Shown here piece after piece: positions 1 through 64,000 of a DNA stretch of 64,000 nucleotides. The DNA is from Synechococcus sp. PCC 7502 (GTDB lineage: Bacteria > Cyanobacteriota > Cyanobacteriia > Pseudanabaenales > Pseudanabaenaceae), in the NCBI RefSeq assembly GCF_000317085.1, contig NC_019702.1, forward strand, positions 836,394 through 900,393, read 5' to 3'. Below the pieces are notes generated by a model. The model was not told the DNA's origin. It worked only from the letters and a program-made list of their open reading frames with translations, and made no database searches. Numbering within the stretch: the stretch's first letter is position 1; every line of letters begins with the position of its first letter. Made by a program: the position numbers and the translations under genes.

Positions 1-1052
1 CCATCAAATAGACTAATGCTGACATTTACCCCAACTCTATAGCCAAGAGCGAATCCACCTGCTTGATTGAAATTATCAGCAGTATCGAGATTTCCAGTTA
101 AGGCTATTTGCGGCCCAAGGCGAGCAATACTAGCACGGGCGCGTTCTCGAGCCACCTCGCGTTGCAATTTCTGGGTATCTAGTTCTGTTCGATTTTTTAA
201 AGCTAGCAGAATTGTATCTTCTATGGTCAGTTTCCAAGGCTCAACGGGGGCAATTTTATCCGCCGCCGCTAGGTCAAGGTTATTGGGATATTCGATTTGA
301 CGAGCTAATTCTCTACGGGCAATAAGTTGGCTGGCTTGGGCATCGAGAAGTGCCTGCTGAGCATTCGCTAACTGTACTTGGGCTGTTAATACGTCAAACT
401 TTGTTCCTACTCCTGCCCGTTCCAATGCTGTTGTATCTCTGAGGCTGACTTGGTTATTTTCTACGGACTTTTGTTGAATTCTCACGTTTTCGTCCGTATT
501 TTGAAGATTGTAATAGGCGGTAATTACAGCGATTTTGACGGTTTGAGTAACTTGGTTTAGTGCCAGTTCGGAAATGCGTAGCTGATTTTCAGCAGCTTTA
601 ATATTTGCTTCGACTAGCCCAGAGGTATAGATGTTGTAGTTGAGTCCAACGGTACCAGATACAGGTTGAGTGATTGTACTACTACTACCAAAGCCATTGG
701 CAGAGGCAAAGCCACTGGATATATTACCTAATCGGGCTTGAGCAGAGTCATTAAATGTATAACTGCCAGAGGCAGTAACGGTGGGCAGTCTTGCTGCTTC
801 GGCTTCCCTAAGGGAGGCTCTATTTCGATCTACGGTAATTCGGGCTTGAATAATATCTCGGTTACTACGATTGGCGATCGCTATGGCTTCTTCTAGGGTA
901 ATGGGTTGTGTGCGTTCGATTTTGACTTGGCTAGGAGTTGTAGGGACAGTTAAAGGAGCCGCAGTGGGAAGATCATTGTTAAAAAATAGTTGGGCGTGAG
1001 CAGATGGGGTCAAAATTAAGCCCAGACCAAGGCTAATAATGGAAAGACGCAT
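1..1052 (-). CDS. TolC-family outer membrane efflux protein (partial, runs off left edge)
   Basis: The frame is open from an ATG at 1052 down to base 1 with no stop, so only the N-terminal 350 residues or so are in the window. The start gives a signal-peptide-like segment (MRLSIISLGLGLILTPSAHA), followed by the OEP-type motif ITLEEAIAIANRSNRDI that opens TolC repeats. The far part (LGYRVGVNVSISLFDG) matches the beta-barrel/helix repeat style of the family. TolC homologues form the outer membrane channel used by ABC and RND exporters. It lies just downstream of devA on the same strand, so it is probably the outer membrane partner of the DevBCA pump (compare HgdD of Anabaena). That assignment is inferred from position and family. 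Confidence 0.85.
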   Translation of the reverse strand, partial: MRLSIISLGLGLILTPSAHAQLFFNNDLPTAAPLTVPTTPSQVKIERTQPITLEEAIAIANRSNRDIIQARITVDRNRASLREAEAARLPTVTASGSYTFNDSAQARLGNISSGFASANGFGSSSTITQPVSGTVGLNYNIYTSGLVEANIKAAENQLRISELALNQVTQTVKIAVITAYYNLQNTDENVRIQQKSVENNQVSLRDTTALERAGVGTKFDVLTAQVQLANAQQALLDAQASQLIARRELARQIEYPNNLDLAAADKIAPVEPWKLTIEDTILLALKNRTELDTQKLQREVARERARASIARLGPQIALTGNLDTADNFNQAGGFALGYRVGVNVSISLFD

Positions 1053-1183
1053 AAATTATTATTTGTTACTCCTCAATAAGTTTAGTTTACCAGTACAAAT
1101 AGGCTATTCATTTCTCAGTTTTACTTTGCTGCAAAGCTCTTCCAAGGAAATTTGTAATTATCATGGCTTTGGAATATCTGTAA

Positions 1184-1894
1184 TTAATGAGCAGGAATTA
1201 AAGCAAGCGCGGCATCTTTGGCAAGATAACCATCTTCCATGTGGACAATGCGATCGGCTATGTCTAAAATTCGATTATCGTGGGTCACCATCAAAATTGT
1301 GCAGCCTTGTTCTTTTGCCAGTGTTTGCATTAAATTAACCACATCTCGTCCAGATTTACTATCTAAAGCAGCAGTGGGTTCATCTGCTAATACTAACTTG
1401 GGATGACTAACTAAGGCACGGGCGATCGCTACTCTTTGTTTCTGTCCGCCAGATAGATTATCGGGATAATAATTAACTCTTTCTCCTAGTCCAACTTCGC
1501 TTAAAATCGCTTCGGCTCTAAGACTAGCTTCATGATAGGAAAACTGACTATGGAGTTCTAAGGGCATTTGCACATTTTGTTTAGCAGTGAGGGAACCTAA
1601 AAGGTTATGTGCCTGAAAAATATATCCAATATTTCGACGTATTTCTACCATTTTCGTTTTAGTTGCCCCTAAAAGCTCTTGTCCGAGGATTTTCATACTG
1701 CCTTCTTGGAGCGATCGCAAGCTACCAATTAAAGTTAAAAGTGTAGTCTTACCTGAGCCAGAAGGTCCTGTCATAATCACAATTTCACCTGCATTGATTT
1801 CTAAATTAATATCAAATAAAATCTGCTTTTTTAAGACTCCCTGCCCATAGTAGAAGTTCAAATTTTGAATAGAAATAACTGGTTCTAAGCTCAT
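1184..1894 (-). CDS. devA: DevA-type ABC transporter ATP-binding protein
   Basis: This 236-residue protein is the ATPase of a DevBCA/MacB-type exporter. Walker A GPSGSGKT is at residues 43-50, signature LSGGQ at 147-151, Walker B LVLADEP at 167-173 and the switch histidine in VTHD near 205. Length and motif spacing are normal for the family, which energises a trans-envelope pump from the cytoplasmic side. It follows the thioesterase gene by 6 bases and ends about 130 bases before the TolC gene on the same strand, which fits co-transcription with devB and devC further upstream. The DevA assignment rests on the devB-devC context; the sequence alone would also fit LolD/MacB ATPases. Confidence 0.9.
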   Translation of the reverse strand: MSLEPVISIQNLNFYYGQGVLKKQILFDINLEINAGEIVIMTGPSGSGKTTLLTLIGSLRSLQEGSMKILGQELLGATKTKMVEIRRNIGYIFQAHNLLGSLTAKQNVQMPLELHSQFSYHEASLRAEAILSEVGLGERVNYYPDNLSGGQKQRVAIARALVSHPKLVLADEPTAALDSKSGRDVVNLMQTLAKEQGCTILMVTHDNRILDIADRIVHMEDGYLAKDAALALIPAH

Positions 1895-1900
1895 GGTTTA

Positions 1901-2365
1901 TTACTCCTGATGTAAGTCTTTATGTAAATAGGTAGCAAATTTTTGTTTTTGATCTGGCTTAAGGCGATAGGGCTGCATGGTGTCTGGATCAGCAAATATT
2001 CCCTTCTGCTTGGCGATCGCCACTAAAATTTCTTCACTCTTTTTTTCACTATTGTCTTCACTACTAGAACTATCGATCTTAAAAAATCTAAAGGACATTT
2101 CTGCAGAGGCATGGCGTAATTCTGATACCCATAGTTCAACAGAAACTCGATCCCCAAGGTGTACAGGAGCCTTAAAACTAATTTCCGTACTAACTAAAAC
2201 TGGGACAAAACCCTCTTGGGCAATTTTATAAACGGGCATAGCGATCGCCTCTAAAAGCTTAGTTCTGCCAATTTCCATCCATTCACTATAAACAATGTTG
2301 CTCACATGACCATTGAAGTCAATATTGTAGGCATAGATTTCAAGTTCAAATTTCAGTATGCTCAC
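1901..2365 (-). CDS. Hotdog-fold acyl-CoA thioesterase
   Basis: The 154-residue protein shows the 4HBT-type hotdog pattern: the start region NIDFNGHVSNIVYSEWMEIGR carries Asp16, Gly19-His20 and Asn23 of the D-x-x-G-H-V-x-N active-site motif, followed by the SxxxSFKAPVHLGDRVxVE strand pattern. Family members hydrolyse acyl-CoA or acyl-ACP thioesters in the cytoplasm. The substrate here is unknown. It lies between the MAPEG gene and devA in the exporter operon, so it may act on a lipid precursor linked to the exported product (inference). DHNA-CoA thioesterase of phylloquinone synthesis is an alternative within the same superfamily, but the motif differs from that group. Confidence 0.75.
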   Translation of the reverse strand: MSILKFELEIYAYNIDFNGHVSNIVYSEWMEIGRTKLLEAIAMPVYKIAQEGFVPVLVSTEISFKAPVHLGDRVSVELWVSELRHASAEMSFRFFKIDSSSSEDNSEKKSEEILVAIAKQKGIFADPDTMQPYRLKPDQKQKFATYLHKDLHQE

Positions 2366-2403
2366 AGCTACATTTTTAGTTAACTAATTTCTATTATTGG
2401 TAA

Positions 2404-2811
2404 TCAAAGGTTCAACAGTGATTTGCCAATCCCAATCACGCTGCCTAATAGCAAAATAATTGCCACTAGAGAATTAATTGCAAAGCCTAAGCCTCTTTTT
2501 CCAGCCTCAGCATAGTAGCCCCACGCATAGAGAATTCTGCCGATAATCCAAATTCCTCCTAAAATATTGGCGGCGATCGCATTTACAAATAAGGCAAACA
2601 TCCAAAGGGCTGGAATAAAAATAATTAACTGCTCTAAGGTGTTTTGCTGAACCCGAAACACCCGTTCAAAGTTCTCATCGCCTGTTATTTGTGGTACAGG
2701 AACTTTATATTTTGCCCTAGCGATACCGACATTAAAACTGAGAATAAAAAATACGATTAGACTAAGAATCGTGACTAGCCCAGTTATTTGTAATTGTTTA
2801 ATATCAATCAT
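2404..2811 (-). CDS. MAPEG family membrane protein
   Basis: The 135-residue protein has four hydrophobic segments (about residues 8-30, 60-85, 85-100 and 110-132). It has the MAPEG hallmark RVQQNTLEQLIIFIP, in which the R-x-Q-x-N-x-x-E motif binds glutathione or a lipid in microsomal glutathione transferases and eicosanoid-metabolism enzymes. Bacterial members are poorly characterised. It sits between devC and the thioesterase on the same strand with short gaps (54 and 38 bases), so it is probably part of the exporter operon. A role in lipid or peroxide handling alongside the pump is inference. Confidence 0.8.
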   Translation of the reverse strand: MIDIKQLQITGLVTILSLIVFFILSFNVGIARAKYKVPVPQITGDENFERVFRVQQNTLEQLIIFIPALWMFALFVNAIAANILGGIWIIGRILYAWGYYAEAGKRGLGFAINSLVAIILLLGSVIGIGKSLLNL

Positions 2812-2865
2812 ATTTTTTATAAATTAGTTAATTTTGAAAAGACAGCTTAAGTCCCATAATGTTCT

Positions 2866-4023
2866 TTAGAATATATCAGCAGGATCGGCAGCTTGCAGTT
2901 TACGCATCGAAATCACCCCTGAAATTACGCACATAATAATGGTTAGAGTCAAGACTAACAAAGCTCGATCGCCTGTCATAGCAATGGGTAAACGAGTAGC
3001 ATTACGGGTCAAATTATATAAACCAATAGCGATCGCAAACCCCGGCACAAATCCTAAAATTCCCAAAACCAATGCTTCTTGAAAAACTATTCCCAACAGA
3101 TAAAAATTAGTGAATCCCATCGCTTTTAAGGTGGCATATTCCGCCAAATGATCGGAAACATCACTATATAAAATCTGATAAACAATCACCACACCAACGA
3201 TAAATCCGATCGCTGTACCCAAACTAAAAATGAAGCCAATGGAAGTATTTTTCTGCCAATAGGTTTTCTCAAAATTAGCAAATTCCACCGCCGTTAAAAC
3301 TTTGACATCTTCGGGTAATTGAGTTTGGAGCGTATTTTGGAGGCGAGGAATATCGGTATTGGGCTTAACTTTGATTAATGCCACACTGACTTCACTATCG
3401 GTACGCCGAGGAAATATGCGTAAAAAATTGCTGTCACTGGTAATTAAACTACAATCAGCCGCAAAGGAAGCTCCAATGGTGAATAAGCCATTTAGGGTAA
3501 CTTCACGCCCAGCAATCTCTGCTCCAACTTCTTTCCCCTGTTCCAATTTTTTGACTGTAGTATCATATTCGCCCCTAGCTGCGCGATCAAACATTAAAGT
3601 ATCAGGGAGTTTGATTGCCTCCAGATTGTTTTTGACTTCCTCTAACTTAAATGGAGAAGTCGTAGGATCAAAGCCAATCACTAAAATACTGCTGCTGGCA
3701 CGGGTGGTGGGATTCTTCCAATCAGCAAAATTGATATATAGGGCTTGGGCAGATTCCACATCCTCAAAATTCATAGCTTGATAGAGCCGCCGCCGAGGAA
3801 ATGTCTGCATATTGGGTAGGTTTCTTGCCTGTGGGCTAATCAGGACTAAATCCGTATCCAAAAGCCTATGTACTCTGGTATTACTATCAAATAAAGCCGC
3901 TTGAAATCCCAACTGAATGAACATCAACATTCCTGCAAACCCAATTCCTAAGAGTGCCACAATCAGGCGAGTTTTCTGGTGAGTTAGTTGCAGCCATGCT
4001 AAAAAAATGCGCCGTTTAATCAT
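2866..4023 (-). CDS. devC: DevC-type ABC transporter permease
   Basis: The 385-residue protein has the FtsX/MacB-type permease layout. One membrane helix lies near the N-terminus (about residues 18-40), followed by a large periplasmic domain of about 210 residues. Three helices lie near the C-terminus (about 262-287, 308-335 and 350-375), where the sequence SDHLAEYATLKAMGFTNFYL carries the coupling motif that contacts the ATPase. DevC pairs with DevA and the DevB adaptor to move glycolipids or other envelope compounds outward; in heterocyst formers it exports heterocyst glycolipids. Many non-heterocystous cyanobacteria also have DevBCA paralogues, so the substrate here is open. It starts 41 bases after devB. 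Confidence 0.9.
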   Translation of the reverse strand: MIKRRIFLAWLQLTHQKTRLIVALLGIGFAGMLMFIQLGFQAALFDSNTRVHRLLDTDLVLISPQARNLPNMQTFPRRRLYQAMNFEDVESAQALYINFADWKNPTTRASSSILVIGFDPTTSPFKLEEVKNNLEAIKLPDTLMFDRAARGEYDTTVKKLEQGKEVGAEIAGREVTLNGLFTIGASFAADCSLITSDSNFLRIFPRRTDSEVSVALIKVKPNTDIPRLQNTLQTQLPEDVKVLTAVEFANFEKTYWQKNTSIGFIFSLGTAIGFIVGVVIVYQILYSDVSDHLAEYATLKAMGFTNFYLLGIVFQEALVLGILGFVPGFAIAIGLYNLTRNATRLPIAMTGDRALLVLTLTIIMCVISGVISMRKLQAADPADIF

Positions 4024-4063
4024 GGGTTCAATTTTTTAATTTAGTATTTGACCTGTATTTGAC

Positions 4064-5230
4064 CTAAAGTGCGATCGCTACTTTGAGTTGGAGATTAGTT
4101 AAATTTTTCACGACCTTACTAGCCTCAGGCGAAAGCCGCACCTTAACTTCTACCACTCTGGCATCTTGATCGGCGGCGGGATCAGTCCCTAACACATCCT
4201 GTTTCGCAATTTGCCAACCGATTTGATCAACTACGCCCTTAAGTTCACCTGTAAAGGCATTACTGGTAATAATCGCTGCTTGCCCCATTTTGACTTGCTT
4301 AATATCACTCTGATAGACCTCAGCCACCGCATACATAGTTTCGGTATTCCCAATTTCGGCAATGCCTTTCTTTTGATCGCTGATCACTTCTCCCGACTTG
4401 GTATGAATCTTGAGAATTCTGCCATCACGAGGCGCACGCACATAGGATAGTTCTAATTCAGCTTCTGCTTGGTTTACGGAGGCGATCGCTCTATCAACTT
4501 CAGCCCTAGCTACCTGTACATCCACGGGACGAACTTCCGCAATCCGATTTAAGGTTTCCTTTGCTTCCTTTAATTGATCTTTAACCGTAGCGATTGTACG
4601 CTCTTGACTAGCTTTTGCTTCCCTCAATCGAGCTTGGGCAGTTTGCAGAGTTAACAGGCGAGAATCACGGCTAGAGGCGGAAATAGCCCCATCTTGATAT
4701 ATAGATTGATAGCGTTGATATTCTGCTTCTGCATTTCTGAGTTCAGCCTCACTACTAGCAACTGTGGCAGCTTGGGTGGCAATTTGTCCACTTAATTCCG
4801 ATTCGAGGCGAGAGATATTTGCCTTTTGTGCCTGAATTTCCCCAGACTTTGCCCCTGCTTCAACTTGAGCTAGTCTGGATTCCGCAACTTTAACATCCTC
4901 CTGTGCCTGTTCTAAGGCTGAAGCTCGGCGATCGCGACTATCTAAAATCGCTACAACTTGCCCTGATTTTACCTGATCTCCCTCTTTGACCAAAATCTTG
5001 GACACACGGGTACTACCACTGGATTCAGTTACCGAAAGTTTGATGGTTTCACCTTCGGGTTCTAGTCTTCCTAAAGCTGTAATTTTATTAGCTTTGGGCG
5101 TATCTGAAGCACGGACAGAGCTTTGAGAAGTTTGAGAAGACAGGAAAAAAATAGAAGTCGATCCAAGAATGACAGTCGCCGAAATTACGCCAATAGTGAC
5201 GGGGTTGATTATGCGTGGGGATATTTGCAT
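4064..5230 (-). CDS. devB: DevB-type HlyD/MacA-family periplasmic adaptor
   Basis: The protein is a membrane-fusion adaptor: an N-terminal membrane anchor (VTIGVISATVILGSTSIFFL), a first lipoyl half (LGRLEPEGETIKLSV with VKEGDQVKSGQVVAILD), a long coiled-coil hairpin of about 150 residues rich in Ala, Glu and Gln, then a second lipoyl half (LSYVRAPRDGRILKI) and a beta-barrel. It links the inner membrane permease to an outer membrane TolC channel. The chosen start is the ATG at 5230 (MQISPRII). An in-frame ATG at 5263 would add 11 residues (MYINSHICLKS) that look unlike the family; neither start has a clear ribosome site. It is the first gene of the operon and is divergent from the PadR gene. 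Confidence 0.88.
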   Translation of the reverse strand: MQISPRIINPVTIGVISATVILGSTSIFFLSSQTSQSSVRASDTPKANKITALGRLEPEGETIKLSVTESSGSTRVSKILVKEGDQVKSGQVVAILDSRDRRASALEQAQEDVKVAESRLAQVEAGAKSGEIQAQKANISRLESELSGQIATQAATVASSEAELRNAEAEYQRYQSIYQDGAISASSRDSRLLTLQTAQARLREAKASQERTIATVKDQLKEAKETLNRIAEVRPVDVQVARAEVDRAIASVNQAEAELELSYVRAPRDGRILKIHTKSGEVISDQKKGIAEIGNTETMYAVAEVYQSDIKQVKMGQAAIITSNAFTGELKGVVDQIGWQIAKQDVLGTDPAADQDARVVEVKVRLSPEASKVVKNLTNLQLKVAIAL

Positions 5231-5267
5231 AGATTTTAGGCATATATGACTATTTATATACAAATGA

Positions 5268-5305
5268 TTTTATTCAATCTGTTTTATTCAACAAATTTTA
5301 CTCAA
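5268..5305. repeat. Three 14-bp-phased direct repeats in the devB/padR intergenic region
   Basis: TTTTATTCAA occurs at 5268-5277 and 5282-5291, and TTTTACTCAA at 5296-5305. The start-to-start distance is exactly 14 bases each time. The array lies between the divergent devB and PadR starts. It resembles an iteron-like operator where a regulator could bind in tandem. AT-rich chance repetition cannot be excluded without comparing other genomes. Confidence 0.6.
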
Positions 5306-5314
5306 TAAATTGTA

Positions 5315-5325
5315 TACATGATGTA
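5315..5325. promoter_or_regulatory. Perfect 11-bp palindrome, candidate PadR operator
   Basis: TACATGATGTA is a perfect inverted repeat (TACAT-G-ATGTA) located 40 bases upstream of the PadR start at 5365 and beside the three direct repeats. PadR proteins commonly bind ATGT/ACAT inverted repeats near their own promoters, so this is a reasonable autoregulatory site. The assignment is inferred from sequence symmetry and position only. Confidence 0.45.
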
Positions 5326-5364
5326 CGATAAACTAAGTCTTTGAAAATTGTCAAGCAATTATTT

Positions 5365-5916
5365 ATGTCTCTTGGTCATATCATTTTGTCTGTTTTATCT
5401 CTTTGCCCTCAAAGTGGGTATGATCTTGCCAAAAAATTTGATGGTACTGTGGGTTGCTATTGGAAAGCGAGTCAGCAGCAAGTCTATAAGGAGCTAGCAA
5501 AGCTTGAAGAAAGAGGTGCAGTGTCCTATGAGGCTATTCCCCAAGAAGGACGTTTAGATAAGAAGGTTTATTGTTTAACCCAGCAAGGTACCGAAGAGCT
5601 AATTAAGTGGGTAATGGAGCCATCAGAGCCAACTGTAATAAGAGAAAGTCTGGCAGGTAAACTTAAAGCCGCACACCTTGTCCCTAAAGCGGTAATGATC
5701 AAGGATATTGAACGTCGTCGTCAAATTCATCAAACTAATCTTGAACATCTGAAGGCAGAACTAGCAGCCTATGAACAAATGTATGATCAAGGACTGCTTC
5801 CCCCTAAAGGTAAAATTTATTGCCAAATCGGAATTGGTAGAGGCATTCGCTACGAAAAGGACTGGGTGGCTTGGTGTGATGAGTCTTTAGCTCTTCTTTT
5901 GGCAAGTTCTGACTAA
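5365..5916 (+). CDS. PadR family transcriptional regulator
   Basis: The protein has 183 residues from the ATG at 5365. It opens with MSLGHIILSVLSLCPQSGYDLAKKF, the usual start of the PadR winged helix, followed by the wing region GRLDKKVYCLTQQGTEEL. Residues from about 90 on are a charged C-terminal dimerisation helix domain (Vir_act_alpha_C type: ERRRQIHQTNLEHLKAEL). A TTG at 5341 would add eight residues but is less likely because PadR proteins usually begin at MSLxHxIL. PadR proteins are repressors that often sense phenolics or drugs and control adjacent exporters. Its divergent placement suggests that it controls the devB operon and itself. Confidence 0.9.
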   Translation: MSLGHIILSVLSLCPQSGYDLAKKFDGTVGCYWKASQQQVYKELAKLEERGAVSYEAIPQEGRLDKKVYCLTQQGTEELIKWVMEPSEPTVIRESLAGKLKAAHLVPKAVMIKDIERRRQIHQTNLEHLKAELAAYEQMYDQGLLPPKGKIYCQIGIGRGIRYEKDWVAWCDESLALLLASSD

Positions 5917-6051
5917 AGTATAAATCTGATCTGATGGTTGATTTGTTGATCTCATAGAGGCATAAGGTAAATAATTGCATATTAATTACCAACTATTAGG
6001 GCAAGTGGTCGAAATAGATGGCAGAATATGGAAAAAATCTAATTTAAATTC

Positions 6052-6564
6052 ATGGCTAGATCCCAACGTAACGACAACTTTGTTGACCAAACCTTTACAG
6101 TTATTGCTGATACTATTCTTAAATTCTTTCCTGCTAGTCAAAAAGAGAAAGAGGCATTTGCATATTATCGTGATGGGATGTCAGCCCAAGGTGATGGAGA
6201 GTATGCTGAAGCACTAGAAAACTACGAAGAAGCTCTAAAACTGGAAGAAAACCCCTATGATCGCAGCTATATTCTTTATAACATTGGTTTAATTCATGCT
6301 AGCAATGGTGATCATGACAAAGCCTTAGAGTATTATCATCAGGCGATCGATATAAATCCCCGTTTACCTCAGGCATTAAATAATATTGCAGTCATCTATC
6401 ATTACAAAGGCGAAAAGTCAGAAACCGAAGATGATAGAGAAGACTTTTTTACCAAAGCTTCGGAGTACTGGGTACGAGCAATTAGGATTGCCCCTAATAA
6501 CTATATTGAGGCACAAAACTGGCTCAAAACTACTGGCAGAGCCGATATTAATGCGTTCTTTTAA
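6052..6564 (+). CDS. ycf3: Photosystem I assembly protein Ycf3
   Basis: The 170-residue protein is full length for Ycf3 (about 168-173) and begins with the typical [20 protein letters not shown]. It contains three TPR units, visible as [57 protein letters not shown] and [16 protein letters not shown]. It ends with the conserved [21 protein letters not shown]. Ycf3 is a thylakoid-associated chaperone that assembles the PsaA/PsaB core of photosystem I. It is a single gene, convergent with the HpsJ-like gene. Confidence 0.97.
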
Positions 6565-6573
6565 TGATTTTCA

Positions 6574-6600
6574 GGGGTTTTTAGAATATTTGTAAACCCC
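6574..6600. terminator. Inverted repeat between convergent ycf3 and HpsJ-like genes
   Basis: GGGGTTT at 6574-6580 pairs with AAACCCC at 6594-6600 around a 13-base loop. It lies between two convergent stop codons (6564 and 6607), so it could end transcription from both sides. No long T-run follows on either strand, so intrinsic termination is uncertain. Confidence 0.4.
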
Positions 6601-6606
6601 GCAAGC

Positions 6607-7323
6607 TTAAACTCGTTTTTTCCTAAAGAGTAAACTAAAAATTGCCGATCTTCTACCAGAATTTTGCCACCAAAATCTCAGGAATAGTAAGGCTATAATC
6701 ACTGCACCAACCACAGATTTAACGGTTCTCTTGCGAATCGACTCATTACTGTTGTTTACAGATTCTTCAATTTGAGACTGAACCGTTTTAATTTGATCAT
6801 CCAGTTGTTGCAATAGGTTTTCTCTAATCTTGCCAGGGCTTTGAATGGGATTAGGAGTTTCTGAAGTGTTAGGTATCTGTTTTTGAAATACTTCTAGTTC
6901 TTGATCCGTAGCGGTATTAATTTTTTTTCGTAACTCTTCAGCCTGGGAAATTTTTTGTTTTTCTTGAATTGAGTATTGAATATTGGTAACTCTAGTCAGT
7001 TTTAGCGAGGCAGATACACCGAGAGGAATTAGGGCAAAATAAATCAGGCTCAGAAAGAGAGAAAACCATGCAAAGACTCTAATTAGGGTTTTTTCAATTT
7101 TAAACTTATCTAAGTCTTGCTTAAGCTCACGGGATAAAATTAACCAAAACCCAATCAAAGTTCCCGGTGAGCTATCCACAAAGTAATTAAAGGTATTAAA
7201 TTCCCAACTAAAGTCAAAAAATTTGAGTGGAATTAAGTAAATTATGAGGTCTAACAGCGAAAAAAGGGCTAATCCGTAACCTACGTAGGGTAAAGTAGCT
7301 TTGGCATTCTCAGAATTGATCAT
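6607..7323 (-). CDS. HpsJ-like protein, cyanoexosortase A-associated
   Basis: The 238-residue membrane protein has hydrophobic segments at about residues 12-32, 43-64, 82-106 and 205-225. Between the last two lies a charged, coiled-coil-like region of about 95 residues (KQKISQAEELRKKINTATDQELEVFQKQI). The architecture matches the HpsJ-like proteins found next to cyanoexosortase A; HpsJ belongs to the hormogonium polysaccharide gene set. It is the last gene of a minus-strand cluster with the exosortase and its associated protein. The molecular function is not established. The call rests on the domain pattern plus neighbours. Confidence 0.7.
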   Translation of the reverse strand: MINSENAKATLPYVGYGLALFSLLDLIIYLIPLKFFDFSWEFNTFNYFVDSSPGTLIGFWLILSRELKQDLDKFKIEKTLIRVFAWFSLFLSLIYFALIPLGVSASLKLTRVTNIQYSIQEKQKISQAEELRKKINTATDQELEVFQKQIPNTSETPNPIQSPGKIRENLLQQLDDQIKTVQSQIEESVNNSNESIRKRTVKSVVGAVIIALLFLRFWWQNSGRRSAIFSLLFRKKRV

Positions 7324-7361
7324 GTAAATAATAGATTCAGGACTAAATTTTAGTTTGGTTT

Positions 7362-8063
7362 TTAATCTGGATTCGCAAAACCCTTAAAATATTGATAGCG
7401 ATTACTATCTATATGTTGCCAAGCAGTAACTAAAGTTTTATAGCTTTCGTCAACATTATTCATATTACTGGGAATAGACAGATTTATCCATAAACATCGC
7501 CAATCCCTCAGTCTTTCCATGCCTAAAATTACTGGTATCCAGCGTTTGGGATTAAGATCATAGCGATCACGGTTGGCTTGAAACTGCTCATTAGTGACGG
7601 TACTGCCACCTCTAGGATTAATACAACTGGAAAGATAGGCAGTGTTTTGGTTGTAGTACAGCCCGTAAGAGCTTCCCGATTCCTGTGCAATTTTCATTAC
7701 TGGCACCTCATATTTTGATTTTTTGCTTTGAGCGTAAAGCTTTAAAAAACTATCCACCCCACCACTAGGCGATTGAAAATAAAAAACTTCTAGGGCTAAA
7801 GGTAATTGGGAAGCTTGAGAGTAAGTGTAGCGTCTGCCTGGTATTGCCTGAATTTCCCTAGTTCCCCAAGCTCGAGTAGTGAGTGATGTGGGAGTTGAAT
7901 TAAGATCAGACCATGCAGGTATAGGTATGCGATCAGGAATAGTCGGAGGCTGGATTCTGCCCCAAGTTGGATCAATTAGCGATCGCCCCATAATTGCCAA
8001 AACACCAACTGTTAAACCTCCCAGTAACCCTAGGTACCAAATTCTAGATTGTGCAGCCATCAA
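7362..8063 (-). CDS. Cyanoexosortase A system-associated protein
   Basis: The 233-residue protein has one N-terminal membrane segment (about residues 8-27, WYLGLLGGLTVGVLAIMG), then an extracytoplasmic domain carrying W-x-R-x-I-x-A-x-P-G-R-R-Y and RWIPVILGMERLRDWRCLWINL. Proteins of this kind occur directly after cyanoexosortase A genes and resemble in layout the EpsI-type partners of other exosortases. Its start overlaps the exosortase stop by a few bases, so translation is probably coupled. The exact role in protein sorting or polysaccharide export is unknown. Confidence 0.75.
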   Translation of the reverse strand: MMAAQSRIWYLGLLGGLTVGVLAIMGRSLIDPTWGRIQPPTIPDRIPIPAWSDLNSTPTSLTTRAWGTREIQAIPGRRYTYSQASQLPLALEVFYFQSPSGGVDSFLKLYAQSKKSKYEVPVMKIAQESGSSYGLYYNQNTAYLSSCINPRGGSTVTNEQFQANRDRYDLNPKRWIPVILGMERLRDWRCLWINLSIPSNMNNVDESYKTLVTAWQHIDSNRYQYFKGFANPD

Positions 8064-8933
8064 TTAGTCTCCGATTTTTCCTGAGTATGAGTCTGCTCCC
8101 ATATCCACTCACAAAGTAATCCAAATAACACCATGGAAATAATACTAAATACCTGCTCTCCCATACCTTCATGCCAATAGTCAAACGCTGATTTATTTTG
8201 AGCATTAGTTAGTATGGCTAGAATCATGATCCGAAATCCATTGACTAAAAACGCAATTAAAGCACCAGTTAATGGCAGTAATAAAGCAATAAGGCGAGGC
8301 ACTGGACAATAAATCGCAAATAAGGCTCCCATCTGCAAGAGGATAGCTATAGATGGTAAACCCGAACATCCAGAATTAACTTCGATCGCTCCATTGGGAA
8401 GGGCAAGAACTACATTTTTACGAACTACATCAAAGTTGGCGTAGTACAAAATTACTCCAACAAACTTAGCAGCAAGGAGACTAAAATTAAGGACTCTATC
8501 TAACAATTGGCATTAAGATACCAAAGGGGATCACGGAAACCAATACTAGAGCTAGCTCACGCTTATATAACTTTAAATTTTTAAAACCACTGGCAAGCAG
8601 TACTAACCCCACTGCTGAAAAAAGTGGCAGAATATCTAAAAGAACGTCATTAGATCCCCTGAAAAACCAACTGCGAACTAAAACCAAAGTGATTAGAGTT
8701 GCTCCGATCGCTATAGATATTAGATCGGATGAATCAATGGGTAGGGTTTTGCGTCGTTGCCAAATTAGAGAAACCACACCAACCCACGCTAACCCTCGCA
8801 CAATGACGTAATTAAGGTTAGGACTTAAGACGTATGGCAACTGTAAATGCATAACAAGCAACGCAGAACCCAGTGCGGCAAGCCAGAAACTAGATTTATA
8901 CAGCCATGATTGCCATGTATTATTTACTTCCAT
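8060..8933 (-). pseudogene. Cyanoexosortase A, split by a frameshift into two overlapping ORFs
   Basis: The N-terminal half (8496-8933, 145 residues, four or five membrane helices) ends in VIPFGILMPIVR-stop. The C-terminal half (8060-8506) begins LLDRVLNFSLLAAKFVG in the neighbouring frame. The C-terminal half keeps the exosortase catalytic set: Cys47 in NSGCSGL, Arg92 in NGFRI and His112 in YWHEGMG. Removing one base near 8507 would join MPLLDRVLNF in one frame of about 290 residues, the usual exosortase size. Exosortases are membrane transpeptidases that process PEP-CTERM proteins. The split could be a real mutation, a sequencing indel or a two-piece enzyme; no slippery heptamer is visible at the site. 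Confidence 0.8.
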
Positions 8934-9133
8934 AAACTCTTAGGCTTTGAAGTTATCACAAACACCTTATTTTAGTTCTAATTGTCCTGTACCCAGGGAA
9001 ATTATTTATTGTTGGATGGAATCTATATTTGAACAACTAAAGCTTAGAACTCTTTGGCTGCGATCGCCGTCTAAAATCAACAAGTGAATTAATATAAGCT
9101 CCATTAAATAAAGTGAAATCGGGATAGACATTT

Positions 9134-10582
9134 ATGGCGGAGTCCTCCTACTCAAATAAAAGCCCAAACAAAAACGATTTAGATAAAAATACCTTAAAAG
9201 ATGATCAGCAAGATGACCTAGAGAATTCCGAACTCCCAATTAAGGAGTCTAAGGGCAAAGGACTAGTGCTGAAAATATTACTGGGATTAGTGCTTGTCAT
9301 CATTTTAGGGGGAGCAACCTATTGGTTTGTGGGAATGAATAAGCCAGAAACTAACCGCCGAGGTAGGGGGGGAGTGGTAGAACGCTCGAATTTAGAGATT
9401 ACAATTTCTGCCAATGGCACCATCCAGCCTGAAAAATTAATTAATGCTAGTCCAAAGACCTCTGGTCGGCTGAAAAGTTTGGTTGTTCAAGAAGGTGATC
9501 AAGTTAAAGAGGGACAAATTCTTGCCTATATGGATGACTCTAACTTACAGGGACAGATCAAACAAGCTCAAGGGCAATTGGCATCAGCACAGGCAAATCT
9601 GCAAAAACTGATTGCTGGTAACCGCCCACAGGATATTATGCAGGCACAGGCAGCCCTTGCCAATAGTCAAGCCACCCTACGTCAAGCTGAAGCTAATTTT
9701 AGGCAAAATCAAGACCTTTACAGCAGTGGGGTAATTTCGCAACGGGATTTTGAGACTTCGCGGACGGCAAGGGATAATGCCCAAGCTCAGGTAAAAGTAC
9801 AAGAGCAGATATTAGCTTTACAAAAGATTGGTTCTCGTCCTGAAGATATTGATCAAGGGCGATCGCAGGTTGAAGCTGCCCAAGGTGCATTGGAAATTGT
9901 TCAAGCGCAGTTGGAGGACACAATTATCCGAGCCGCCTTTGCTGGGACTGTAATTAAAAAGTATGCCGATCCGGGGGCATTTGTTACTCCTACAACTTCT
10001 GGTAGTGCTGTATCCTCCGCCACAGCCTCTTCGATCTTGTCATTATCGGCGAATAATCAGGTGGTAGCAAACGTGGCAGAACGGGATATTCGTCAAGTTA
10101 AGCTGGGACAAAAGGTATCGATCCAAGCCGATGCCTATCCTAATCAAGAATTTAGCGGAGTAGTTCAAGCGATCTCACCCCAAACCACAGTTACCCAGAA
10201 TGTCACCAGCTTTGAAGTCAAAATAAATATTACCGATGACTCTAAACAGCTTTTGCGATCGGGCATGAATGTTAATGTCAATTTTCAAGTGGGGCAATTG
10301 GCAAATGTTTTAACGGTACCAACGGTAGCGATCGCTCGTCAAACTAAGGTTACGGGAGTATATCTACGGAGGGGCAGAGATAAACCTCCAGAATTTGTTC
10401 CCATTGAAATTGGACTTACTGTTGGCGATCGCACAGAAGTAAAGTCGGGATTAAAGGAAGGCGATCGGGTACTAATTACCTTTCCCGAAGGTCTGCGTCC
10501 CAATAGTGCGGCAGGTCGGAATAATACGCCCGGTTTGCCTAGCAGCCCCAGCGATCCAAGTAGTGGTAGAAGGCGACCTTAA
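9134..10582 (+). CDS. MacA/HlyD-type periplasmic adaptor of an efflux pump
   Basis: The 482-residue protein starts with a charged cytoplasmic tail of about 43 residues and one membrane helix (about 44-66). The adaptor body follows: lipoyl half VVQEGDQVKEGQILAYMDD, a long Gln/Ala-rich coiled-coil hairpin (about 130-255), second lipoyl half IIRAAFAGTVIKKYADPGAFV and a beta-barrel with VAERDIRQVKLGQKV. A Pro/Ser-rich tail ends it. It should connect a MacB-like permease to an outer membrane channel. The matching permease is at 12300-13553 on the same strand, but an unrelated gene lies between them and no ATPase gene is present. Confidence 0.9.
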   Translation: MAESSYSNKSPNKNDLDKNTLKDDQQDDLENSELPIKESKGKGLVLKILLGLVLVIILGGATYWFVGMNKPETNRRGRGGVVERSNLEITISANGTIQPEKLINASPKTSGRLKSLVVQEGDQVKEGQILAYMDDSNLQGQIKQAQGQLASAQANLQKLIAGNRPQDIMQAQAALANSQATLRQAEANFRQNQDLYSSGVISQRDFETSRTARDNAQAQVKVQEQILALQKIGSRPEDIDQGRSQVEAAQGALEIVQAQLEDTIIRAAFAGTVIKKYADPGAFVTPTTSGSAVSSATASSILSLSANNQVVANVAERDIRQVKLGQKVSIQADAYPNQEFSGVVQAISPQTTVTQNVTSFEVKINITDDSKQLLRSGMNVNVNFQVGQLANVLTVPTVAIARQTKVTGVYLRRGRDKPPEFVPIEIGLTVGDRTEVKSGLKEGDRVLITFPEGLRPNSAAGRNNTPGLPSSPSDPSSGRRRP

Positions 10583-10708
10583 TTTTATGTTAGCTTGCAA
10601 AGTTAGTTCTAGTAAGAGTTTTGTCTGTGAGGTTCCATCTTAAAAATTAGCCCTGCGCTAAAATTATTCACAGTAAGCAAATAAATATACACCAAACTAA
10701 AGAAACTT

Positions 10709-12154
10709 ATGGCTGAAGAAAGTCTTGCAATTGTACTTATACCATCAGGAAATACACCTTCTCAGATTGAGACTTCCATTGGTGCATTCAGTCAGCCTCT
10801 TGCAGATCTTCTTCAGCATATCGGCTTGCCAACGGAAAATATACTTTCGCCCATTCAAGAGCGGAGGAAAGTCATTTATGCTTTAGAAAGCACTTTAGAA
10901 ATCCTTCCGTTAGAAGATAGGGCTAAAGCTGATTATCTGTCTAAGTTTACAGTCGCAATTACAGTTGGCTTATTTGATGGTGCGCTCACATTTTTATGGG
11001 ACGAGACTATCAAAGCTCTAGGGCGGTTAATAGTTAGTTTTGACCTGCAATATTTTTATAATGTAGCGGAAAGTATATCTCCAAAATATAAGAACCTTGA
11101 TTCACCAGAAGATCTTGAAGCAATATCATCACATGATCTTCTCGAAATATCTAGGAGAATAGGATTAGTTAACGATATTAATTTTGAAAGATTGCGTCAA
11201 GTCAACTATCTTAGAAATCATGCAAGTTCTGCTCACCCGAATGAAAATGACATCTCTGGCATAGAAATGCTCTCTCTGCTAGAAACTTGTCTAAAGTATG
11301 CGATAACCGCTCAACCAAATCATTCTGTAATTAGAATTAAGCAGCTTCTGGAAAACATTAGGAAAAATAGAATACCTGATGAAGATTTTACTGTTATCGG
11401 TGATGATCTTTCTCACCAGCCTCAAGAGAGAATAGACGATTTTCTCCTATCAATATTCGGTATTTACTGTGATCCCAAGCAAGAGCAGCACGTCAAGACT
11501 AACATAGAAAAACTGGTTCCTTATGTTTGGCAATGTGCATCAGAAGAAACTAAGTACCAAATCGGTTCTAAGTTTGGTTGGTATAGGAAAAATGGAGATA
11601 CGGATAGAAAAAATGCAACTCAAAAGATTTTAGAATTAGTTGACGGTCTTCGATATCGAGATGAAGATAGCTTGGCAGCAGAGCTTATGGAAAAGCTGCA
11701 AAATCTAAAAACCGTCCATTTTGAGTGGAATAATTTTTATAATGAGTATCCTCATGCTAAATCTATAGGAGAATCGATTCCAAGAACTGGAGTACCAAGA
11801 TCAGTCAGGAAGTTGTTTGTAAAAGTCGTATGTATTTGCTATTGCGGCAATGGTAAAGGATATAAAAGAGGCATTGATGAAAATGCTTTACCTTATTACC
11901 AAAGCTTTATTGAAAGTTTTACCATTGACGAAATCAAAGAGTTTCTGAAACTTTTCAGCGATAATGAGTTTGTCTATGATCTAGGTACAACTAAAGCTGA
12001 TGAACGTATGCGGAAGTTAGCGACAGAGTTAAAGTCAAAAACAACGAATGTTCACATCAATAAGGTATTGGACGTTATCATAAGCTTTCCGAAGCAGCTC
12101 TTACCTAGACTGTCCAACGACTCTTCTTATAAAACACCACTGAAGTATGTATAA
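10709..12154 (+). CDS. Uncharacterised protein with a HEPN-like RNase motif
   Basis: I do not recognise this 481-residue protein as a named family. The N-terminal half is helical and contains FERLRQVNYLRNHASSAHPNENDISGIEML. R169-N170 followed by H176 gives an R-x6-H pattern with the preceding and following helices expected of HEPN-fold RNases, the effector domain of many toxins and abortive-infection proteins. The C-terminal half (about 240-481) has no motif I can name but includes a segment with several Cys (VVCICYCGNGKGYKRG, about 371-386). No signal peptide or membrane helix is seen. It sits alone between an exporter adaptor and its permease, as foreign cargo would. The defence function is inference from the motif and position. 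Confidence 0.55.
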   Translation: MAEESLAIVLIPSGNTPSQIETSIGAFSQPLADLLQHIGLPTENILSPIQERRKVIYALESTLEILPLEDRAKADYLSKFTVAITVGLFDGALTFLWDETIKALGRLIVSFDLQYFYNVAESISPKYKNLDSPEDLEAISSHDLLEISRRIGLVNDINFERLRQVNYLRNHASSAHPNENDISGIEMLSLLETCLKYAITAQPNHSVIRIKQLLENIRKNRIPDEDFTVIGDDLSHQPQERIDDFLLSIFGIYCDPKQEQHVKTNIEKLVPYVWQCASEETKYQIGSKFGWYRKNGDTDRKNATQKILELVDGLRYRDEDSLAAELMEKLQNLKTVHFEWNNFYNEYPHAKSIGESIPRTGVPRSVRKLFVKVVCICYCGNGKGYKRGIDENALPYYQSFIESFTIDEIKEFLKLFSDNEFVYDLGTTKADERMRKLATELKSKTTNVHINKVLDVIISFPKQLLPRLSNDSSYKTPLKYV

Positions 12155-12299
12155 CGGAGTAAAGTTTCTTATTGGAAAAGCCAACAAGCTCATGCACTCA
12201 GAATGAAGGCATCCACTACCATTTATGATACAAGCATCATTGTCATCTCCTATATTTTTTATTTTTTGAATTTTAATCACTGGTCAGCAGAAAAGTAAA

Positions 12300-13553
12300 A
12301 TGCCTAAAACTACTTCTGTATCTTTAATTGAAGTTTTAATCATGTCCTTTGACTCCCTGTGGAGTAATCGCCTGCGCACGAGTTTGACGATGCTAGGGAT
12401 GATTATTGGTATTGCGGCTGTGATTGCCATTACCTCGGTGGGACAAGGAGTGCAATTGGCGACTGCCCAACAAATTCAGGCTTTAGGCTCTAATGTTTTA
12501 CTGGTACTTTCAGGAGTATCACGCTCGGGGGGGATTAGTCTTGGCGGTGGTTCGGCTTCGACTTTAACTTGGGAAGATGCGAAGGCAGTACGAGCGCAAG
12601 TACCCTCAGCCAAAGGGGTTACCGCATTCCTACAACGGGGAAATATTCAAATGGTCTATGCGGATCAAAATACTGCCACCACCATAATCGGTACGGATAT
12701 AGATTACAGTGATGTTAAAAATATCTATCCGCAGTCTGGACAATTTTTTGCTCAAACCGATATGGATGCGGCATCGGCAGTTGTAGTCCTAGGCTCAAAG
12801 GTACGTGATGATTTATTCCCATCGGGAGAAAGTCCTCTAGGACAAAGCATTCGCATTCAAAATCGTCGCTATCGGGTTTTAGGGGTAATGGAGTCTAAGG
12901 GGGCTGTGGGTACTACGGATCAAGATGATCGAGTCTATATTCCTTTAACTAATATGTCTTCGCAGGTAGTGGGAAATAATGCGATTTCAGGGGTTTCCAT
13001 TAGTGGGTTTTGGGTCAGTGCTAGTGACAGTGATGAACTAGAAGCTGCTCAGTTTCAGGTTTCTAATCTGCTGCGCCTGCGTCATAATATTATTGATCCT
13101 AGATTTGATGACTTTCGTATGATCAATCAAGTTGATACAATTGCTGCTTCTAATCAGGTTGTGGGCTTATTTACGGTTATGGTCGGAGCGATCGCTGGTA
13201 TATCCTTAGTCGTTGGCGGGATTGGCATTGCTAATATTATGTTGGTTTCAGTTGTAGAAAGAACTAGAGAAATTGGTGTGCGTAAAGCAGTTGGGGCAAC
13301 CAGAGGGGCAATTTTAACTCAGTTTTTAATGGAAGCGATCGTGGTTTCGGCAATTGGTGGCTGTCTAGGAGTAATTATGGGGATTGGCTGTGCCTATGCT
13401 GCATCTGGGGTTTTTGCCTTTCCCTTTGTGGTTTCACTATGGTCAATATTTGCTGGGTTAGGGCTATCTGTAGCTGTGGGGCTAGTAGCGGGGGTAATTC
13501 CAGCCCGCAGTGCCGCAGGACTTGATCCGATTACAGCATTAAGAAGTGATTAG
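12300..13553 (+). CDS. MacB/FtsX-type ABC transporter permease
   Basis: The 417-residue protein begins with the conserved segment LIMSFDSLWSNRLRTSLTMLGMIIGIAAVIAITSVGQG, which holds the first membrane helix and the MacB N-terminal core. A periplasmic domain (about 60-280) follows with the strand pattern YRVLGVMESKGAVG. Three C-terminal helices surround VVERTREIGVRKAVGATRGAILTQFLMEA, the coupling segment. It lacks a fused ATPase domain, so it needs a separate ATP-binding protein. None lies next to it: upstream is the HEPN-like gene and downstream is mutS on the other strand. It probably works with the adaptor at 9134-10582. Confidence 0.92.
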   Translation: MPKTTSVSLIEVLIMSFDSLWSNRLRTSLTMLGMIIGIAAVIAITSVGQGVQLATAQQIQALGSNVLLVLSGVSRSGGISLGGGSASTLTWEDAKAVRAQVPSAKGVTAFLQRGNIQMVYADQNTATTIIGTDIDYSDVKNIYPQSGQFFAQTDMDAASAVVVLGSKVRDDLFPSGESPLGQSIRIQNRRYRVLGVMESKGAVGTTDQDDRVYIPLTNMSSQVVGNNAISGVSISGFWVSASDSDELEAAQFQVSNLLRLRHNIIDPRFDDFRMINQVDTIAASNQVVGLFTVMVGAIAGISLVVGGIGIANIMLVSVVERTREIGVRKAVGATRGAILTQFLMEAIVVSAIGGCLGVIMGIGCAYAASGVFAFPFVVSLWSIFAGLGLSVAVGLVAGVIPARSAAGLDPITALRSD

Positions 13554-13573
13554 ATTGCTTTTTATTTATATTA

Positions 13574-16150
13574 CTATTCGTGATTTTCCAGTTGATTTTC
13601 AAAGATAGTAAGCTGTTGTTTCGGAATTTTATCTTCTTTCTGGGTTTGTCCCGATCGCCTTAAGCCCGTAGCAATACGACTATGACTATCTATTTGTTTT
13701 AATAATTCCTTGGCACGACTGATCACCACTGGGGGTAATCCTGCGAGACGACCGACCTCTATACCATAGGAGCGATCAGCACCACCTGCTTGGACTTGAT
13801 GCAAAAAGATAATTTCATCTGCTAATTCCTTAACTGTAACTTGATAATTAGCGACATTATCTAATAATCCTGCCAGTTCATTCAATTCGTGATAGTGAGT
13901 AGCAAAGATAGCTCTAGCTTTAATGCTTGAGGCTAAATATTCGGCAACTGACCAAGCGATCGCCATCCCATCAAAAGTCGAAGTTCCTCTACCAATTTCA
14001 TCCAAAAGTACTAAGGAATTAGTTTGAGCATGGTTGAGAATATTTGCAGTTTCTAACATTTCCACCATAAAGGTTGATTGCCCGGTAGCAAGATCATCCA
14101 CGGCTCCTACTCTTGTAAAAATGCGATCGCAAACTCCCAATTTCGCCATATCCGCAGGCACAAAACTTCCCACCTGAGCCATTAACTGAATTAGTCCCAA
14201 CTGCCGTAAAAATGTACTCTTACCACTCATATTTGGACCCGTGAGAATGATTACATCTGGATGTCCTTCTCTTCCTAAATTAATCGAATTCGGCACAAAG
14301 AATCCTGAAGGTAAAGCCTGCTCAACCACAGGATGCCGACCATTAGCAAGTTGAATTGAGCGATTAGATTGCAACTCAGGTTTTACATAGTTATGGGTTA
14401 CAGCCACCTCGGCAAGACTGGTTAGGGCATCGGCTGCTGCCAAAGAGTTAGCGATCGCTCGACATAGATCAATATGATTTGCGGTTTCGGTTCGCAGTTC
14501 CGTAAATATTTGATATTCCAATTTATACAAAGCATTTTGGGAGTTCGCAATCCGTTCTTCCTTTTCTTTGAGTTCAGGGGTGATATATCTCTCTTCGGTG
14601 GTGAGGGTTTGTTTGCGAATATAGTCCTGAGGAGCTTGATCGCTTTTGCCTCGACTGATGCTGATGTAATAACCAAAGGTCTTGTTATAGCTAACCTTGA
14701 GCGTATTTATGCCCGTGCGTTCTCTTTCCCTTTGTTCTAGGTTCAAAAGCCATTGGGCATCATCGATCGCTTGCTGTTTTAGTTGATCTAGTTCGGGATT
14801 AATGCCTTTGCGAATCAAGTTCCCTTCTGTGAGAATAATTGGTAAATCATCAGCCAGAGTTTGAGATAGGCGATCTCCCAGTTGGATAATTTCAGGAGGG
14901 ATAGTTTGCAGAGCAGTTAAATATGGAGATTTTGCCTTGATCAAGAGCTTAGCAATATCCTTGAGTTTGATTAAAGAAGTAGCCAAAGCCATTAAATCCC
15001 TGGCATTAGCTGTACCTGCGCCGATGCGACTACAAAGACGTTCAATGTCATAGATACCACTAAGCTGAGTGCGTAAGTTTTTGCGTAGGGTATGATTTTT
15101 TACTAATTCCTGTATAGTATTTTGGCGATCGCAGATGTGGGAAATATCCTTTAGTGGTTGCAATAGCCATCGGCGCAAAGCCCGACCACCCATCGTTGTG
15201 CAAGTGCGATCCAAAGCCCATAACAGTGAACCTGTAAACGTACCATCCTTGGCAGTTTGGGTAATTTCCAAATTTCTACGGGTTTGATAATCCAGAACTA
15301 AATAATCACTGGTTATGTAAGTGGAAAGAATGCGTAACGGTACTTGGGTATTTTTGTGGGTAGTTGCTAAATATTCTAATAATCCACCTGCAGCTCGGAT
15401 TGCGAGGGGTAAACTTTCACAGCCCATGCCTGCAAGTGATCGCACCTTAAAGTTCTCTAAAATTCTTTGTTTGGATTCAGTTAAGGAAAAATTAGCTAGC
15501 GATCGCTGGGTATAACAAAACTGAGTTGGTAATTGAGGATGAATATCAGTGGATTTTTGCAGAATATTTGGCGCATTTACAGGAATCAAAACTTCCGCAG
15601 GTTGTAATCTTAGAAGTTCCTGCACCAGATTATCAGTGCCTTGAATTTGTGTAGTCAAAAATTCCCCCGTAGAAATATCTGCGTATGCCAATCCCCAATT
15701 TTGATCCGCATTAGCGATCGCCACGAGAAAATTATTCTTTTTTGCCGTTAGCATTCCCTCTTCCATTACCGTTCCGGGCGTGATAATGCGGGTAACTTCT
15801 CTTCGCACTAATAATCCTTGAGCTTCGGCAGCAGTTTCCACTTGATCACAAATGGCAATGGATATGCCTTTTTCCACTAACTGACTGGCATAGCGTTCGA
15901 GGGCGTGATAGGGAATTCCTGCCATTGGCACTCGACCAACTTCCTTTCCTGCATCTTTTCCTGTCAAAAATAATTCTAATTCTCTTGATACCAGATGGGC
16001 ATCCTCAAAAAATGCTTCAAAGAAATCTCCTAGGCGATATAAAACTACAGTATGGGGATACTTCTCTTTAACATCAAGGTATTGCCTCATCATCGGTGTT
16101 AATAAATTGCGATCGACATCAGAGGCACGGAGAATAGCAGGTTCAGGCAT
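13574..16150 (-). CDS. mutS: DNA mismatch repair protein MutS
   Basis: The 858-residue protein carries the full MutS layout. The mismatch-binding domain opens with [35 protein letters not shown], which contains the mismatch-contacting F-x-E motif (FFEAF). Connector, lever and clamp regions follow, then the ATPase with Walker [10 protein letters not shown] at about residues 637-645, Walker [17 protein letters not shown] and the ATHYHEL motif. It detects base mismatches and recruits MutL. The stop is only 21 bases from the stop of the convergent permease gene. No mutL is in the window. Confidence 0.98.
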
Positions 16151-16238
16151 TACTGAGACTTTTAAAATTTAGAGTAAATCCCATTTTATACTCTCAGCTA
16201 GGCTTAAGTATTTAGCCTTGAGATTTTTGATAACTACT

Positions 16239-16973
16239 CTATTGTAAAAGTGCCGCAGGGACATTATGGGCAGACATTAACCCAACCACATTTCGCCAAT
16301 TAGTAGCATTCCCACGTCCATCTTTCCCCCAGCGAATATCATCCAGATTTGCCCCCTCTAAATTGGTACGGCTCAAGTTAGCATCCCGCAAATCCGCACC
16401 CGATAAGTCCGCATCCCGTAGATCAGCACCCGATAAGTCCGCACCACTTAAATCTGCATCTTGGAGAAGCGATCGCCTCAGATCGGCACAATATAACTTA
16501 GCACTCCACAAAATTGCCCGACTTAAATCAACATCAGATAGGTTTGTTTGCCAAAAAATGGCGTGACTAGCATTAATATCCTGTAAATTGGCACCTTGCA
16601 GATTAGCACTATTGAAATTTGCAGCGATCGCACTCGATCCTTGGAGATTAGCTTGACTGAGATTGGCGAATGTGAAAGCTGAACTATAGAGATTAGCCAG
16701 ACTGAGATCAGCATAAATTAGAGAACCTGTAGCGATCGCCCCATTTAAACTAGCCCCAGCTAAATTGGCATATTCTAAGTTAGCCTCAATTAAGTTGGTA
16801 TGATACAAATCCGCTCCTTCCAGATTGGCATGACTTAGGTTGGCATAACGGAGATTGGCGACACTGAGCATTGCATTTTGGAGAAGGATTGGAGTATCTG
16901 GGAAATTTTTGCGCCATTGATTCCAAGAATCTACCCCCTCAGCCAGCAATTGTAATTGTTGTAAATTAGCCAC
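16239..16973 (-). CDS. Pentapeptide-repeat protein
   Basis: In this 244-residue protein about 30 consecutive A(N/D)LxX repeats cover residues 35-220, which would fold into a right-handed quadrilateral beta-helix. The N-terminus (MANLQQLQLLAEGVDSWNQWRKNFPD) and the C-terminal WRNVVGLMSAHNVPAALLQ cap are also common in cyanobacterial members. No signal peptide or enzyme domain is present. The function of most such proteins is unknown. DNA repetition within the repeat region creates spurious opposite-strand frames. Confidence 0.92.
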   Translation of the reverse strand: MANLQQLQLLAEGVDSWNQWRKNFPDTPILLQNAMLSVANLRYANLSHANLEGADLYHTNLIEANLEYANLAGASLNGAIATGSLIYADLSLANLYSSAFTFANLSQANLQGSSAIAANFNSANLQGANLQDINASHAIFWQTNLSDVDLSRAILWSAKLYCADLRRSLLQDADLSGADLSGADLRDADLSGADLRDANLSRTNLEGANLDDIRWGKDGRGNATNWRNVVGLMSAHNVPAALLQ

Positions 16974-17144
16974 ATTTATCTCTTAAAACATCAGCCTAGC
17001 TCTTCAAGGTGCTTGTAATTGATTATACCAATTAGACCTGAGTGGAATTTTTTAGTTTTGACGAACTACCATAGGGATAGCGATGTCTATATTAATTAGG
17101 ACTGATCTTGGGTGTAAGCAGGTGAATTTTTAACAAAAACTAGT

Positions 17145-18818
17145 ATGAGTGAAATACCTGCAAATTCGCCAATTTCGATATGGAAGCGACTACGCAATCA
17201 AGAAATTACCTGTGATGAGGCAATTCAACTTTTAGTTGATAAACGGGGTGGAGTTCGGATTGAACTACTTGATGAAGAAGTTAGTTATCGATTTTTTCAT
17301 CGCTTTGAAGATCGGAAATCATTACCGCCCGTTATTCCCTTACTGCTATGGCATGGCTATTTTTATCTAGGCTCACCCCGTGAACTTACCCATGAAGAAA
17401 TTAAACAGTTGAGTAATGGAACATTAACAGGTATTAAAAACGTGCTTGTTTCATCGGATAGTTACTTGCTATGGTTTCTGAGGCAAAATCTTCCTGAACC
17501 TAGTACTATTGCTCCGCCAATTATCAATCCACTCACAGGGGTAAATGATGAAGCACATTTGGATGAAATTTCTAATATGTATTTATCCCAGGCACTAGAC
17601 CAAACTCATCGGATTAATGCTCTAATTTCTGTTGCCCTCCAACATCGTGCCAGTGATATTCATTTAGAACCAACCGAAGCTGGATTACGAGTACGCTATC
17701 GAATTGATGGCATATTAAGGACGACAAGGGTTTTGCCTCCTGAAGTCAGCCGTAAAACAATTGTTGCGCTTAAGGTCATGAGTAAGATGAATATTAGCGA
17801 AAGTCGCCGCCCTCAGGATGGACGCATTAGTCAGCACTACATTACCGCCGATAATCTTGATCTTGACCTAGATATGCGAGTCAGTACCTTTCCCTGCCTT
17901 GATGGGGAAAAAGCCGTAATTCGGTTGTTAATGCGTAACCAAATGATTGCAACCAGACTGCAAGATTTAGGTTTTTCGGAGCGATCGCTAAATATTTACC
18001 GCAATTGGTTAACTCAACCCCAAGGGCTAATCATTGTTACTGGTCCAACTGGTTCGGGTAAAACTAGTACCCTGTACGCCTCCTTGCAATTCTTAGCAAC
18101 GGATCAAGTAAATATCGTCACAATGGAAGACCCCGTTGAATATACTTTACCTAATATTACCCAAGGACAAGTGCAGGAAACAGGAGGGCTTACTTTTGCC
18201 GCAGGTTTAAAAGCAATTTTGCGTCAAGACCCCGACATTATTATGGTGGGCGAAATTCGTGATTTGGAAACTGCCGAAATTACAATTCGATCTGCGATGA
18301 CAGGACATTTAGTTTTATCGACCATGCATACCAATGATGCGATTGGGGCGATCGCCCGTTTACATGATTTAGGGCTTCATCCCAGTTTAATTGGAGAATC
18401 TTTGTTAGGGGTGGTTGCCCAACGATTAGTACGCAAAGTATGTTCCTTTTGTTCGGAGCCGTATATCCCTACCCAAGCTGAACTGGATTTACTAAATTTG
18501 ACGATGGAAGATGTCAAAACTCAAGATTGGCGACGGGGTAAAGGTTGTGAACATTGTTTTGGTTCAGGACATTTAGGGCGAGAGGCAATATTTGAGCTAT
18601 TAAATATCACTCCCCAAGTACGAAAAATAATTAATCGGGGAGTGCAATCGCAATTAACGGATTACTGGATAGATCAAAGTTATGAATCTTTTAGTAATAG
18701 TGTACGGGAGAAGATTTGTGCAGGAATCACCACGACAGAAGAAGCTTTACGGGTGCTGCCACGGCAAATGTTTGTCAATGTGAATATGCCTAGTGAACTA
18801 AGCAAAAAGTTGATCTAA
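17145..18818 (+). CDS. GspE/PilB-family secretion or type IV pilus ATPase
   Basis: The 557-residue protein has an N-terminal domain of about 150 residues, then the GspE core RASDIHLEPTEAGLRVRYRIDGILR, Walker A GPTGSGKT at about 299-306, Asp box VEYTLPNITQGQVQ, Walker B DPDIIMVGEIRD and His box LSTMHTNDA. Near the C-terminus two CxxC pairs (CSFC and CEHC) form the zinc-binding module of GspE/PilB. It is shorter than typical cyanobacterial PilB (about 670) and stands alone, with no pilC or pilT beside it, so it may be a paralogue rather than the main extension motor. Its 3' end overlaps the convergent ferritin-like gene by 21 bases. Confidence 0.88.
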   Translation: MSEIPANSPISIWKRLRNQEITCDEAIQLLVDKRGGVRIELLDEEVSYRFFHRFEDRKSLPPVIPLLLWHGYFYLGSPRELTHEEIKQLSNGTLTGIKNVLVSSDSYLLWFLRQNLPEPSTIAPPIINPLTGVNDEAHLDEISNMYLSQALDQTHRINALISVALQHRASDIHLEPTEAGLRVRYRIDGILRTTRVLPPEVSRKTIVALKVMSKMNISESRRPQDGRISQHYITADNLDLDLDMRVSTFPCLDGEKAVIRLLMRNQMIATRLQDLGFSERSLNIYRNWLTQPQGLIIVTGPTGSGKTSTLYASLQFLATDQVNIVTMEDPVEYTLPNITQGQVQETGGLTFAAGLKAILRQDPDIIMVGEIRDLETAEITIRSAMTGHLVLSTMHTNDAIGAIARLHDLGLHPSLIGESLLGVVAQRLVRKVCSFCSEPYIPTQAELDLLNLTMEDVKTQDWRRGKGCEHCFGSGHLGREAIFELLNITPQVRKIINRGVQSQLTDYWIDQSYESFSNSVREKICAGITTTEEALRVLPRQMFVNVNMPSELSKKLI

Positions 18819-19715
18819 CCTTGCGATATTTAGTTGACGATGCCAGTAATGTAACTTGGTTAAAATCCGAGTGAAAGTAAAAGCTAACTCGATCGCAGGA
18901 AATAAACCCTGATTTTGTAAAATATCATCACTTTGGCTCCGTTCATGGCGATGGTGTTGAAATAGTGCCAACATTTGACCAGAAATATGCCGAATCCTTG
19001 TGGCAAAACTATCTTGAAAAGCCCAACTGGCAAATCCCCAAAACTTAGCTAAATGATTAATTTCATCTTTGAGTGGTTGAGCGATCGCCTGCTGTAACTC
19101 GCCCGTAGAATGTACCATTAACCATAAATAAATAGATACCGCCGACCATTCTGTGCCAATCCGACTGAGGACATGATTATAAACTTCATAAATTGGATTT
19201 TCATTAAATTGATTATCTCGAACTGAATTTGGTTTTGGGCAGAGCTTTATCCCCGTCAATTTTTCATAGATTTTACTGAATACAGGAGCATGTTGCCGTT
19301 CTTCCTTTTCCCATTCACTTATTTCCACAATTTTGCCATTGTCATCTCTGACTCCACCCATAAAATATGCCATTTGGGGATGCACAGACTTAAAGAAATG
19401 CCAACTTTCCGTGGAATACTCTCGAATTGGAGTTTCAATTTCTACAGAACTAGCTAGAACTGATAAAAATAAAGCGGGATCAATACCAACAATCTGATCT
19501 TTATTAATGGCATTCCAGTGAATAGGTTGCCAAGGGCGTTGGTGTGGCGATTCAAATTGCTTGGGCAGATCAAATAAATGTGCGGTCAAAATTTCAGGAT
19601 CAAGGTAGCGATCAATTAGTCGATTAATTCTGGCTCTGGTTTGTAAATAGTGAAGTTGGGGAGCACAGAAACCAGCAAGATCAAAGGTGGGTTGGCTTTT
19701 AGTTAGTGAATTCAT
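18798..19715 (-). CDS. Ferritin-like domain protein of unknown function
   Basis: The 305-residue soluble protein carries two carboxylate-bridged metal motifs: an E-x-x-H in WEKEERQHAPVFSKIYEKLTG (about residue 136) and a second in LKDEINHLAKFWGFASWAF (about 218). They are spaced as in ferritin-like four-helix bundles such as acyl-ACP desaturases and ribonucleotide reductase small subunits. A supporting glutamate may lie in SSVEIETPIREYSTESWHFF. I cannot name the reaction. The gene is monocistronic and overlaps the 3' end of the GspE-like gene tail to tail. Confidence 0.65.
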   Translation of the reverse strand: MNSLTKSQPTFDLAGFCAPQLHYLQTRARINRLIDRYLDPEILTAHLFDLPKQFESPHQRPWQPIHWNAINKDQIVGIDPALFLSVLASSVEIETPIREYSTESWHFFKSVHPQMAYFMGGVRDDNGKIVEISEWEKEERQHAPVFSKIYEKLTGIKLCPKPNSVRDNQFNENPIYEVYNHVLSRIGTEWSAVSIYLWLMVHSTGELQQAIAQPLKDEINHLAKFWGFASWAFQDSFATRIRHISGQMLALFQHHRHERSQSDDILQNQGLFPAIELAFTFTRILTKLHYWHRQLNIARLDQLFA

Positions 19716-19855
19716 GGCTTTGAGTTAATTCTGAGTTGATGAAATTAAGTATCAAAGATTTATGGAATTGAGAAATATACCGCTATGCCACTTTTCTAAC
19801 TGGCTAACCAATCTGGCTAAATGATGATGATTATAAGCACCGAATTTAGGTGAAT

Positions 19856-21061
19856 TTAGCGACTACCTTTTAAAAAATCAAATAGTGGGCGACTAAGCCA
19901 GTTAAACCCAACTTTAACCTGATGTTGAAATGTAGGCATCCGCAATAAATAGGCAAGGCGACGGGCAATAAGAGCGGGAACCCCTTCAACGCCAAATTGT
20001 CCAAATATAGACATGGCGGCATTATCTTTTCCTAGGCTCATAAATTCTCCCAGAGCCAGATAGGTAAAAGGGATCAAAGCGTGCTGATTCAGGCTTGCCC
20101 ATACATTTCGAGCGCAGTACTGAGCTTGCTGAAATGCAACCTGTGCTGTAGCTGGAAGAATCTGCCCCGCAGGATCACGACACTCGGCTATGTCTCCTAA
20201 GGCAAAAATCTGCTCATGCCCTTGAACCTGTAGAGTCGGCTCTATAATAATTTGTCCACGTCCAGAACTATGGGGTAAGTTCAAGCTGCGAGCTAGTTTT
20301 GATAGAGAATTACCCACCGTCCACAGCACTATATCCACAGGTAAAGTATCACTGCCACTAGCGTAGTTGAGAAGAATTTCCCCATCGCCAATATGAGCGA
20401 CATTTGTGCATAAGTCTGTCCAAATTCCTCGACTTGCCAAAGCCCGTTCTGCTGCAATCCGATTAGAAATAGGAGAATTAGCTAAAATACTAGTATTGCG
20501 ATCTACAATCCTAACTCTCCCAATTCCTTGCAGGCGATCGCTAATTTTACAGGCAAGTTCGACTCCACTTGATCCAGCCCCAGCAATACAAACTCGGATT
20601 TTTTCTGGTTTTGACTGTTCTAGCTGTAGTAGCCGTAGCTGCAACCGTTGGGCATCAGCTAAAGTCCGAAAGGGAATTGCATACTCTAAAGCCCCAGAGA
20701 CCAAATCTACAGGAGTTTCACCTCCCAACGCTAAAACCAATCGATCATACTTAAAGCTAATTACTTCTGTGGGCAGTAAAGAATTAGTAAGACTGACTTG
20801 GCAGTTAGCAATATCTATATCCGTAACATTACCCTGCACAAAGCGCACCCCTGACCCTGATAGTAGTTCACTAAAAGTTGGGGCAATTTCCCAAGTCTCT
20901 AGTTCGCCTGTAATTAATTCATAGAGCAGAGGACTAAATACAAAACGATCATTACGATCAATCAAAATAATTTCTGGTTGAACTGTCCAAGGTAGTTGGT
21001 TTAGTTGTAAGGCAGTATATAAGCCTCCAAAGCCACCACCAAGAATACAAATACGACTCAT
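19856..21061 (-). CDS. ndbB: Type II NAD(P)H dehydrogenase, likely demethylphylloquinone reductase NdbB
   Basis: The 401-residue flavoprotein has an FAD dinucleotide motif GGGFGG at about residues 8-13 with downstream Asp, and a second nucleotide site IRVCIAGAGSSGVELACKI at about 154-172. The C-terminal FAD-contact motif is IFALGDIAECRD. The N-terminal block DRFVFSPLLYELITGELETWEIAPTFSELL is typical of cyanobacterial NdbB, which reduces demethylphylloquinone before the final methylation in vitamin K1 synthesis. A link to phylloquinone fits menD nearby at 27.9-29.7 kb, though the two are not in one operon. NdbA/NdbC paralogues are the alternative. Confidence 0.8.
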   Translation of the reverse strand: MSRICILGGGFGGLYTALQLNQLPWTVQPEIILIDRNDRFVFSPLLYELITGELETWEIAPTFSELLSGSGVRFVQGNVTDIDIANCQVSLTNSLLPTEVISFKYDRLVLALGGETPVDLVSGALEYAIPFRTLADAQRLQLRLLQLEQSKPEKIRVCIAGAGSSGVELACKISDRLQGIGRVRIVDRNTSILANSPISNRIAAERALASRGIWTDLCTNVAHIGDGEILLNYASGSDTLPVDIVLWTVGNSLSKLARSLNLPHSSGRGQIIIEPTLQVQGHEQIFALGDIAECRDPAGQILPATAQVAFQQAQYCARNVWASLNQHALIPFTYLALGEFMSLGKDNAAMSIFGQFGVEGVPALIARRLAYLLRMPTFQHQVKVGFNWLSRPLFDFLKGSR

Positions 21062-21161
21062 AAATTACTTTTTGTTAAGGACTCACTTAAATCATAGCAA
21101 GACTGCGATCTTGATCCTGACAGAATTATGATCCAAATAAAACATCAGCAGAGTTAAGCAT

Positions 21162-21187
21162 AAAAAAGCAGCCCCATTATGACTGCT
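21162..21187 (-). terminator. Intrinsic terminator after the HtrA-like gene
   Basis: Read on the minus strand, AGCAG (21187-21183) pairs with CTGCT (21071-equivalent bases 21171-21167) around an 11-base loop and is followed directly by a run of Ts (21167-21162). It lies about 55 bases past the stop of the protease gene at 21241, in the right orientation to end its transcript. Confidence 0.65.
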
Positions 21188-21240
21188 CTATTACTCTTAT
21201 TTAGTTTTTTATTTCTTTAGAGATTAACTAGAGAGATTAA

Positions 21241-22473
21241 TTAGCTTGGTACTTGGGCAGGGAAGTCTCCAGCTTGGACAGCGATTGTTAAGCCTTGACC
21301 ATTACGTTTGATTTCCACTTGCAGGCGATCGCCCACAGCCTTAGTTTCAACCAACTGTTGGATTCCATCGGCAGAATTGACGCTAGTGCCATCCATTTTC
21401 ACAATAACGTCACCAGACCTAATGCCAGCAGCAGCAGCAGGGGAGTTAGGTACGACTCTAGTTACAAGTACCCCTTTATCCTCAGTAACATTAATGCCTG
21501 CGTTGGGATCGCTGTTAATTTCCTGCTTGACATTAGCATCCAAGGTCACCATCTGAATGCCGAGGTAGGCTCTTTTTACTCCACCTTTTTCGATAATTTG
21601 CTTGGCAATGCGTTGGGCAGTTTCAATGGGAATCGAGAAGCCTAGTCCTTGAGCACCCTGAATAATGGCAGTATTTACGCCAATTACTTCGCCCTGTTGA
21701 TTTAGTAAAGGTCCACCAGAGTTACCGGGGTTAATCGCAGCATCGGTTTGAATAAACTTAACCCGCTTATCTACGCCAATTTCTGTGGAGTTCCGCCCCA
21801 AGGCACTTATAATCCCTGCGGTCACAGTGTTATCTAGTCCTAACGGATTACCAATGGCGATCGCCCATTCACCGGGCTGTAAATTTTGGGAAGTACCAAG
21901 AGTCACAGTAGGTAGGTTTTGATCCGATATTTTTACCACAGCAATATCTGTGAGGGTATCACTACCTAGAACTTTACCCTCCAACTTTCTACCATCTTTG
22001 AGGATTACAGTTACCTTATTTGCCCCATCAACCACATGGGCATTCGTGATAATATCTCCTTCTTTGTTAATAATAAATCCAGAGCCTGTACCTCTTTCTA
22101 CCCTAGATTGGGGCATCCGTCGGGGTTGCTCATCGCCAAAAAACTGACGAAACATTGGATCATTAAAGACATCGGGCAGGGCTTCGGAAGTTACAGTCCG
22201 AGAAGAGTTAATTCTAACTACCGCAGGACCAGTACGGTTTACGGCTTGAGCAATAAAGTTATAGTTACTATCTGGAATGGGAGCTAACGCAACTGTACTA
22301 GATTCTTTAGCTACGGCAACAGGTTGGACGGGTAACGGTGCCAGACTTTGAACAGTCGAAGGAGCAACTCGACTTAAAACTGTCCAAGACCCGATAACCA
22401 CTCCAACTAGAATGAGACTAAAGTATAGAACTACCTTATTTAGCGGTGATTTGTGTTGATCTTTCATAGCCAT
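21241..22473 (-). CDS. HtrA/DegP-type serine protease (HhoA/HhoB/HtrA family)
   Basis: The 410-residue protein has an N-terminal membrane anchor or uncleaved signal (VVLYFSLILVGVVIGSWTVL). The trypsin-like domain has the triad His in TNAHVVDG (about 144), Asp in TDIAVVKI (about 176) and Ser in NPGNSGGPLL (about 251). One PDZ domain (about 300-400, GVLVTRVVPNSPAAAAGIRSGDVIVKMDG) follows. It degrades damaged envelope or lumenal proteins. Cyanobacteria usually carry three such paralogues and I cannot say which this is. It lies downstream of an anti-sigma and a sigma factor gene on the same strand, which suggests a stress-response grouping. Confidence 0.92.
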   Translation of the reverse strand: MAMKDQHKSPLNKVVLYFSLILVGVVIGSWTVLSRVAPSTVQSLAPLPVQPVAVAKESSTVALAPIPDSNYNFIAQAVNRTGPAVVRINSSRTVTSEALPDVFNDPMFRQFFGDEQPRRMPQSRVERGTGSGFIINKEGDIITNAHVVDGANKVTVILKDGRKLEGKVLGSDTLTDIAVVKISDQNLPTVTLGTSQNLQPGEWAIAIGNPLGLDNTVTAGIISALGRNSTEIGVDKRVKFIQTDAAINPGNSGGPLLNQQGEVIGVNTAIIQGAQGLGFSIPIETAQRIAKQIIEKGGVKRAYLGIQMVTLDANVKQEINSDPNAGINVTEDKGVLVTRVVPNSPAAAAGIRSGDVIVKMDGTSVNSADGIQQLVETKAVGDRLQVEIKRNGQGLTIAVQAGDFPAQVPS

Positions 22474-22579
22474 CTAAAATTATCCACCTGAGTATTTATT
22501 TTACAAAAATTTTTTTAATTTATGCCTATTTTACCTATGCTCATTCAGTTAACTCTCTATAGCAATCACCAGTGAACTG

Positions 22580-22600
22580 TAAATGGGGTTAAGGGGTAAA
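22580..22600. repeat. Short GC-rich hairpin in the htrA upstream region
   Basis: The region holds GGGGTAAAGCCCC, a short perfect stem of four G:C pairs, within the 160-base gap between the HtrA-like start and the anti-sigma stop. Similar GGGG...CCCC hairpins occur elsewhere in this window, for example near 36980. It may be an interspersed small repeat or a weak terminator of the anti-sigma transcript. Confidence 0.35.
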
Positions 22601-22636
22601 GCCCCTAACTAATCAATCCGTTTAGGACTGCTACCG

Positions 22637-23074
22637 TTAACGATTCTTAGGTAAAGACTGAGGTAAAGGTATAATTGGTTCTTCCATTGCCAAAATTAAT
22701 TGCTCTTCTTTATTAACGGGACTATTGGTGGTTTCCTCTGCTACTTTCCATCTATAGCTAGTAGCTACTGAACCAAAGGTCGCAATCATAATTGCCACAA
22801 ATGCCGTACCTATAGACAAATTGCGCTGCGATCGCTTTTTAATTTTAGTAATTACCTGATCCACCACATATTCGGTTTTAACAGTAGCGGGAATCGGCAG
22901 ATCAATTAGTAACTTTTTCACCTTAAGGAGTTGCTGATATTGATGGCGATAGTTAGGGTCGTCCCTAAGCCACTGCTCAACTTGAATTTTTTCCGCACCA
23001 GTGACCTCATTGTCCACATAGGCACTTAACAATTCAAATCGCTCTTGAGCAGGATTTTTACCATGAATGCTCAT
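22637..23074 (-). CDS. Anti-sigma factor, membrane-anchored
   Basis: The 145-residue protein has an N-terminal anti-sigma-like domain (RFELLSAYVDNEVTGAEKIQVEQWLRDDPNYRHQYQQLLKVKKLL), one membrane helix (about 87-106, LSIGTAFVAIMIATFGSVAT) and a short extracytoplasmic tail. The D-N-E-V/T-G-x-E pattern is that of RsgI/RseA-like anti-sigma proteins of cyanobacterial SigG-type factors, though the zinc Cys-His motif is absent. It follows the sigma factor gene by 50 bases on the same strand, the usual sigma/anti-sigma arrangement. Confidence 0.8.
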   Translation of the reverse strand: MSIHGKNPAQERFELLSAYVDNEVTGAEKIQVEQWLRDDPNYRHQYQQLLKVKKLLIDLPIPATVKTEYVVDQVITKIKKRSQRNLSIGTAFVAIMIATFGSVATSYRWKVAEETTNSPVNKEEQLILAMEEPIIPLPQSLPKNR

Positions 23075-23124
23075 CTGATTACCTCGTCTATATCATTCCA
23101 TCTGGATAAATTCATAGCCGTAAA

Positions 23125-23772
23125 CTAGATACTCGATAAATAGGGTTGTAATTGTTCTTGTAGTTTTAGTCTAGCTCTTGCAATGCGAGATTTTACAGTT
23201 CCTAAGGATACACCTGTAATTTCGGCAATTTCTTCATAGGTCAGCCCTTCAATTTCTCTCATCACGATTGTGGCACGAAAGCCCTCAGGTAGTTCAGCGA
23301 TCGCTAGACGTAAATGCTCATAAAATTCCTGAGTAGATAAGGTTTCCACTGGACCTGGACGATCACTGGGTAATTCCCAATCAATTTCATCTCCATCTAA
23401 CATTTGCAGAGGATTATCTAAGGACAAAGGATTGCCTACCCGCTTCCGCTTCCGCAATTCGTCATAGAATAAATTAGTAGTAATTCGACTCAGCCAGCCT
23501 CGAAACTTTTCAGGCTCATTGAGCTTTTTGATATTGCGATATACCCTCAGCCATACCTCTTGGGCTAGATCAGCCCGATCCTGCCAGTCGGGGGCAAGTT
23601 TGTATAGAACCTGATCGACGTAGGATTGGTGAAGACGCATTAGGGCAGCAAAAGAAGATTGATGGGGCTGTAAACCTTTCTGACACAAACGCACTAAATC
23701 GACACTAGAAAGCTCTGACACAGGGGATGACTCATACCTGATTTTTGTTGACCAAGATAGACTGTAGCTCAT
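23125..23772 (-). CDS. sigG: SigG-like ECF RNA polymerase sigma factor
   Basis: From the ATG at 23772 the protein has 215 residues. Region 2 is visible as DWQDRADLAQEVWLRVYRNIKKLNEPEKFRGWLSRITTNLFYDELRKRKR and region 4 as LPEGFRATIVMREIEGLTYEEIAEITGVSLGTVKSRIARARLKL. An upstream in-frame ATG at 23841 would add 23 residues unlike sigma factors; MSYSLSW is the better start. SigG is the cyanobacterial ECF factor of envelope or oxidative stress and is held by a membrane anti-sigma. Here the anti-sigma and an HtrA protease follow in order on the same strand. Confidence 0.9.
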   Translation of the reverse strand: MSYSLSWSTKIRYESSPVSELSSVDLVRLCQKGLQPHQSSFAALMRLHQSYVDQVLYKLAPDWQDRADLAQEVWLRVYRNIKKLNEPEKFRGWLSRITTNLFYDELRKRKRVGNPLSLDNPLQMLDGDEIDWELPSDRPGPVETLSTQEFYEHLRLAIAELPEGFRATIVMREIEGLTYEEIAEITGVSLGTVKSRIARARLKLQEQLQPYLSSI

Positions 23773-23985
23773 TATATTAGTACCGTCTTCAGTTGTTGCA
23801 AATTTAGCTGTAATTTTTACCTTAGACCTATGACGAAGCAAGTATAACCTTGTTCCAAAATTTCAGTACTCCCAAAAAAATTGACATGAATTTAACAAAA
23901 GCCATCACCATCTTCATCTCTGGCATCTTTACGATTCTTGATGGAACTGGCTCCTAAAATGGCAACAGCCAACCCTTAAAATTTA

Positions 23986-24918
23986 GTGAAAGGCATGACA
24001 CAACATATCTCTTCAAAGGAGCAGAATTTGAATATTAAATCAACAAAAGTAACAGGAACTAAAATCAGTGCTTGGCTAGATGATCAGGCGATCGCTGCAT
24101 GGGTATTTTTAGCACCTGCTCTGTTAATTTTAGGCATATTCGTCTTATTTCCTGTCCTTTATATGGCTTACCTGAGCGTTACTGATGGACATTTAACCTT
24201 AGGTGGTGTGCGTTGGGTAGGATTAAATAACTATGTGAGATTACTTAAAAATCCAGACTTCTGGCAAATTCTTGGTAATACCATTTACTTTACGTTTTGG
24301 ACATTAATCCCCAGCATTGTCTTACCTCTGGGTTTAGCGGTATTGTTAAATCGTAATTTTGTGGGTAAGGGTTTCTGGCGATCACTATTCTTTTTACCCT
24401 CTGTAGTGTCAATTGTGGCAGCAGGTTTAGGGTGGCGGTGGCTTTTTCAGCCTGACGGAATTATTAATGGCATTTTTGGACTAAATCCCCCTTTAGCATG
24501 GTTTAACGATCCCAACTTGGCAATGGCGGTATTAATCTTGCTCAGTATTTGGAAACAATTGGGATTTAATATGGTGGTATTTTTAGCAGGATTACAGGCA
24601 ATTCCTCAAAGTCGCTATGAAGCTGCCGAACTAGATGGAGCAGATGCTTGGGCGCAGTTTTGGCATATTACGATCCCTGGATTAAGACCAACAACAATTT
24701 TTGTCGTAATTTCTACGGTGATCTTTACCTTTAGAAGTTTTGAACAGGTGTATGTAGTTACAGGCGGTGGACCTTTGAATGCTACAAATATTTTGGTTTA
24801 TTACATTTATGAACAGGCATTCGGGATGTTTGATTTTGGCTATGCAGCGGCAGCAGCAGTATTAATGCTAGTGGTAGTTTTGGGTTTAGTGTATGCCCAG
24901 TTAAAAATCTCTGATTAG
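23986..24918 (+). CDS. Sugar ABC transporter permease (MalF/UgpA type)
   Basis: The protein has 310 residues from a GTG start; an ATG three codons on (23995) is equally possible and neither has a convincing ribosome site. Six membrane helices begin at AWVFLAPALLILGIFVLFPVLYM. The coupling motif YEAAELDGADAWAQFWHITIPGLRP lies at about residues 205-229. Such permeases import oligosaccharides, glycerol phosphate or compatible solutes. Binding protein, second permease and ATPase genes are absent from the vicinity, so its partners must lie elsewhere. The substrate cannot be told. Confidence 0.92.
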   Translation: MKGMTQHISSKEQNLNIKSTKVTGTKISAWLDDQAIAAWVFLAPALLILGIFVLFPVLYMAYLSVTDGHLTLGGVRWVGLNNYVRLLKNPDFWQILGNTIYFTFWTLIPSIVLPLGLAVLLNRNFVGKGFWRSLFFLPSVVSIVAAGLGWRWLFQPDGIINGIFGLNPPLAWFNDPNLAMAVLILLSIWKQLGFNMVVFLAGLQAIPQSRYEAAELDGADAWAQFWHITIPGLRPTTIFVVISTVIFTFRSFEQVYVVTGGGPLNATNILVYYIYEQAFGMFDFGYAAAAAVLMLVVVLGLVYAQLKISD

Positions 24919-25020
24919 GTTAGTACGGTATTAACTTAGATTTTGATCTTGATAAATTGATCTTGGTAAAATAGGCGTACTTGCAATCCTGTATTTGCAT
25001 TCACCGAGAGAATCAAAATT

Positions 25021-25419
25021 ATGATGAATCCCTTTAGTAACATTGTCCAAAAAGCTTTTTATCTGGGTATGGGACTGGCATCGGTAGCAGGGGAAAAGGC
25101 GGGTTCCACCCTGAATGAGCTTAGAACCCAAGCCACAAAATTAGCAGAAGAGCTAGTAGAAAGAGGAGAAATGACTACGGAAGAGGCAAGAAAATTTGTT
25201 GATGACATGATCCGTCAATCCCAAAAGTCTCAAGATCAAATTAACCAAGACCAAGTTAAAACTGGAGGTAATTACTCTGCGCCTCGTACTATTAATATTG
25301 ATGATGAAGGAGACCTAGATCAAAATCCCCAAGCAAAATCCCCTAGTGATGATGATTTAGATGCTCTGCGCTCAAAGGTTCAGCAATTGCAAGCAGAACT
25401 GCGTAAAATTCAGCAATGA
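25021..25419 (+). CDS. Phasin-like small coiled-coil protein
   Basis: The 132-residue protein has an N-terminal amphipathic helix region (NIVQKAFYLGMGLASVAGEKAGSTLNELRTQATKLAEELVERGEMTTEEARKFVDDMI), the pattern of the PhaF/PhaI-type phasin-like or polyhydroxyalkanoate-granule-associated family. It ends in a leucine-heptad coiled coil (LDALRSKVQQLQAELRKIQQ). Cyanobacteria have such proteins whether or not they make granules, so the function is open. Its stop overlaps the start of the next gene (ATGA), which implies coupled translation with the prenyltransferase. Confidence 0.7.
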   Translation: MMNPFSNIVQKAFYLGMGLASVAGEKAGSTLNELRTQATKLAEELVERGEMTTEEARKFVDDMIRQSQKSQDQINQDQVKTGGNYSAPRTINIDDEGDLDQNPQAKSPSDDDLDALRSKVQQLQAELRKIQQ

Positions 25420-26318
25420 CTACTTCTAATACTTTTTCTAGCACTTTTAAGTCCATAGTTAAACTCCTGCGCTGGGATAAGCCCGAAGGTCGTTTGATCT
25501 TAATGATTCCTGCGCTCTGGTCTTTATTATTGGCAGCTAAATCTTTATGGCAACTACCTCCCCTTGATTTACTCGGAGTGATAGTTTTAGGAAGTTTGGC
25601 AACTAGTGCGGCGGGTTGTGTGGTTAATGATCTATGGGATCGAGATATTGATCCTTTGGTGGAACGGACTAAACATCGCCCTTTGGCGGATCGATCGCTC
25701 TCAGTTAAGCTGGGCATTGGTGTTTTAATAGTTGCTACGCTCTGTGCTTTTTTTGCGGCGGCATATCTTAACCCCTTGAGCTTTGGGTTGGCGGTGGCTG
25801 CTGTACCTGTAATTGCAATTTATCCTGCTTGTAAGCGTATTTTCCCTGTACCCCAGTTGGTTTTATCCATTGCGTGGGGCTTTGCGGTGTTAATTCCTTG
25901 GGCAGCGATGACGGGATATTTAAATCAAAATACATGGATTTTATGGGCGGCAACTTTGGCTTGGACTATGGGGTTTGATACGGTTTATGCTTTAAGCGAT
26001 CGCCCCGATGATCTGAAAATTGGGATTAAATCTAGTGCAATCTTTTTTGGTAAGTTTACACCTCAAGCGATCGGATTATTTTTTCTGCTGACGGATTCTC
26101 TGCTGATTTGGCTAGGGATTAGCATGAACTTGGGATATTTTTATTTTGGTTGTGTGGCGATCGCCTTGGGTATTTGGATATGGCAATATCTTAAAATTTC
26201 GGCACCAGCACCTGAAAGCTCGATTTATCAAAGTATTTTCAAACAAAATGTGGCGATCGGGTTTTTAGTGTTACTAGGTATGTTTAGTAGTGAAATTAGA
26301 AACTTAAGCATTTGGTAA
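25416..26318 (+). CDS. plqA: 4-hydroxybenzoate solanesyltransferase (UbiA family)
   Basis: This 300-residue integral membrane prenyltransferase has the two Asp-rich motifs of UbiA enzymes: NDLWDRDID at about residues 70-78 and DTVYALSDRPDD at about 189-200. Eight or nine hydrophobic helices surround them. In cyanobacteria this enzyme attaches a prenyl chain to 4-hydroxybenzoate at the start of plastoquinone synthesis. The opening segment LLRWDKPEGRLILMIPALWSLLLAA is typical. Start and stop of the upstream phasin-like gene overlap by four bases. Confidence 0.92.
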   Translation: MTTSNTFSSTFKSIVKLLRWDKPEGRLILMIPALWSLLLAAKSLWQLPPLDLLGVIVLGSLATSAAGCVVNDLWDRDIDPLVERTKHRPLADRSLSVKLGIGVLIVATLCAFFAAAYLNPLSFGLAVAAVPVIAIYPACKRIFPVPQLVLSIAWGFAVLIPWAAMTGYLNQNTWILWAATLAWTMGFDTVYALSDRPDDLKIGIKSSAIFFGKFTPQAIGLFFLLTDSLLIWLGISMNLGYFYFGCVAIALGIWIWQYLKISAPAPESSIYQSIFKQNVAIGFLVLLGMFSSEIRNLSIW

Positions 26319-26381
26319 TTATTAGAACCATAGGTAAATTTACGATTCTGTTACAATGTAATTTAGTAAGTAATAAAAACT

Positions 26382-26600
26382 ATGACTAACATTCAAGAAA
26401 AAATCAAAGAAGAGCTACAAATTGCCCGTGACGCTTGTGAAGTTAACGGTACTAACTCCGTCGAATGTGCTGTAGCTTGGGACACTGTAGAAGAGCTTCA
26501 ATCTGAGGCTGCTCACCAAAAAGAACATGGTAAGAACTCCCTTGAAAAGTTCTGCGATGATAATCCTGATGCGGCTGAATGCCGAATTTACGAAGACTAA
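26382..26600 (+). CDS. cp12: Calvin cycle regulator CP12
   Basis: The 72-residue disordered protein has both cysteine pairs, Cys19-Cys29 and Cys58-Cys67, and the core AVAWDTVEELQSEAAH. The C-terminal motif CDDNPDAAECRIYED inserts in the GAPDH active site. In the dark the oxidised protein bridges glyceraldehyde-3-phosphate dehydrogenase and phosphoribulokinase and shuts both off. Length and motif order are canonical for full CP12. A hairpin terminator follows. Confidence 0.97.
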   Translation: MTNIQEKIKEELQIARDACEVNGTNSVECAVAWDTVEELQSEAAHQKEHGKNSLEKFCDDNPDAAECRIYED

Positions 26601-26628
26601 TAACTTAAAACCCAATCCTAATTTATGT

Positions 26629-26656
26629 CTGTGAGTCAACTTCACAGGCTTTTTTT
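26629..26656 (+). terminator. Intrinsic terminator after cp12
   Basis: CTGTGA (26629-26634) pairs with TCACAG (26642-26647) around a seven-base loop, followed by GC and a T-run at 26650-26656. It sits 28 bases after the cp12 stop and reaches the stop codon of convergent purK. It is the clearest plus-strand terminator in the window. Confidence 0.75.
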
Positions 26657-27785
26657 ATGGCTGCCAAATTGCATTGATAGTTGAGATCGTCTGTTCAATA
26701 TTTTCATAGTTTTCCATCAAGACAGTAACATGACCAAGCTTACGCCCTATCCTAGAAATATTTTTGCCGTACCAATGCACAGAACAATTGGGTAATTTTT
26801 CTAACTGGTGGCGAATATCCACATACTCTGACTCCACGTTTTCATAGCCTAAGAGATTTACCATTACTGCTACGGGCGATCGCATCGAAATATCACCTAA
26901 AGAGTTATAGGTTACTATTCTTAAAAGTTGCTCAAACTGGGAAGTATGACAAGCTTCAATCGTGTAATGCCCGGAATTATGGGTACGAGGGGCAATTTCA
27001 TTAACGCTAACCTTGCCATCAGCAGTTAAAAAATATTCAATGCCAAATATACCGACTGCATCTAGGTTGGTGACGATCGCCTTAGCAATTTCCTGAGCCT
27101 GAGTAGCGATCGCTTGATTAATGCGGGCAGGGGCAATGACATGGGTACAAACTTGATTTAACTGATGGGTTTCCACCACGGGATAGGTTAGGCATTCTCC
27201 AGTGCTAGAACGAGCAATCATCACTGCCAACTCCACCACAAAATCTACTTTTTCTTCGACTAGGGCGGGAACCTTACCCATGCTGTGCCAAGCATCTCTT
27301 AACTCTGCCTCGGAATTCACAATTCTTGTACCTTGACCGTCATAACCATTGCGGCGGGCTTTTAGTACTAGGGGAAAGGAAATTGGTTGAGTGGATAAAT
27401 CTGCTGCTGTTGTGATTGCCGAGAACTTGGGAACAGGAATTCCATGCTCTTGCAGATAACTTCTCTGCGTATATTTATCCAGTAGAGGCTCTAAGGTTTG
27501 CAGACTAGGGATAAACTTTGTGCCAGCATCCGCCAAAACCTGTAATTTTTCCAAATCCACAAACTCATTTTCAAAGGTAATCACATCTACATATTGAGCT
27601 AACTCGGCTGTTGCCTTAGCGTCATCAACTTTACCTAAGATAATTTTCTCTGCCCAAGTTACCGCAGGATCATCTAATCCCTGTGCCTGTACTGCTATGG
27701 ATATATCTAATTCTTGTGGTTTAGAGGCGATCGCCATCATTGCCGCCAACTGTCCGCCGCCAATTATTCCTACCTTGATTGTCAA
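26655..27785 (-). CDS. purK: 5-(carboxyamino)imidazole ribonucleotide synthase PurK
   Basis: The 376-residue ATP-grasp enzyme of purine synthesis carboxylates aminoimidazole ribonucleotide with bicarbonate. It opens with the purK signature VGIIGGGQLAAMMAIASKPQELDI. LVLKARRNGYDGQGTRIV holds the ATP-binding lysine and loop, and KVSVNEIAPRTHNSGHYTIEAC holds the metal-binding part with the substrate-contact residues. Length is normal. No purE is adjacent. Confidence 0.96.
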   Translation of the reverse strand: MTIKVGIIGGGQLAAMMAIASKPQELDISIAVQAQGLDDPAVTWAEKIILGKVDDAKATAELAQYVDVITFENEFVDLEKLQVLADAGTKFIPSLQTLEPLLDKYTQRSYLQEHGIPVPKFSAITTAADLSTQPISFPLVLKARRNGYDGQGTRIVNSEAELRDAWHSMGKVPALVEEKVDFVVELAVMIARSSTGECLTYPVVETHQLNQVCTHVIAPARINQAIATQAQEIAKAIVTNLDAVGIFGIEYFLTADGKVSVNEIAPRTHNSGHYTIEACHTSQFEQLLRIVTYNSLGDISMRSPVAVMVNLLGYENVESEYVDIRHQLEKLPNCSVHWYGKNISRIGRKLGHVTVLMENYENIEQTISTINAIWQP

Positions 27786-27887
27786 TATTTTGTCCTACCA
27801 ATTCATGCCTAATTCAACATAACCGATCTATAGTCCAAATATATAATTTATGATTGGCGAAAATTCCTAGGCTCTTTTAGGGTCTTT

Positions 27888-29675
27888 TTAATCAAGGCTG
27901 GCAGTATTTACCTCTGAAATTACATATTGCCAAAACTGTTGATGCAGTTTTTGATTGATCTGGCGATCACTTTTAATTTCTAAGACTTGAGTACCTTGAG
28001 TTTGTAAGGATTCTAATACAGCTTCTTGCAGGTGTTGCCAATTTTGAATCTTGACATAATCGCAGCCGTATGACTTGACAATGGGAGCAAAATCTAAGCC
28101 GTGGGCAGTACCAAAAAACTCCTCAAAGGGTGGATTAAATTTAGCAATAGGTAACATTTGAAAAATACCACCACCATCATTATTTAATAAAATTACAGTT
28201 AAATTAATTCCATATTTCTTCACTGCCATTAATCCATTGAGATCATGGTAAAAAGCTAAATCTCCACAAATTAAAATCATGGGGCGATCGCAACCCCAAG
28301 CGGCTCCTAAGGCTGAAGATAAAGTGCCATCAATACCATTAGCTCCCCGATTTACTAGGACTGGAATTGAGAGATCGCTATGGAAGAAACTATCTAAATC
28401 TCGAATTGCCGTACTATTAGCCACATATAAATATGTATATTCTGGCAACCATTGCGCTAACTCACTATAAACTTTGCCGTCAAATAAAGTATGAATTTTA
28501 CTTAAGAAATTATTAACAGCAGCTTTAGTAATTGATTCTATATTTGTAAATTTTTGCTGCCAACTTATTTGCTCATAATTAGGTGGTTGATAATTATTAG
28601 TTTTTAAATAATTAGTTACTTCCAAACAAAAATTAATTGGGTCAGCATTAATAATTTGTGCGAAGTTATGAGTCGGATCAGTATTTTTGCCATTACCAAT
28701 TATAATTTGTTGAGTAATTTGCTGAGTCTGATTTTGCAGCCAAAGTTGATACGCCTTCGATGTGGGCATGGCTCCAAACCTGATTACTAAGTCGGGAATA
28801 TGAGTCTGGGTAAATTGGGGCGATCGCAAAAAACTATCGTAGTGACTAATTACGCCATGCCGATTCATCCCCGTAGCTTCAGCCAAAAGAGGATAACCTG
28901 TAGCAATTGCTAAAGCTTTAACTGCTGCTTCAAATTTTGGTTTAATTTCTAAAGGAACATCATAAACTCCAACCACAATTATGCCTTTGGGATAGCTTTT
29001 AAGCTGGTCAGCAATTTGAGCGATCGCCGATTCAGATAAGATATTTTTCCCCTTAATTGTTTGAATGTGAGATTTCTGATTTAAGTTCTGATCTAATTGC
29101 AAAGGATAATCTGCGAAATTAGGAAGTAATGGATCGGCAAAGGCAAAATTGAGATGGACTGCCCCTGCTAGGGTAAACGATTCTCCTCTGGCAATAGATA
29201 CACTATGACTGATCAGCGATCGCAAGTAATTTAACTTAAACTCGCTAATCTCAGGAGTTCCCACCTCAAAAAAATAGCGAGTATGATTTCCATACATTTG
29301 GATTTGATCGATGGTTTGTCCTGCACCACAGTCCCTTAATTCCGGTGGGCGATCGGCTGTCATTACCACTAAGGGAATTTCACTATAGAATGCCTCGATA
29401 ATTGCTGGATAATAATTTGCAGCGGCTGTCCCAGAGGTGCAAACTAAAGCCACGGGTTGCTTGGTAACTTTGGCTAGACCCAAGGCAAAAAATCCTGCCG
29501 ATCGCTCATCAATATGTACTAATAGCTGTAAATCTTGATGAAATTCTCTGTAGTTGGCACAGGCTAAAACCAAAGGAGTGGAACGGGAACCTGGGGAAAT
29601 ACAAATTGTGCGTACGCCCGAGCGATAGAGTTCATCCACAACAATATTTGCCCAGATCGTATTGGGATTAGTCAT
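27888..29675 (-). CDS. menD: SEPHCHC synthase MenD (phylloquinone pathway)
   Basis: The 595-residue thiamine-diphosphate enzyme joins 2-oxoglutarate to isochorismate in the phylloquinone pathway. The start is NTIWANIVVDELYRSGVRTICISPGSRSTPL. The activating glutamate region is HIDERSAGFFALGLAKV. The ThDP-binding motif runs from CGDLAFYHDLNGL to NNDGGGIFQML (about 470-505). Phylloquinone is the A1 acceptor of photosystem I. ndbB at 19.9 kb belongs to the same pathway, but other men genes are not in the window. Confidence 0.96.
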   Translation of the reverse strand: MTNPNTIWANIVVDELYRSGVRTICISPGSRSTPLVLACANYREFHQDLQLLVHIDERSAGFFALGLAKVTKQPVALVCTSGTAAANYYPAIIEAFYSEIPLVVMTADRPPELRDCGAGQTIDQIQMYGNHTRYFFEVGTPEISEFKLNYLRSLISHSVSIARGESFTLAGAVHLNFAFADPLLPNFADYPLQLDQNLNQKSHIQTIKGKNILSESAIAQIADQLKSYPKGIIVVGVYDVPLEIKPKFEAAVKALAIATGYPLLAEATGMNRHGVISHYDSFLRSPQFTQTHIPDLVIRFGAMPTSKAYQLWLQNQTQQITQQIIIGNGKNTDPTHNFAQIINADPINFCLEVTNYLKTNNYQPPNYEQISWQQKFTNIESITKAAVNNFLSKIHTLFDGKVYSELAQWLPEYTYLYVANSTAIRDLDSFFHSDLSIPVLVNRGANGIDGTLSSALGAAWGCDRPMILICGDLAFYHDLNGLMAVKKYGINLTVILLNNDGGGIFQMLPIAKFNPPFEEFFGTAHGLDFAPIVKSYGCDYVKIQNWQHLQEAVLESLQTQGTQVLEIKSDRQINQKLHQQFWQYVISEVNTASLD

Positions 29676-29774
29676 AATTCAAATATGAGTATCCAGAATA
29701 ATCATTGTTTGGCATCTATTAGTAGTTTTAATTGTTCTCGGTTAATCATATTTGGCTACTAATTCAGATGTTTT

Positions 29775-30031
29775 TTAATATTCCAGTTCCTTAACTTTAA
29801 GAAGATCAACTCGACGTTTAAGCTCAGACTCTATCTCAAGTTCTAACACTTTATTGAAATCATCAGTTGCTGCTTGAAAATCTCCAAAAGAATTTTTCGC
29901 CTCGCCTCGATTTTTGTATGCCTGAGCAAATTTTGGATCGATTTCTATAGCTTTGATAAAATCAGCGATCGCCCCTTGATAGTCTTTAAGAAAGTATTTT
30001 GCTTTACCCCGATTATTATACGCAAGAGTAT
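29775..30031 (-). pseudogene. C-terminal fragment of a TPR protein, cut by an insertion sequence
   Basis: One minus-strand frame is open from the outer IS end at 30032 down to the TAA at 29777-29775. It reads LAYNNRGKAKYFLKDYQGAIADFIKAIEIDPKFAQAYKNRGEAKNSFGDFQAATDDF, two tetratricopeptide units, then a Glu/Leu-rich tail. The 5' part of the gene is missing at the IS junction. The repeats closely resemble those of the intact TPR gene at 45393-46208. Whether its lost N-terminus was the DUF4062 region on the other side of the IS is unclear: the two frames do not join without a shift. Confidence 0.75.
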
Positions 30032-30047
30032 AGAGCCTATTTGAGAT

Positions 30048-30110
30048 CTAATTTTGTGCAAGCCTTATGAGCATTAGCCTTAGGAAACAGAGGTTCAATT
30101 TCGTTTTAGC
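30048..30110 (-). pseudogene. Detached 3' end of the IS-B transposase orfB
   Basis: The minus strand here reads AKTKLNLCFLRLMLIRLAQN-stop. It corresponds to the C-terminus AKLNLCFIRLMLKEL of the related inner element (IS-A). It is separated from the rest of orfB (ending near 31557) by 1.45 kb of inserted IS200 and IS-A, which proves that the IS200 insertion happened inside IS-B. Confidence 0.75.
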
Positions 30111-30119
30111 AATGAATAA

Positions 30120-30139
30120 CCCCGCCGCAAGCGGCGGGG
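30120..30139. repeat. IS200 end hairpin (TnpA-side 3' end)
   Basis: CCCCGCCGC (30120-30128) pairs perfectly with GCGGCGGGG (30131-30139) around AA. Nine consecutive G:C pairs beside the tnpA stop (30148) match the imperfect-palindrome structure recognised by TnpA at IS200/IS605 ends. Confidence 0.7.
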
Positions 30140-30147
30140 TATCCAAC

Positions 30148-30377
30148 TTAAAAGAGTTCTAGCTGATTATTTATGTGTAAGCCTGTGTAATCTTTTCCTT
30201 GAGCTTCTACATACTTTTTAACTATTCCTTCGTTTCCATGCTTTCCAACTATACTTGCGTAATACCCGTCACTCCAAAATTCACCTCCCCACAATTTTTT
30301 CTTGACCCATGGGCATTTCTTAAATATTTCTCTTGCTGTTAGACTTTTGATCAGTCTTACCAATTTTGTAACGCTAT
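30148..30377 (-). pseudogene. tnpA: IS200 TnpA transposase, C-terminal part
   Basis: The frame reads YSVTKLVRLIKSLTAREIFKKCPWVKKKLWGGEFWSDGYYASIVGKHGNEGIVKKYVEAQGKDYTGLHINNQLELF. It contains the catalytic tyrosine region YVEAQGKDY of Y1 HUH transposases. The N-terminal part with the HUH motif lies at 31284-31499 on the other side of IS-A. The two parts join exactly at PTY|SVTK when IS-A is removed. Confidence 0.88.
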
Positions 30378-31283
30378 AGAGCCTGTTTCATATCTATTAT
30401 GAGCAAGATGTATGATGCTTAGAAAATGCTAAATCCATACTCAAGTAGCCTAACAGATAAAGAATGGGAAATTATAGAACCATTGCTCCCAAAGAAAAAG
30501 CAAACTAGACCACCAACTTGGACAAAAAGACAAATTTTAGACGGCATACTCTACCAACTTAAAAACGGTTGTAATTGGCGAGATATGCCCCGAGACTTAC
30601 CACCATTCTCTACAGTGTATCGATACTACAAGGAGTGGAAAGATACAGGTACATTTACTGCGATTATGGAAGCTTTGCATGCAACAGCCCGTGAACAGTC
30701 AAAAAAAATCAAAATGGACAACTTTAATCATCATTGACTCACAAGCAGTGAAAAATACTTGTAATGCAAGTATAGAATCCAAGGGCTTCTGCTCCTACAA
30801 AGCAACTAACGGGATCAAAAGACATTTAGCCGTTGACACTCTGGGATTTCCTTTCTTTACCTATTTAACAAGAGCAAATGTATCAGATGACCAAGGACTG
30901 ATTGAAATGTTAACGATTAACATTGATTACTTCAAATCGAAGCCAGATGACATTACCCTAACTACGATATTGCTGGATAGTGGTTATCATATCGAAAAAT
31001 TGACGACTGATTTACAGAAGGTTTATCCTGAGATTATGACTAAGATTAGGTTTGAAATTTCTCCTAAGGTATCAAAGCAACAGAAGGCAGAAAAGGTCTG
31101 TCTGGGTTTGTAGTTGTGCCGACAAGGTGGGTAATTGAAAGGTCAAATGCTTGGGTTGAAAGATGCAAAATCTTAGTTAAGAACTTTGAGAGAACTCTCG
31201 TTAATGCTACAGCTAAACTCAATCTTTGCTTTATTCGCTTGATGCTAAAAGAATTGCTACTCATGAGATATGAAACAGGCTCT
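30378..31283 (+). mobile_element. Inner IS5-family element (IS-A, IS427-like), 906 bp
   Basis: Perfect 18-bp terminal inverted repeats, AGAGCCTGTTTCATATCT at 30378-30395 and its complement at 31266-31283. It carries overlapping orfA and orfB on the plus strand. It sits inside the IS200 tnpA; removing it with a short AT duplication restores the reading frame of TnpA. Its termini resemble those of the outer IS-B (AGAGCCTATTTGA), so the two belong to one subgroup. Confidence 0.9.
30426..30737 (+). CDS. IS-A transposase orfA
   Basis: The 103-residue protein is the DUF4096-type N-terminal half of IS5/IS427 transposases (LTDKEWEIIEPLLPKKKQTRPPTWTKRQILDGILYQLKNGCNWRDMPRDLPPFSTVYRYYKEWKD). It overlaps orfB in the -1/+1 frame. 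An A8 run at 30701-30708 within the overlap is a plausible slippage site that would fuse the two, as described for this IS group. Confidence 0.88.
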   Translation: MLNPYSSSLTDKEWEIIEPLLPKKKQTRPPTWTKRQILDGILYQLKNGCNWRDMPRDLPPFSTVYRYYKEWKDTGTFTAIMEALHATAREQSKKIKMDNFNHH

Positions 31284-31298
31284 ATATGTCGGTACTGA
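30679..31298 (+). pseudogene. IS-A transposase orfB, DDE domain, frameshifted
   Basis: The first segment (30679-31113) carries the first catalytic Asp in LIIIDSQAVKNT and the second in ILLDSGYH. The third acidic region (VIERSNAWVERCKILVKNFERTL) lies in another frame (31116-31298) after a shift near 31084 in GCAGAAAAGGTCTG; in the restored frame the junction reads EKGLSGFVVVPTRWVIERSN. This extra frameshift, separate from the A8 slip site, probably inactivates this copy unless it is a sequencing error. Confidence 0.8.
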
Positions 31299-31499
31299 TT
31301 GAACAAGATAATGAACATGATCTTTATCTACTCCTATTTCTAAAAATTTAACCTCATATCGTTTCTCTATCTCTAAACAAACTTCTTTTAGTACCTGATC
31401 TACTTCTTGATCAAATACCGCCCTTCAATATTTTGCTGGAAATACAAGATGATATATCAATACACTTACGTTATGTTTTTTGTGTATATATTCACTCAT
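31284..31499 (-). pseudogene. tnpA: IS200 TnpA transposase, N-terminal part with an internal stop
   Basis: From the ATG at 31499 it reads MSEYIHKKHNVSVLIYHLVFPAKY, then a TGA at 31427-31425 where relatives have Arg, then RAVFDQEVDQVLKEVCLEIEKRYEVKFLEIGVDKDHVHYLVQSVPTY up to the IS-A junction. DHVH is the HUH-type metal motif of IS200 TnpA. Both the nonsense codon and the IS-A insertion inactivate it. Confidence 0.85.
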
Positions 31500-31519
31500 T
31501 CCTGAATGTTAATCGAAAG

Positions 31520-31535
31520 CCGCCCCAACGGGCGG
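31520..31535. repeat. IS200 end hairpin (tnpA start side)
   Basis: CCGCCC (31520-31525) pairs with GGGCGG (31530-31535) around CAAC, about 20 bases upstream of the tnpA start on the minus strand. It is the second subterminal hairpin expected for an IS200-type element. Confidence 0.65.
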
Positions 31536-31556
31536 GGAATTTACCCAAGAGATTAA

Positions 31557-32055
31557 AAAGAGTCCTCTCATAGTTCTTAACTAAGATTTTACATCTCTCA
31601 ACCCAAGCATTTGACCTTTCTACTATCCATCGCATCTTTAGGGGTACAAAGCCTGACTTACCTGCTGCTGTTTTTTCTGCCTTTGTTAGTTTAGGAGATT
31701 GCTCAGACTTAATCTTACTCATGATCTTTGGGTAGATTTTCTCTAGTTCCTCCATAGTCTTCTTAGGATGATAACCATCATCTACAAGTATTGTAATCTT
31801 GGGAATATTCATAGGCTTAGCTTTGAAGTAATCTATGTTTTCAGTAAACATTTCGATTAATCCTTGGTCATCAGTAACACTAGCTTTGGTGCAATGGGTA
31901 AAAAATGGAAATCCTAGGCTATCAACGGCTAAGTGTCTTTTAATCCCATTAATACATTTGTAAACACAAAATCCTTCAGCATTACAAGTATTCTTTGTTG
32001 CCTGAGAATCAACCATGATTAATGTTGTCCATATTCTTTCTTTTAGTCTGTACAC
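31557..32055 (-). pseudogene. IS-B transposase orfB, main part, truncated by IS200
   Basis: The frame holds the DDE domain: LIMVDSQATKNTCNAEGF, ITILVDDGYHPKKTMEE and MRWIVERSNAWVERCKILVKNYERTLFN. After this last residue the reading runs into IS200 sequence (LLGKFPARWGGF, the translated hairpin). Protein identity to IS-A orfB is clear but far from complete, so the two are different elements, not duplicates. Confidence 0.82.
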
Positions 32056-32298
32056 GCACCATGCTATGAAGTTTAATTACGCCTTCATTTCGCCATTGCT
32101 TGTAGTGCCAGAATACGGTTGAGTTGGTGGTAGATCTTTGGATAGGTCAATCCAATTACATCCATTCTTGAGTTGATATAAAACACCGTTAACAATTTCC
32201 CTTTTTGTCCAATTTGAAGGTCGGGTCTTCTTTCTCTCTGGTAACAGTGGCTCTATGATTTCCCATTCTTTACCTGTTAAGCTGCTTGTGTACTGCAT
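32041..32298 (-). pseudogene. IS-B transposase orfA, frameshifted
   Basis: MQYTSSLTGKEWEIIEPLLPERKKTRPSNWTKREIVNGVLYQLKNGCNWIDLSKDLPP is in one frame (32077-32298). The expected continuation NSTVFWHYKQWRNEGVIKLHSMVRVQTKRKNMDNINHG is in the neighbouring frame down to about 32020, so a shift occurs near 32130. The homologue of the A-run slip site is interrupted by G. Confidence 0.78.
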
Positions 32299-32339
32299 TT
32301 TAGCTCTATACTAACATTTATAGATGTCAAATAGGCTCT

Positions 32340-32454
32340 ATATAACCACCAAAATGAGCAGCTAATTCAGGAGACCTCAGAACCTTTTTAATTGTAACTA
32401 TCTCTTCATCTCTAGCGTCCTCCATGTCTTGGATACCAAATCGAGATTCGAGTA
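32340..32454 (-). pseudogene. Unidentified 38-codon coding remnant between two insertion sequences
   Basis: One minus-strand frame is open through the whole stretch and reads LLESRFGIQDMEDARDEEIVTIKKVLRSPELAAHFGGYI; the other two frames contain stops. The composition looks like real protein sequence, but I do not recognise the family. It is bounded by the IS982-like end at 32455 and the IS-B end at 32339, so both ends of its gene are missing here. It could belong to the DUF4062 gene or the TPR fragment, but the frames do not join directly. Confidence 0.45.
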
Positions 32455-33331
32455 AATAACCTAAGTTGCTACCCATAGATTAACGCTAAGAGCAAGGACA
32501 AAGAGCATAGCTTTAAGCTCAAATCCCTTAGCCGTGACAGCATGAATAGATTTAGGTAAAAGTTGGGATATTAAACTGCCAGTGGTTTCAATAACTTTGC
32601 GCTTATGGTGTTGAAGAAACTGAACATAACCAGCAAGAGGTCGAGTTGAGCTGCTTTTTCGCATAGCTGAGAGCTGGATATTTTCGGCTTCAAGCAACAA
32701 ATCCTCAACCTCATAATCGTTGTAAGCTCTATCTGCATAGACCACAGAGCCTTCAGGTAAATCAAATGGAAATACTCTCAAGCCCTTAACATCAGCAAAT
32801 GAACCATTAGTTAGAAAAAATTCCACAGGCTCTCCTGACTCCGTCACCATCAGATGAATTTTAATACCATAAAAGTATCTTCTCTTGCTGGCTTGATAGC
32901 CTCGATACTCTTGTTTGCCATCATAGATTTTTGACCTTGGAATGCGGATATTGGCACAGACAGGTATGGGAAAACTATCAATGCTGTAAACCCATTCCGT
33001 GTTTAGTTGTTTCCATGTTTGCCCCAACGCTTCAAACAATATCAACAGCATTTGCTCAACTCGATATAGTCTGCGGTTGATCTGATAAATATTTTCTTTC
33101 CCTCTCGTAATTTCTACAAAAATACATAGTGGCAACTATAGCGGTGGTCATTACTTCGCCATCACTCATTTCTTGTTGTCGATCACCACGATGATTCATT
33201 GCTCTTAGAATGTCATCGCATAAGCAATAAATCGCTATAATTTCATCATTCATTTTTCTTGCTGCTACTTGCATCTTTTCCTTTGTAGCAGATTTCTTTC
33301 CCTCAGCTATTAGGTAGCAACTTGGGTTATT
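32455..33331 (-). mobile_element. IS982-family element, 877 bp, degenerate
   Basis: Inverted repeats AATAACCTAAGTTGCTACC (32455-32473) and, on the other strand, AATAACCCAAGTTGCTACC (33331-33313) match at 18 of 19 bases. Between them lies an IS982-type transposase in two frames. No target duplication is obvious at the flanks. The element sits in the 3' part of a DUF4062-type gene, whose frame even reads through the IS end into the transposase start. Confidence 0.82.
32461..33274 (-). pseudogene. IS982-family transposase with deletion and frameshift
   Basis: The N-terminal part (33056-33274) has NDEIIAIYCLCDDILRAMNHRGDRQQEMSDGEVMTTAIVATMYF. The C-terminal part (from about 33090 down to 32461) has INRRLYRVEQMLLILFEALGQTWKQLNTEWVYSIDSFPIPVCANIRI, YGIKIHLMVTESGEPVEFFLTNGSFADVKGL, VVYADRAYNDYEVEDLL and LLPKSIHAVTAKGFELK, the DDE core of IS982. 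At the junction about a dozen residues between ERERKYLSDQ and INRRLYRV are missing and the frame changes. This indicates a small deletion rather than programmed frameshifting. Confidence 0.88.
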
Positions 33332-34085
33332 AAAATTAACAGTGCTTTGAGCATTTGCTAAAGTCTTTAAATCTATGATTGAAGAGGGAGATGTCTGAAC
33401 TGATTGAGTGTGTGGTCTAATCGCCTGTTCTGTGATTTTTGCTGCTTTCTTTTCTCTATCTACTTTAGCAATATCTTGAATAGATGTTGTAATGTGACGA
33501 TAAACTTTCTCTCTAAATTCTGAAATATCTGCATATTCATCTGTAAGATTTTTGAAATTCTGTTTGTATTGTTGAAGTTGATCATACTGTTGTTGATCAA
33601 CATTTGATAGTGAAACTGGTTTATCTGAAAAGTAAATAATACATCATTTTCCATTAGCAGTAGATCTTTCGATTTCTTCTATAGTGCCTGATTCTGCATC
33701 AAGAGTTGGAGTACCAATACGAGTCCAGAAAATGCCAATCAAAAGATCACAACTATCTACAAGTTGACGATTAATAGCTGTCTGTGCGCTCACTCCACTA
33801 TTTGGCGTAGCATCTGTTTCCCAGTCAGTAGGAAGCAAAACTATTGCCTTACTTTCAGCGTGGATTGAATTCCATCGAGCAATTTCTTCCCTGACTATCT
33901 TTCTTTCGTCTGTAACGTCTCTTGGACTGGCAATTAGAACTCGATATAACTTTGTTTCAATTGTGGCGTTGCAGATATAGGTATGAAATATACAAACCTA
34001 AGAAATTAAAGCTTATGCTGGATATTATTCCTAGCCTTTAAACAATATTTGGTTCATACTAAACTCTGCAACGCCCAATTGTCAT
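33332..34085 (-). pseudogene. DUF4062-type (TIR-like) gene broken by a MITE, a nonsense codon and IS982
   Basis: Removing the MITE restores ATG ACA ATT GAA from the start at 34085. The protein then reads MTIETKLYRVLIASPRDVTDERKIVREEIARWN, WETDATPNSG, NRQLVDSCDLLIGIFWTRIGTPT and ESGTIEEIERSTANGK. A TGA at 33646-33644 interrupts it where relatives read GK-x-x-IYFS. The same frame continues CIIYFSDKPVSLSNVDQQQYDQLQQYKQNFKN to 33332, where IS982 begins. DUF4062 is a nucleotide-handling or TIR-like domain often fused to effectors in signalling and defence proteins. The partner domain is lost here; it may have been TPR. Confidence 0.8.
33965..34075. mobile_element. 111-bp MITE with 11-bp inverted repeats
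   Basis: GGCGTTGCAGA at 33965-33975 and TCTGCAACGCC at 34065-34075 are perfect inverted ends, with imperfect pairing further in (TATGAA and TTCATA). The direct repeat CAATTGT flanks it at 33958-33964 and 34076-34082, a 7-bp target duplication. There is no coding capacity. Insertion put a TAG stop eight codons after the ATG of the DUF4062-type gene. Confidence 0.88.
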
Positions 34086-34175
34086 ATCCTGGGATTTAAG
34101 TTAGTAGCTTTTTATGCAGGATAGTTTTATGTGTATTCTATAGTTGTGCCTCTGTTATGATTTTAAGCCACAATT

Positions 34176-34832
34176 ATGGTTACACTTCCTTGGACAATTA
34201 ACCCAGCTCCACAAATCCAAGAAAAGCGGGTTACCCTTGATGGCATAACTTGGGAATCTTATCAACAAATTCTCCATGCCCTGCCCCAGAAACGCACTAG
34301 TCACCTTACGTATGATTGTGGAACTTTAGAAATTACCATGCCATTAGAAAGTCATGAATGGGCAAGTGAGCTAATCGGTTTATTCATTCGCATTCTGACA
34401 GTAGAGATGGGTTTAAAGCTTAAATCTCTAAGATCAACAACTATAAATCGTCAAGACCTTGATCGTGGAGCAGAACCAGACTGTGCCTACTATATTCAAA
34501 ATCAAGCCAAAGTTGCAGGAAAAACTATTGATTTTACCCAAGATCCACCACCTGATCTAGTTGTAGAAGTTGATATTACCCATACCGATATTGATAAAAA
34601 TCGCATTTATGCCAGTATGGGAGTACCTGAATTTTGGAGATATAACGGCAGAGAATTAAAGATTTATAAATTAGAGCAAAACACATATCTAGAATGCGAT
34701 CGCAGCCCTACATTTAATTGGATTGATAAAGAATATCTATATGGCTTTTTAGAGGATGCTCAAAAAGACGAAGTTGAGGCGGAAATTAAACTTCGCTCCT
34801 TTGTTCAACAAGTGCTAAAAAGTGATCGCTAG
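34176..34832 (+). CDS. Uma2 family putative endonuclease (DUF820)
   Basis: The 218-residue protein has the restriction-endonuclease-like core of Uma2 proteins: GAEPDCAYYIQNQAKV, then PPDLVVEVDITHTDIDKNRIYASMGVPEFWRYNGRELKIYKL. Here the D and E-x-D residues of a PD-(D/E)xK site can be seen. Uma2 genes are abundant in cyanobacteria; their biological role is unknown. It begins 90 bases from the divergent DUF4062-type start. It is probably an independent gene. Confidence 0.88.
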   Translation: MVTLPWTINPAPQIQEKRVTLDGITWESYQQILHALPQKRTSHLTYDCGTLEITMPLESHEWASELIGLFIRILTVEMGLKLKSLRSTTINRQDLDRGAEPDCAYYIQNQAKVAGKTIDFTQDPPPDLVVEVDITHTDIDKNRIYASMGVPEFWRYNGRELKIYKLEQNTYLECDRSPTFNWIDKEYLYGFLEDAQKDEVEAEIKLRSFVQQVLKSDR

Positions 34833-34881
34833 TTAGGGAATGCGATGGCGATCAGTTTAGTGGATACTTACCGAAAAAGTG

Positions 34882-35004
34882 ATCGCTAATTATGGTTTAG
34901 TCGTAGATAGCCTCAAAACTGCTGCTGATCTATCTAATCTATTTGCTCCAGAACATTTGGAACTAGTGAAGGATTACCATCCCACGGTGATTCCGTTAGA
35001 CTGA
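34882..35004 (+). pseudogene. hisD fragment (histidinol dehydrogenase remnant)
   Basis: The plus strand reads IANYGLVVDSLKTAADLSNLFAPEHLELVKDYHPTVIPLD-stop. The block LSNLFAPEHLELV is the conserved substrate-side motif of histidinol dehydrogenase. There is no start and the rest of a gene of about 430 codons is absent, so this is a leftover piece. A full copy is expected elsewhere since histidine synthesis is essential. Confidence 0.7.
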
Positions 35005-35035
35005 GGCTTCAAGACTTGTAAATTGCAAATGAATT

Positions 35036-36904
35036 TCAGAGTGAAACCGCTACCCTAAACCCCACATGGTTTAACCAAATATCTGCCCCGTAGCGATGAC
35101 GACTGGCAGCACGACACCTACCTGCCACATTAAACCAAGACCCACCGCGAAGCACTCTTTCTAAATTTTGCTCCGATTCCTGCCATGCCTTACCGTCAGT
35201 GGGAGCATTTTGATAATTTTCATGCCAAGGATCGGCGCACCACTCCAAAACCTGTCCGTGCATGTCATACAGTCCATAGCTGTTAGCCGCATCAAAACTA
35301 CCAACATCTATAGTTTGTTCTCGATATGCTCCTGTTGCTCCAAATCCGTAGGCGTAACTACCGTCATAGTTAGCGATTTCAGACGAAATGGTTTCGCCAA
35401 AACAAAATGGATGCTTTGTACCAGACCGACAAGCATATTCCCATTCTGCCTCAGTGGGCAACCGATATTGAATCCCAGTTTTAATGGCGAGGCGATCGCA
35501 AAACTCCACGGCATCATACCAAGATACATTTTCGACAGGATGATTATCTCCTTTGAAGCAGGAGGGATCAGGTTCTAGTTTTTTATTGACGGGTGGTAAG
35601 GCGGCGATCGCTCGCCACTGTGCTTGCGTAATTGGAAACTTACCCATAAAAAATGGTGTCACCGCCACCCAATGCATCGGACTTTCGCTACTTTCATGCC
35701 CTGTTTCGGTACGAGGAGAACCCATGCGAAAAATACCACCGGGAATATATACCATCTCTAAGTCAATATTAGGTTCTAGGGCGTACTTAAAAAACTTAGT
35801 TCGATGGGAACGGCTGCGGCGAACTTGTCCTTGGGCATTAATTTTGAGGACGGTAAATTCAAATTCCTCGTTATATATTAAATTCATTACACTAAGTTGG
35901 CAGTCGATACTAATGACGTTAAAACAAGCATTTAGTTTCTTGATATAGTGCCATTCTTCAAGCTTGAAGGCTGATTGGATCAGTTGAGCTAGGTCTTTAA
36001 TTTTAGTAGTAATTTCGGTATTAACGGTAAATTCGCTAAGCTCAATGTTTGCTAATTTGAGCCATGTTTCCATAAACTCAATGACATAGGATTGAAGATA
36101 AGACTTATCTTGAAAATGACTTAAGCTCAGGGCGAAGTCAAGGCTAAGACTATATTGAATGCTGTGACTTAGGCTTTGATAAATTGTCTGGAAGTGGTGG
36201 ATCAGGGATTTTTCCAGTTCTAAACTAGGTGCGCCAGTCCCGAAATAGCCGTGCAAAAGCTCTGGCAGTAAGGGTGATATCCCCAATTCCAAAAAATGTT
36301 GATCCAGTTGCAAAGCTATATAAATTTCGACAAAGCTAGGTATTATCTCTAGCCAATTATCTCGAAATTCCTGCCATGATTGCGCCAAAGTTTGCAGATC
36401 AATGGAGAAAGATTTTAATAAGCAGGTTTCCCAATGCTCTCGCCAATAACCCGAACATAAATTTAGACTTTGCTGCTCCAGATTTTGGTAAGGGTTGGCG
36501 TAACCTGTATCTATAACTATGACGGATTCAGTATTTAAGATATTAAATAGGGTGGCGATCGCCCGCTCTTGACAAAAATCAGGGTTAAACCAATTGCCTA
36601 CATATAACTGTACTGTCCGCCCTAATTGGGCATACAGATTACAAAGTTCTTGGGTTTTGTGGGCAATTACTTGAAAGGGGAAATCCTCTTCGTCACCTCC
36701 TAAAAATATGGAAATAATCGGCGATCGCTTACTTTGGGAGTTAGGTTTAGAGTTCAGAAGTTCATAGATAAGCGGGTAAATTGGAGAAGCTTGTAATAAT
36801 TCTGGTTTGGGAAAGTCAGCTTTGGCAGCCAGAGATTTGCCTTGGGAAGCATCAGCAATGTACGCTACCAGATATTCCTGAACTTGATCCCAATATCGCC
36901 CCAT
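35036..36904 (-). CDS. Protein with C-terminal formylglycine-generating-enzyme/sulfatase-modifying fold
   Basis: The 622-residue protein has an N-terminal region of about 370 residues that is helical and unassigned. An SUMF1/FGE-sulfatase domain follows (MVYIPGGIFRMGSPRTE, NHPVENVSWYDAVEFCDRLAIKTGIQYRLPTEAEWEYACRSGT, NSYGLYDMHGQVLEWCADPWHENY) and ends RVLRGGSWFNVAGRCRAASRHRYGADIWLNHVGFRVAVSL. In cyanobacteria such domains are found with kinases, in ergothioneine-type enzymes or as variable proteins of diversity-generating retroelements. No retroelement reverse transcriptase is in the window. The enzymatic role, if any, is unknown. Confidence 0.82.
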   Translation of the reverse strand: MGRYWDQVQEYLVAYIADASQGKSLAAKADFPKPELLQASPIYPLIYELLNSKPNSQSKRSPIISIFLGGDEEDFPFQVIAHKTQELCNLYAQLGRTVQLYVGNWFNPDFCQERAIATLFNILNTESVIVIDTGYANPYQNLEQQSLNLCSGYWREHWETCLLKSFSIDLQTLAQSWQEFRDNWLEIIPSFVEIYIALQLDQHFLELGISPLLPELLHGYFGTGAPSLELEKSLIHHFQTIYQSLSHSIQYSLSLDFALSLSHFQDKSYLQSYVIEFMETWLKLANIELSEFTVNTEITTKIKDLAQLIQSAFKLEEWHYIKKLNACFNVISIDCQLSVMNLIYNEEFEFTVLKINAQGQVRRSRSHRTKFFKYALEPNIDLEMVYIPGGIFRMGSPRTETGHESSESPMHWVAVTPFFMGKFPITQAQWRAIAALPPVNKKLEPDPSCFKGDNHPVENVSWYDAVEFCDRLAIKTGIQYRLPTEAEWEYACRSGTKHPFCFGETISSEIANYDGSYAYGFGATGAYREQTIDVGSFDAANSYGLYDMHGQVLEWCADPWHENYQNAPTDGKAWQESEQNLERVLRGGSWFNVAGRCRAASRHRYGADIWLNHVGFRVAVSL

Positions 36905-36974
36905 TTGAACTTACTAAGTTAATTTTATTAAGTTAATTTAAGACCATTTAATTATCCAATTAATGGTTCTGATC

Positions 36975-37005
36975 TAGAGGGTGGGGTTTCACCCCTGAAT
37001 CCCAA
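36975..37005. repeat. Small hairpin between the FGE-like and guanylyltransferase genes
   Basis: GGGGTTTCACCCC forms a four-pair G:C stem around TTTCA. It lies 45 bases downstream of the guanylyltransferase stop side and upstream of the FGE-like gene. It could be a terminator without a T-run or one of the short dispersed repeats common in cyanobacteria. Confidence 0.3.
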
Positions 37006-37038
37006 AAGCATAAACCTGCTTTCTTTAACACTACCCAA

Positions 37039-39591
37039 TTAATTATCTAAAAGAGAAGAATCCTTAGATAAAGCCACTTGCATTTTACAGAAAGAATCAA
37101 TGTATTCGCTAAACTCTTGCATTTGTTGTTGTACCCAATTTTGTTGATCCGAGTAATTATTACTATTAACATAGAGATTAATCACTGGATCACCCGCATC
37201 AGGTAGTATTAATACCCAGTTATGATTTTCATAAAATATTTTGACTCCATCGGTTAAATCCAAGGGGTTCTGATTATGAGATTCGACAAGATGCCGCATC
37301 AGAGAACCTTTGACACTCCAAGGACATTTGATAACGTTTGTATCATAGTGAAACTTAGGTAAATCCAGCCGTACTTGAGATATGGTGCGCTCCTGTACTG
37401 TAATCCACTCAATAATTTTAGCGATCGCAAACATGGCATCAAAGCCGCAATGTAATTTAGGAAAAATAAATCCCATTTCCGCACAGCCACCTAAAGCCAC
37501 ATTTTTTTCCTTAGAACAGGTCAGCATCACTTCGGTGGGATTAGATTTAGTCCGAATTACCTTTCCTTGATGCTTGGCGGCAATTTCATCAATCACACCA
37601 GAGACAGATACTGGCACAACCACAGAACCCGTAGGATATGCTGTTAAAGCCATTTCCATTAATACAGCCGTTAATAACTCTCCTTGAATCGGATAACCAG
37701 TATCATCAATTAAAATTAAACGCTCACCATTGGCAGATACCTGTACCCCAAAGTTTGCCTTTAGTGCCGTTACCACATCACTGAGTTGAGTCAGAAGGCG
37801 ATGGCGTTCGCTCATAGGCGGAGCAATTTGATTGAGGCTGGCATTTAAGACTATTACCTCACTGCCAAACTTACCTAAAATTCTGGGTAGTACTGCTCCA
37901 GAAACTGCATAGACATAGTCAATGACTACTTTTTTGCAAGCACTATAGCGAATGGTATCAATATTTAGGTTTTGGGAAAAGCCACTATTGTAGTAATCGA
38001 CAATGCGGGAAGGATAGCTAATTTCGCCAATTTCTTCAATGCGGGCGCGGCGAAAATCCTCCTTAAAATAGGTGCTTTCAATCTTCTTTTCTTGGGGTTT
38101 GCTGATATTAATCCCATTACTATCTAAAAATTCAATTAACACATGATCGTGGCGATCAGGATGAATCCGCACATGCACGCCTCCAACTACACCAAGGGTG
38201 GGAGCAATAAACCTAGAAATCGGAATAGCAGTTGCTTCGAGGTTTTGAATATTTACGCCCACTGACATTAAGCCTGAAATTAGCGATCGGGTCACCATAC
38301 GGCAAATTGGACGTTGATCCCGTGAAACCATAACTTGGGCACCGGGACGCAGAGTGGCTCCATAGGCTGCCCCCAGCTTCACCGCAAACTCAGGAATAAT
38401 TTCGACATTTGCCAAACCCGAAACACCTCGATGTCCGAATAAATTGCGACTGACGGTAATTCCCCAAATTAAGTTGTGGGTGAGAATAGTTCCCGTTTCT
38501 ACTTTTTTGCTGGGCCAAATTCTGACATTAGGACAAATCCTGACCTCTTCTTCGATCACGCAACCAGAGCCAACTACTGCTCCTTCCATGACTTGACTGC
38601 GGCGGCTAATTCTAGCATTACGAGCGATCACACAAGCCCAAATATGACACTCTTCGCCAATAATTACACTATTGCCAATAATTGGACGCTGGAGGTCGGA
38701 GTTGGCACCAATAGTAACGTGATCACCAATGATTGTTCCCGCCGAAATTGTGACTCTAGCTGCGATCGAACAGTTATTACCAATCATGACTGGAGGCTCT
38801 ATCTGCACAGAGGGATCAATGAAAGTATTATGTCCCACATAGACACCCGTGCGTTGCTGTCCATAGCTCAAATCTAAAAAAACTCGACCACGAATGGCAT
38901 CATACTGAGACTGGCGATAGGTTTCTAGAGAACCAACATCACACCAATAACCCTCAGCAACATAGCCAAACATGGGAACCGATCGCTCGAGTAAAATCGG
39001 AAATAAATCCTGAGAAAAGTCACTGGGAGTATTAGGCTCAAGGTATTGCAAAACCTCTGGCTCAAGGATATAAATACCTGTATTGACCGTATCAGAGAAA
39101 ACTTCACTGGTCGACGGCTTTTCTAAAAAACGTTGGATGCGATACTCTTCGTCCGTAATCACTACCCCAAATGCCATCGGTTCTTTAACTCTATGTAAAA
39201 TTAAAGTGGCTTGAGATCGCTTGTCCCTATGAAATTTAATTGCTGCCGTTAGGTCAAAGTCAGTAATACTATCACCACTAATTACTAAAAAAGTCTGATC
39301 TAAGAGTCCCTCAACATTTTTGACACAACCTGCTGTCCCGAGGGGTTGCTCTTCTTCGACTACATAGCGCATTTTGACATCAAAATCACTACCATCACTA
39401 AAATAATCACGAATTACATCTGGCAAATAGTGCAGTGTCGCAATAATTTCTAAAATCCCATGGCGTTTAAGGAGGTTAATAATATGCTCGGTGATGGGAC
39501 GATTTAAGATCGGCACCATTGGTTTGGGTAGATCGCAGGTTAGTGGTCGCAGCCTTGTACCTGTTCCGCCTGCCATTAGCACTGCTCTCAT
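37039..39591 (-). CDS. Mannose-1-phosphate guanylyltransferase / phosphomannomutase-like fusion
   Basis: The 850-residue protein has three parts. A nucleotidyltransferase (1-235) begins with MRAVLMAGGTGTRLRPLTCDLPKPMVPILNRPI. A left-handed beta-helix with hexapeptide repeats (about 245-370) follows, then a phosphohexomutase-like region (about 375-840). Cyanobacteria carry this fusion as a GDP-mannose pyrophosphorylase used for nucleotide sugars in polysaccharide and glycoconjugate synthesis. In the mutase-like part the expected phosphoserine loop (TASHNP type) reads GGVHVRIHPDRHDHV, without the serine, so that part is probably regulatory or structural. The assignment between GDP-mannose and other NDP-sugars is not certain. 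Confidence 0.85.
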   Translation of the reverse strand: MRAVLMAGGTGTRLRPLTCDLPKPMVPILNRPITEHIINLLKRHGILEIIATLHYLPDVIRDYFSDGSDFDVKMRYVVEEEQPLGTAGCVKNVEGLLDQTFLVISGDSITDFDLTAAIKFHRDKRSQATLILHRVKEPMAFGVVITDEEYRIQRFLEKPSTSEVFSDTVNTGIYILEPEVLQYLEPNTPSDFSQDLFPILLERSVPMFGYVAEGYWCDVGSLETYRQSQYDAIRGRVFLDLSYGQQRTGVYVGHNTFIDPSVQIEPPVMIGNNCSIAARVTISAGTIIGDHVTIGANSDLQRPIIGNSVIIGEECHIWACVIARNARISRRSQVMEGAVVGSGCVIEEEVRICPNVRIWPSKKVETGTILTHNLIWGITVSRNLFGHRGVSGLANVEIIPEFAVKLGAAYGATLRPGAQVMVSRDQRPICRMVTRSLISGLMSVGVNIQNLEATAIPISRFIAPTLGVVGGVHVRIHPDRHDHVLIEFLDSNGINISKPQEKKIESTYFKEDFRRARIEEIGEISYPSRIVDYYNSGFSQNLNIDTIRYSACKKVVIDYVYAVSGAVLPRILGKFGSEVIVLNASLNQIAPPMSERHRLLTQLSDVVTALKANFGVQVSANGERLILIDDTGYPIQGELLTAVLMEMALTAYPTGSVVVPVSVSGVIDEIAAKHQGKVIRTKSNPTEVMLTCSKEKNVALGGCAEMGFIFPKLHCGFDAMFAIAKIIEWITVQERTISQVRLDLPKFHYDTNVIKCPWSVKGSLMRHLVESHNQNPLDLTDGVKIFYENHNWVLILPDAGDPVINLYVNSNNYSDQQNWVQQQMQEFSEYIDSFCKMQVALSKDSSLLDN

Positions 39592-39773
39592 GGGTGACTC
39601 CAGATAAACCTGTTATTCCTAGCCTATTACCTATAGATATTAACTTAGATTATTTATTGCAAACCATTTACTAACAAAATTGCATTTAATTTAAGCAATA
39701 AAACCACTACAAGAACAGTGAATAGTCTGTGCAATTGGTATATTGTTATCCAAGCAGAATTACGGCAACAATC

Positions 39774-41324
39774 ATGACAGCAAAAGTATTGGATGGTCGT
39801 TATAAATTGATTAAAGCCCTTGGTTCGGGTGGTTTTGGGCGGACATATATTGCCAGAGACATGAGAAGACCGGGTACGCCTACCTGTGTGGTTAAGCATC
39901 TTCAGCCTGCTAGTAATGACCCCGATTTTGTGCGTGAAGCTCGAAGACTATTTAACAGTGAGGCAGAGACCTTAGAGAAATTGGGTAAGCATGATCAAAT
40001 TCCGCAGCTATTGGCATACTTTGAAGAGGAAGAGCAGTTTTACTTAGTTCAAGAATATATTGAAGGGCGATCGCTCCAAGAAGAAATTATTAACAAGGGT
40101 AATGGCACGGAAAAAAAACTCACAGAACATGAAGTAATCGCAATTTTACGGGATGTCCTCAATATTTTAGATTTTGTGCATAGTGAAGGCGTAATTCACC
40201 GCGACCTTAAACCCGATAATATCATCCGCCGTGCTAAGGACAGTAAACTCGTATTAATAGACTTTGGTGCGGTCAAAGCGATCCAAGATGTGAGCACGCA
40301 ACTTGATACTAATAGCAGTAGTAATGGCGAATCCAGATTTACCGTCACCATCGGTACCCCCGGCTATATGCCCAGCGAACAATCCATGGGCAGACCTAAC
40401 TTTACGAGCGACATCTATGCTTTGGGGATGATTGCCATCCATGCTTTAACGGGTTTAGACCCCATGGAAATTCCCTCAGACCCACTAACAGGGGAATTAA
40501 TTTGGCGAGAACGGGCTAAGGTGACAAATTTAAGCGGGACTTTGTGCGAAGAGATCAAGATTAGTAATGGGTTAGCGATCGTACTTACACGGATGGTACG
40601 CTATCAGTCGGCACAAAGGTATCAGTCAGCGAAGGAGGTATTGCAAGCTTTATCAGCTTTTGTCATTAGTAATGAGCCTCAAACCCAAAAAATTTTAGTG
40701 GGAACTGCAAATCCATCAACAAGGGTGGTAAAAACGGAAAGACGCTCGGCGGAAACTTCTTTAGGCTTACTAATTGGTGGTCTGTTTGTCGTGGGAGCAT
40801 CTACAATCCTCTACCTACATAGCTTAAGTAAGCCAGACAAGCCCATTATTGTTAGTCCAGTACCGACGATCGCTCCCAATAATACTGCTAATACTCCCAC
40901 CCCAGTTTCTACCCCTGAACTCAATCCCGTTGCGCCAGCTACATTTAGTCAAAGCTTGGATGTACAAGTGGGTCAGCAGTTAAATCAAGAGGGAAGCCTT
41001 AAACCAAATCAAGTTTTAAATTATATTTTTGCGGGGCAGGAAGGGCAGAAATTAACAACCAGTATCTCCGGAGAGGGGTTAACTATTACAGTTCTAGCTC
41101 CTAATGGCGCACCAGTAAATGCTGGTTCCGTTGGTGTTACAAACTGGGACGGTACCCTAATTTATACAGGTAACTATCAAATTCAAGTAAAGCTCAATCC
41201 TAATACCCCTGTGGTTAAAGCCCCTGATCCTAATGAGGGTGTTAAGTATAATTTGTCAGTATATATAGCCCAAGATATTCCCCGTGTAATTGATCTGCCT
41301 CCATCTGCGCCCCCATCAAATTAG
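39774..41324 (+). CDS. Serine/threonine protein kinase with membrane anchor and extracytoplasmic domain
   Basis: The protein has 516 residues from the ATG at 39774; a GTG at 39729 in frame would add 15 residues that do not match kinases. The P-loop is LGSGGFGRTYIARD (about 15-28), the catalytic loop HRDLKPDN (about 142-149), the metal-binding DFGAVK (about 164) and the activation segment GTPGYMPSEQ. A membrane helix (about 329-350, LGLLIGGLFVVGASTILYL) leads to a Pro/Thr-rich linker and a C-terminal beta-rich PPC-like domain. PASTA repeats are absent. Targets are unknown. Confidence 0.93.
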   Translation: MTAKVLDGRYKLIKALGSGGFGRTYIARDMRRPGTPTCVVKHLQPASNDPDFVREARRLFNSEAETLEKLGKHDQIPQLLAYFEEEEQFYLVQEYIEGRSLQEEIINKGNGTEKKLTEHEVIAILRDVLNILDFVHSEGVIHRDLKPDNIIRRAKDSKLVLIDFGAVKAIQDVSTQLDTNSSSNGESRFTVTIGTPGYMPSEQSMGRPNFTSDIYALGMIAIHALTGLDPMEIPSDPLTGELIWRERAKVTNLSGTLCEEIKISNGLAIVLTRMVRYQSAQRYQSAKEVLQALSAFVISNEPQTQKILVGTANPSTRVVKTERRSAETSLGLLIGGLFVVGASTILYLHSLSKPDKPIIVSPVPTIAPNNTANTPTPVSTPELNPVAPATFSQSLDVQVGQQLNQEGSLKPNQVLNYIFAGQEGQKLTTSISGEGLTITVLAPNGAPVNAGSVGVTNWDGTLIYTGNYQIQVKLNPNTPVVKAPDPNEGVKYNLSVYIAQDIPRVIDLPPSAPPSN

Positions 41325-41428
41325 CCTATGCTCTAAATTTAAATAATTTTAATAGGGGTTTGGGGCAAAGCCTTCAGACTCACTTCTATCCATACTTTTT
41401 AAATTTAATTGCGTAAGTCCTATTAAAA

Positions 41429-42451
41429 ATGCCTTCATCACTTTTACCCCACCTCCAGAAATATCTACGCAGTTCTCCCCAAACTCCATCTCGACAGGTT
41501 ATGCGATCGCCTAGCTATGATGAACAGGCAGGATTTGATGCGGTAGAGTCTAAGTTTTCCGAAGCGACATTACTTGAAGCTCCTATGCAGGCGTTTGATA
41601 TTCCTAGTTGTACCGTATCCGAGAATGGCTTTACGCACTTTATGGATGGGATTCAGCGTAGTTATCTCCTTTATTATCAAAACTATGTCCCAGTTTATTA
41701 CGGTTATACGGCTGCCGTAGTCAGACAAAGACAAAAAGCTCTCCTCTCTAAATGGCAACACCAAGTCCGTGAAGCTCTGTATCTACCATTTGTGGAATTT
41801 GATTCTGAAGAACTAAATCGTCTGCGATCGCAGCAACTACCCCTAGTTGACACTCTCAAATTACTAAATTCTCCCAAAGTCACATCAGGAGAAGAAGCCA
41901 GTGAATCCCAATTGCAGGTCATGCAGGAATGCCAAAATGCCCGTAATGCCATTACCCTCACACGGGAACGCCTAGAAGCAGAACTGGCAGAAACATGGAT
42001 TCAATCCCAGACTATGGGCTGGTTGGTGATGGATGGTTCGATTACAATTTCGCCCGAATCCTCTCAACATCCTAGAATTGTTGGGCTAATTAAAAGTCAT
42101 AATACGCAATATTTTCGCTTTCCCGATCAGCAGGTAATCCTGAATCTCCGCCAAGGACAAAGAAGCTCAGCATTTATTCCCCGTGGTCGCCATCCTGTGT
42201 GCAGTTGGTATCTAAGGCTTAGGGATAATACTAATCAGGATTTATATTTTGGGTTAATTCGGGTTGAAGCAGCATTGCAGTCTTCTATGGAATTGCAAAA
42301 ACAGGAATGCGATCGCCTCAGTGCTTGGATCATGACCGAACGCCGACCTCTATCCCTACCCGATTCACGCTGGGACAAGATGATTTATCCAATTCGTGAC
42401 TGTGAACAATTTTTGCGGAGCCAAGAACCATCTAAAGCTTCCTTTGCCTGA
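41429..42451 (+). CDS. NurA-like domain protein, function unknown
   Basis: The 340-residue soluble protein has WLVMDGSITISPESSQHPRIVGLIKSHNTQYF at about 195-230. This resembles the D-G-S and G-L-I-K blocks of the NurA 5'-3' nuclease family, and the flanking FxPxGRHPVCSWYLRLRD and YFGLIRVE strands are compatible with its RNase-H-like fold. If it is a NurA homologue it would act with a HerA-type helicase in DNA end resection, but no herA is adjacent. The family assignment is tentative. Confidence 0.5.
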   Translation: MPSSLLPHLQKYLRSSPQTPSRQVMRSPSYDEQAGFDAVESKFSEATLLEAPMQAFDIPSCTVSENGFTHFMDGIQRSYLLYYQNYVPVYYGYTAAVVRQRQKALLSKWQHQVREALYLPFVEFDSEELNRLRSQQLPLVDTLKLLNSPKVTSGEEASESQLQVMQECQNARNAITLTRERLEAELAETWIQSQTMGWLVMDGSITISPESSQHPRIVGLIKSHNTQYFRFPDQQVILNLRQGQRSSAFIPRGRHPVCSWYLRLRDNTNQDLYFGLIRVEAALQSSMELQKQECDRLSAWIMTERRPLSLPDSRWDKMIYPIRDCEQFLRSQEPSKASFA

Positions 42452-42566
42452 TCTATCTCCGTAGCCCACAGAATTACCAACAGGCAGTTACATTCGGCTA
42501 TATTAATGATGCTTTCATGAGTTTTATATCCAAACAAGTATTTAGTAAGAAGAGTCGGCACATAAA

Positions 42567-44933
42567 TTGAACAAGCTATCTAATCGATCCATCTATCTCT
42601 ATTTAGGCTTAGGCATAACTGCGATCGCTGGGGCTGTAGTAGTTGCCCTATTACCCTCTAAACCCAAATTACCCAATCCCACCGATGCCCTGCGCCAAGC
42701 TGACCAACTTAGTACGGAGCAACTCACCCAATTAGAAATAGATGATCAAACTCGCGATCGATTACGCACTGATCCCCAATGGCAGGCGATCGCCAATGAC
42801 ATCAGGCAGGACTTAATTATCCTCAAGTGGGGCAATGGCAAACTTACAAATCCTGTGTGGCAGCGTTATGGGGCGAAAGCATACCCTCTATTGGCATACT
42901 ATGCCCGCAGTCGAGATCAAACCCGCCAAACCTATGGTATTGCTGGAATTCGTAGCTTGGGCAAACCTTATACAACTATTTGGCTAGAACAGCAGCTTAA
43001 ACGACATACTTCTATTTCAGATTTTTCTTTACTCACTGAAAATGTTAACTACTTACTAAGTCAAGAAGGGACTTCACTGAGCTATGAGTCTAAGCAATGG
43101 GAAGCAGAATTTAACCTCAATGATCCGACTACCCGCGATCGCCTGATTAAACTAGCACAGCAAAACCTAGAACCCAAAAACTCACCCAATTACTACAGTC
43201 AATTTAATCTGGAATTTTTGGTGAGATTGCTAGGCTATGAACAAGTCTATGGTAAATATTCAGAACCACCAACTCCCTCGGTACCGAAATGGCTAGAGTT
43301 AGAAGCGATTTCTCAACCAACCAGCCAGCAAATTCAAGATGCCGTTATCTACTTTCATGGTCTTACCAAAGCCGAAAAGTCCTATATTTTCCTAGAACGC
43401 TTGGGGATACAAAAAGCTGGGGAAGCGACTAAATTTACCCAAGACTTTCTACTGGCACTAGCACAGGATACAAATAGCAGTCCCCTTGAAAAAATTTGGG
43501 CAATTTTAGAACTAGATCGTCATGACAACAAAGCAGGGAGTGACGCACTTCAGCCCATTATTAACGGTGATTTTCAGCAACTCTATCCACTGACTCAGCT
43601 TGTTAGCTATGAAAGCTATGATCCCCTTGGTGCCTATGGCTACTATCTATTGCTGGGCATTACCACAAAATATCCCCAGTCCAAATTTAGCACTGGCTGT
43701 CGTGAATATGGTGACTTAACAGGCAAGTCCTATTTTGGTGGAGAAGCTCGTCCCCAGCTAATTTTAGATCGGATTGCCCGACGCTCAAGCACAGAACAGA
43801 TTAAGTTGTGGCAGGAATGGTTAGTTAAATACACCAATCATCCTGGTGCCGATGATGCCGCCTATTTCCTTGCTCGCAGTTATCAAGCCGCTAATCTTGA
43901 ACCAGAGGCAGTAAAGGTTTGGGCAAAAATGATGATTACACCAACGGGGGATAGTGATGCGGCTTATTTAGCATTTCCCCATGTGCGTACCCAATTAGAT
44001 ATAGGTTTATCCGCAGAGGAATTACAAAGTTTAAGTCAAGCTCCAGAAATCAAGCCCCTTGCTCCTCTATTTACCTACGCTCTAGCTGTCCGATTTGGGC
44101 GATCGCAAAATTATACAAAAGCCTTAGAACTTACTAGCAACCTAGATATTGAGCAAATTCCAACTGCCTATCTTTCTACCTACTACAACTCCAGAATATG
44201 GTACGAAGAACAAAAAGTTACAGAAGTCCAAAGTCAAATCCAAAAATTTCTAACTGAACAACGACTACGCTGGCAAAAGCTAGAAGCATTACAAAAATCT
44301 AATACCCCTGAATCTTCATATCAAATTGCCTCCAATTGGGCAGATGTGGGTGGATGGAAAAATGGTTACTTTCCCCTTTGGTCCGGGAGCCGTACCTATA
44401 CATTACCGAGCTTAACTAAGGATAACTGCCAAGTTTGGTTTACCTGCCCATCGGGAAAGATACCTAAGGCGATCGTCACTAATTATTTAGCCAGCACTCA
44501 AAATGCCGTAGCTTTATCTCTCTATCGGCAGATATTAAGCGATCCTCAAACTCCAGTACTGGAAAAAACTCTATATATGGAGGCGGAAACTCTATTAGAG
44601 CAATGGGAAAATCATGACCTTATTGAAACCCTAAGTCTGCATGGTTTAGTTAATCCCACATCTCCTTTAACTAGCTTTGCTTTGGATAACTATGAGCAGT
44701 ACGAATATGCAGAGAAACAAATGCTCACTGACTATCAAAACCGCCTCAACCAAATTACGGCACAACTCCAGCAACAATTTCCTAACAGTAATTATATTGA
44801 TGACTTACTATTCTCTAGCTACTTTTTAAGCAAAGACCGCAACTATTTACGCCAAATCATTGAAAAATATCCCAAGAGCGATCGCTATGCCGAAGCAAAG
44901 TTTTTATTGGCACAACCACCTCACTCTAGTTAA
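42567..44933 (+). CDS. Large membrane-anchored helical-repeat protein, function unknown
   Basis: The protein has 788 residues from a TTG start; no ATG lies close. One N-terminal membrane helix (about 9-29, LYLGLGITAIAGAVVVALLP) is followed by about 750 residues of helix-rich sequence with TPR-like units (DDAAYFLARSYQAANLEPEAVKVWAKM, YAEAKFLLAQ). The layout recalls the superhelical part of Slt70-type lytic transglycosylases, but I see no catalytic SLT motif. It may be a periplasmic scaffold. It is probably monocistronic. Confidence 0.6.
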   Translation: MNKLSNRSIYLYLGLGITAIAGAVVVALLPSKPKLPNPTDALRQADQLSTEQLTQLEIDDQTRDRLRTDPQWQAIANDIRQDLIILKWGNGKLTNPVWQRYGAKAYPLLAYYARSRDQTRQTYGIAGIRSLGKPYTTIWLEQQLKRHTSISDFSLLTENVNYLLSQEGTSLSYESKQWEAEFNLNDPTTRDRLIKLAQQNLEPKNSPNYYSQFNLEFLVRLLGYEQVYGKYSEPPTPSVPKWLELEAISQPTSQQIQDAVIYFHGLTKAEKSYIFLERLGIQKAGEATKFTQDFLLALAQDTNSSPLEKIWAILELDRHDNKAGSDALQPIINGDFQQLYPLTQLVSYESYDPLGAYGYYLLLGITTKYPQSKFSTGCREYGDLTGKSYFGGEARPQLILDRIARRSSTEQIKLWQEWLVKYTNHPGADDAAYFLARSYQAANLEPEAVKVWAKMMITPTGDSDAAYLAFPHVRTQLDIGLSAEELQSLSQAPEIKPLAPLFTYALAVRFGRSQNYTKALELTSNLDIEQIPTAYLSTYYNSRIWYEEQKVTEVQSQIQKFLTEQRLRWQKLEALQKSNTPESSYQIASNWADVGGWKNGYFPLWSGSRTYTLPSLTKDNCQVWFTCPSGKIPKAIVTNYLASTQNAVALSLYRQILSDPQTPVLEKTLYMEAETLLEQWENHDLIETLSLHGLVNPTSPLTSFALDNYEQYEYAEKQMLTDYQNRLNQITAQLQQQFPNSNYIDDLLFSSYFLSKDRNYLRQIIEKYPKSDRYAEAKFLLAQPPHSS

Positions 44934-44940
44934 TTACAGC

Positions 44941-45113
44941 CTATCCTACGACCAAGGCATACATCCCCCTACACTCGAAAAGGAGTAAGAACAAAGGCAA
45001 AATATTTAGGAAATGTTGGATCATGTCTAAAGATTCAGGTTTCAGTAACATCATAAAGTGTTTCAGCACAGACCAGAACATCTCAATCGGATTAAAATCA
45101 GGAGAATGTAATA
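44941..45113 (-). pseudogene. IS630-family transposase remnant (C-terminus)
   Basis: The minus-strand frame reads LHSPDFNPIEMFWSVLKHFMMLLKPESLDMIQHF and on to a stop at 44943-44941. The block SPDFNPIExFWSxLK is the conserved end of IS630/DDE_3 transposases including the last catalytic Glu. The other 80% of the gene is missing and no inverted repeats were found. It lies in a 460-base stretch without intact genes. Confidence 0.75.
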
Positions 45114-45213
45114 TTTACATCCAATTTGCTTGTAAGTAAGTTTTTAGATCGCAATCCTATTCACTTAGTTATGCGATCGCAATATTCCATAACAGAGTAA
45201 ATTTGCACCAACT

Positions 45214-45351
45214 ATGGCTCAACTTTCTCAAGACTTGCATCACTTTTTTATTGAATCACCACCCTCTGCGCAGATTACCCTAGCTGAAGTTTTAGCATTA
45301 GCAGGTGAGCGCACCTTTGATTTCTGTATGTTTTATACTTTGAAATGTTAA
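45214..45351 (+). pseudogene. Truncated ExoD-family exopolysaccharide protein
   Basis: From the ATG at 45214 the frame reads MAQLSQDLHHFFIESPPSAQITLAEVLALAGERTFDF, typical of the N-terminus of ExoD-like membrane proteins, then CMFYTLKC and a stop. The homologous proteins continue with a long membrane region (GFLFVILSLPSALP), none of which follows. The break is about codon 36. Together with the adjacent IS630 piece this suggests IS-linked decay. Confidence 0.65.
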
Positions 45352-45392
45352 AGTAAATCTCAAATTGGAAGGTAAAGATTAGGGCTAGGGCT

Positions 45393-46208
45393 ATGAAAAA
45401 AACGATGAACCTCATAGGGACTAGTTATACTTTATGCCTTATCTTATCAATGTGCGCCTTCCAGCCAATGTACGCTGGACAACTAATCCAAAAGGATTCT
45501 GAACAATTAGTCCAGAGAGACTTAGATCCTACTGATGCTCAAGCCTTTTCTGATCGGGGTACGGTCAAGGCTCGGTCAGGCGATTATCAAGGAGCGATCG
45601 CTGACTATGACAAAGCTATCAGTATTAATCCTGATTTTGCTGTAGCCTTTTACAATCGAGGTCTCGCCAAGTATTATTTAGGCAATTATCAAGGAGCAAT
45701 AGCTGACTATGACAAAGCTACCAGTATCAATCCTGATTATGCCAGTGCCATTTTTAATCGGGGTACTGCCAAGGATAATTTAGGTGATTATCAAGGAGCA
45801 ATAGCTGACTATGACAAAGCTATCGGTATTAATCCTGATTATGCCAATGCCTTTTACAATCGGGGTATCGCTAAGGATAATTTAGGCGATTATCAAGGAG
45901 CTATAGCTGACTATGACAAAGTTATCAGTATTAATCCTAATTATGCCAATGCCTTTTACAATCGAGGTCTCGCCAAGTATTATTTAGGCAATTATCAAGG
46001 AGCAGTAGCTGACTATGACAAAGCTATCAGTATTAATCCTAATTATGCCCATGTCTTTTTCAATCGAAGTATTGCCAAGCTTAAGTCTGGTGATAAAAAT
46101 GGAGCAATTAAAGATATAACAATATCTGTGGAATTATTTAGGAAACAGGGCAACAAAAAAGGTGAAACTATAGCATTAGCCTTTTTGAGAAAGTTGCAAA
46201 ATCGATAA
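45393..46208 (+). CDS. Secreted TPR-repeat protein
   Basis: The 271-residue protein has a hydrophobic N-terminal segment (MNLIGTSYTLCLILSMCAFQ) that looks like a signal peptide. Six tandem 34-residue tetratricopeptide units (about 50-253) follow, most reading NRGxAKxxLGxYQGAIADYDKAISINPxY. The first five are near-identical at the DNA level with a 102-base period. TPRs are protein-binding scaffolds. Similar units end the truncated gene at 29775-30031. The partner is unknown. Confidence 0.88.
   Translation: MKKTMNLIGTSYTLCLILSMCAFQPMYAGQLIQKDSEQLVQRDLDPTDAQAFSDRGTVKARSGDYQGAIADYDKAISINPDFAVAFYNRGLAKYYLGNYQGAIADYDKATSINPDYASAIFNRGTAKDNLGDYQGAIADYDKAIGINPDYANAFYNRGIAKDNLGDYQGAIADYDKVISINPNYANAFYNRGLAKYYLGNYQGAVADYDKAISINPNYAHVFFNRSIAKLKSGDKNGAIKDITISVELFRKQGNKKGETIALAFLRKLQNR
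45537..46070 (+). repeat. Tandem 102-bp repeat array inside the TPR gene
   Basis: The core GATTATCAAGGAGC-atagctgactatgacaaag recurs at 102-base spacing five times (near 45587, 45687, 45789, 45891 and 45993), matching one 34-residue TPR each. High sequence similarity suggests recent expansion or gene conversion, and copy number may vary between strains. Confidence 0.8.
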
Positions 46209-46269
46209 GAAGTCAAGTTTTTTACGATTGGCTCAAACTTGGGCTTAAAAATCTCTTGAGGTAAATAAT

Positions 46270-47811
46270 ATGCCCAATAGCCCCGAATCCCTAATCCAGC
46301 CCCTCGATCGCTATAATCAAGCTCTACTTAATCATGTTCATCCTTTAGATTGGCAAAATCCCGATCCTGCAAAATGCTATGACTTGGTAGTGATCGGAGC
46401 AGGGACGGCAGGACTAGTGGTAGCAGCAGGAGCAGCAGGCTTGGGCTTAGGCTTAAAAATAGCACTGATTGAGAAACACCTCATGGGGGGAGATTGTCTA
46501 AATGTGGGCTGTGTGCCATCTAAAGCCTTAATTAGAGTGGGTCGGGCTGTGGCGGAAATACAGGCGGCTCATTCCTTTGGTATTGATCTTCCTGAAGCGA
46601 TCGCCGTTAATTTTGATCAAGTCATGGAACGGATGCGCCGACTGCGAGCCAGTATTAGCGAAAATGACTCCGTGCAAAGATTTCAGCAACTAGGAATAGA
46701 TGTGTTTTTAGGATCGGCTCAGTTCATTAATACAAAAGCCCTAGAAGTTAATGGTTTACGCTTAAACTTCAAGAAAGCGGTAATTGCCACGGGTGCAAGA
46801 GCCACCGATCCGCAGGTATCGGGATTATTAGAAGCTGGATTTCTCACCAATGAGAGCGTTTTTTCTTTAACCACAAGACCTAAGCGGTTAGCAGTAATTG
46901 GGGGCGGAGCAATTGGTTGTGAACTGGCGCAAACATTTCAAAGATTAGGCTCTGAGGTCACACTAATTCATCGAAATCCACGGCTACTAAATCGAGAAGA
47001 TGCAGATGCGGCGGCAATTATCCAAGAACGGTTAGCCCAAGAGGGAGTAACTTTAATTTTGGGAGCAAATCTTGAAAGAGTGGAGAAAAAAGGAAAGAAT
47101 AAGGCTATCTTTTATCAGCAAAATGGAGTAAATGTCAGTTTAGAAGTCGATGAGATTTTAGTTGGGGTGGGGCGATCGCCAAACGTAGAAGGCTTAAACT
47201 TAGAAACAGCAGACGTGGCATACAATCAGCGTCAAGGTGTAATTGTTAATGATTACTTACAAACGACAAACCCTGCTATTTATGCGGCGGGGGATATTTG
47301 TATGAACTGGAAATTTACCCATGCTGCCGATGCTGCTGCCAGAATCGTACTTAAAAATCTGCTATTTTCTCCCTTTGGACTTGGACGGAGTAAACTCAGC
47401 AATTTAGTTATGCCCTGGGTTACGTTTACCGATCCAGAAGTTGCCCATGTGGGTTTATATGCTGCTGAAGCTCACGCTCTCGGTTTAGATACAAATGAGA
47501 TTAAAATTCCCTGCTCAGCGATCGATCGGGCAATCCTAGATGATCAAACAGCAGGCTTTGTTAAAATCCTCTATCAACAGGGCAGCGATCGCATCCTCGG
47601 CGCAACCATTGTTGCCAGTCATGCTGGGGAAATGCTCAGTGAAATCACCTTGGCGATCGCTACTAAACAAGGATTAAATCGGTTATCTGGAATCATCCAT
47701 GCCTACCCAACCCAAGCCGAAGGCATAAAAAAAGCTGCCGATGCCTACCGTAAAACCCTATTAACAGATCGGACTCGTTCTTTCTTGAAATTCTTAACTT
47801 GGTTCAGCTAG
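46270..47811 (+). CDS. Pyridine nucleotide-disulfide oxidoreductase, mercuric-reductase-like
   Basis: The 513-residue protein has the FAD motif VVIGAGTAGLVVAAGAAG near residue 40, the redox-active disulfide C76-LNVG-C81, the NAD(P) motif VIGGGAIGCELAQTF and the dimerisation domain with TFTDPEVAHVGL. The C-terminal His-Glu motif is HAYPTQAEG. The family includes mercuric reductase, dihydrolipoamide dehydrogenase and glutathione reductase. The N-terminal heavy-metal HMA domain and the C-terminal Cys pair of true MerA are absent, so mercury reduction is doubtful. Cyanobacteria commonly have this unassigned type. Confidence 0.85.
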   Translation: MPNSPESLIQPLDRYNQALLNHVHPLDWQNPDPAKCYDLVVIGAGTAGLVVAAGAAGLGLGLKIALIEKHLMGGDCLNVGCVPSKALIRVGRAVAEIQAAHSFGIDLPEAIAVNFDQVMERMRRLRASISENDSVQRFQQLGIDVFLGSAQFINTKALEVNGLRLNFKKAVIATGARATDPQVSGLLEAGFLTNESVFSLTTRPKRLAVIGGGAIGCELAQTFQRLGSEVTLIHRNPRLLNREDADAAAIIQERLAQEGVTLILGANLERVEKKGKNKAIFYQQNGVNVSLEVDEILVGVGRSPNVEGLNLETADVAYNQRQGVIVNDYLQTTNPAIYAAGDICMNWKFTHAADAAARIVLKNLLFSPFGLGRSKLSNLVMPWVTFTDPEVAHVGLYAAEAHALGLDTNEIKIPCSAIDRAILDDQTAGFVKILYQQGSDRILGATIVASHAGEMLSEITLAIATKQGLNRLSGIIHAYPTQAEGIKKAADAYRKTLLTDRTRSFLKFLTWFS

Positions 47812-47837
47812 ATGTGAGGAATTAATAAAAAAGTTCT

Positions 47838-48434
47838 ATGTCTTTAACTAGCCTATCTCCTATTATCGCTACAATTCAGGCACAGCCTAGTTGGCAGGAT
47901 CGCCGTAGGTTTTTACAAATTATTAGCCATTGGCACACCGTAGTAGGAGCCTCAGTTGCCCAGCAAACCCGACCCACAGGTATTTATCGTAATGTTTTGC
48001 AAGTTGCAGTCGCAAATTCAGCATGGTCACAGGCATTGGCATTTGAACGATTACGAATTCTCAGTAAATTACAGCCTTTATTACTAAACGGGATGGAGCC
48101 AATCGTTGATATACATTTTTCGACTGCTAAATGGAATGCAATTAAACAACCTATTAAAGAGTCTCTAAATTCATCCCAAGAACCTAAAAAGCCGATACCT
48201 GAGTTACTGATCCAACATCCAAGCTATATTTCCCCAAAGCGATTAGAAGCCTCACAGGTTAAGCAATTACCCCTTCCCCCCAGTAATGCCCTTGAAGCTT
48301 TTCACAGACTAACAGCTATTGTTAAAACCCAAAATGCCACTATGCCCAAATGTCCAAGATGTAAATGCTCTACCCCTCAAGGAGAGTTAAAACGATGGCA
48401 AATGTGTAGTACCTGTGTTCGTCAAGAATTTTAA
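47838..48434 (+). CDS. dciA: DciA-like (DUF721) protein with C-terminal zinc ribbon
   Basis: The 198-residue protein's residues 1-100 form a DUF721/DciA domain (WHTVVGASVAQQTRPTGIYRNVLQVAVANSAWSQALAFERLRILSKLQ). DciA loads the replicative helicase DnaB where DnaC is absent. A linker of about 70 residues leads to MPKCPRCKCSTPQGELKRWQMCSTCV, a four-cysteine zinc-ribbon-like end. It follows the flavoprotein gene by 27 bases on the same strand. The cyanobacterial layout with an additional metal site is notable. Confidence 0.8.
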   Translation: MSLTSLSPIIATIQAQPSWQDRRRFLQIISHWHTVVGASVAQQTRPTGIYRNVLQVAVANSAWSQALAFERLRILSKLQPLLLNGMEPIVDIHFSTAKWNAIKQPIKESLNSSQEPKKPIPELLIQHPSYISPKRLEASQVKQLPLPPSNALEAFHRLTAIVKTQNATMPKCPRCKCSTPQGELKRWQMCSTCVRQEF

Positions 48435-48452
48435 TTCAGCCGATGAAAAAGT

Positions 48453-49562
48453 TTAACTTTGTAGATAGGATAATCCTTTAGTTACAAAGTTCTGGCGATC
48501 TAATCCCGATGGCAAAGATCGATCCTGTAAAAATGCCTTAGCTCGTTCTGAAATACCCCCAGACTTAGGCATTAAATCCTTGGATTCTAATAAACCTACT
48601 TGGGGCGATCGCAGATCAAGTAAATAATGCACAGCCAGAGATTGAAATGAGCGTAATTGTCGATAGTCCAGTTGAGTTTGAACAGATTTAGGTAAATTAA
48701 TTACCCGTTGCCGCACCAATTTATCGGTAATATCAACTTGCTTAACATGATCAGAAATTAGGCGATCGAGGCTGGGGGCATCATAATTAGCCGCATCAAT
48801 AATCGGAAAATCTATGGTTGAACGGGGACTTTTTAAAGGGTGAAACTTAGCCTTATGGGTTTCTAGATCAAATTCAATAAAACCTTTATCTTCCTCTGCT
48901 TCTTTCCAAATATCATTGCTAGTGCGCTCGATCGCCCCTGCATAATAGGCATTGCGCCCCAAATGGGTGTAGCTGTGATAATGTCCACAGGCAACATAGT
49001 CCCAAGGCATTTGTAAGACTTTTTCAGGAATATCATAACCACCGTAATCATTAATGCGATCGCTATCCACAGTGCCATGCAACATCAATAGGTTATAGGT
49101 AACCTCAGCATCTGGAGCAATTTGAACTTGATCTAAGCGTTCCAAAGCATTATGGGGCAAACAAAATACCTTGACTTTACCACCACATACCTCCACTGCT
49201 TCAGGCTTAGAAGTTACAACCGTAATATCAGGAATTAAACTTAATAGGTCTAAAATACAGCGATTATCTGCGGTCTTAATAGATTCATGGTTGCCAGCGA
49301 TTACTACAATTTCCGCACCACATAAACTCCGAAATCGTACTAATTCCCGTTGAGTTTGACAGATTGCCAAGTTAGTAGGGCGAGGCACATGAAAAATATC
49401 TCCTGCCATCAAAACTAAATCAGGTTTTAAGGCGATGGTTTTTTCCAAAGCTTCCCTAAATGCCGCAAATACATCTGCCTCCCGTCGATTAATACCTTGA
49501 CTAGTGACACGATTGTATGCACGAAACCCTAAATGTAAATCTGCTAAATGGACTACCCGCAT
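48453..49562 (-). CDS. SbcD-like DNA repair exonuclease (metallophosphatase)
   Basis: The 369-residue protein has the calcineurin-like phosphoesterase motifs DLHLGF (Asp8, His10), GDIFH, GNHES and CGHYHSY with a histidine pair for the second metal. SbcD/Mre11-type nucleases process DNA ends and hairpins with the SbcC ATPase. The length is close to SbcD, but no sbcC lies next to it. Its start faces away from the HNH gene on the same strand. Confidence 0.88.
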   Translation of the reverse strand: MRVVHLADLHLGFRAYNRVTSQGINRREADVFAAFREALEKTIALKPDLVLMAGDIFHVPRPTNLAICQTQRELVRFRSLCGAEIVVIAGNHESIKTADNRCILDLLSLIPDITVVTSKPEAVEVCGGKVKVFCLPHNALERLDQVQIAPDAEVTYNLLMLHGTVDSDRINDYGGYDIPEKVLQMPWDYVACGHYHSYTHLGRNAYYAGAIERTSNDIWKEAEEDKGFIEFDLETHKAKFHPLKSPRSTIDFPIIDAANYDAPSLDRLISDHVKQVDITDKLVRQRVINLPKSVQTQLDYRQLRSFQSLAVHYLLDLRSPQVGLLESKDLMPKSGGISERAKAFLQDRSLPSGLDRQNFVTKGLSYLQS

Positions 49563-49590
49563 TCAATTACTAATTCAATTACTATAAGCT

Positions 49591-50088
49591 TTACAAACCA
49601 ATTAAATATTTCTTCCATTCTTGATGCCCACCACTGCGTAAATACTTTGTTACCTCAAAATAAAGCCCACTGTGGGGACGGCGGGGATTCTTACGGAGGG
49701 GCATATTTGCTTCTTTAGGAGTTTGGTTACCTTTTTTGACATTACACCGTACACAGGCAGTAACCATATTTTCCCAAGTATCGCCACCTTTACGAGATTT
49801 AGGAATAACATGATCAAGAGTTAAATCTTCGCCTGTATAGCCGCAGTATTGACAAGAATGTCCATCTCTATGTAGGATGTTTCTCCTAGTGAGTGGTACA
49901 TCTTTATAAGGTAAATTCACATAGTGATAAAGTCGAATAACTGTAGGCAGTGGAAAATTTGGAGCAAGCATTTTACCATTATGCTCAACTTGCTCGGCTT
50001 TCCCTTTGAGTAATAAAACAACAGCACGTTGCCAGTTTGTGATGTTTAACGGCTCATAGGATGCATTGAGGACTAGGACTTTAGCCAT
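49591..50088 (-). CDS. HNH endonuclease family protein
   Basis: The 165-residue protein has the McrA-type HNH site CQYCGYTGEDLTLDHVIPKSRKGGDTWENMVTACVRCNVKKGNQTPKEA (about 80-125). It has two CxxC zinc pairs and the catalytic His in LDHVIP. The N-terminus MAKVLVLNASYEPLNITNWQRAVVLLLKGKAE is highly conserved in cyanobacteria and many other bacteria. The biological role is not defined. It is probably a core gene rather than a mobile nuclease. Confidence 0.9.
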   Translation of the reverse strand: MAKVLVLNASYEPLNITNWQRAVVLLLKGKAEQVEHNGKMLAPNFPLPTVIRLYHYVNLPYKDVPLTRRNILHRDGHSCQYCGYTGEDLTLDHVIPKSRKGGDTWENMVTACVRCNVKKGNQTPKEANMPLRKNPRRPHSGLYFEVTKYLRSGGHQEWKKYLIGL

Positions 50089-50253
50089 AGCTCATTATGA
50101 TCTGTTTAGTTTTTTAAAAACTCTTTCAGAGATGCTAACACACTGGGGCTAATCCCACAATTTTTTTACCTTTTTATCTGCAATTTCAAATTCAAAAAGC
50201 TAGGAAGAGTTAGACAACTCAGAAAAGTCTCCATTGTATTATGTAATTTTAAG

Positions 50254-50808
50254 GTGGATAAATTGAATCATTCAGGAATGCTCTTATGGTTTACAGGCTT
50301 AAGTGGAGCAGGAAAAACTACGATCGCTCTTGGAGTCACTGAAAAACTAAAAGCCCAAGATTATAAAGTTGAACTACTAGATGGGGATGTTGTCAGAACT
50401 CATCTATACTAAGGGTTTGGGTTTTACTAAAGAAGACCGAGATACTATAATATTCGCAGAATTGCTTTTGTCGCAAATTTACTCAGTCGGAATGGCGTAA
50501 TTACCATCGTCGCAGTTATTTAGTCCCTATCGAGAACTGCGTGATGAAATTCGCAGAACTACCACAAATTTTATTGAAGTGTATGTAAATGCAACCTTAG
50601 AATCATGCGAAGCCCGTGATGTTAAGGGGCTATATGCGAGGGCAAGGGCAGGGGAGATACCTAATTTCACTGGAATTAGCGATCCCTATGAAGCACCAAT
50701 CGCACCAGAAATTATTTGTTATACCGATGTAGAGACCGTAGAGCAAAGTATTGATAAGGTAGTTAGTTACGTTCTTAAAGATTCTGATATGGAAATTCTG
50801 GATAAATA
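50254..50808 (+). pseudogene. cysC: Degenerate adenylyl-sulfate kinase gene
   Basis: From a GTG at 50254 it reads MDKLNHSGMLLWFTGLSGAGKTTIALGVTEKLKAQDYKVELLDGDVVRTHLY and stops at 50410-50412. Walker A GLSGAGKT is intact. Later blocks KGLGFTKEDRDT, NIRRIAFVANLLSRNGVITIVAVI and SPYRELRDEIRRTTTNFIEVYVNATLESCEARDVKGLYARARAGEIPNFTGISDPYEAP are all there, but in different frames, so at least three indels have accumulated. APS kinase makes PAPS for sulfate assimilation. The intact 3' piece (50579-50808) should not be read as a gene. Confidence 0.88.
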
Positions 50809-51417
50809 GTAACCTCGACTAATTCCCCAACTCCCAAGCTTTAGACCTTAGATCATGTAAGGAGGTTTAAGGTTATAAATGATTAGTTAAGAATTTTTAT
50901 AGACTTTTACTAGATTCACAAAAGTCATATTGAGCCTTTCTGTGAGCCAAGAAAAATTATTTGACTTGAAGATCGATAATCAAGTATAAGTGAACAAGGT
51001 TTTACATGCTATAAGCAATATATAACGCAAAATACGCAAAACATACAAAGTTCATAGCCAAAAGCAAACAAATCAGATGGTTAATGCTCCAGCCAAGTTA
51101 AAAGTTAATACATCTCGCATTCTTAAATTTTAAAAAATGACAAATCATGATTCTGTTTTGCCCAACCCCAACACGCCGCCAACAACCAAGAGTGGGGAAG
51201 ATGTAGCTGTCCAAGCCGTATTTCCCAATGTGCGCCAACTTATGATGATCACATTACTTAAAATGCTGGCGGCGGGTGTGCTACCAGATATATATAACTG
51301 TGGAAATACTTGAGCCTACTCGTAATGGCATTAAGCAAATTAAATTACCGAGGCAATCCGAAGAAAAATTCAGGAATTATATCTCCGTATCTTAAATAAA
51401 TCCAACTAATAAATATT
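50809..51417. other. 600-base stretch with no recognised gene
   Basis: This AT-rich leader precedes the giant surface protein gene. The only notable open frame is 51137-51313 on the plus strand (58 codons, MTNHDSVLPNPNTPPTTKSGEDVAVQAVFPNVRQLMMITLLKMLAAGVLPDIYNCGNT). It has plausible coding character but no family I recognise, and may be the start of a truncated gene. The sequence 51350-51417 contains IRRKIQELYLRILNK-like codons, possibly the end of the same lost gene. Promoter elements for the 2459-codon gene should lie here. Confidence 0.4.
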
Positions 51418-54400
51418 ATGTCTAACGAACTAATAATATCAAATCTAACGCCAAGCATGGCAGGGCTATCTGATTCTCTAGACAACACATTTGCCTCAGT
51501 CCAAAATATATTACAAGGCTTTGCTCAAGAGAGAGATCGCTTTTACAGCATTTTTGGTCAAGCCTTTGGCAGTGATTTTAATATAACCCTTGCCGAAACC
51601 ATTCGTAGCCAATGGGCAAGTGGCGACTTTAGCCAAATTCCGACTATTCAAATACTTGACAGTGGCATGAATGGGGCTTTGGGAGCCTATGCAGCTAGCA
51701 CCAATACGATTTATCTATCGGAAGGTTTTTTAGCACTAGCCACTCCAGAACAATTAACGGCGGTGATTCTCGAAGAGATCGGGCATTATGTTGATGCTCA
51801 GGTTAACACAACGGATACCCCAGGAGACGAGGGGGAATATTTTTCCCGATTAGTATTGGGGCAAAGTCTATCAGTCGCAGAATTAACGCGAATTAAAACG
51901 GAAGATGATACTGCGATCATTTCCGTCAATGGAGTATCAATACAAGTTGAACAAGCAAGTCAGAGCATTGGGACGAAACTGTCCTGGAATGGATCTAGTT
52001 CAATTGGTTACTTTGGTGAAGGCGCAACTCCTACCTTTGGGCAGACTTTCACTGTTCCTTCAGTCTCAAATCCAACCCTAAATAATTTTACAATTTATAT
52101 AAATGACTTTTTAAACTCAGATGTCATTGATTTCGGCTTTTATGTTATGGCGTGGGATGGCTCCAAGGCAACTGGTCCAATTTTATATCAAAGTGGTGTG
52201 CGTTCAACCACAGGCTTTGCAGGGATGGAAGCACTTGTCTTTGACACTAATCGGCTTAGTCTAAACCCTGGACAGCAATATATTGCTTTTGTAAATGCAT
52301 CTAATTTTTTTGATGGGCAGACAGGGTATGGGGATGTGGGTTTCCTCGGCGACTATTACGGTGGAGGTAGTTTTTGGTATCAAGGAGGAAATTTTAGTTC
52401 TTTAACCTCATCACCATGGGGAAATTATGGAGGAGACTTAGCATTTCAAGCCGAATTCTCTTCTAATACTGCCTCACCAACACTAGCATCAATTAGCCCT
52501 GGCACTCTCACCGACACTGCAACCTACAATACCTTTAGTAACATCACAGGCACCCTGTCTGGCAATGATGTTGATACAGATACAACCCTAACCTACGGTA
52601 TCAGTGGCGGTACGGGTGGCGTTACCCTTGTTCAAAATTTAGTGGTTGATTCCCAAAAAAATGTGGCATCAGTAGGACAGCCTCGTGTGTTTTCTGCCCC
52701 TTTAACTGCAGGTGTGCAATATAAAGTTGTAGTTTCAGGAACTTGGAGACCCGATTACTCTAGGCCTAACTGGGAAGCTGATGCTCGTTATGTAAGCAAT
52801 AACGCATGGTCATCTGCTCAAGATTTTGACCCGAATGGTTATGGCGATCTGGGTTTATATTCTTCTGCTCTAGGTAATAGTGATGATATTTGGGGAGCAT
52901 ACAACAGTAGTCATATCTATTCGACTTTAGTGACAGGAACAGGATCTGCTATAGATTTCTTCGTCCAAGATGTTAACTATGGGGATAATTTGGGAGTCTA
53001 TCAGGTTGCTATCTATCAAATCCAAACTGTTACAAAAGCTGGCACCTACGGTAATCTCACCCTTAATCCTCTGAATGGGCAATATACCTACACTCCTAAT
53101 AACTCTGCAATTAATGCCCTGATTAGTAATGCAACGGACGACTTCACTCTCACAGTTAGTGATGGTCGCTCTAGTGCCAGCCGACCCTTCACCGTTAACA
53201 TCACAGGAGCTAACGATATTGCCAGTATTAGTGGTATATCAACTGCCAATCTTACAGAAGATGCTAATGATCCAACTCTCACAGCATCGAGTAATCTCAG
53301 CGTTAGTGATGTGGATTCTGGACAAAACAAATTCAACACCACCGTCTCTTCTTCAGGAAATCTAGGTACTCTGACAATTACGGACACAGGAACCTGGAAC
53401 TATAGCGTCGCCAATAGTGCGGTTCAGTATTTAGGTGCTACACAGACTAAAACAGAGACTTTTACTGTGCAGTCCTTCGATGGCACCGCCAGCCAGAATG
53501 TTACCATTACTATCAATGGCGTGAATGATACACCAACCGATTTAGTCCTCAACACTAGTAGTATTAATGAAAATGTTGCAGCCAATTCGATTGTGGGCAG
53601 CTTTACCAGTACCGATCCCGATAGTAGCAACACCTTCAGCTATTCTTTAGTAACTGGCACAGGCAGCACCGATAATGCATCCTTTAGCATCGTCAATGGC
53701 AACCAGTTAAGCATCAATACTTCACCAGACTACGAAACCAAGAGTAGCTATAGCGTTCGAGTTCGCACCACCGATCAAGGCGGATTGACTTATGAGAAAG
53801 CCCTAACTATTGGGGTCAACAATCTTAATGAAGCTCCCACTGACCTAAGTTTAAGTGCCACTACCATCAACGAAAATGTTGCTACTAACATCGTTGTTGG
53901 CAACTTCAGCAGCACTGACCCCGACACAGGTAATACATTTACATACAGCCTAGTTTCTGGCACAGGCAGCACCGATAATGCCTCCTTCAGCATCATCAAC
54001 GGCAACCAGTTAAGCATCAATGCTTCACCCGACTACGAAACCAAGAGTAGCTACAGCGTCCGCATTCGCACCACCGATCAAGGCGGATTGAGCTATGAAA
54101 AAGCGCTGACCATCAATGTCAATAATCTCAACGAAGCCCCGACTATCACTTCAGGCGCAAGTATAAATTTCGCTGAAAATGGTACGGGCACAGTTTATAC
54201 CGTCACAGGAACCGACCCCGACGCTGGAAACACCCTTAGCTACAGTATCAGTGGAACCGATTCGGCTCTGTTCAATGTTAACAGCAGCACAGGAGCCGTC
54301 ACCTTCAAAACCGCACCTAACTTTGAAGCTCCAACCGATAATGGCGCAAACAATGTCTACGACATCAACGTCATTGCCAGCGATGGTTCCCTCAGCGATA

Positions 54401-57400
54401 CCAAAGCCGTAGCGATTAGCGTCACCAACGTCAACGAAGCCCCCACAGCCGCTGCCTTAACCAATACCTTAACCACACTGGCAGAGAACAGTGCAATCAA
54501 TACAGGCATCAAAGTTGCCGATATTTCCATCACTGATGATGCTTTAGGAACTGAAACCCTATCCTTAACAGGAACCGATGCATCTAGCTTTGAGATTAGG
54601 GGCACCCAACTCTTCTACATTGGAGCCAGTCCTAACTTTGAAGTCAAATCTAGCTATACCGTCAACGTAATAGTAGATGACACCACCGTCGGCAGCACTC
54701 CAGACTTCACCCTACCATTTACTCTAAATATCACCGATGTTAATGAAGCCCCTACCGCCGCAGCCTTAACCAATACCTCACCCACATTAGCAGAAAATAG
54801 TGTAATTAGTACTGGTATTAAAGTCGCAGATATTTCCATCACTGACGATGCTCTAGGAACAAACTCACTATCTTTAACTGGAGACGATGCATCTAGCTTT
54901 GAGATTAGAGGTACTGAACTCTTCTACATCGGAGCCAGTCCCAACTTTGAAGTGAAATCTAGCTATACCGTTAACGTAGTAGTCGATGACACCACTGTTG
55001 GCAGCACCCCAGACTTCAACTTACCTTTTACTCTAAATATTACCGATGTTAATGAAGCTCCCACAGCCGCAGCCTTAACCAATACCTCACCCACATTGGC
55101 AGAGAACAGTGCAATCAATACAGGCATCAAAGTCGCAGATATTTCTATCAATGACGATGCTCTAGGAACTGAAACCCTATCCTTAACAGGAACCGATGCA
55201 TCTAGCTTTGAGATTAGGGGCACCCAACTCTTCTACATTGGAGCCAGTCCCAACTTTGAAGTCAAACCTAGCTATAGCGTCAACGTAGTAATTGATGACA
55301 CCACCGTCGGCAGCACCCCAGACTTCACCCTACCATTCACTCTAAATATTACCGATGTCAACGAAGCTCCCACAGCCGCAGCATTAACCAATACCTTAAC
55401 CACATTGGCAGAGAACAGTGCAATCAATACAGGCATCAAAGTCGCAGATATTTCTACCAATGACGATGCTCTAGGAACTGAAACCCTATCCTTAACAGGA
55501 ACCGATGCATCTAGCTTTGAGATTAGAGGTACTGAACTCTTCTACATCGGAGCCAGTCCCAACTTTGAAGTCAAACCTAGCTATAGCGTCAACGTAGTAA
55601 TTGATGACACCACCGTCGGCAGCACCCCAGACTTCACCCTACCATTCACTCTAAATATTACCGATGTTAATGAAGCCCCAAGCGTTACCAGTGGCACAAC
55701 ATCAAACTTCGCTGAAAACGGAACAGGAACCGTCTACACCGTCACAGGAACCGATCCAGATGCAGGAACTACCCTGACCTATAGCATCGATGGAACCGAC
55801 TCGGCACTGTTTGACATCAATAGCAGCACAGGCGCAGTTACCTTCAAAACTTCACCCAACTTTGAAGCACCCTTAGACATCGGCGCAAATAACATCTATA
55901 ACATCATCGTAATTGCTAGCGATACTGGCTCTCTTTTCGATACTAAAGCTGTAGCGATTAGCGTAACTGACATCAACGAAGCTCCGACAGCCGTAGAATT
56001 AATCAATAACTTAACACTAACACTTGCAGGGAATAGTGCAATAAATACAGGCATCAAAGTTGCCGATATTTCTATCACCGATGATGCCCTAGGAACAAAC
56101 CTCTTATCCTTAACAGGAACTGATGCATCTAGCTTTGAAATTAGAGGCACTGAACTCTTCTATATCGGAACAACCGTTAAATCTAGCTATACCATCAACG
56201 TAGTAGTTGATGATACAACCGTAGGCAACACTCCAGACTTAACTTTAGTACTTAGCGGTATAGTTGGTGGGGCTGGCAATGATATTCTAACAGGTACTTC
56301 TGGCAACGATATTATTGATGGTGGTTTAGGTACAGACACAGTAAAAGAATCTGCCGATGTCAACTTTATATTGACTAATACCAGCTTAACTGGGCTAGGG
56401 ACAGACACATTAATTAGTATCGAATCTGCAAATTTAACAGGGGGTATTGGCAACAATATACTTAATGCCTCTACGTTTACCCTAGGCTCTGTAACCCTAA
56501 ATGGTGGAACAGGAGATGATACATTAATCGGTGGAAATAGTACTGATACTTTAACAGGGGGACTCGACAATGACTCCCTTAACGGTGGAGATGGTACAGA
56601 CACAGTAAAAGAATCTGGCGATGTCAATTTCACCCTAACCAATACCACATTAACTGGACTAGGCTCTGACACCTTATTCAGTATTGAATCTGCAAATTTA
56701 ACAGGTGGCATTGGCGACAATACGCTTGATGCTTCTGCCTTTACCCTAGGTTCTGTAACCCTAAATGGTGGTGCAGGAAATGATACTCTTACTGGCGGAA
56801 CAGGAAACAATACATTAATCGGTGGTAGTGGAATAGATACAGTAAAAGAATCTGGCAATGTCAATTTCACCCTAACCAACACCTCCTTAACTGGACTAGG
56901 GACAGATACGTTAAATACTATTGAATCTGCAAATTTAACAGGTGGAATTGGCGACAATACACTTGATGCCTCTGCCTTTACCCTAGGTTCTGTATTTCTA
57001 GATGGCGGATCGGGAGATGATGTTCTTACTGGTGGAACAAAAAACGATACATTAATCGGTGGGAATGGTGACGATACTCTAACAGGAGGACTTGGGAACG
57101 ATGTCCTCAACGGAGGCAATAATACAGATACCGTCAAAGAATCTGGAAATGTCAATTTCACTTTAACCAATACCAGCTTAACTGGGCTGGGGACAGACAC
57201 ATTAATTAGTATCGAATCTGCAAATTTAACAGGTGGAATTGGTAACAATACCTTAAACGCTTCTACCTTTATAGGAGCAGTCATTCTTGATGGCGGTGGA
57301 GGAAATGATATTCTTACTGGTGGAACAGGAGACGATACATTAATCGGTGGAATAGGAAATGATACTTTAACAGGGGGACTCGGCAATGACTCCCTTAACG

Positions 57401-58797
57401 GTGGAGATGGAACAGACACAGTAAAAGAATCTGGCGATGTCAATTTCACCCTAACCAATACCACATTAACTGGACTAGGCTCTGACACTTTAATCAGTAT
57501 TGAATCTGCAAATTTAACAGGTGGCATTAGCGACAATACGCTTGATGCTTCTGCCTTTACATTAGGTTCTGTAATCCTAAATGGTGGTGCAGGAAATGAT
57601 ACTCTTACTGGCGGAACAGGAAACGATACATTAATCGGTGGTAGCGGGATAGACACAGTAAAAGAATCTGGAAATGTCAATTTCACCCTAACCAACACCA
57701 CATTAACTGGACTAGGGACAGATACGTTAAATACTATTGAATCTGCAAATTTAACAGGTGGAATTGGCGACAATACACTTGATGCCTCTGCCTTTACCCT
57801 AGGTTCTGTATTTCTGGATGGCGGATCGGGAGATGATGTTCTTATTGGTGGAACAAAAAATGATACATTAATCGGTGGTTATGGTGACGATACTCTCACA
57901 GGAGGGCTTGGCAATGACTCCCTTGATGGCGGTAGTGGAATAGATACAGTAAAAGAATCTGGAAATGTTAATTTCACCCTAACCAATACCAGCTTAACTG
58001 GACTAGGAACAGATACGTTAAATACTATTGAATCTGCAAACTTAACAAGTGGAATTGGTAATAATACGCTGAATGCCTCTGCCTTTACCCTAGGTTCTGT
58101 GACCCTAAATGGCGGTGCAGGAAATGATACTCTTACTGGCGGAACAGGAGACGATATATTAATCGGTGGAGATGGTACAGACACAGTAAAAGAATCTGGC
58201 AATGTCAATTTCACCCTAACCAACACCACATTAACTGGACTAGGGACAGATACGTTAAATACTATTGAATCTGCAAATTTAACAGGTGGAATTGGCGATA
58301 ATACGCTTGATGCTTCTGCTTTTACCTTAGGTTCTGTAATCCTAAATGGTGGTGCAGGAAATGATACTCTTACTGGCGGATTCCTAAATGATTCTTTGTT
58401 CGGTGGGGATGGCAACGATATTCTCAATGGAGTAGGTAGTAACAATGGAGTAGGTTCTATTGATACCCTTACAGGAAATGCAGGAAATGCAGGAAATGAT
58501 ACTTTTATTCTTGGTTCAAGTACGCTCGCTTTCTATAACGATGGAAATGACAATAATGCGGGATTAGGAGATTATGCTTTGATCAAAGATTTCAGTTCTA
58601 CTTTGGATAAAATTCAACTATATGGTGCTGCTAATCTTTATGTTTTGGGTACTTCGCCAATAGGTGGGGTGTCTGGTACAGCTATCTATTTAGATACAAA
58701 TAGTAATGGAGCTTTTAGCTCTACAGATGAATTAATTGCTATTGTTCAAGGCTCGGGTAAACTGAGTCTAGGTTCTAGCTATTTTAGTTATGTTTAG
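51418..58797 (+). CDS. Giant cadherin-like/RTX surface or secreted protein
   Basis: The 2459-residue protein has no Sec signal peptide. The N-terminal domain has a metalloprotease-like motif AVILEEIGHYVDA (about 115-128), common at the start of cyanobacterial RTX proteins. A beta-sandwich follows (about 180-340), then VCBS-type repeats (about 350-700) with VNITGANDI and TINGVNDTPTDL. Cadherin-like units with NEAPT motifs run from about 700 to 1610, and a long RTX Ca-binding region (GGAGNDTLTGGTGNDTLIGG) from about 1615 to 2390. The C-terminal tail may be the type I secretion signal. It is probably an adhesin or motility protein like SwmA-type or calcium-binding S-layer proteins. No type I transporter is in the window. 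Confidence 0.88.
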   Translation: MSNELIISNLTPSMAGLSDSLDNTFASVQNILQGFAQERDRFYSIFGQAFGSDFNITLAETIRSQWASGDFSQIPTIQILDSGMNGALGAYAASTNTIYLSEGFLALATPEQLTAVILEEIGHYVDAQVNTTDTPGDEGEYFSRLVLGQSLSVAELTRIKTEDDTAIISVNGVSIQVEQASQSIGTKLSWNGSSSIGYFGEGATPTFGQTFTVPSVSNPTLNNFTIYINDFLNSDVIDFGFYVMAWDGSKATGPILYQSGVRSTTGFAGMEALVFDTNRLSLNPGQQYIAFVNASNFFDGQTGYGDVGFLGDYYGGGSFWYQGGNFSSLTSSPWGNYGGDLAFQAEFSSNTASPTLASISPGTLTDTATYNTFSNITGTLSGNDVDTDTTLTYGISGGTGGVTLVQNLVVDSQKNVASVGQPRVFSAPLTAGVQYKVVVSGTWRPDYSRPNWEADARYVSNNAWSSAQDFDPNGYGDLGLYSSALGNSDDIWGAYNSSHIYSTLVTGTGSAIDFFVQDVNYGDNLGVYQVAIYQIQTVTKAGTYGNLTLNPLNGQYTYTPNNSAINALISNATDDFTLTVSDGRSSASRPFTVNITGANDIASISGISTANLTEDANDPTLTASSNLSVSDVDSGQNKFNTTVSSSGNLGTLTITDTGTWNYSVANSAVQYLGATQTKTETFTVQSFDGTASQNVTITINGVNDTPTDLVLNTSSINENVAANSIVGSFTSTDPDSSNTFSYSLVTGTGSTDNASFSIVNGNQLSINTSPDYETKSSYSVRVRTTDQGGLTYEKALTIGVNNLNEAPTDLSLSATTINENVATNIVVGNFSSTDPDTGNTFTYSLVSGTGSTDNASFSIINGNQLSINASPDYETKSSYSVRIRTTDQGGLSYEKALTINVNNLNEAPTITSGASINFAENGTGTVYTVTGTDPDAGNTLSYSISGTDSALFNVNSSTGAVTFKTAPNFEAPTDNGANNVYDINVIASDGSLSDTKAVAISVTNVNEAPTAAALTNTLTTLAENSAINTGIKVADISITDDALGTETLSLTGTDASSFEIRGTQLFYIGASPNFEVKSSYTVNVIVDDTTVGSTPDFTLPFTLNITDVNEAPTAAALTNTSPTLAENSVISTGIKVADISITDDALGTNSLSLTGDDASSFEIRGTELFYIGASPNFEVKSSYTVNVVVDDTTVGSTPDFNLPFTLNITDVNEAPTAAALTNTSPTLAENSAINTGIKVADISINDDALGTETLSLTGTDASSFEIRGTQLFYIGASPNFEVKPSYSVNVVIDDTTVGSTPDFTLPFTLNITDVNEAPTAAALTNTLTTLAENSAINTGIKVADISTNDDALGTETLSLTGTDASSFEIRGTELFYIGASPNFEVKPSYSVNVVIDDTTVGSTPDFTLPFTLNITDVNEAPSVTSGTTSNFAENGTGTVYTVTGTDPDAGTTLTYSIDGTDSALFDINSSTGAVTFKTSPNFEAPLDIGANNIYNIIVIASDTGSLFDTKAVAISVTDINEAPTAVELINNLTLTLAGNSAINTGIKVADISITDDALGTNLLSLTGTDASSFEIRGTELFYIGTTVKSSYTINVVVDDTTVGNTPDLTLVLSGIVGGAGNDILTGTSGNDIIDGGLGTDTVKESADVNFILTNTSLTGLGTDTLISIESANLTGGIGNNILNASTFTLGSVTLNGGTGDDTLIGGNSTDTLTGGLDNDSLNGGDGTDTVKESGDVNFTLTNTTLTGLGSDTLFSIESANLTGGIGDNTLDASAFTLGSVTLNGGAGNDTLTGGTGNNTLIGGSGIDTVKESGNVNFTLTNTSLTGLGTDTLNTIESANLTGGIGDNTLDASAFTLGSVFLDGGSGDDVLTGGTKNDTLIGGNGDDTLTGGLGNDVLNGGNNTDTVKESGNVNFTLTNTSLTGLGTDTLISIESANLTGGIGNNTLNASTFIGAVILDGGGGNDILTGGTGDDTLIGGIGNDTLTGGLGNDSLNGGDGTDTVKESGDVNFTLTNTTLTGLGSDTLISIESANLTGGISDNTLDASAFTLGSVILNGGAGNDTLTGGTGNDTLIGGSGIDTVKESGNVNFTLTNTTLTGLGTDTLNTIESANLTGGIGDNTLDASAFTLGSVFLDGGSGDDVLIGGTKNDTLIGGYGDDTLTGGLGNDSLDGGSGIDTVKESGNVNFTLTNTSLTGLGTDTLNTIESANLTSGIGNNTLNASAFTLGSVTLNGGAGNDTLTGGTGDDILIGGDGTDTVKESGNVNFTLTNTTLTGLGTDTLNTIESANLTGGIGDNTLDASAFTLGSVILNGGAGNDTLTGGFLNDSLFGGDGNDILNGVGSNNGVGSIDTLTGNAGNAGNDTFILGSSTLAFYNDGNDNNAGLGDYALIKDFSSTLDKIQLYGAANLYVLGTSPIGGVSGTAIYLDTNSNGAFSSTDELIAIVQGSGKLSLGSSYFSYV
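54433..55668 (+). repeat. Four near-identical 309-bp tandem repeats (cadherin-like units)
   Basis: The codons for the NEAPT motif begin at 54433, 54742, 55051 and 55360, with the next NEAP at 55669: exactly 309 bases (103 residues) each. Units share long identical stretches such as the code for SLTGTDASSFEIRG. A shorter, diverged fifth copy lies near 55975-56250. This array will be prone to copy-number change and assembly error. Confidence 0.9.
56260..58400 (+). repeat. RTX repeat array with eight DTVKESGxVNFTLTNT units
   Basis: The motif DTVKES is coded near 56335, 56599, 56836, 57127, 57415, 57652, 57943 and 58180. Each is followed by VNFTLTNTxLTGLGTDTL, the IESANLTGGIG block and one or more GGxGxDxLxGG nonapeptides. 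The unit length varies (about 235-290 bases) because the number of RTX nonapeptides changes. Long opposite-strand frames here are repeat artefacts. Confidence 0.85.
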
Positions 58798-59083
58798 ATT
58801 AGCGAAAAATTAGCTGCATTAGGAATTACACATGAGTTATATATTGGCAAAGGCACAGTTTTTTATGGGTTTGTGTTAGCAGCCCCACACCCCAGCATAA
58901 AACGTATTTCGATCAGAGTGACTGTGAGCATTAGCAATGTTTCATTGCAGTGGTTATAGAGTTATATTTTACAAACTTACTCCTTCCCCAGTCAAAGATT
59001 GGGGTCTGGAGTTGCATTCCCACAAAGGGGTTTATGCCCTTCAGCCTATTTCATTAGCTGTATTCTTATAGTAGGAAGGGAGT
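58798..59083. other. Intergenic region between the RTX protein and the isomerase gene
   Basis: After the RTX stop the frame ISEKLAALGITHELYIGKGTVFYGFVLAAPHP is open for about 50 codons without a start, possibly the end of an eroded gene. Further on, CCCCAGTCAAAGATTGGGG (58987-59005) is an inverted repeat of five pairs with a T-less tail. No promoter could be assigned with confidence. Confidence 0.35.
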
Positions 59084-59806
59084 ATGCCAGCATTAGAAGT
59101 TGACGGTCAAAAGTTTCAAGCAGATCAAATAGTCGAGAAAATTCTAGACTATGGGATGATACGCCAACTGATTAAAGAAATACTTCTAGATCGCTGCACA
59201 GCAGATATACAGCTAACAGCCGAAGAGCAAAATCTGGCGCAGGAGCAAGTCCGAAAACAATTGGGAATTGATAAATTAGAAGTATGGTTAAAGCAACAGG
59301 GTATGACTCAAGCTCAATTAGATAAAAGGGCAGAGCGATCGCTTAAGTTAACAAAATTCAAACAGGCAAAATGGAGTGCAAAAGTTAATTCAGCTTTTCT
59401 AGAAAGTAAATCCAAGCTAGATCAAGTAATCTATTCGCTCATTCGGACTAAAGACTTTTGTACTGCTCAAGAGCTATATTTTCGGATTAATGAAGGAGAG
59501 CAAAGTTTTGATCAGTTAGCAAGGGAATATTCCCAAGGCTCAGAAGCTCAAACTGGAGGATTGGTTGGACCTTGTGAATTTAGAGTGATTCATCCGACTC
59601 TACAAAAAATTCTTCTATCCAGTGACCTTGGGCAAGTGCAGTTTCCCACAGTGATTGATGAGTGGATAGTGATCGTAAGATTAGAAAAAATAATACCCGC
59701 CACCCTAGATACTAATACCCAGCAAAGAATAATTGATGAAAAGTTTAGCCAATGGCTAGAAGAAAGCCTAAATCAGCAAATGATAACTCTTATCATTAGA
59801 CCATAA
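59084..59806 (+). CDS. Parvulin-type peptidyl-prolyl isomerase
   Basis: The 240-residue protein has an N-terminal helical SurA-like chaperone part (about 1-105), then a PpiC rotamase domain (about 112-205; LIRTKDFCTAQELYFRINEGEQSFDQLAREYSQGSEAQTGGLVGPCEFRVIHPTLQKIL). No signal peptide is present. In cyanobacteria such genes are often beside type I secretion ABC transporters and RTX proteins, so it may help fold the giant protein upstream. It starts 286 bases after that gene. Confidence 0.85.
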   Translation: MPALEVDGQKFQADQIVEKILDYGMIRQLIKEILLDRCTADIQLTAEEQNLAQEQVRKQLGIDKLEVWLKQQGMTQAQLDKRAERSLKLTKFKQAKWSAKVNSAFLESKSKLDQVIYSLIRTKDFCTAQELYFRINEGEQSFDQLAREYSQGSEAQTGGLVGPCEFRVIHPTLQKILLSSDLGQVQFPTVIDEWIVIVRLEKIIPATLDTNTQQRIIDEKFSQWLEESLNQQMITLIIRP

Positions 59807-59868
59807 AGGATAAAGACCAAAAGCCTTGGTAAATGGACATACTACATATATCTGACGCACTACCGCAT

Positions 59869-60972
59869 TTATCTAAAAGGTGGAGCATACATTAGTCCGC
59901 CGTTTGTCCACAGTTTATTTAAGCCGCGATCAATATTTAATTTGGTGGTACTCCCAAGATTGCGCTCATAGATCTCTCCGTAGTTACCTACAGCTTTTAC
60001 TTCCCTTGCCACAAAATCATTGGTTAACCCCATATTTTTGCCCAGATCACTACCTTTGCCTGATTGATCAGGAATGCCTAAAAATCTGACAATCTCAGGA
60101 TTTATTGAGCTTTGTTGATTAATATTCTTAGACGTAATTCCTAGTTCTTCGGCAGCAATTAGTCCATATACAATCCAACGCACCGCATTAGACCAACGGG
60201 AATCTCCATCTTTAACTGCAGGTGCTAGAGGTTCCTTAGATAAAACTACATCTAGTAAAACATGATCATTAGAGTTTGGTAATAAGGTACGGCGCGCACT
60301 TAGAGCAGAGCGATCGGCAGTAATGGCAACACAACGTCCTGCTTGATAGGCATTAAAGGTAGCATTGACATCATCAAAGGTAATGGGTTTATAGGGAATA
60401 TTGCGTTTTGCCATTTGGTCAGTTAGATTTGCTTCGTGGGTGGTACCAATTTGCATACAAATAGAAGCATTCTTTAAATCGGCTAGGGACTTGATATTGC
60501 TATTTTTTTTAACCATGATTCCCTGCCCATCATAAAATACCACGGGGGCAAACTCTAAGCCTGTATCCGTATCACGACTGGCGGTAAGGGTTGTATTCCG
60601 ACTTAAAATATCAATTTCCCCAGTTTGCAGGGCTGTAAATCTTTCTTTGGCACTAAGGTTACGGTATTCAACTGCTTCGGGATTATTAAATAGTGCTGCG
60701 GCGATCGCTCGACAAATATCCACATCTAAGCCTGAGTATTTACCTTGGGGATTGACAAAACTAAACCCCGGGACTTCACCACTCACACCACAAATTAAGC
60801 TGCCCCGACTTAAAACAATATCTAATCTACTTGGAGGCTTACTCTGGTCTGAATTGCTTAGAGAGCTGCAAGCAACAAGATTAACGGCAACTAGACCTGT
60901 AATTATTCCTAGGAGGGGATGTTTAAATTCCCGCCCCTTCCATAAATTCATCATTTTCAGGTTTTGTGCCAT
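59869..60972 (-). CDS. Amino-acid ABC transporter substrate-binding lipoprotein
   Basis: The 367-residue protein is a periplasmic-binding protein of the AapJ/BztA/NatF type, with the sequence LVAVNLVAC giving a lipobox Cys at residue 35. The PBPb domain shows [41 protein letters not shown] and [35 protein letters not shown]. General L-amino acid uptake is likely; permease and ATPase genes are not nearby. Its start overlaps the end of cysE by 50 bases (an ATG at 60954 is an alternative start). Confidence 0.9.
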
Positions 60973-61690
60973 TACGACTAAAATTTTTAGGTCTCACATC
61001 CTTAAGCAATTCACAATCAATTACAAAAGTATTAGTTAATTTCTGTTGTTGACTTGCTAATTTTTGACTTTCTAGGTGCTGCTTTTCCAATTGCTCCACC
61101 CGCTTTAGTAAGCCTCTAATCACGTCACCCTCTGGATCGGGAATATGGGAGTGATCTAGGGGAGCGACAATTTCTCCATGCCGATGCACCACCCGCCCCG
61201 GAATTCCTACTACGGTGCAATCACTGGGTACGCTTTTTAAGACCACTGAACCCGCACCAATACGGGAATTATCACCGATTTCTATATTTCCTAGTACCTT
61301 AGCACCTGCCCCTATGACGACATTATCACCAAGGGTAGGATGACGTTTACCGATTTCTTTACCTGTACCGCCAAGGGTAACTCCCTGGTAAATAAGGGCA
61401 TTATCACCAATAATTGCGGTTTCACCAATCACCACTCCCATACCGTGATCGATAAATGTGCCTTTACCAATGACCGCCCCAGGATGAATTTCAATACCAG
61501 TTAACCACCGTGCCAGTTGGGAAACCAAGCGGGGAATTACGGGCAATCTGAGATTATGAAGCGCATGGGCAAACCTATATAACCATAGTGCATGCAAGCC
61601 CGGATAGCAGAGTAACACTTCTAGCCAATTTCGAGCAGCAGGGTCTCTAGCAAAAATTACTTCAAAATCAGTGCGGAGGGTGTTGAACAC
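60923..61690 (-). CDS. cysE: Serine O-acetyltransferase CysE
   Basis: The 255-residue protein has an N-terminal helical domain ([37 protein letters not shown]) and a left-handed beta-helix with hexapeptide repeats. The catalytic region is [69 protein letters not shown]. It acetylates serine with acetyl-CoA in the first step of cysteine synthesis. The C-terminal tail is longer than in enteric CysE (about 60 residues past the helix) and overlaps the next gene start. Confidence 0.95.
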
Positions 61691-61922
61691 TTTCTATATC
61701 TCTAAAAATTTAGGTGAAACATTTAAGTGAAAGACCGAGGTAAGAAAATTCTTTAGCTTAAGAATTGTAAAAATGCTTACTATGATCATATCAGGTATGA
61801 GTGCAAGCTGATTTTTGCCATACAAGTAGATAGTTTTTACGGTTAGATTAAATATTTCTACATTAAAGGCAGAAAGAAGCCAAGATAGACAGGGCGCAAG
61901 TTCACACCCCGCCAAATTAAAC

Positions 61923-63074
61923 CTATTTACTGTTAAGAGCGGAGATCGCTGCCCCAATTCCCGCCCCAGAGGTAAAGCCTGTATGCCCTAAAATTTGCAG
62001 AGTTCCTTCTAAAGCACTAATTGCCGTGAGAATATCCCGATCGCTAACAAAACCTAAGTGACCGATGCGAAATACTGAACCATTGAGATGATCCTGACCA
62101 CCTGCCATGACAATATCAAAATGCTTTTTAATTGTGGAACGGATTTTTTCAGCATCAGGTGTGGCGATCGCTGTAATAGAGGGACTTGCGTAATTATCGG
62201 CACCAGCATATAAGCTCAAACCTAGTGCCTTAGCCGCCGCACGGGTAGCATTACGATGGCGTAAATGACGGGCAAAAATATTTTCTAATCCTTCCGCCTC
62301 CATGATCTTTAATGCTGCTTGCAGAGCCACAACCATATTCACGGAAGTTGTAAAAGGGGTGCTATTTTTCTTAGCATCTTTGCGAGCTTTGCCTAGGTCT
62401 AGGTAATATTTAGGCAAATCAGAGGCTTTATAGGCTTCCCATGCCTTATCACTCACCGCCACAAATCCTAATCCCGGTGGAATCATATAACCTTTTTGGG
62501 AACCAGAGGCAACCACATCCAAACCCCAAGCATCGATGGGAACATTGATCGCTCCTAGGCTGGTAACGGCATCGACTATGATTAATGCCTTGCCATGATT
62601 TTTAACATGACGATTAATGGTTTCCAAATCATTGAGAACACCCGTTGAGGTTTCACTATGGGTAATAATTACCGCCTTAATCGATTTTTCGGTATCGGCT
62701 TCTAAAATGACTCGAAATGCCTCTGGATCGAGGGGCTGTCCCCATTCTGCCTTGACTCGTTCGGTCTTAATCCCGAAGGCATCACAAACTTCACCCCAAC
62801 GTTCGCCAAATTTGCCATTTTCGCCGACCAGAACGCGATCGCCCTTGGACAAGAAATTAATAATTCCTGCTTCCATTGCCCCTGTGCCACTGGCGGTCAA
62901 AATCAACACATCATTTTCCGTTTGATGGAGCCACTTCAGCTTTGCTGTGACATCTGCCATGATTTTGGTGAAATCGCCGCTACGATGACCGATAGGAGAC
63001 TTAGCCAGAGCCAACAGTACTCTTTCGGGTACAGGCGTAGGACCTGGAATCATCAACATTAACTTGTCTTCCAT
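61923..63074 (-). CDS. Alanine-glyoxylate / serine-pyruvate aminotransferase family protein
   Basis: The 383-residue class V PLP enzyme begins MLMIPGPTPVPERVLLALAKSPIGHRS, shows the cofactor lysine in VASGSQKGYMIPPGL (about 195) and the C-terminal IGHLGFVSDRDILTAI motif. It transfers amino groups to glyoxylate or pyruvate and in cyanobacteria is linked to photorespiratory glycine/serine metabolism. It was once annotated as a soluble hydrogenase subunit. Substrate preference cannot be read from the sequence. Confidence 0.93.
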   Translation of the reverse strand: MEDKLMLMIPGPTPVPERVLLALAKSPIGHRSGDFTKIMADVTAKLKWLHQTENDVLILTASGTGAMEAGIINFLSKGDRVLVGENGKFGERWGEVCDAFGIKTERVKAEWGQPLDPEAFRVILEADTEKSIKAVIITHSETSTGVLNDLETINRHVKNHGKALIIVDAVTSLGAINVPIDAWGLDVVASGSQKGYMIPPGLGFVAVSDKAWEAYKASDLPKYYLDLGKARKDAKKNSTPFTTSVNMVVALQAALKIMEAEGLENIFARHLRHRNATRAAAKALGLSLYAGADNYASPSITAIATPDAEKIRSTIKKHFDIVMAGGQDHLNGSVFRIGHLGFVSDRDILTAISALEGTLQILGHTGFTSGAGIGAAISALNSK

Positions 63075-63322
63075 GAATTTCGGGTTATAACTTTTTTATT
63101 TATTCAGATAATGTATTTTAAATCGCTTACGCTCAAGTTGAATGAGTAATCAAAATTTCTTACTAAACTACGGGACTAAATTACGATCCTAGGTTTTGGA
63201 GTTTGCGATCGTTAAGATTTAATACAGCCTTTTAATGATTTAGGAATGGCTACGTTGGGCATAGCCCTAAACATCAGTGCCACCTGTACCCCGAATGGAA
63301 TTATTAATAATCTGGAAATCTC

Positions 63323-64000
63323 TTACACAAAAAAGTCTGACCTCCAAATATGAACTGCTCGTTGTGCTAAGTATCTTTGCCTTGTAGTAAGTGTATTTGG
63401 GTGCCATTCTTCAGCCAAAACATTTTTTGTTAGTGTGTAAACGCTCTGCTGATAAACCGTTCGCTTGATTGGATAAAGCTCATTTCCTACTTGACGATTA
63501 AGATGAGGCTCCAAAGGAGTTAGGTTGCCAATGCGGTACACCATTTCTTCTATTTGAGCATCATTGAAGCTCTGCCGCCATTCACTACCTGGCGATTCAG
63601 GTAAGATATGTTCAATAGAAAAACTATCTTCATTGACCTCTATATGTGACGCATCTAACTCAAGCTTGAACAGAATATATCGTACTAACTTCTTCTTTTG
63701 TCCTTTTGTAGAGATTGATAGTAAAGAGAAGTCTTGTAAAAACTTTTCATCCGAAACGTAAACTGATCTGAGGTTGTCAAAAACCTGTCTGGGATTGATT
63801 ATTTCACCATTTGTAATTGCAATTGCAACCTTGCTATAAAGTGTCTCTAATTCATTAGGATTTAGACTACTAACAATGGTATAGCGGAAAGAAAGTACAC
63901 ATACAAGTTTTAATAAGCGAGTAAAGTTTTCGCGAGAAAACCTTGCGTATGCAGAAAATAGAGATGGATAAGCTTGCTTGACCCTAAATAGCTCAAGTTC
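63323..64000 (-). CDS. DUF262/DUF1524 protein, GmrSD-like nuclease (partial, runs off right edge)
   Basis: The frame is open from base 64000 down to a stop at 63325-63323, giving the C-terminal 225 residues. It contains the DUF1524 HNH-type site FSIEHILPESPGSEWRQSFND and the block YRIGNLTPLEPHLNRQVGNELYPIKRTVYQQSVYTLT, followed by WHPNTLTTRQRYLAQRAVHIWR. This is the usual end of GmrSD/BrxU-type proteins with an N-terminal DUF262 ParB-like NTPase. These are type IV restriction enzymes against modified phage DNA. The N-terminal part is outside the window. Confidence 0.85.
   Translation of the reverse strand, partial: ELELFRVKQAYPSLFSAYARFSRENFTRLLKLVCVLSFRYTIVSSLNPNELETLYSKVAIAITNGEIINPRQVFDNLRSVYVSDEKFLQDFSLLSISTKGQKKKLVRYILFKLELDASHIEVNEDSFSIEHILPESPGSEWRQSFNDAQIEEMVYRIGNLTPLEPHLNRQVGNELYPIKRTVYQQSVYTLTKNVLAEEWHPNTLTTRQRYLAQRAVHIWRSDFFV

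Follow-up and report, generated by a model that had tools for sequence, protein, structure and literature searches.

The repeats between devB and padR in Synechococcus sp. PCC 7502 probably constitute an extended operator for the regulator encoded next to them, an AphA-like PadR protein, as predicted from their sequence. The array looks like one that plausibly grew from a two-part site carried by related cyanobacteria. Several PadR dimers seated on overlapping dyads would most likely repress the devB operon. The predicted unit, its linkage to padR, its position relative to a TTGAC element and its extra copies are drawn from comparison, and PadR binding, cooperativity, repression and release by a ligand are what we infer for the function of the site.

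The window, meaning the whole 64-kb stretch of DNA that was analysed, contains a devB-padR intergenic region at 5231-5364 (Table 1). The repeat region as first noted ends at 5365, where the likely start codon of padR begins. The encoded protein combines a PadR wHTH with a large helical C-terminal domain, as the AphA-like subfamily 1 demands, and of the solved structures AphA matches it best (1yg2, E 4.6e-28, residues 1-180). On the minus strand, the genes from devB to the devA-like ATPase are closely packed, and together they resemble a DevBCA-type exporter plus two further genes. The MAPEG gene and the 4HBT thioesterase sit between the permease and the ATPase (1184-5230, minus strand), an arrangement that may hint at a lipid-like substrate. 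Further along the minus strand, at 7362-8933, lie adjacent small membrane-protein ORFs that resemble exosortases by eye.

Table 1. Positions of genes, candidate promoter and repeat boxes in the window
Feature	Position	Strand	Remarks
devA-like ABC ATPase	1184-1894	-	PF00005
4HBT thioesterase, same gene run	1901-2365	-	PF13279
MAPEG-family membrane protein, same gene run	2404-2811	-	PF01124
devC-like FtsX-type permease	2866-4023	-	PF02687
devB, HlyD-type membrane fusion protein	4064-5230	-	PF13437, PF16576; ATG 5230
Box 5, weak half-operator (predicted)	5254-5263	+	TTATATACAA; 14-bp series; PWM rank 12 of 127,982 window words
Box 4, strong half-operator (predicted), extra direct copy	5268-5277	+	TTTTATTCAA; joint top PWM score in the 64-kb window
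Box 3, strong half-operator (predicted), extra direct copy	5282-5291	+	TTTTATTCAA; joint top PWM score in the window
Box 2, left half of putative ancestral dyad	5296-5305	+	TTTTACTCAA; PWM rank 5 of 127,982; TTGAC distance fits the left half in orthologues
Core dyad TACTCA-N6-TGTATA	5299-5316		One mismatch to the 18-bp pattern TAYTCAANNNNTTGARTA
Box 1, right half of putative ancestral dyad, near-palindromic	5310-5319	-	TTGTATACAT; PWM rank 15 in inverted sense, 45 in direct sense
Palindrome of the preliminary description	5315-5325		TACATGATGTA; five paired bases per side, one central base; probably incidental
Candidate devB promoter	5325-5354	-	Promoter-like match; TTGACA (5354-5349), 18 bp, TATCGT (5330-5325)
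padR, AphA-like PadR regulator, 183 aa	5365-5916	+	PF03551 and PF10400 (Vir_act_alpha_C); ATG 5365

Spacing and composition of the boxes

The preliminary description had recorded three repeats, at 5268, 5282 and 5296, with an exact 14-base spacing. All three copies are present at a pitch of exactly 14 bp (TTTTATTCAA twice, followed by TTTTACTCAA), but they are part of a longer series, which extends in both directions through weaker copies at 5254 and 5310 to a total of five boxes. The weaker copies, TTATATACAA and TTGTATACAT, each agree with the orthologue consensus TTGTATTCAA at 8/10 positions. Self-similarity of 5231-5366 peaks at lag 14 (z 4.5), a level reached in 0/2000 dinucleotide shuffles, and lags 28 and 42 rank next. 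The best 3-copy score at the array is 28/30, compared with a maximum of 24 in 300 shuffles, while two segments elsewhere in the window (starting at 1973 and 57257) score 26/30 as 3-copy arrays. The lone word TTTTATTCAA, with up to one mismatch, occurs at 14 places in the window against 16.5 expected and is not over-represented. The distinctive property of the region is the spacing of the boxes, not the word itself.

Among the three strong boxes, mutual agreement reaches 93%, whereas their spacers agree at 33%, indicating that the boxes were kept while the spacers diverged. This contrast is unlike a recent tandem duplication. The half-site PWM behind the ranks in Table 1 was built from the 23 dyad loci described in the following section, with the window left out. 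Read as an inverted 6-N4-6 site (5300-5315), the core dyad matches 11/12 AphA-type positions with Y/R allowed. By the same measure, the four overlapping dyads of the array match 9, 10, 9 and 11 of 12 positions, and their sum of 39 exceeds the 34 that 1000 shuffles of this region reach at most, at any pitch from 12 to 17; outside the array, the best dyad-chain sum in the window is 30, at 14 bp. The bases at the facing-half position are TTT, TTT, TTT and TTG, whereas those of the orthologues begin with TTG, a mismatch in three of the four intervals. The window array can be read as overlapping dyads, but most of its facing halves are weak, although boxes 2 and 1 do face each other.

A perfect palindrome had also been described after the repeats. 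TACATGATGTA exists, but it overlaps box 1 (5310-5319), the fifth repeat, and does not form a separate motif. Because at least one five-pair palindrome (with 0 or 1 central base) occurs in 57% of 1000 shuffles of 5231-5364, a second regulator acting at TACATGATGTA was rejected. NtcA sites are known at heterocyst devBCA promoters. No NtcA-type GTAN8TAC site occurs in 5231-5364, and NtcA was rejected as the regulator on this ground; the near match GTATACATGATGTAC has N9. Since one unit covers all five boxes and the palindrome both stands at chance level and overlaps box 1, a second regulator does not seem to be needed. On the same points, together with the lack of GTAN8TAC, the earlier proposal that two motif types may serve two regulators finds no support.

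The candidate devB promoter ranks first among 12 promoter-like matches in 4000-7000; shuffles give 7.2 such matches on average. From its arrangement, TTGACA-18-TATCGT, transcription of devB would start near 5318, at box 1, and the array would span about the first 65 transcribed bases. No plus-strand promoter-like site that could serve padR itself is listed within 5200-5940. That the repeats instead act as RNA structure in the devB leader RNA is scarcely credible. The predicted fold is somewhat better than that of shuffles (z -2.0, with 7/200 equally good) and pairs boxes 5 and 1; however, 5150-5450 has no Rfam match up to E 1, and an operator accounts for all boxes as well as for the link to padR.

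The inverted pair upstream of orthologous padR genes

PadR homologues were taken from 58 related genomes, 37 of which had a match (the window's own included), with up to 30 best places used, and from 80 named loci of a wider scan, among the matches listed. The 115 PadR-match loci were reduced to 98 non-redundant loci, window included, so that 97 homologue promoters were compared. Those left out were 13 near-copies and L033, L091, L020 and L035, which were incomplete or had no detected start. Because L020 and L091, from one organism, carry the full dyad beside devB, leaving them out did not favour the operator reading.

In a maximum-likelihood tree, the window PadR is the sister (99/94) of a 23-row clade, but its branch is long and is flagged by the tool as unsure in its placement. 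An inverted pair, TTGTATTCAA-N4-TTGAATACAA (at least 17/20), precedes padR in 22/23 non-redundant orthologues of this sister clade. The one member without the dyad is L069, and L031, outside the clade, also passes the threshold of at least 17/20. A later search returned 22 loci, 14 of which repeated earlier ones; among the other 8, the dyad is found at 19-20/20 in 5. The dyad stands at a nearly constant distance from GTCAA (TTGAC on the devB strand), which follows it at 30 bp in 17, at 29 bp in 4 and at 28 bp in 1 of the 23 dyad loci; L012 is the sole case among them in which GTCAA was not found. Of the 22 dyad-bearing members of the sister clade, 21 have TTGAC at 28-30 bp. The -10 elements of the dyad loci are weak, matching 3-5 of 6 positions. 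From box 1 to the start of GTCAA the window likewise has 30 bp, so boxes 2 and 1 (5296-5319) occupy the place of the orthologous dyad, with boxes 3-5 as additions on the devB side.

A devB homologue lies on the opposite strand in 17/23 dyad loci, within the available DNA, and 6/23 are without one. At the 9/9 other devB-homologue loci, from the window's own genome and a congener, there is no PadR match, and dyad scores do not exceed 14/20 anywhere in 3.2-4.0 kb; on this scale the window array reaches 18. The site evidently goes with padR rather than with devB. These associations bear on the possibility that a different regulator binds the array in a two-regulator promoter, for which sequence alone leaves room, as it does for unknown regulators generally. 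However, the unit follows padR throughout nearly the whole sister clade (22/23) and is absent where devB homologues have no PadR neighbour, and both the missing GTAN8TAC and the chance-level palindrome speak against a second factor, which makes such a regulator very improbable. Tandem binding, the other option in the preliminary description, gains support, since the boxes appear to repeat the half-operator that precedes padR in orthologous loci.

The three additional boxes are harder to place in a phylogenetic frame. A third conserved box 14 bp further out in relatives (TAACTCC and similar words) was dropped because in several of them the opposite strand reads GGAGTTA just before ATG, which is Shine-Dalgarno-like by eye. 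L059 and L162 have one extra half-site each at 14 bp; these may be incidental and were not counted as confirmation, since each touches, by eye, the apparent start codon of the divergent gene. The best complete orthologue of the window PadR among 388 genomes of the class is 55% identical. In the congener G001 (85% complete), devB, devC, devA, the thioesterase gene and most of padR are absent at this place, which is best read as a lost regulator-exporter module, and devB homologues elsewhere in this genome reach no more than 50%. A MAPEG gene and a padR 3' remnant remain at the G001 locus (L033, 2600-4100). With this region lost, no same-genus comparison is available, and boxes 3-5 rest on single-sequence statistics and on analogy with arrays of 15-16 bp pitch. 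Phylogenetic footprinting, which had been suggested as a check, thus bears out the dyad unit but leaves these three boxes without phylogenetic confirmation.

It is unlikely, but conceivable, that PadR uses the core dyad (boxes 2 and 1) only, with boxes 3-5 as functionless leftovers of tandem duplication or as AT-rich coincidence. Such a restricted site would agree with the single dyad of sister-clade relatives (22/23), among which extra 14-bp half-sites are confined to the doubtful cases L059 and L162, with the lack of confirmation from any closer relative and with the weakness of box 5. In contrast, boxes 3 and 4, both of them extra copies, outrank every other half-site in the window, the boxes agree (93%) where their spacers differ (33%), and direct copies at 15-16 bp recur in homologue promoters, as described below.

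Half-site spacing among PadR homologues

The facing pair TA[TC][TGA]CA...TG[ACT][AG]TA at exactly 12 bp occurs in 91 cases in the 97 homologue promoters, with a mean of 0.0 in 40 shuffles. Direct plus-strand half-site pairs have a spacing of 15 bp at 19 loci, of 16 bp at 10 and of 14 bp at 1; none of these 97 promoters has such a pair at 10-13 or 17 bp, and shuffle means are about 0.1 for each spacing. Direct copies at 15 or 16 bp stand before 28/97 homologous padR genes. Runs of 3-4 direct half-sites are present in 7/97, and the run of five in the window is the longest. The runs of 3-4 boxes, at 15 or 16 bp, belong to L055, L064, L071, L086, L098, L019 and L115, several of which have a separate dyad too.

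Across the 26 intervals of 15 bp, each following half-site is preceded by four bases that read, in order, T in 21, T in 14, G in 21 and A in 17 cases. Because these bases are the TTGA of a facing half-site, the 15-bp arrays are best read as overlapping dyads. An alternative arrangement, in which PadR subunits polymerise head-to-tail on direct repeats in a BldC-like manner rather than binding as symmetric dimers on overlapping dyads, is improbable. The five direct boxes share one register, and a precedent exists in another family, the MerR-like BldC, in the accessible part of its description (PMC5859096). However, relatives mostly have the facing pair at 12 bp, the 15-bp intervals retain the facing half as overlapping dyads predict, and PadR-family regulators are described as symmetric-dimer binders in the accessible part of the AphA report (PMC6855506).

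A dyad could be scored for 82 homologues. Their recognition helix has Q at residue 37 in 55/66 of the TTCA type and H in 16/16 of the TGCA type; AphA, which binds TGCA, has H at this residue. Residues 12 and 101 covary with half-site type at least as strongly as residue 37. The covariation at residue 37 supports a pairing of protein and site, although it is confounded by clade membership, and Q/H at this residue is a possible specificity switch, with the same confounding. The window's own genome encodes a second PadR paralogue, about 40% identical, which has its own cluster of similar boxes upstream (L034, G000:C3:3347000-3349500).

Searches at genome scale are less discriminating. The three-box 14-bp pattern matches in 17 of 388 genomes (the window's own included) against 16 for the reversed control and is not enriched. 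No PadR match was found beside foreign three-box arrays at the 15 examined, the G110 array being left out, and most of the foreign arrays look like simple tandem repeats by eye. The pattern TAYTCAANNNNTTGARTA, with up to two mismatches, gave 140 forward matches compared with 81 for the control, and the naming of further regulon targets by this route was abandoned as too noisy.

Predicted mechanism and relation to known operators

The unit of the predicted operator would be the half-site TAYTCA within the 10-bp box TTGTATTCAA. In relatives, two such boxes form a facing pair, TAYTCA-N6-TGARTA, a short way downstream of the divergent promoter. In the window, this ancestral dyad would persist as boxes 2 and 1, and the devB side would have gained three boxes, directly repeated at 14 bp, to give four overlapping imperfect dyads. 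PadR dimers may first bind the best dyad, where devB transcription would start, and from there spread cooperatively along the array. The bound array would block initiation or elongation of the devB-devC-MAPEG-thioesterase-devA operon. By analogy with the family, padR itself is probably repressed too, and a ligand would free the PadR dimers from the array. Given the cooperative adjacent sites of AphA and the position of the promoter, cooperative protection of the array that blocks the devB start would be the natural reading.

AphA, a member of PadR subfamily 1 with sites at VC0857, tfoX and cqsS, is the closest of the known systems compared. In the accessible part of PMC6855506, its ChIP-seq site is ATGCAA-N4-TTGCAT, and its footprints cover 25 bp at a single site and 37 bp at two adjacent sites, which are bound cooperatively. 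The same part of that report describes cooperative adjacent sites at tfoX that match merely 6 and 7 of 12 positions, and repression of cqsS via sites over the transcription start. The window shares the 6-N4-6 inverted site (AYTCAA-N4-TTGART) with AphA as described there, but it has TTCA rather than TGCA half-sites and five boxes rather than two adjacent sites. The AphA control circuit is unrelated to the devB operon.

Two further systems each share part of the arrangement. The operators of LmrR and bcPadR, ATGT-N8 to 10-ACAT, have half-sites about 12 bp apart, as here, and these PadR proteins likewise adjoin genes under their control, an exporter in the case of LmrR, according to the accessible parts of PMC3506622 and PMC4534193. 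They differ, in those same parts, in the letters of the half-sites and in having one motif each before lmrCD and lmrR; moreover, LmrR belongs to PadR subfamily 2, whereas the window PadR is likened to subfamily 1. BldC operators resemble the window in their direct repeats of variable number and in cooperative binding by BldC, as given in the accessible part of PMC5859096. In contrast, BldC is MerR-like, is without a coiled-coil dimerisation domain in that account and recognises repeats of the form AATTXXXX(C), and no PadR homology is claimed.

These comparisons qualify the suggestion that the arrangement would be atypical for PadR. For an AphA-like PadR, a dyad of this geometry is nothing unusual, and AphA itself binds neighbouring sites cooperatively according to the accessible part of its report; what does stand out is the length of the direct run, which no other homologue promoter equals. 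An AphA-like PadR operator is already known as a kind, and the strict-pitch multi-box array appears to be new for PadR. A literature search of titles and abstract starts, with most subscription papers outside its reach, found no PadR direct-repeat operator and no PadR control of DevBCA.

A broader proposal, tentative and rather doubtful, is that cyanobacterial AphA-like PadRs may form long cooperative assemblies on half-site arrays of 14, 15 or 16 bp, with the number of boxes tuning repression. The window would then hold the longest such array; almost all of its facing halves would have decayed, and binding would have moved to the direct repeats.

The analysis provides a concrete predicted operator for a PadR that adjoins a DevBCA-type exporter. 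It also provides spacing rules for one group of PadR promoters in cyanobacteria, in which facing half-sites stand 12 bp apart and direct copies follow at 15-16 bp, or rarely at 14 bp. These promoters form a natural series with varying numbers of boxes, in which cooperative PadR binding would be measurable.
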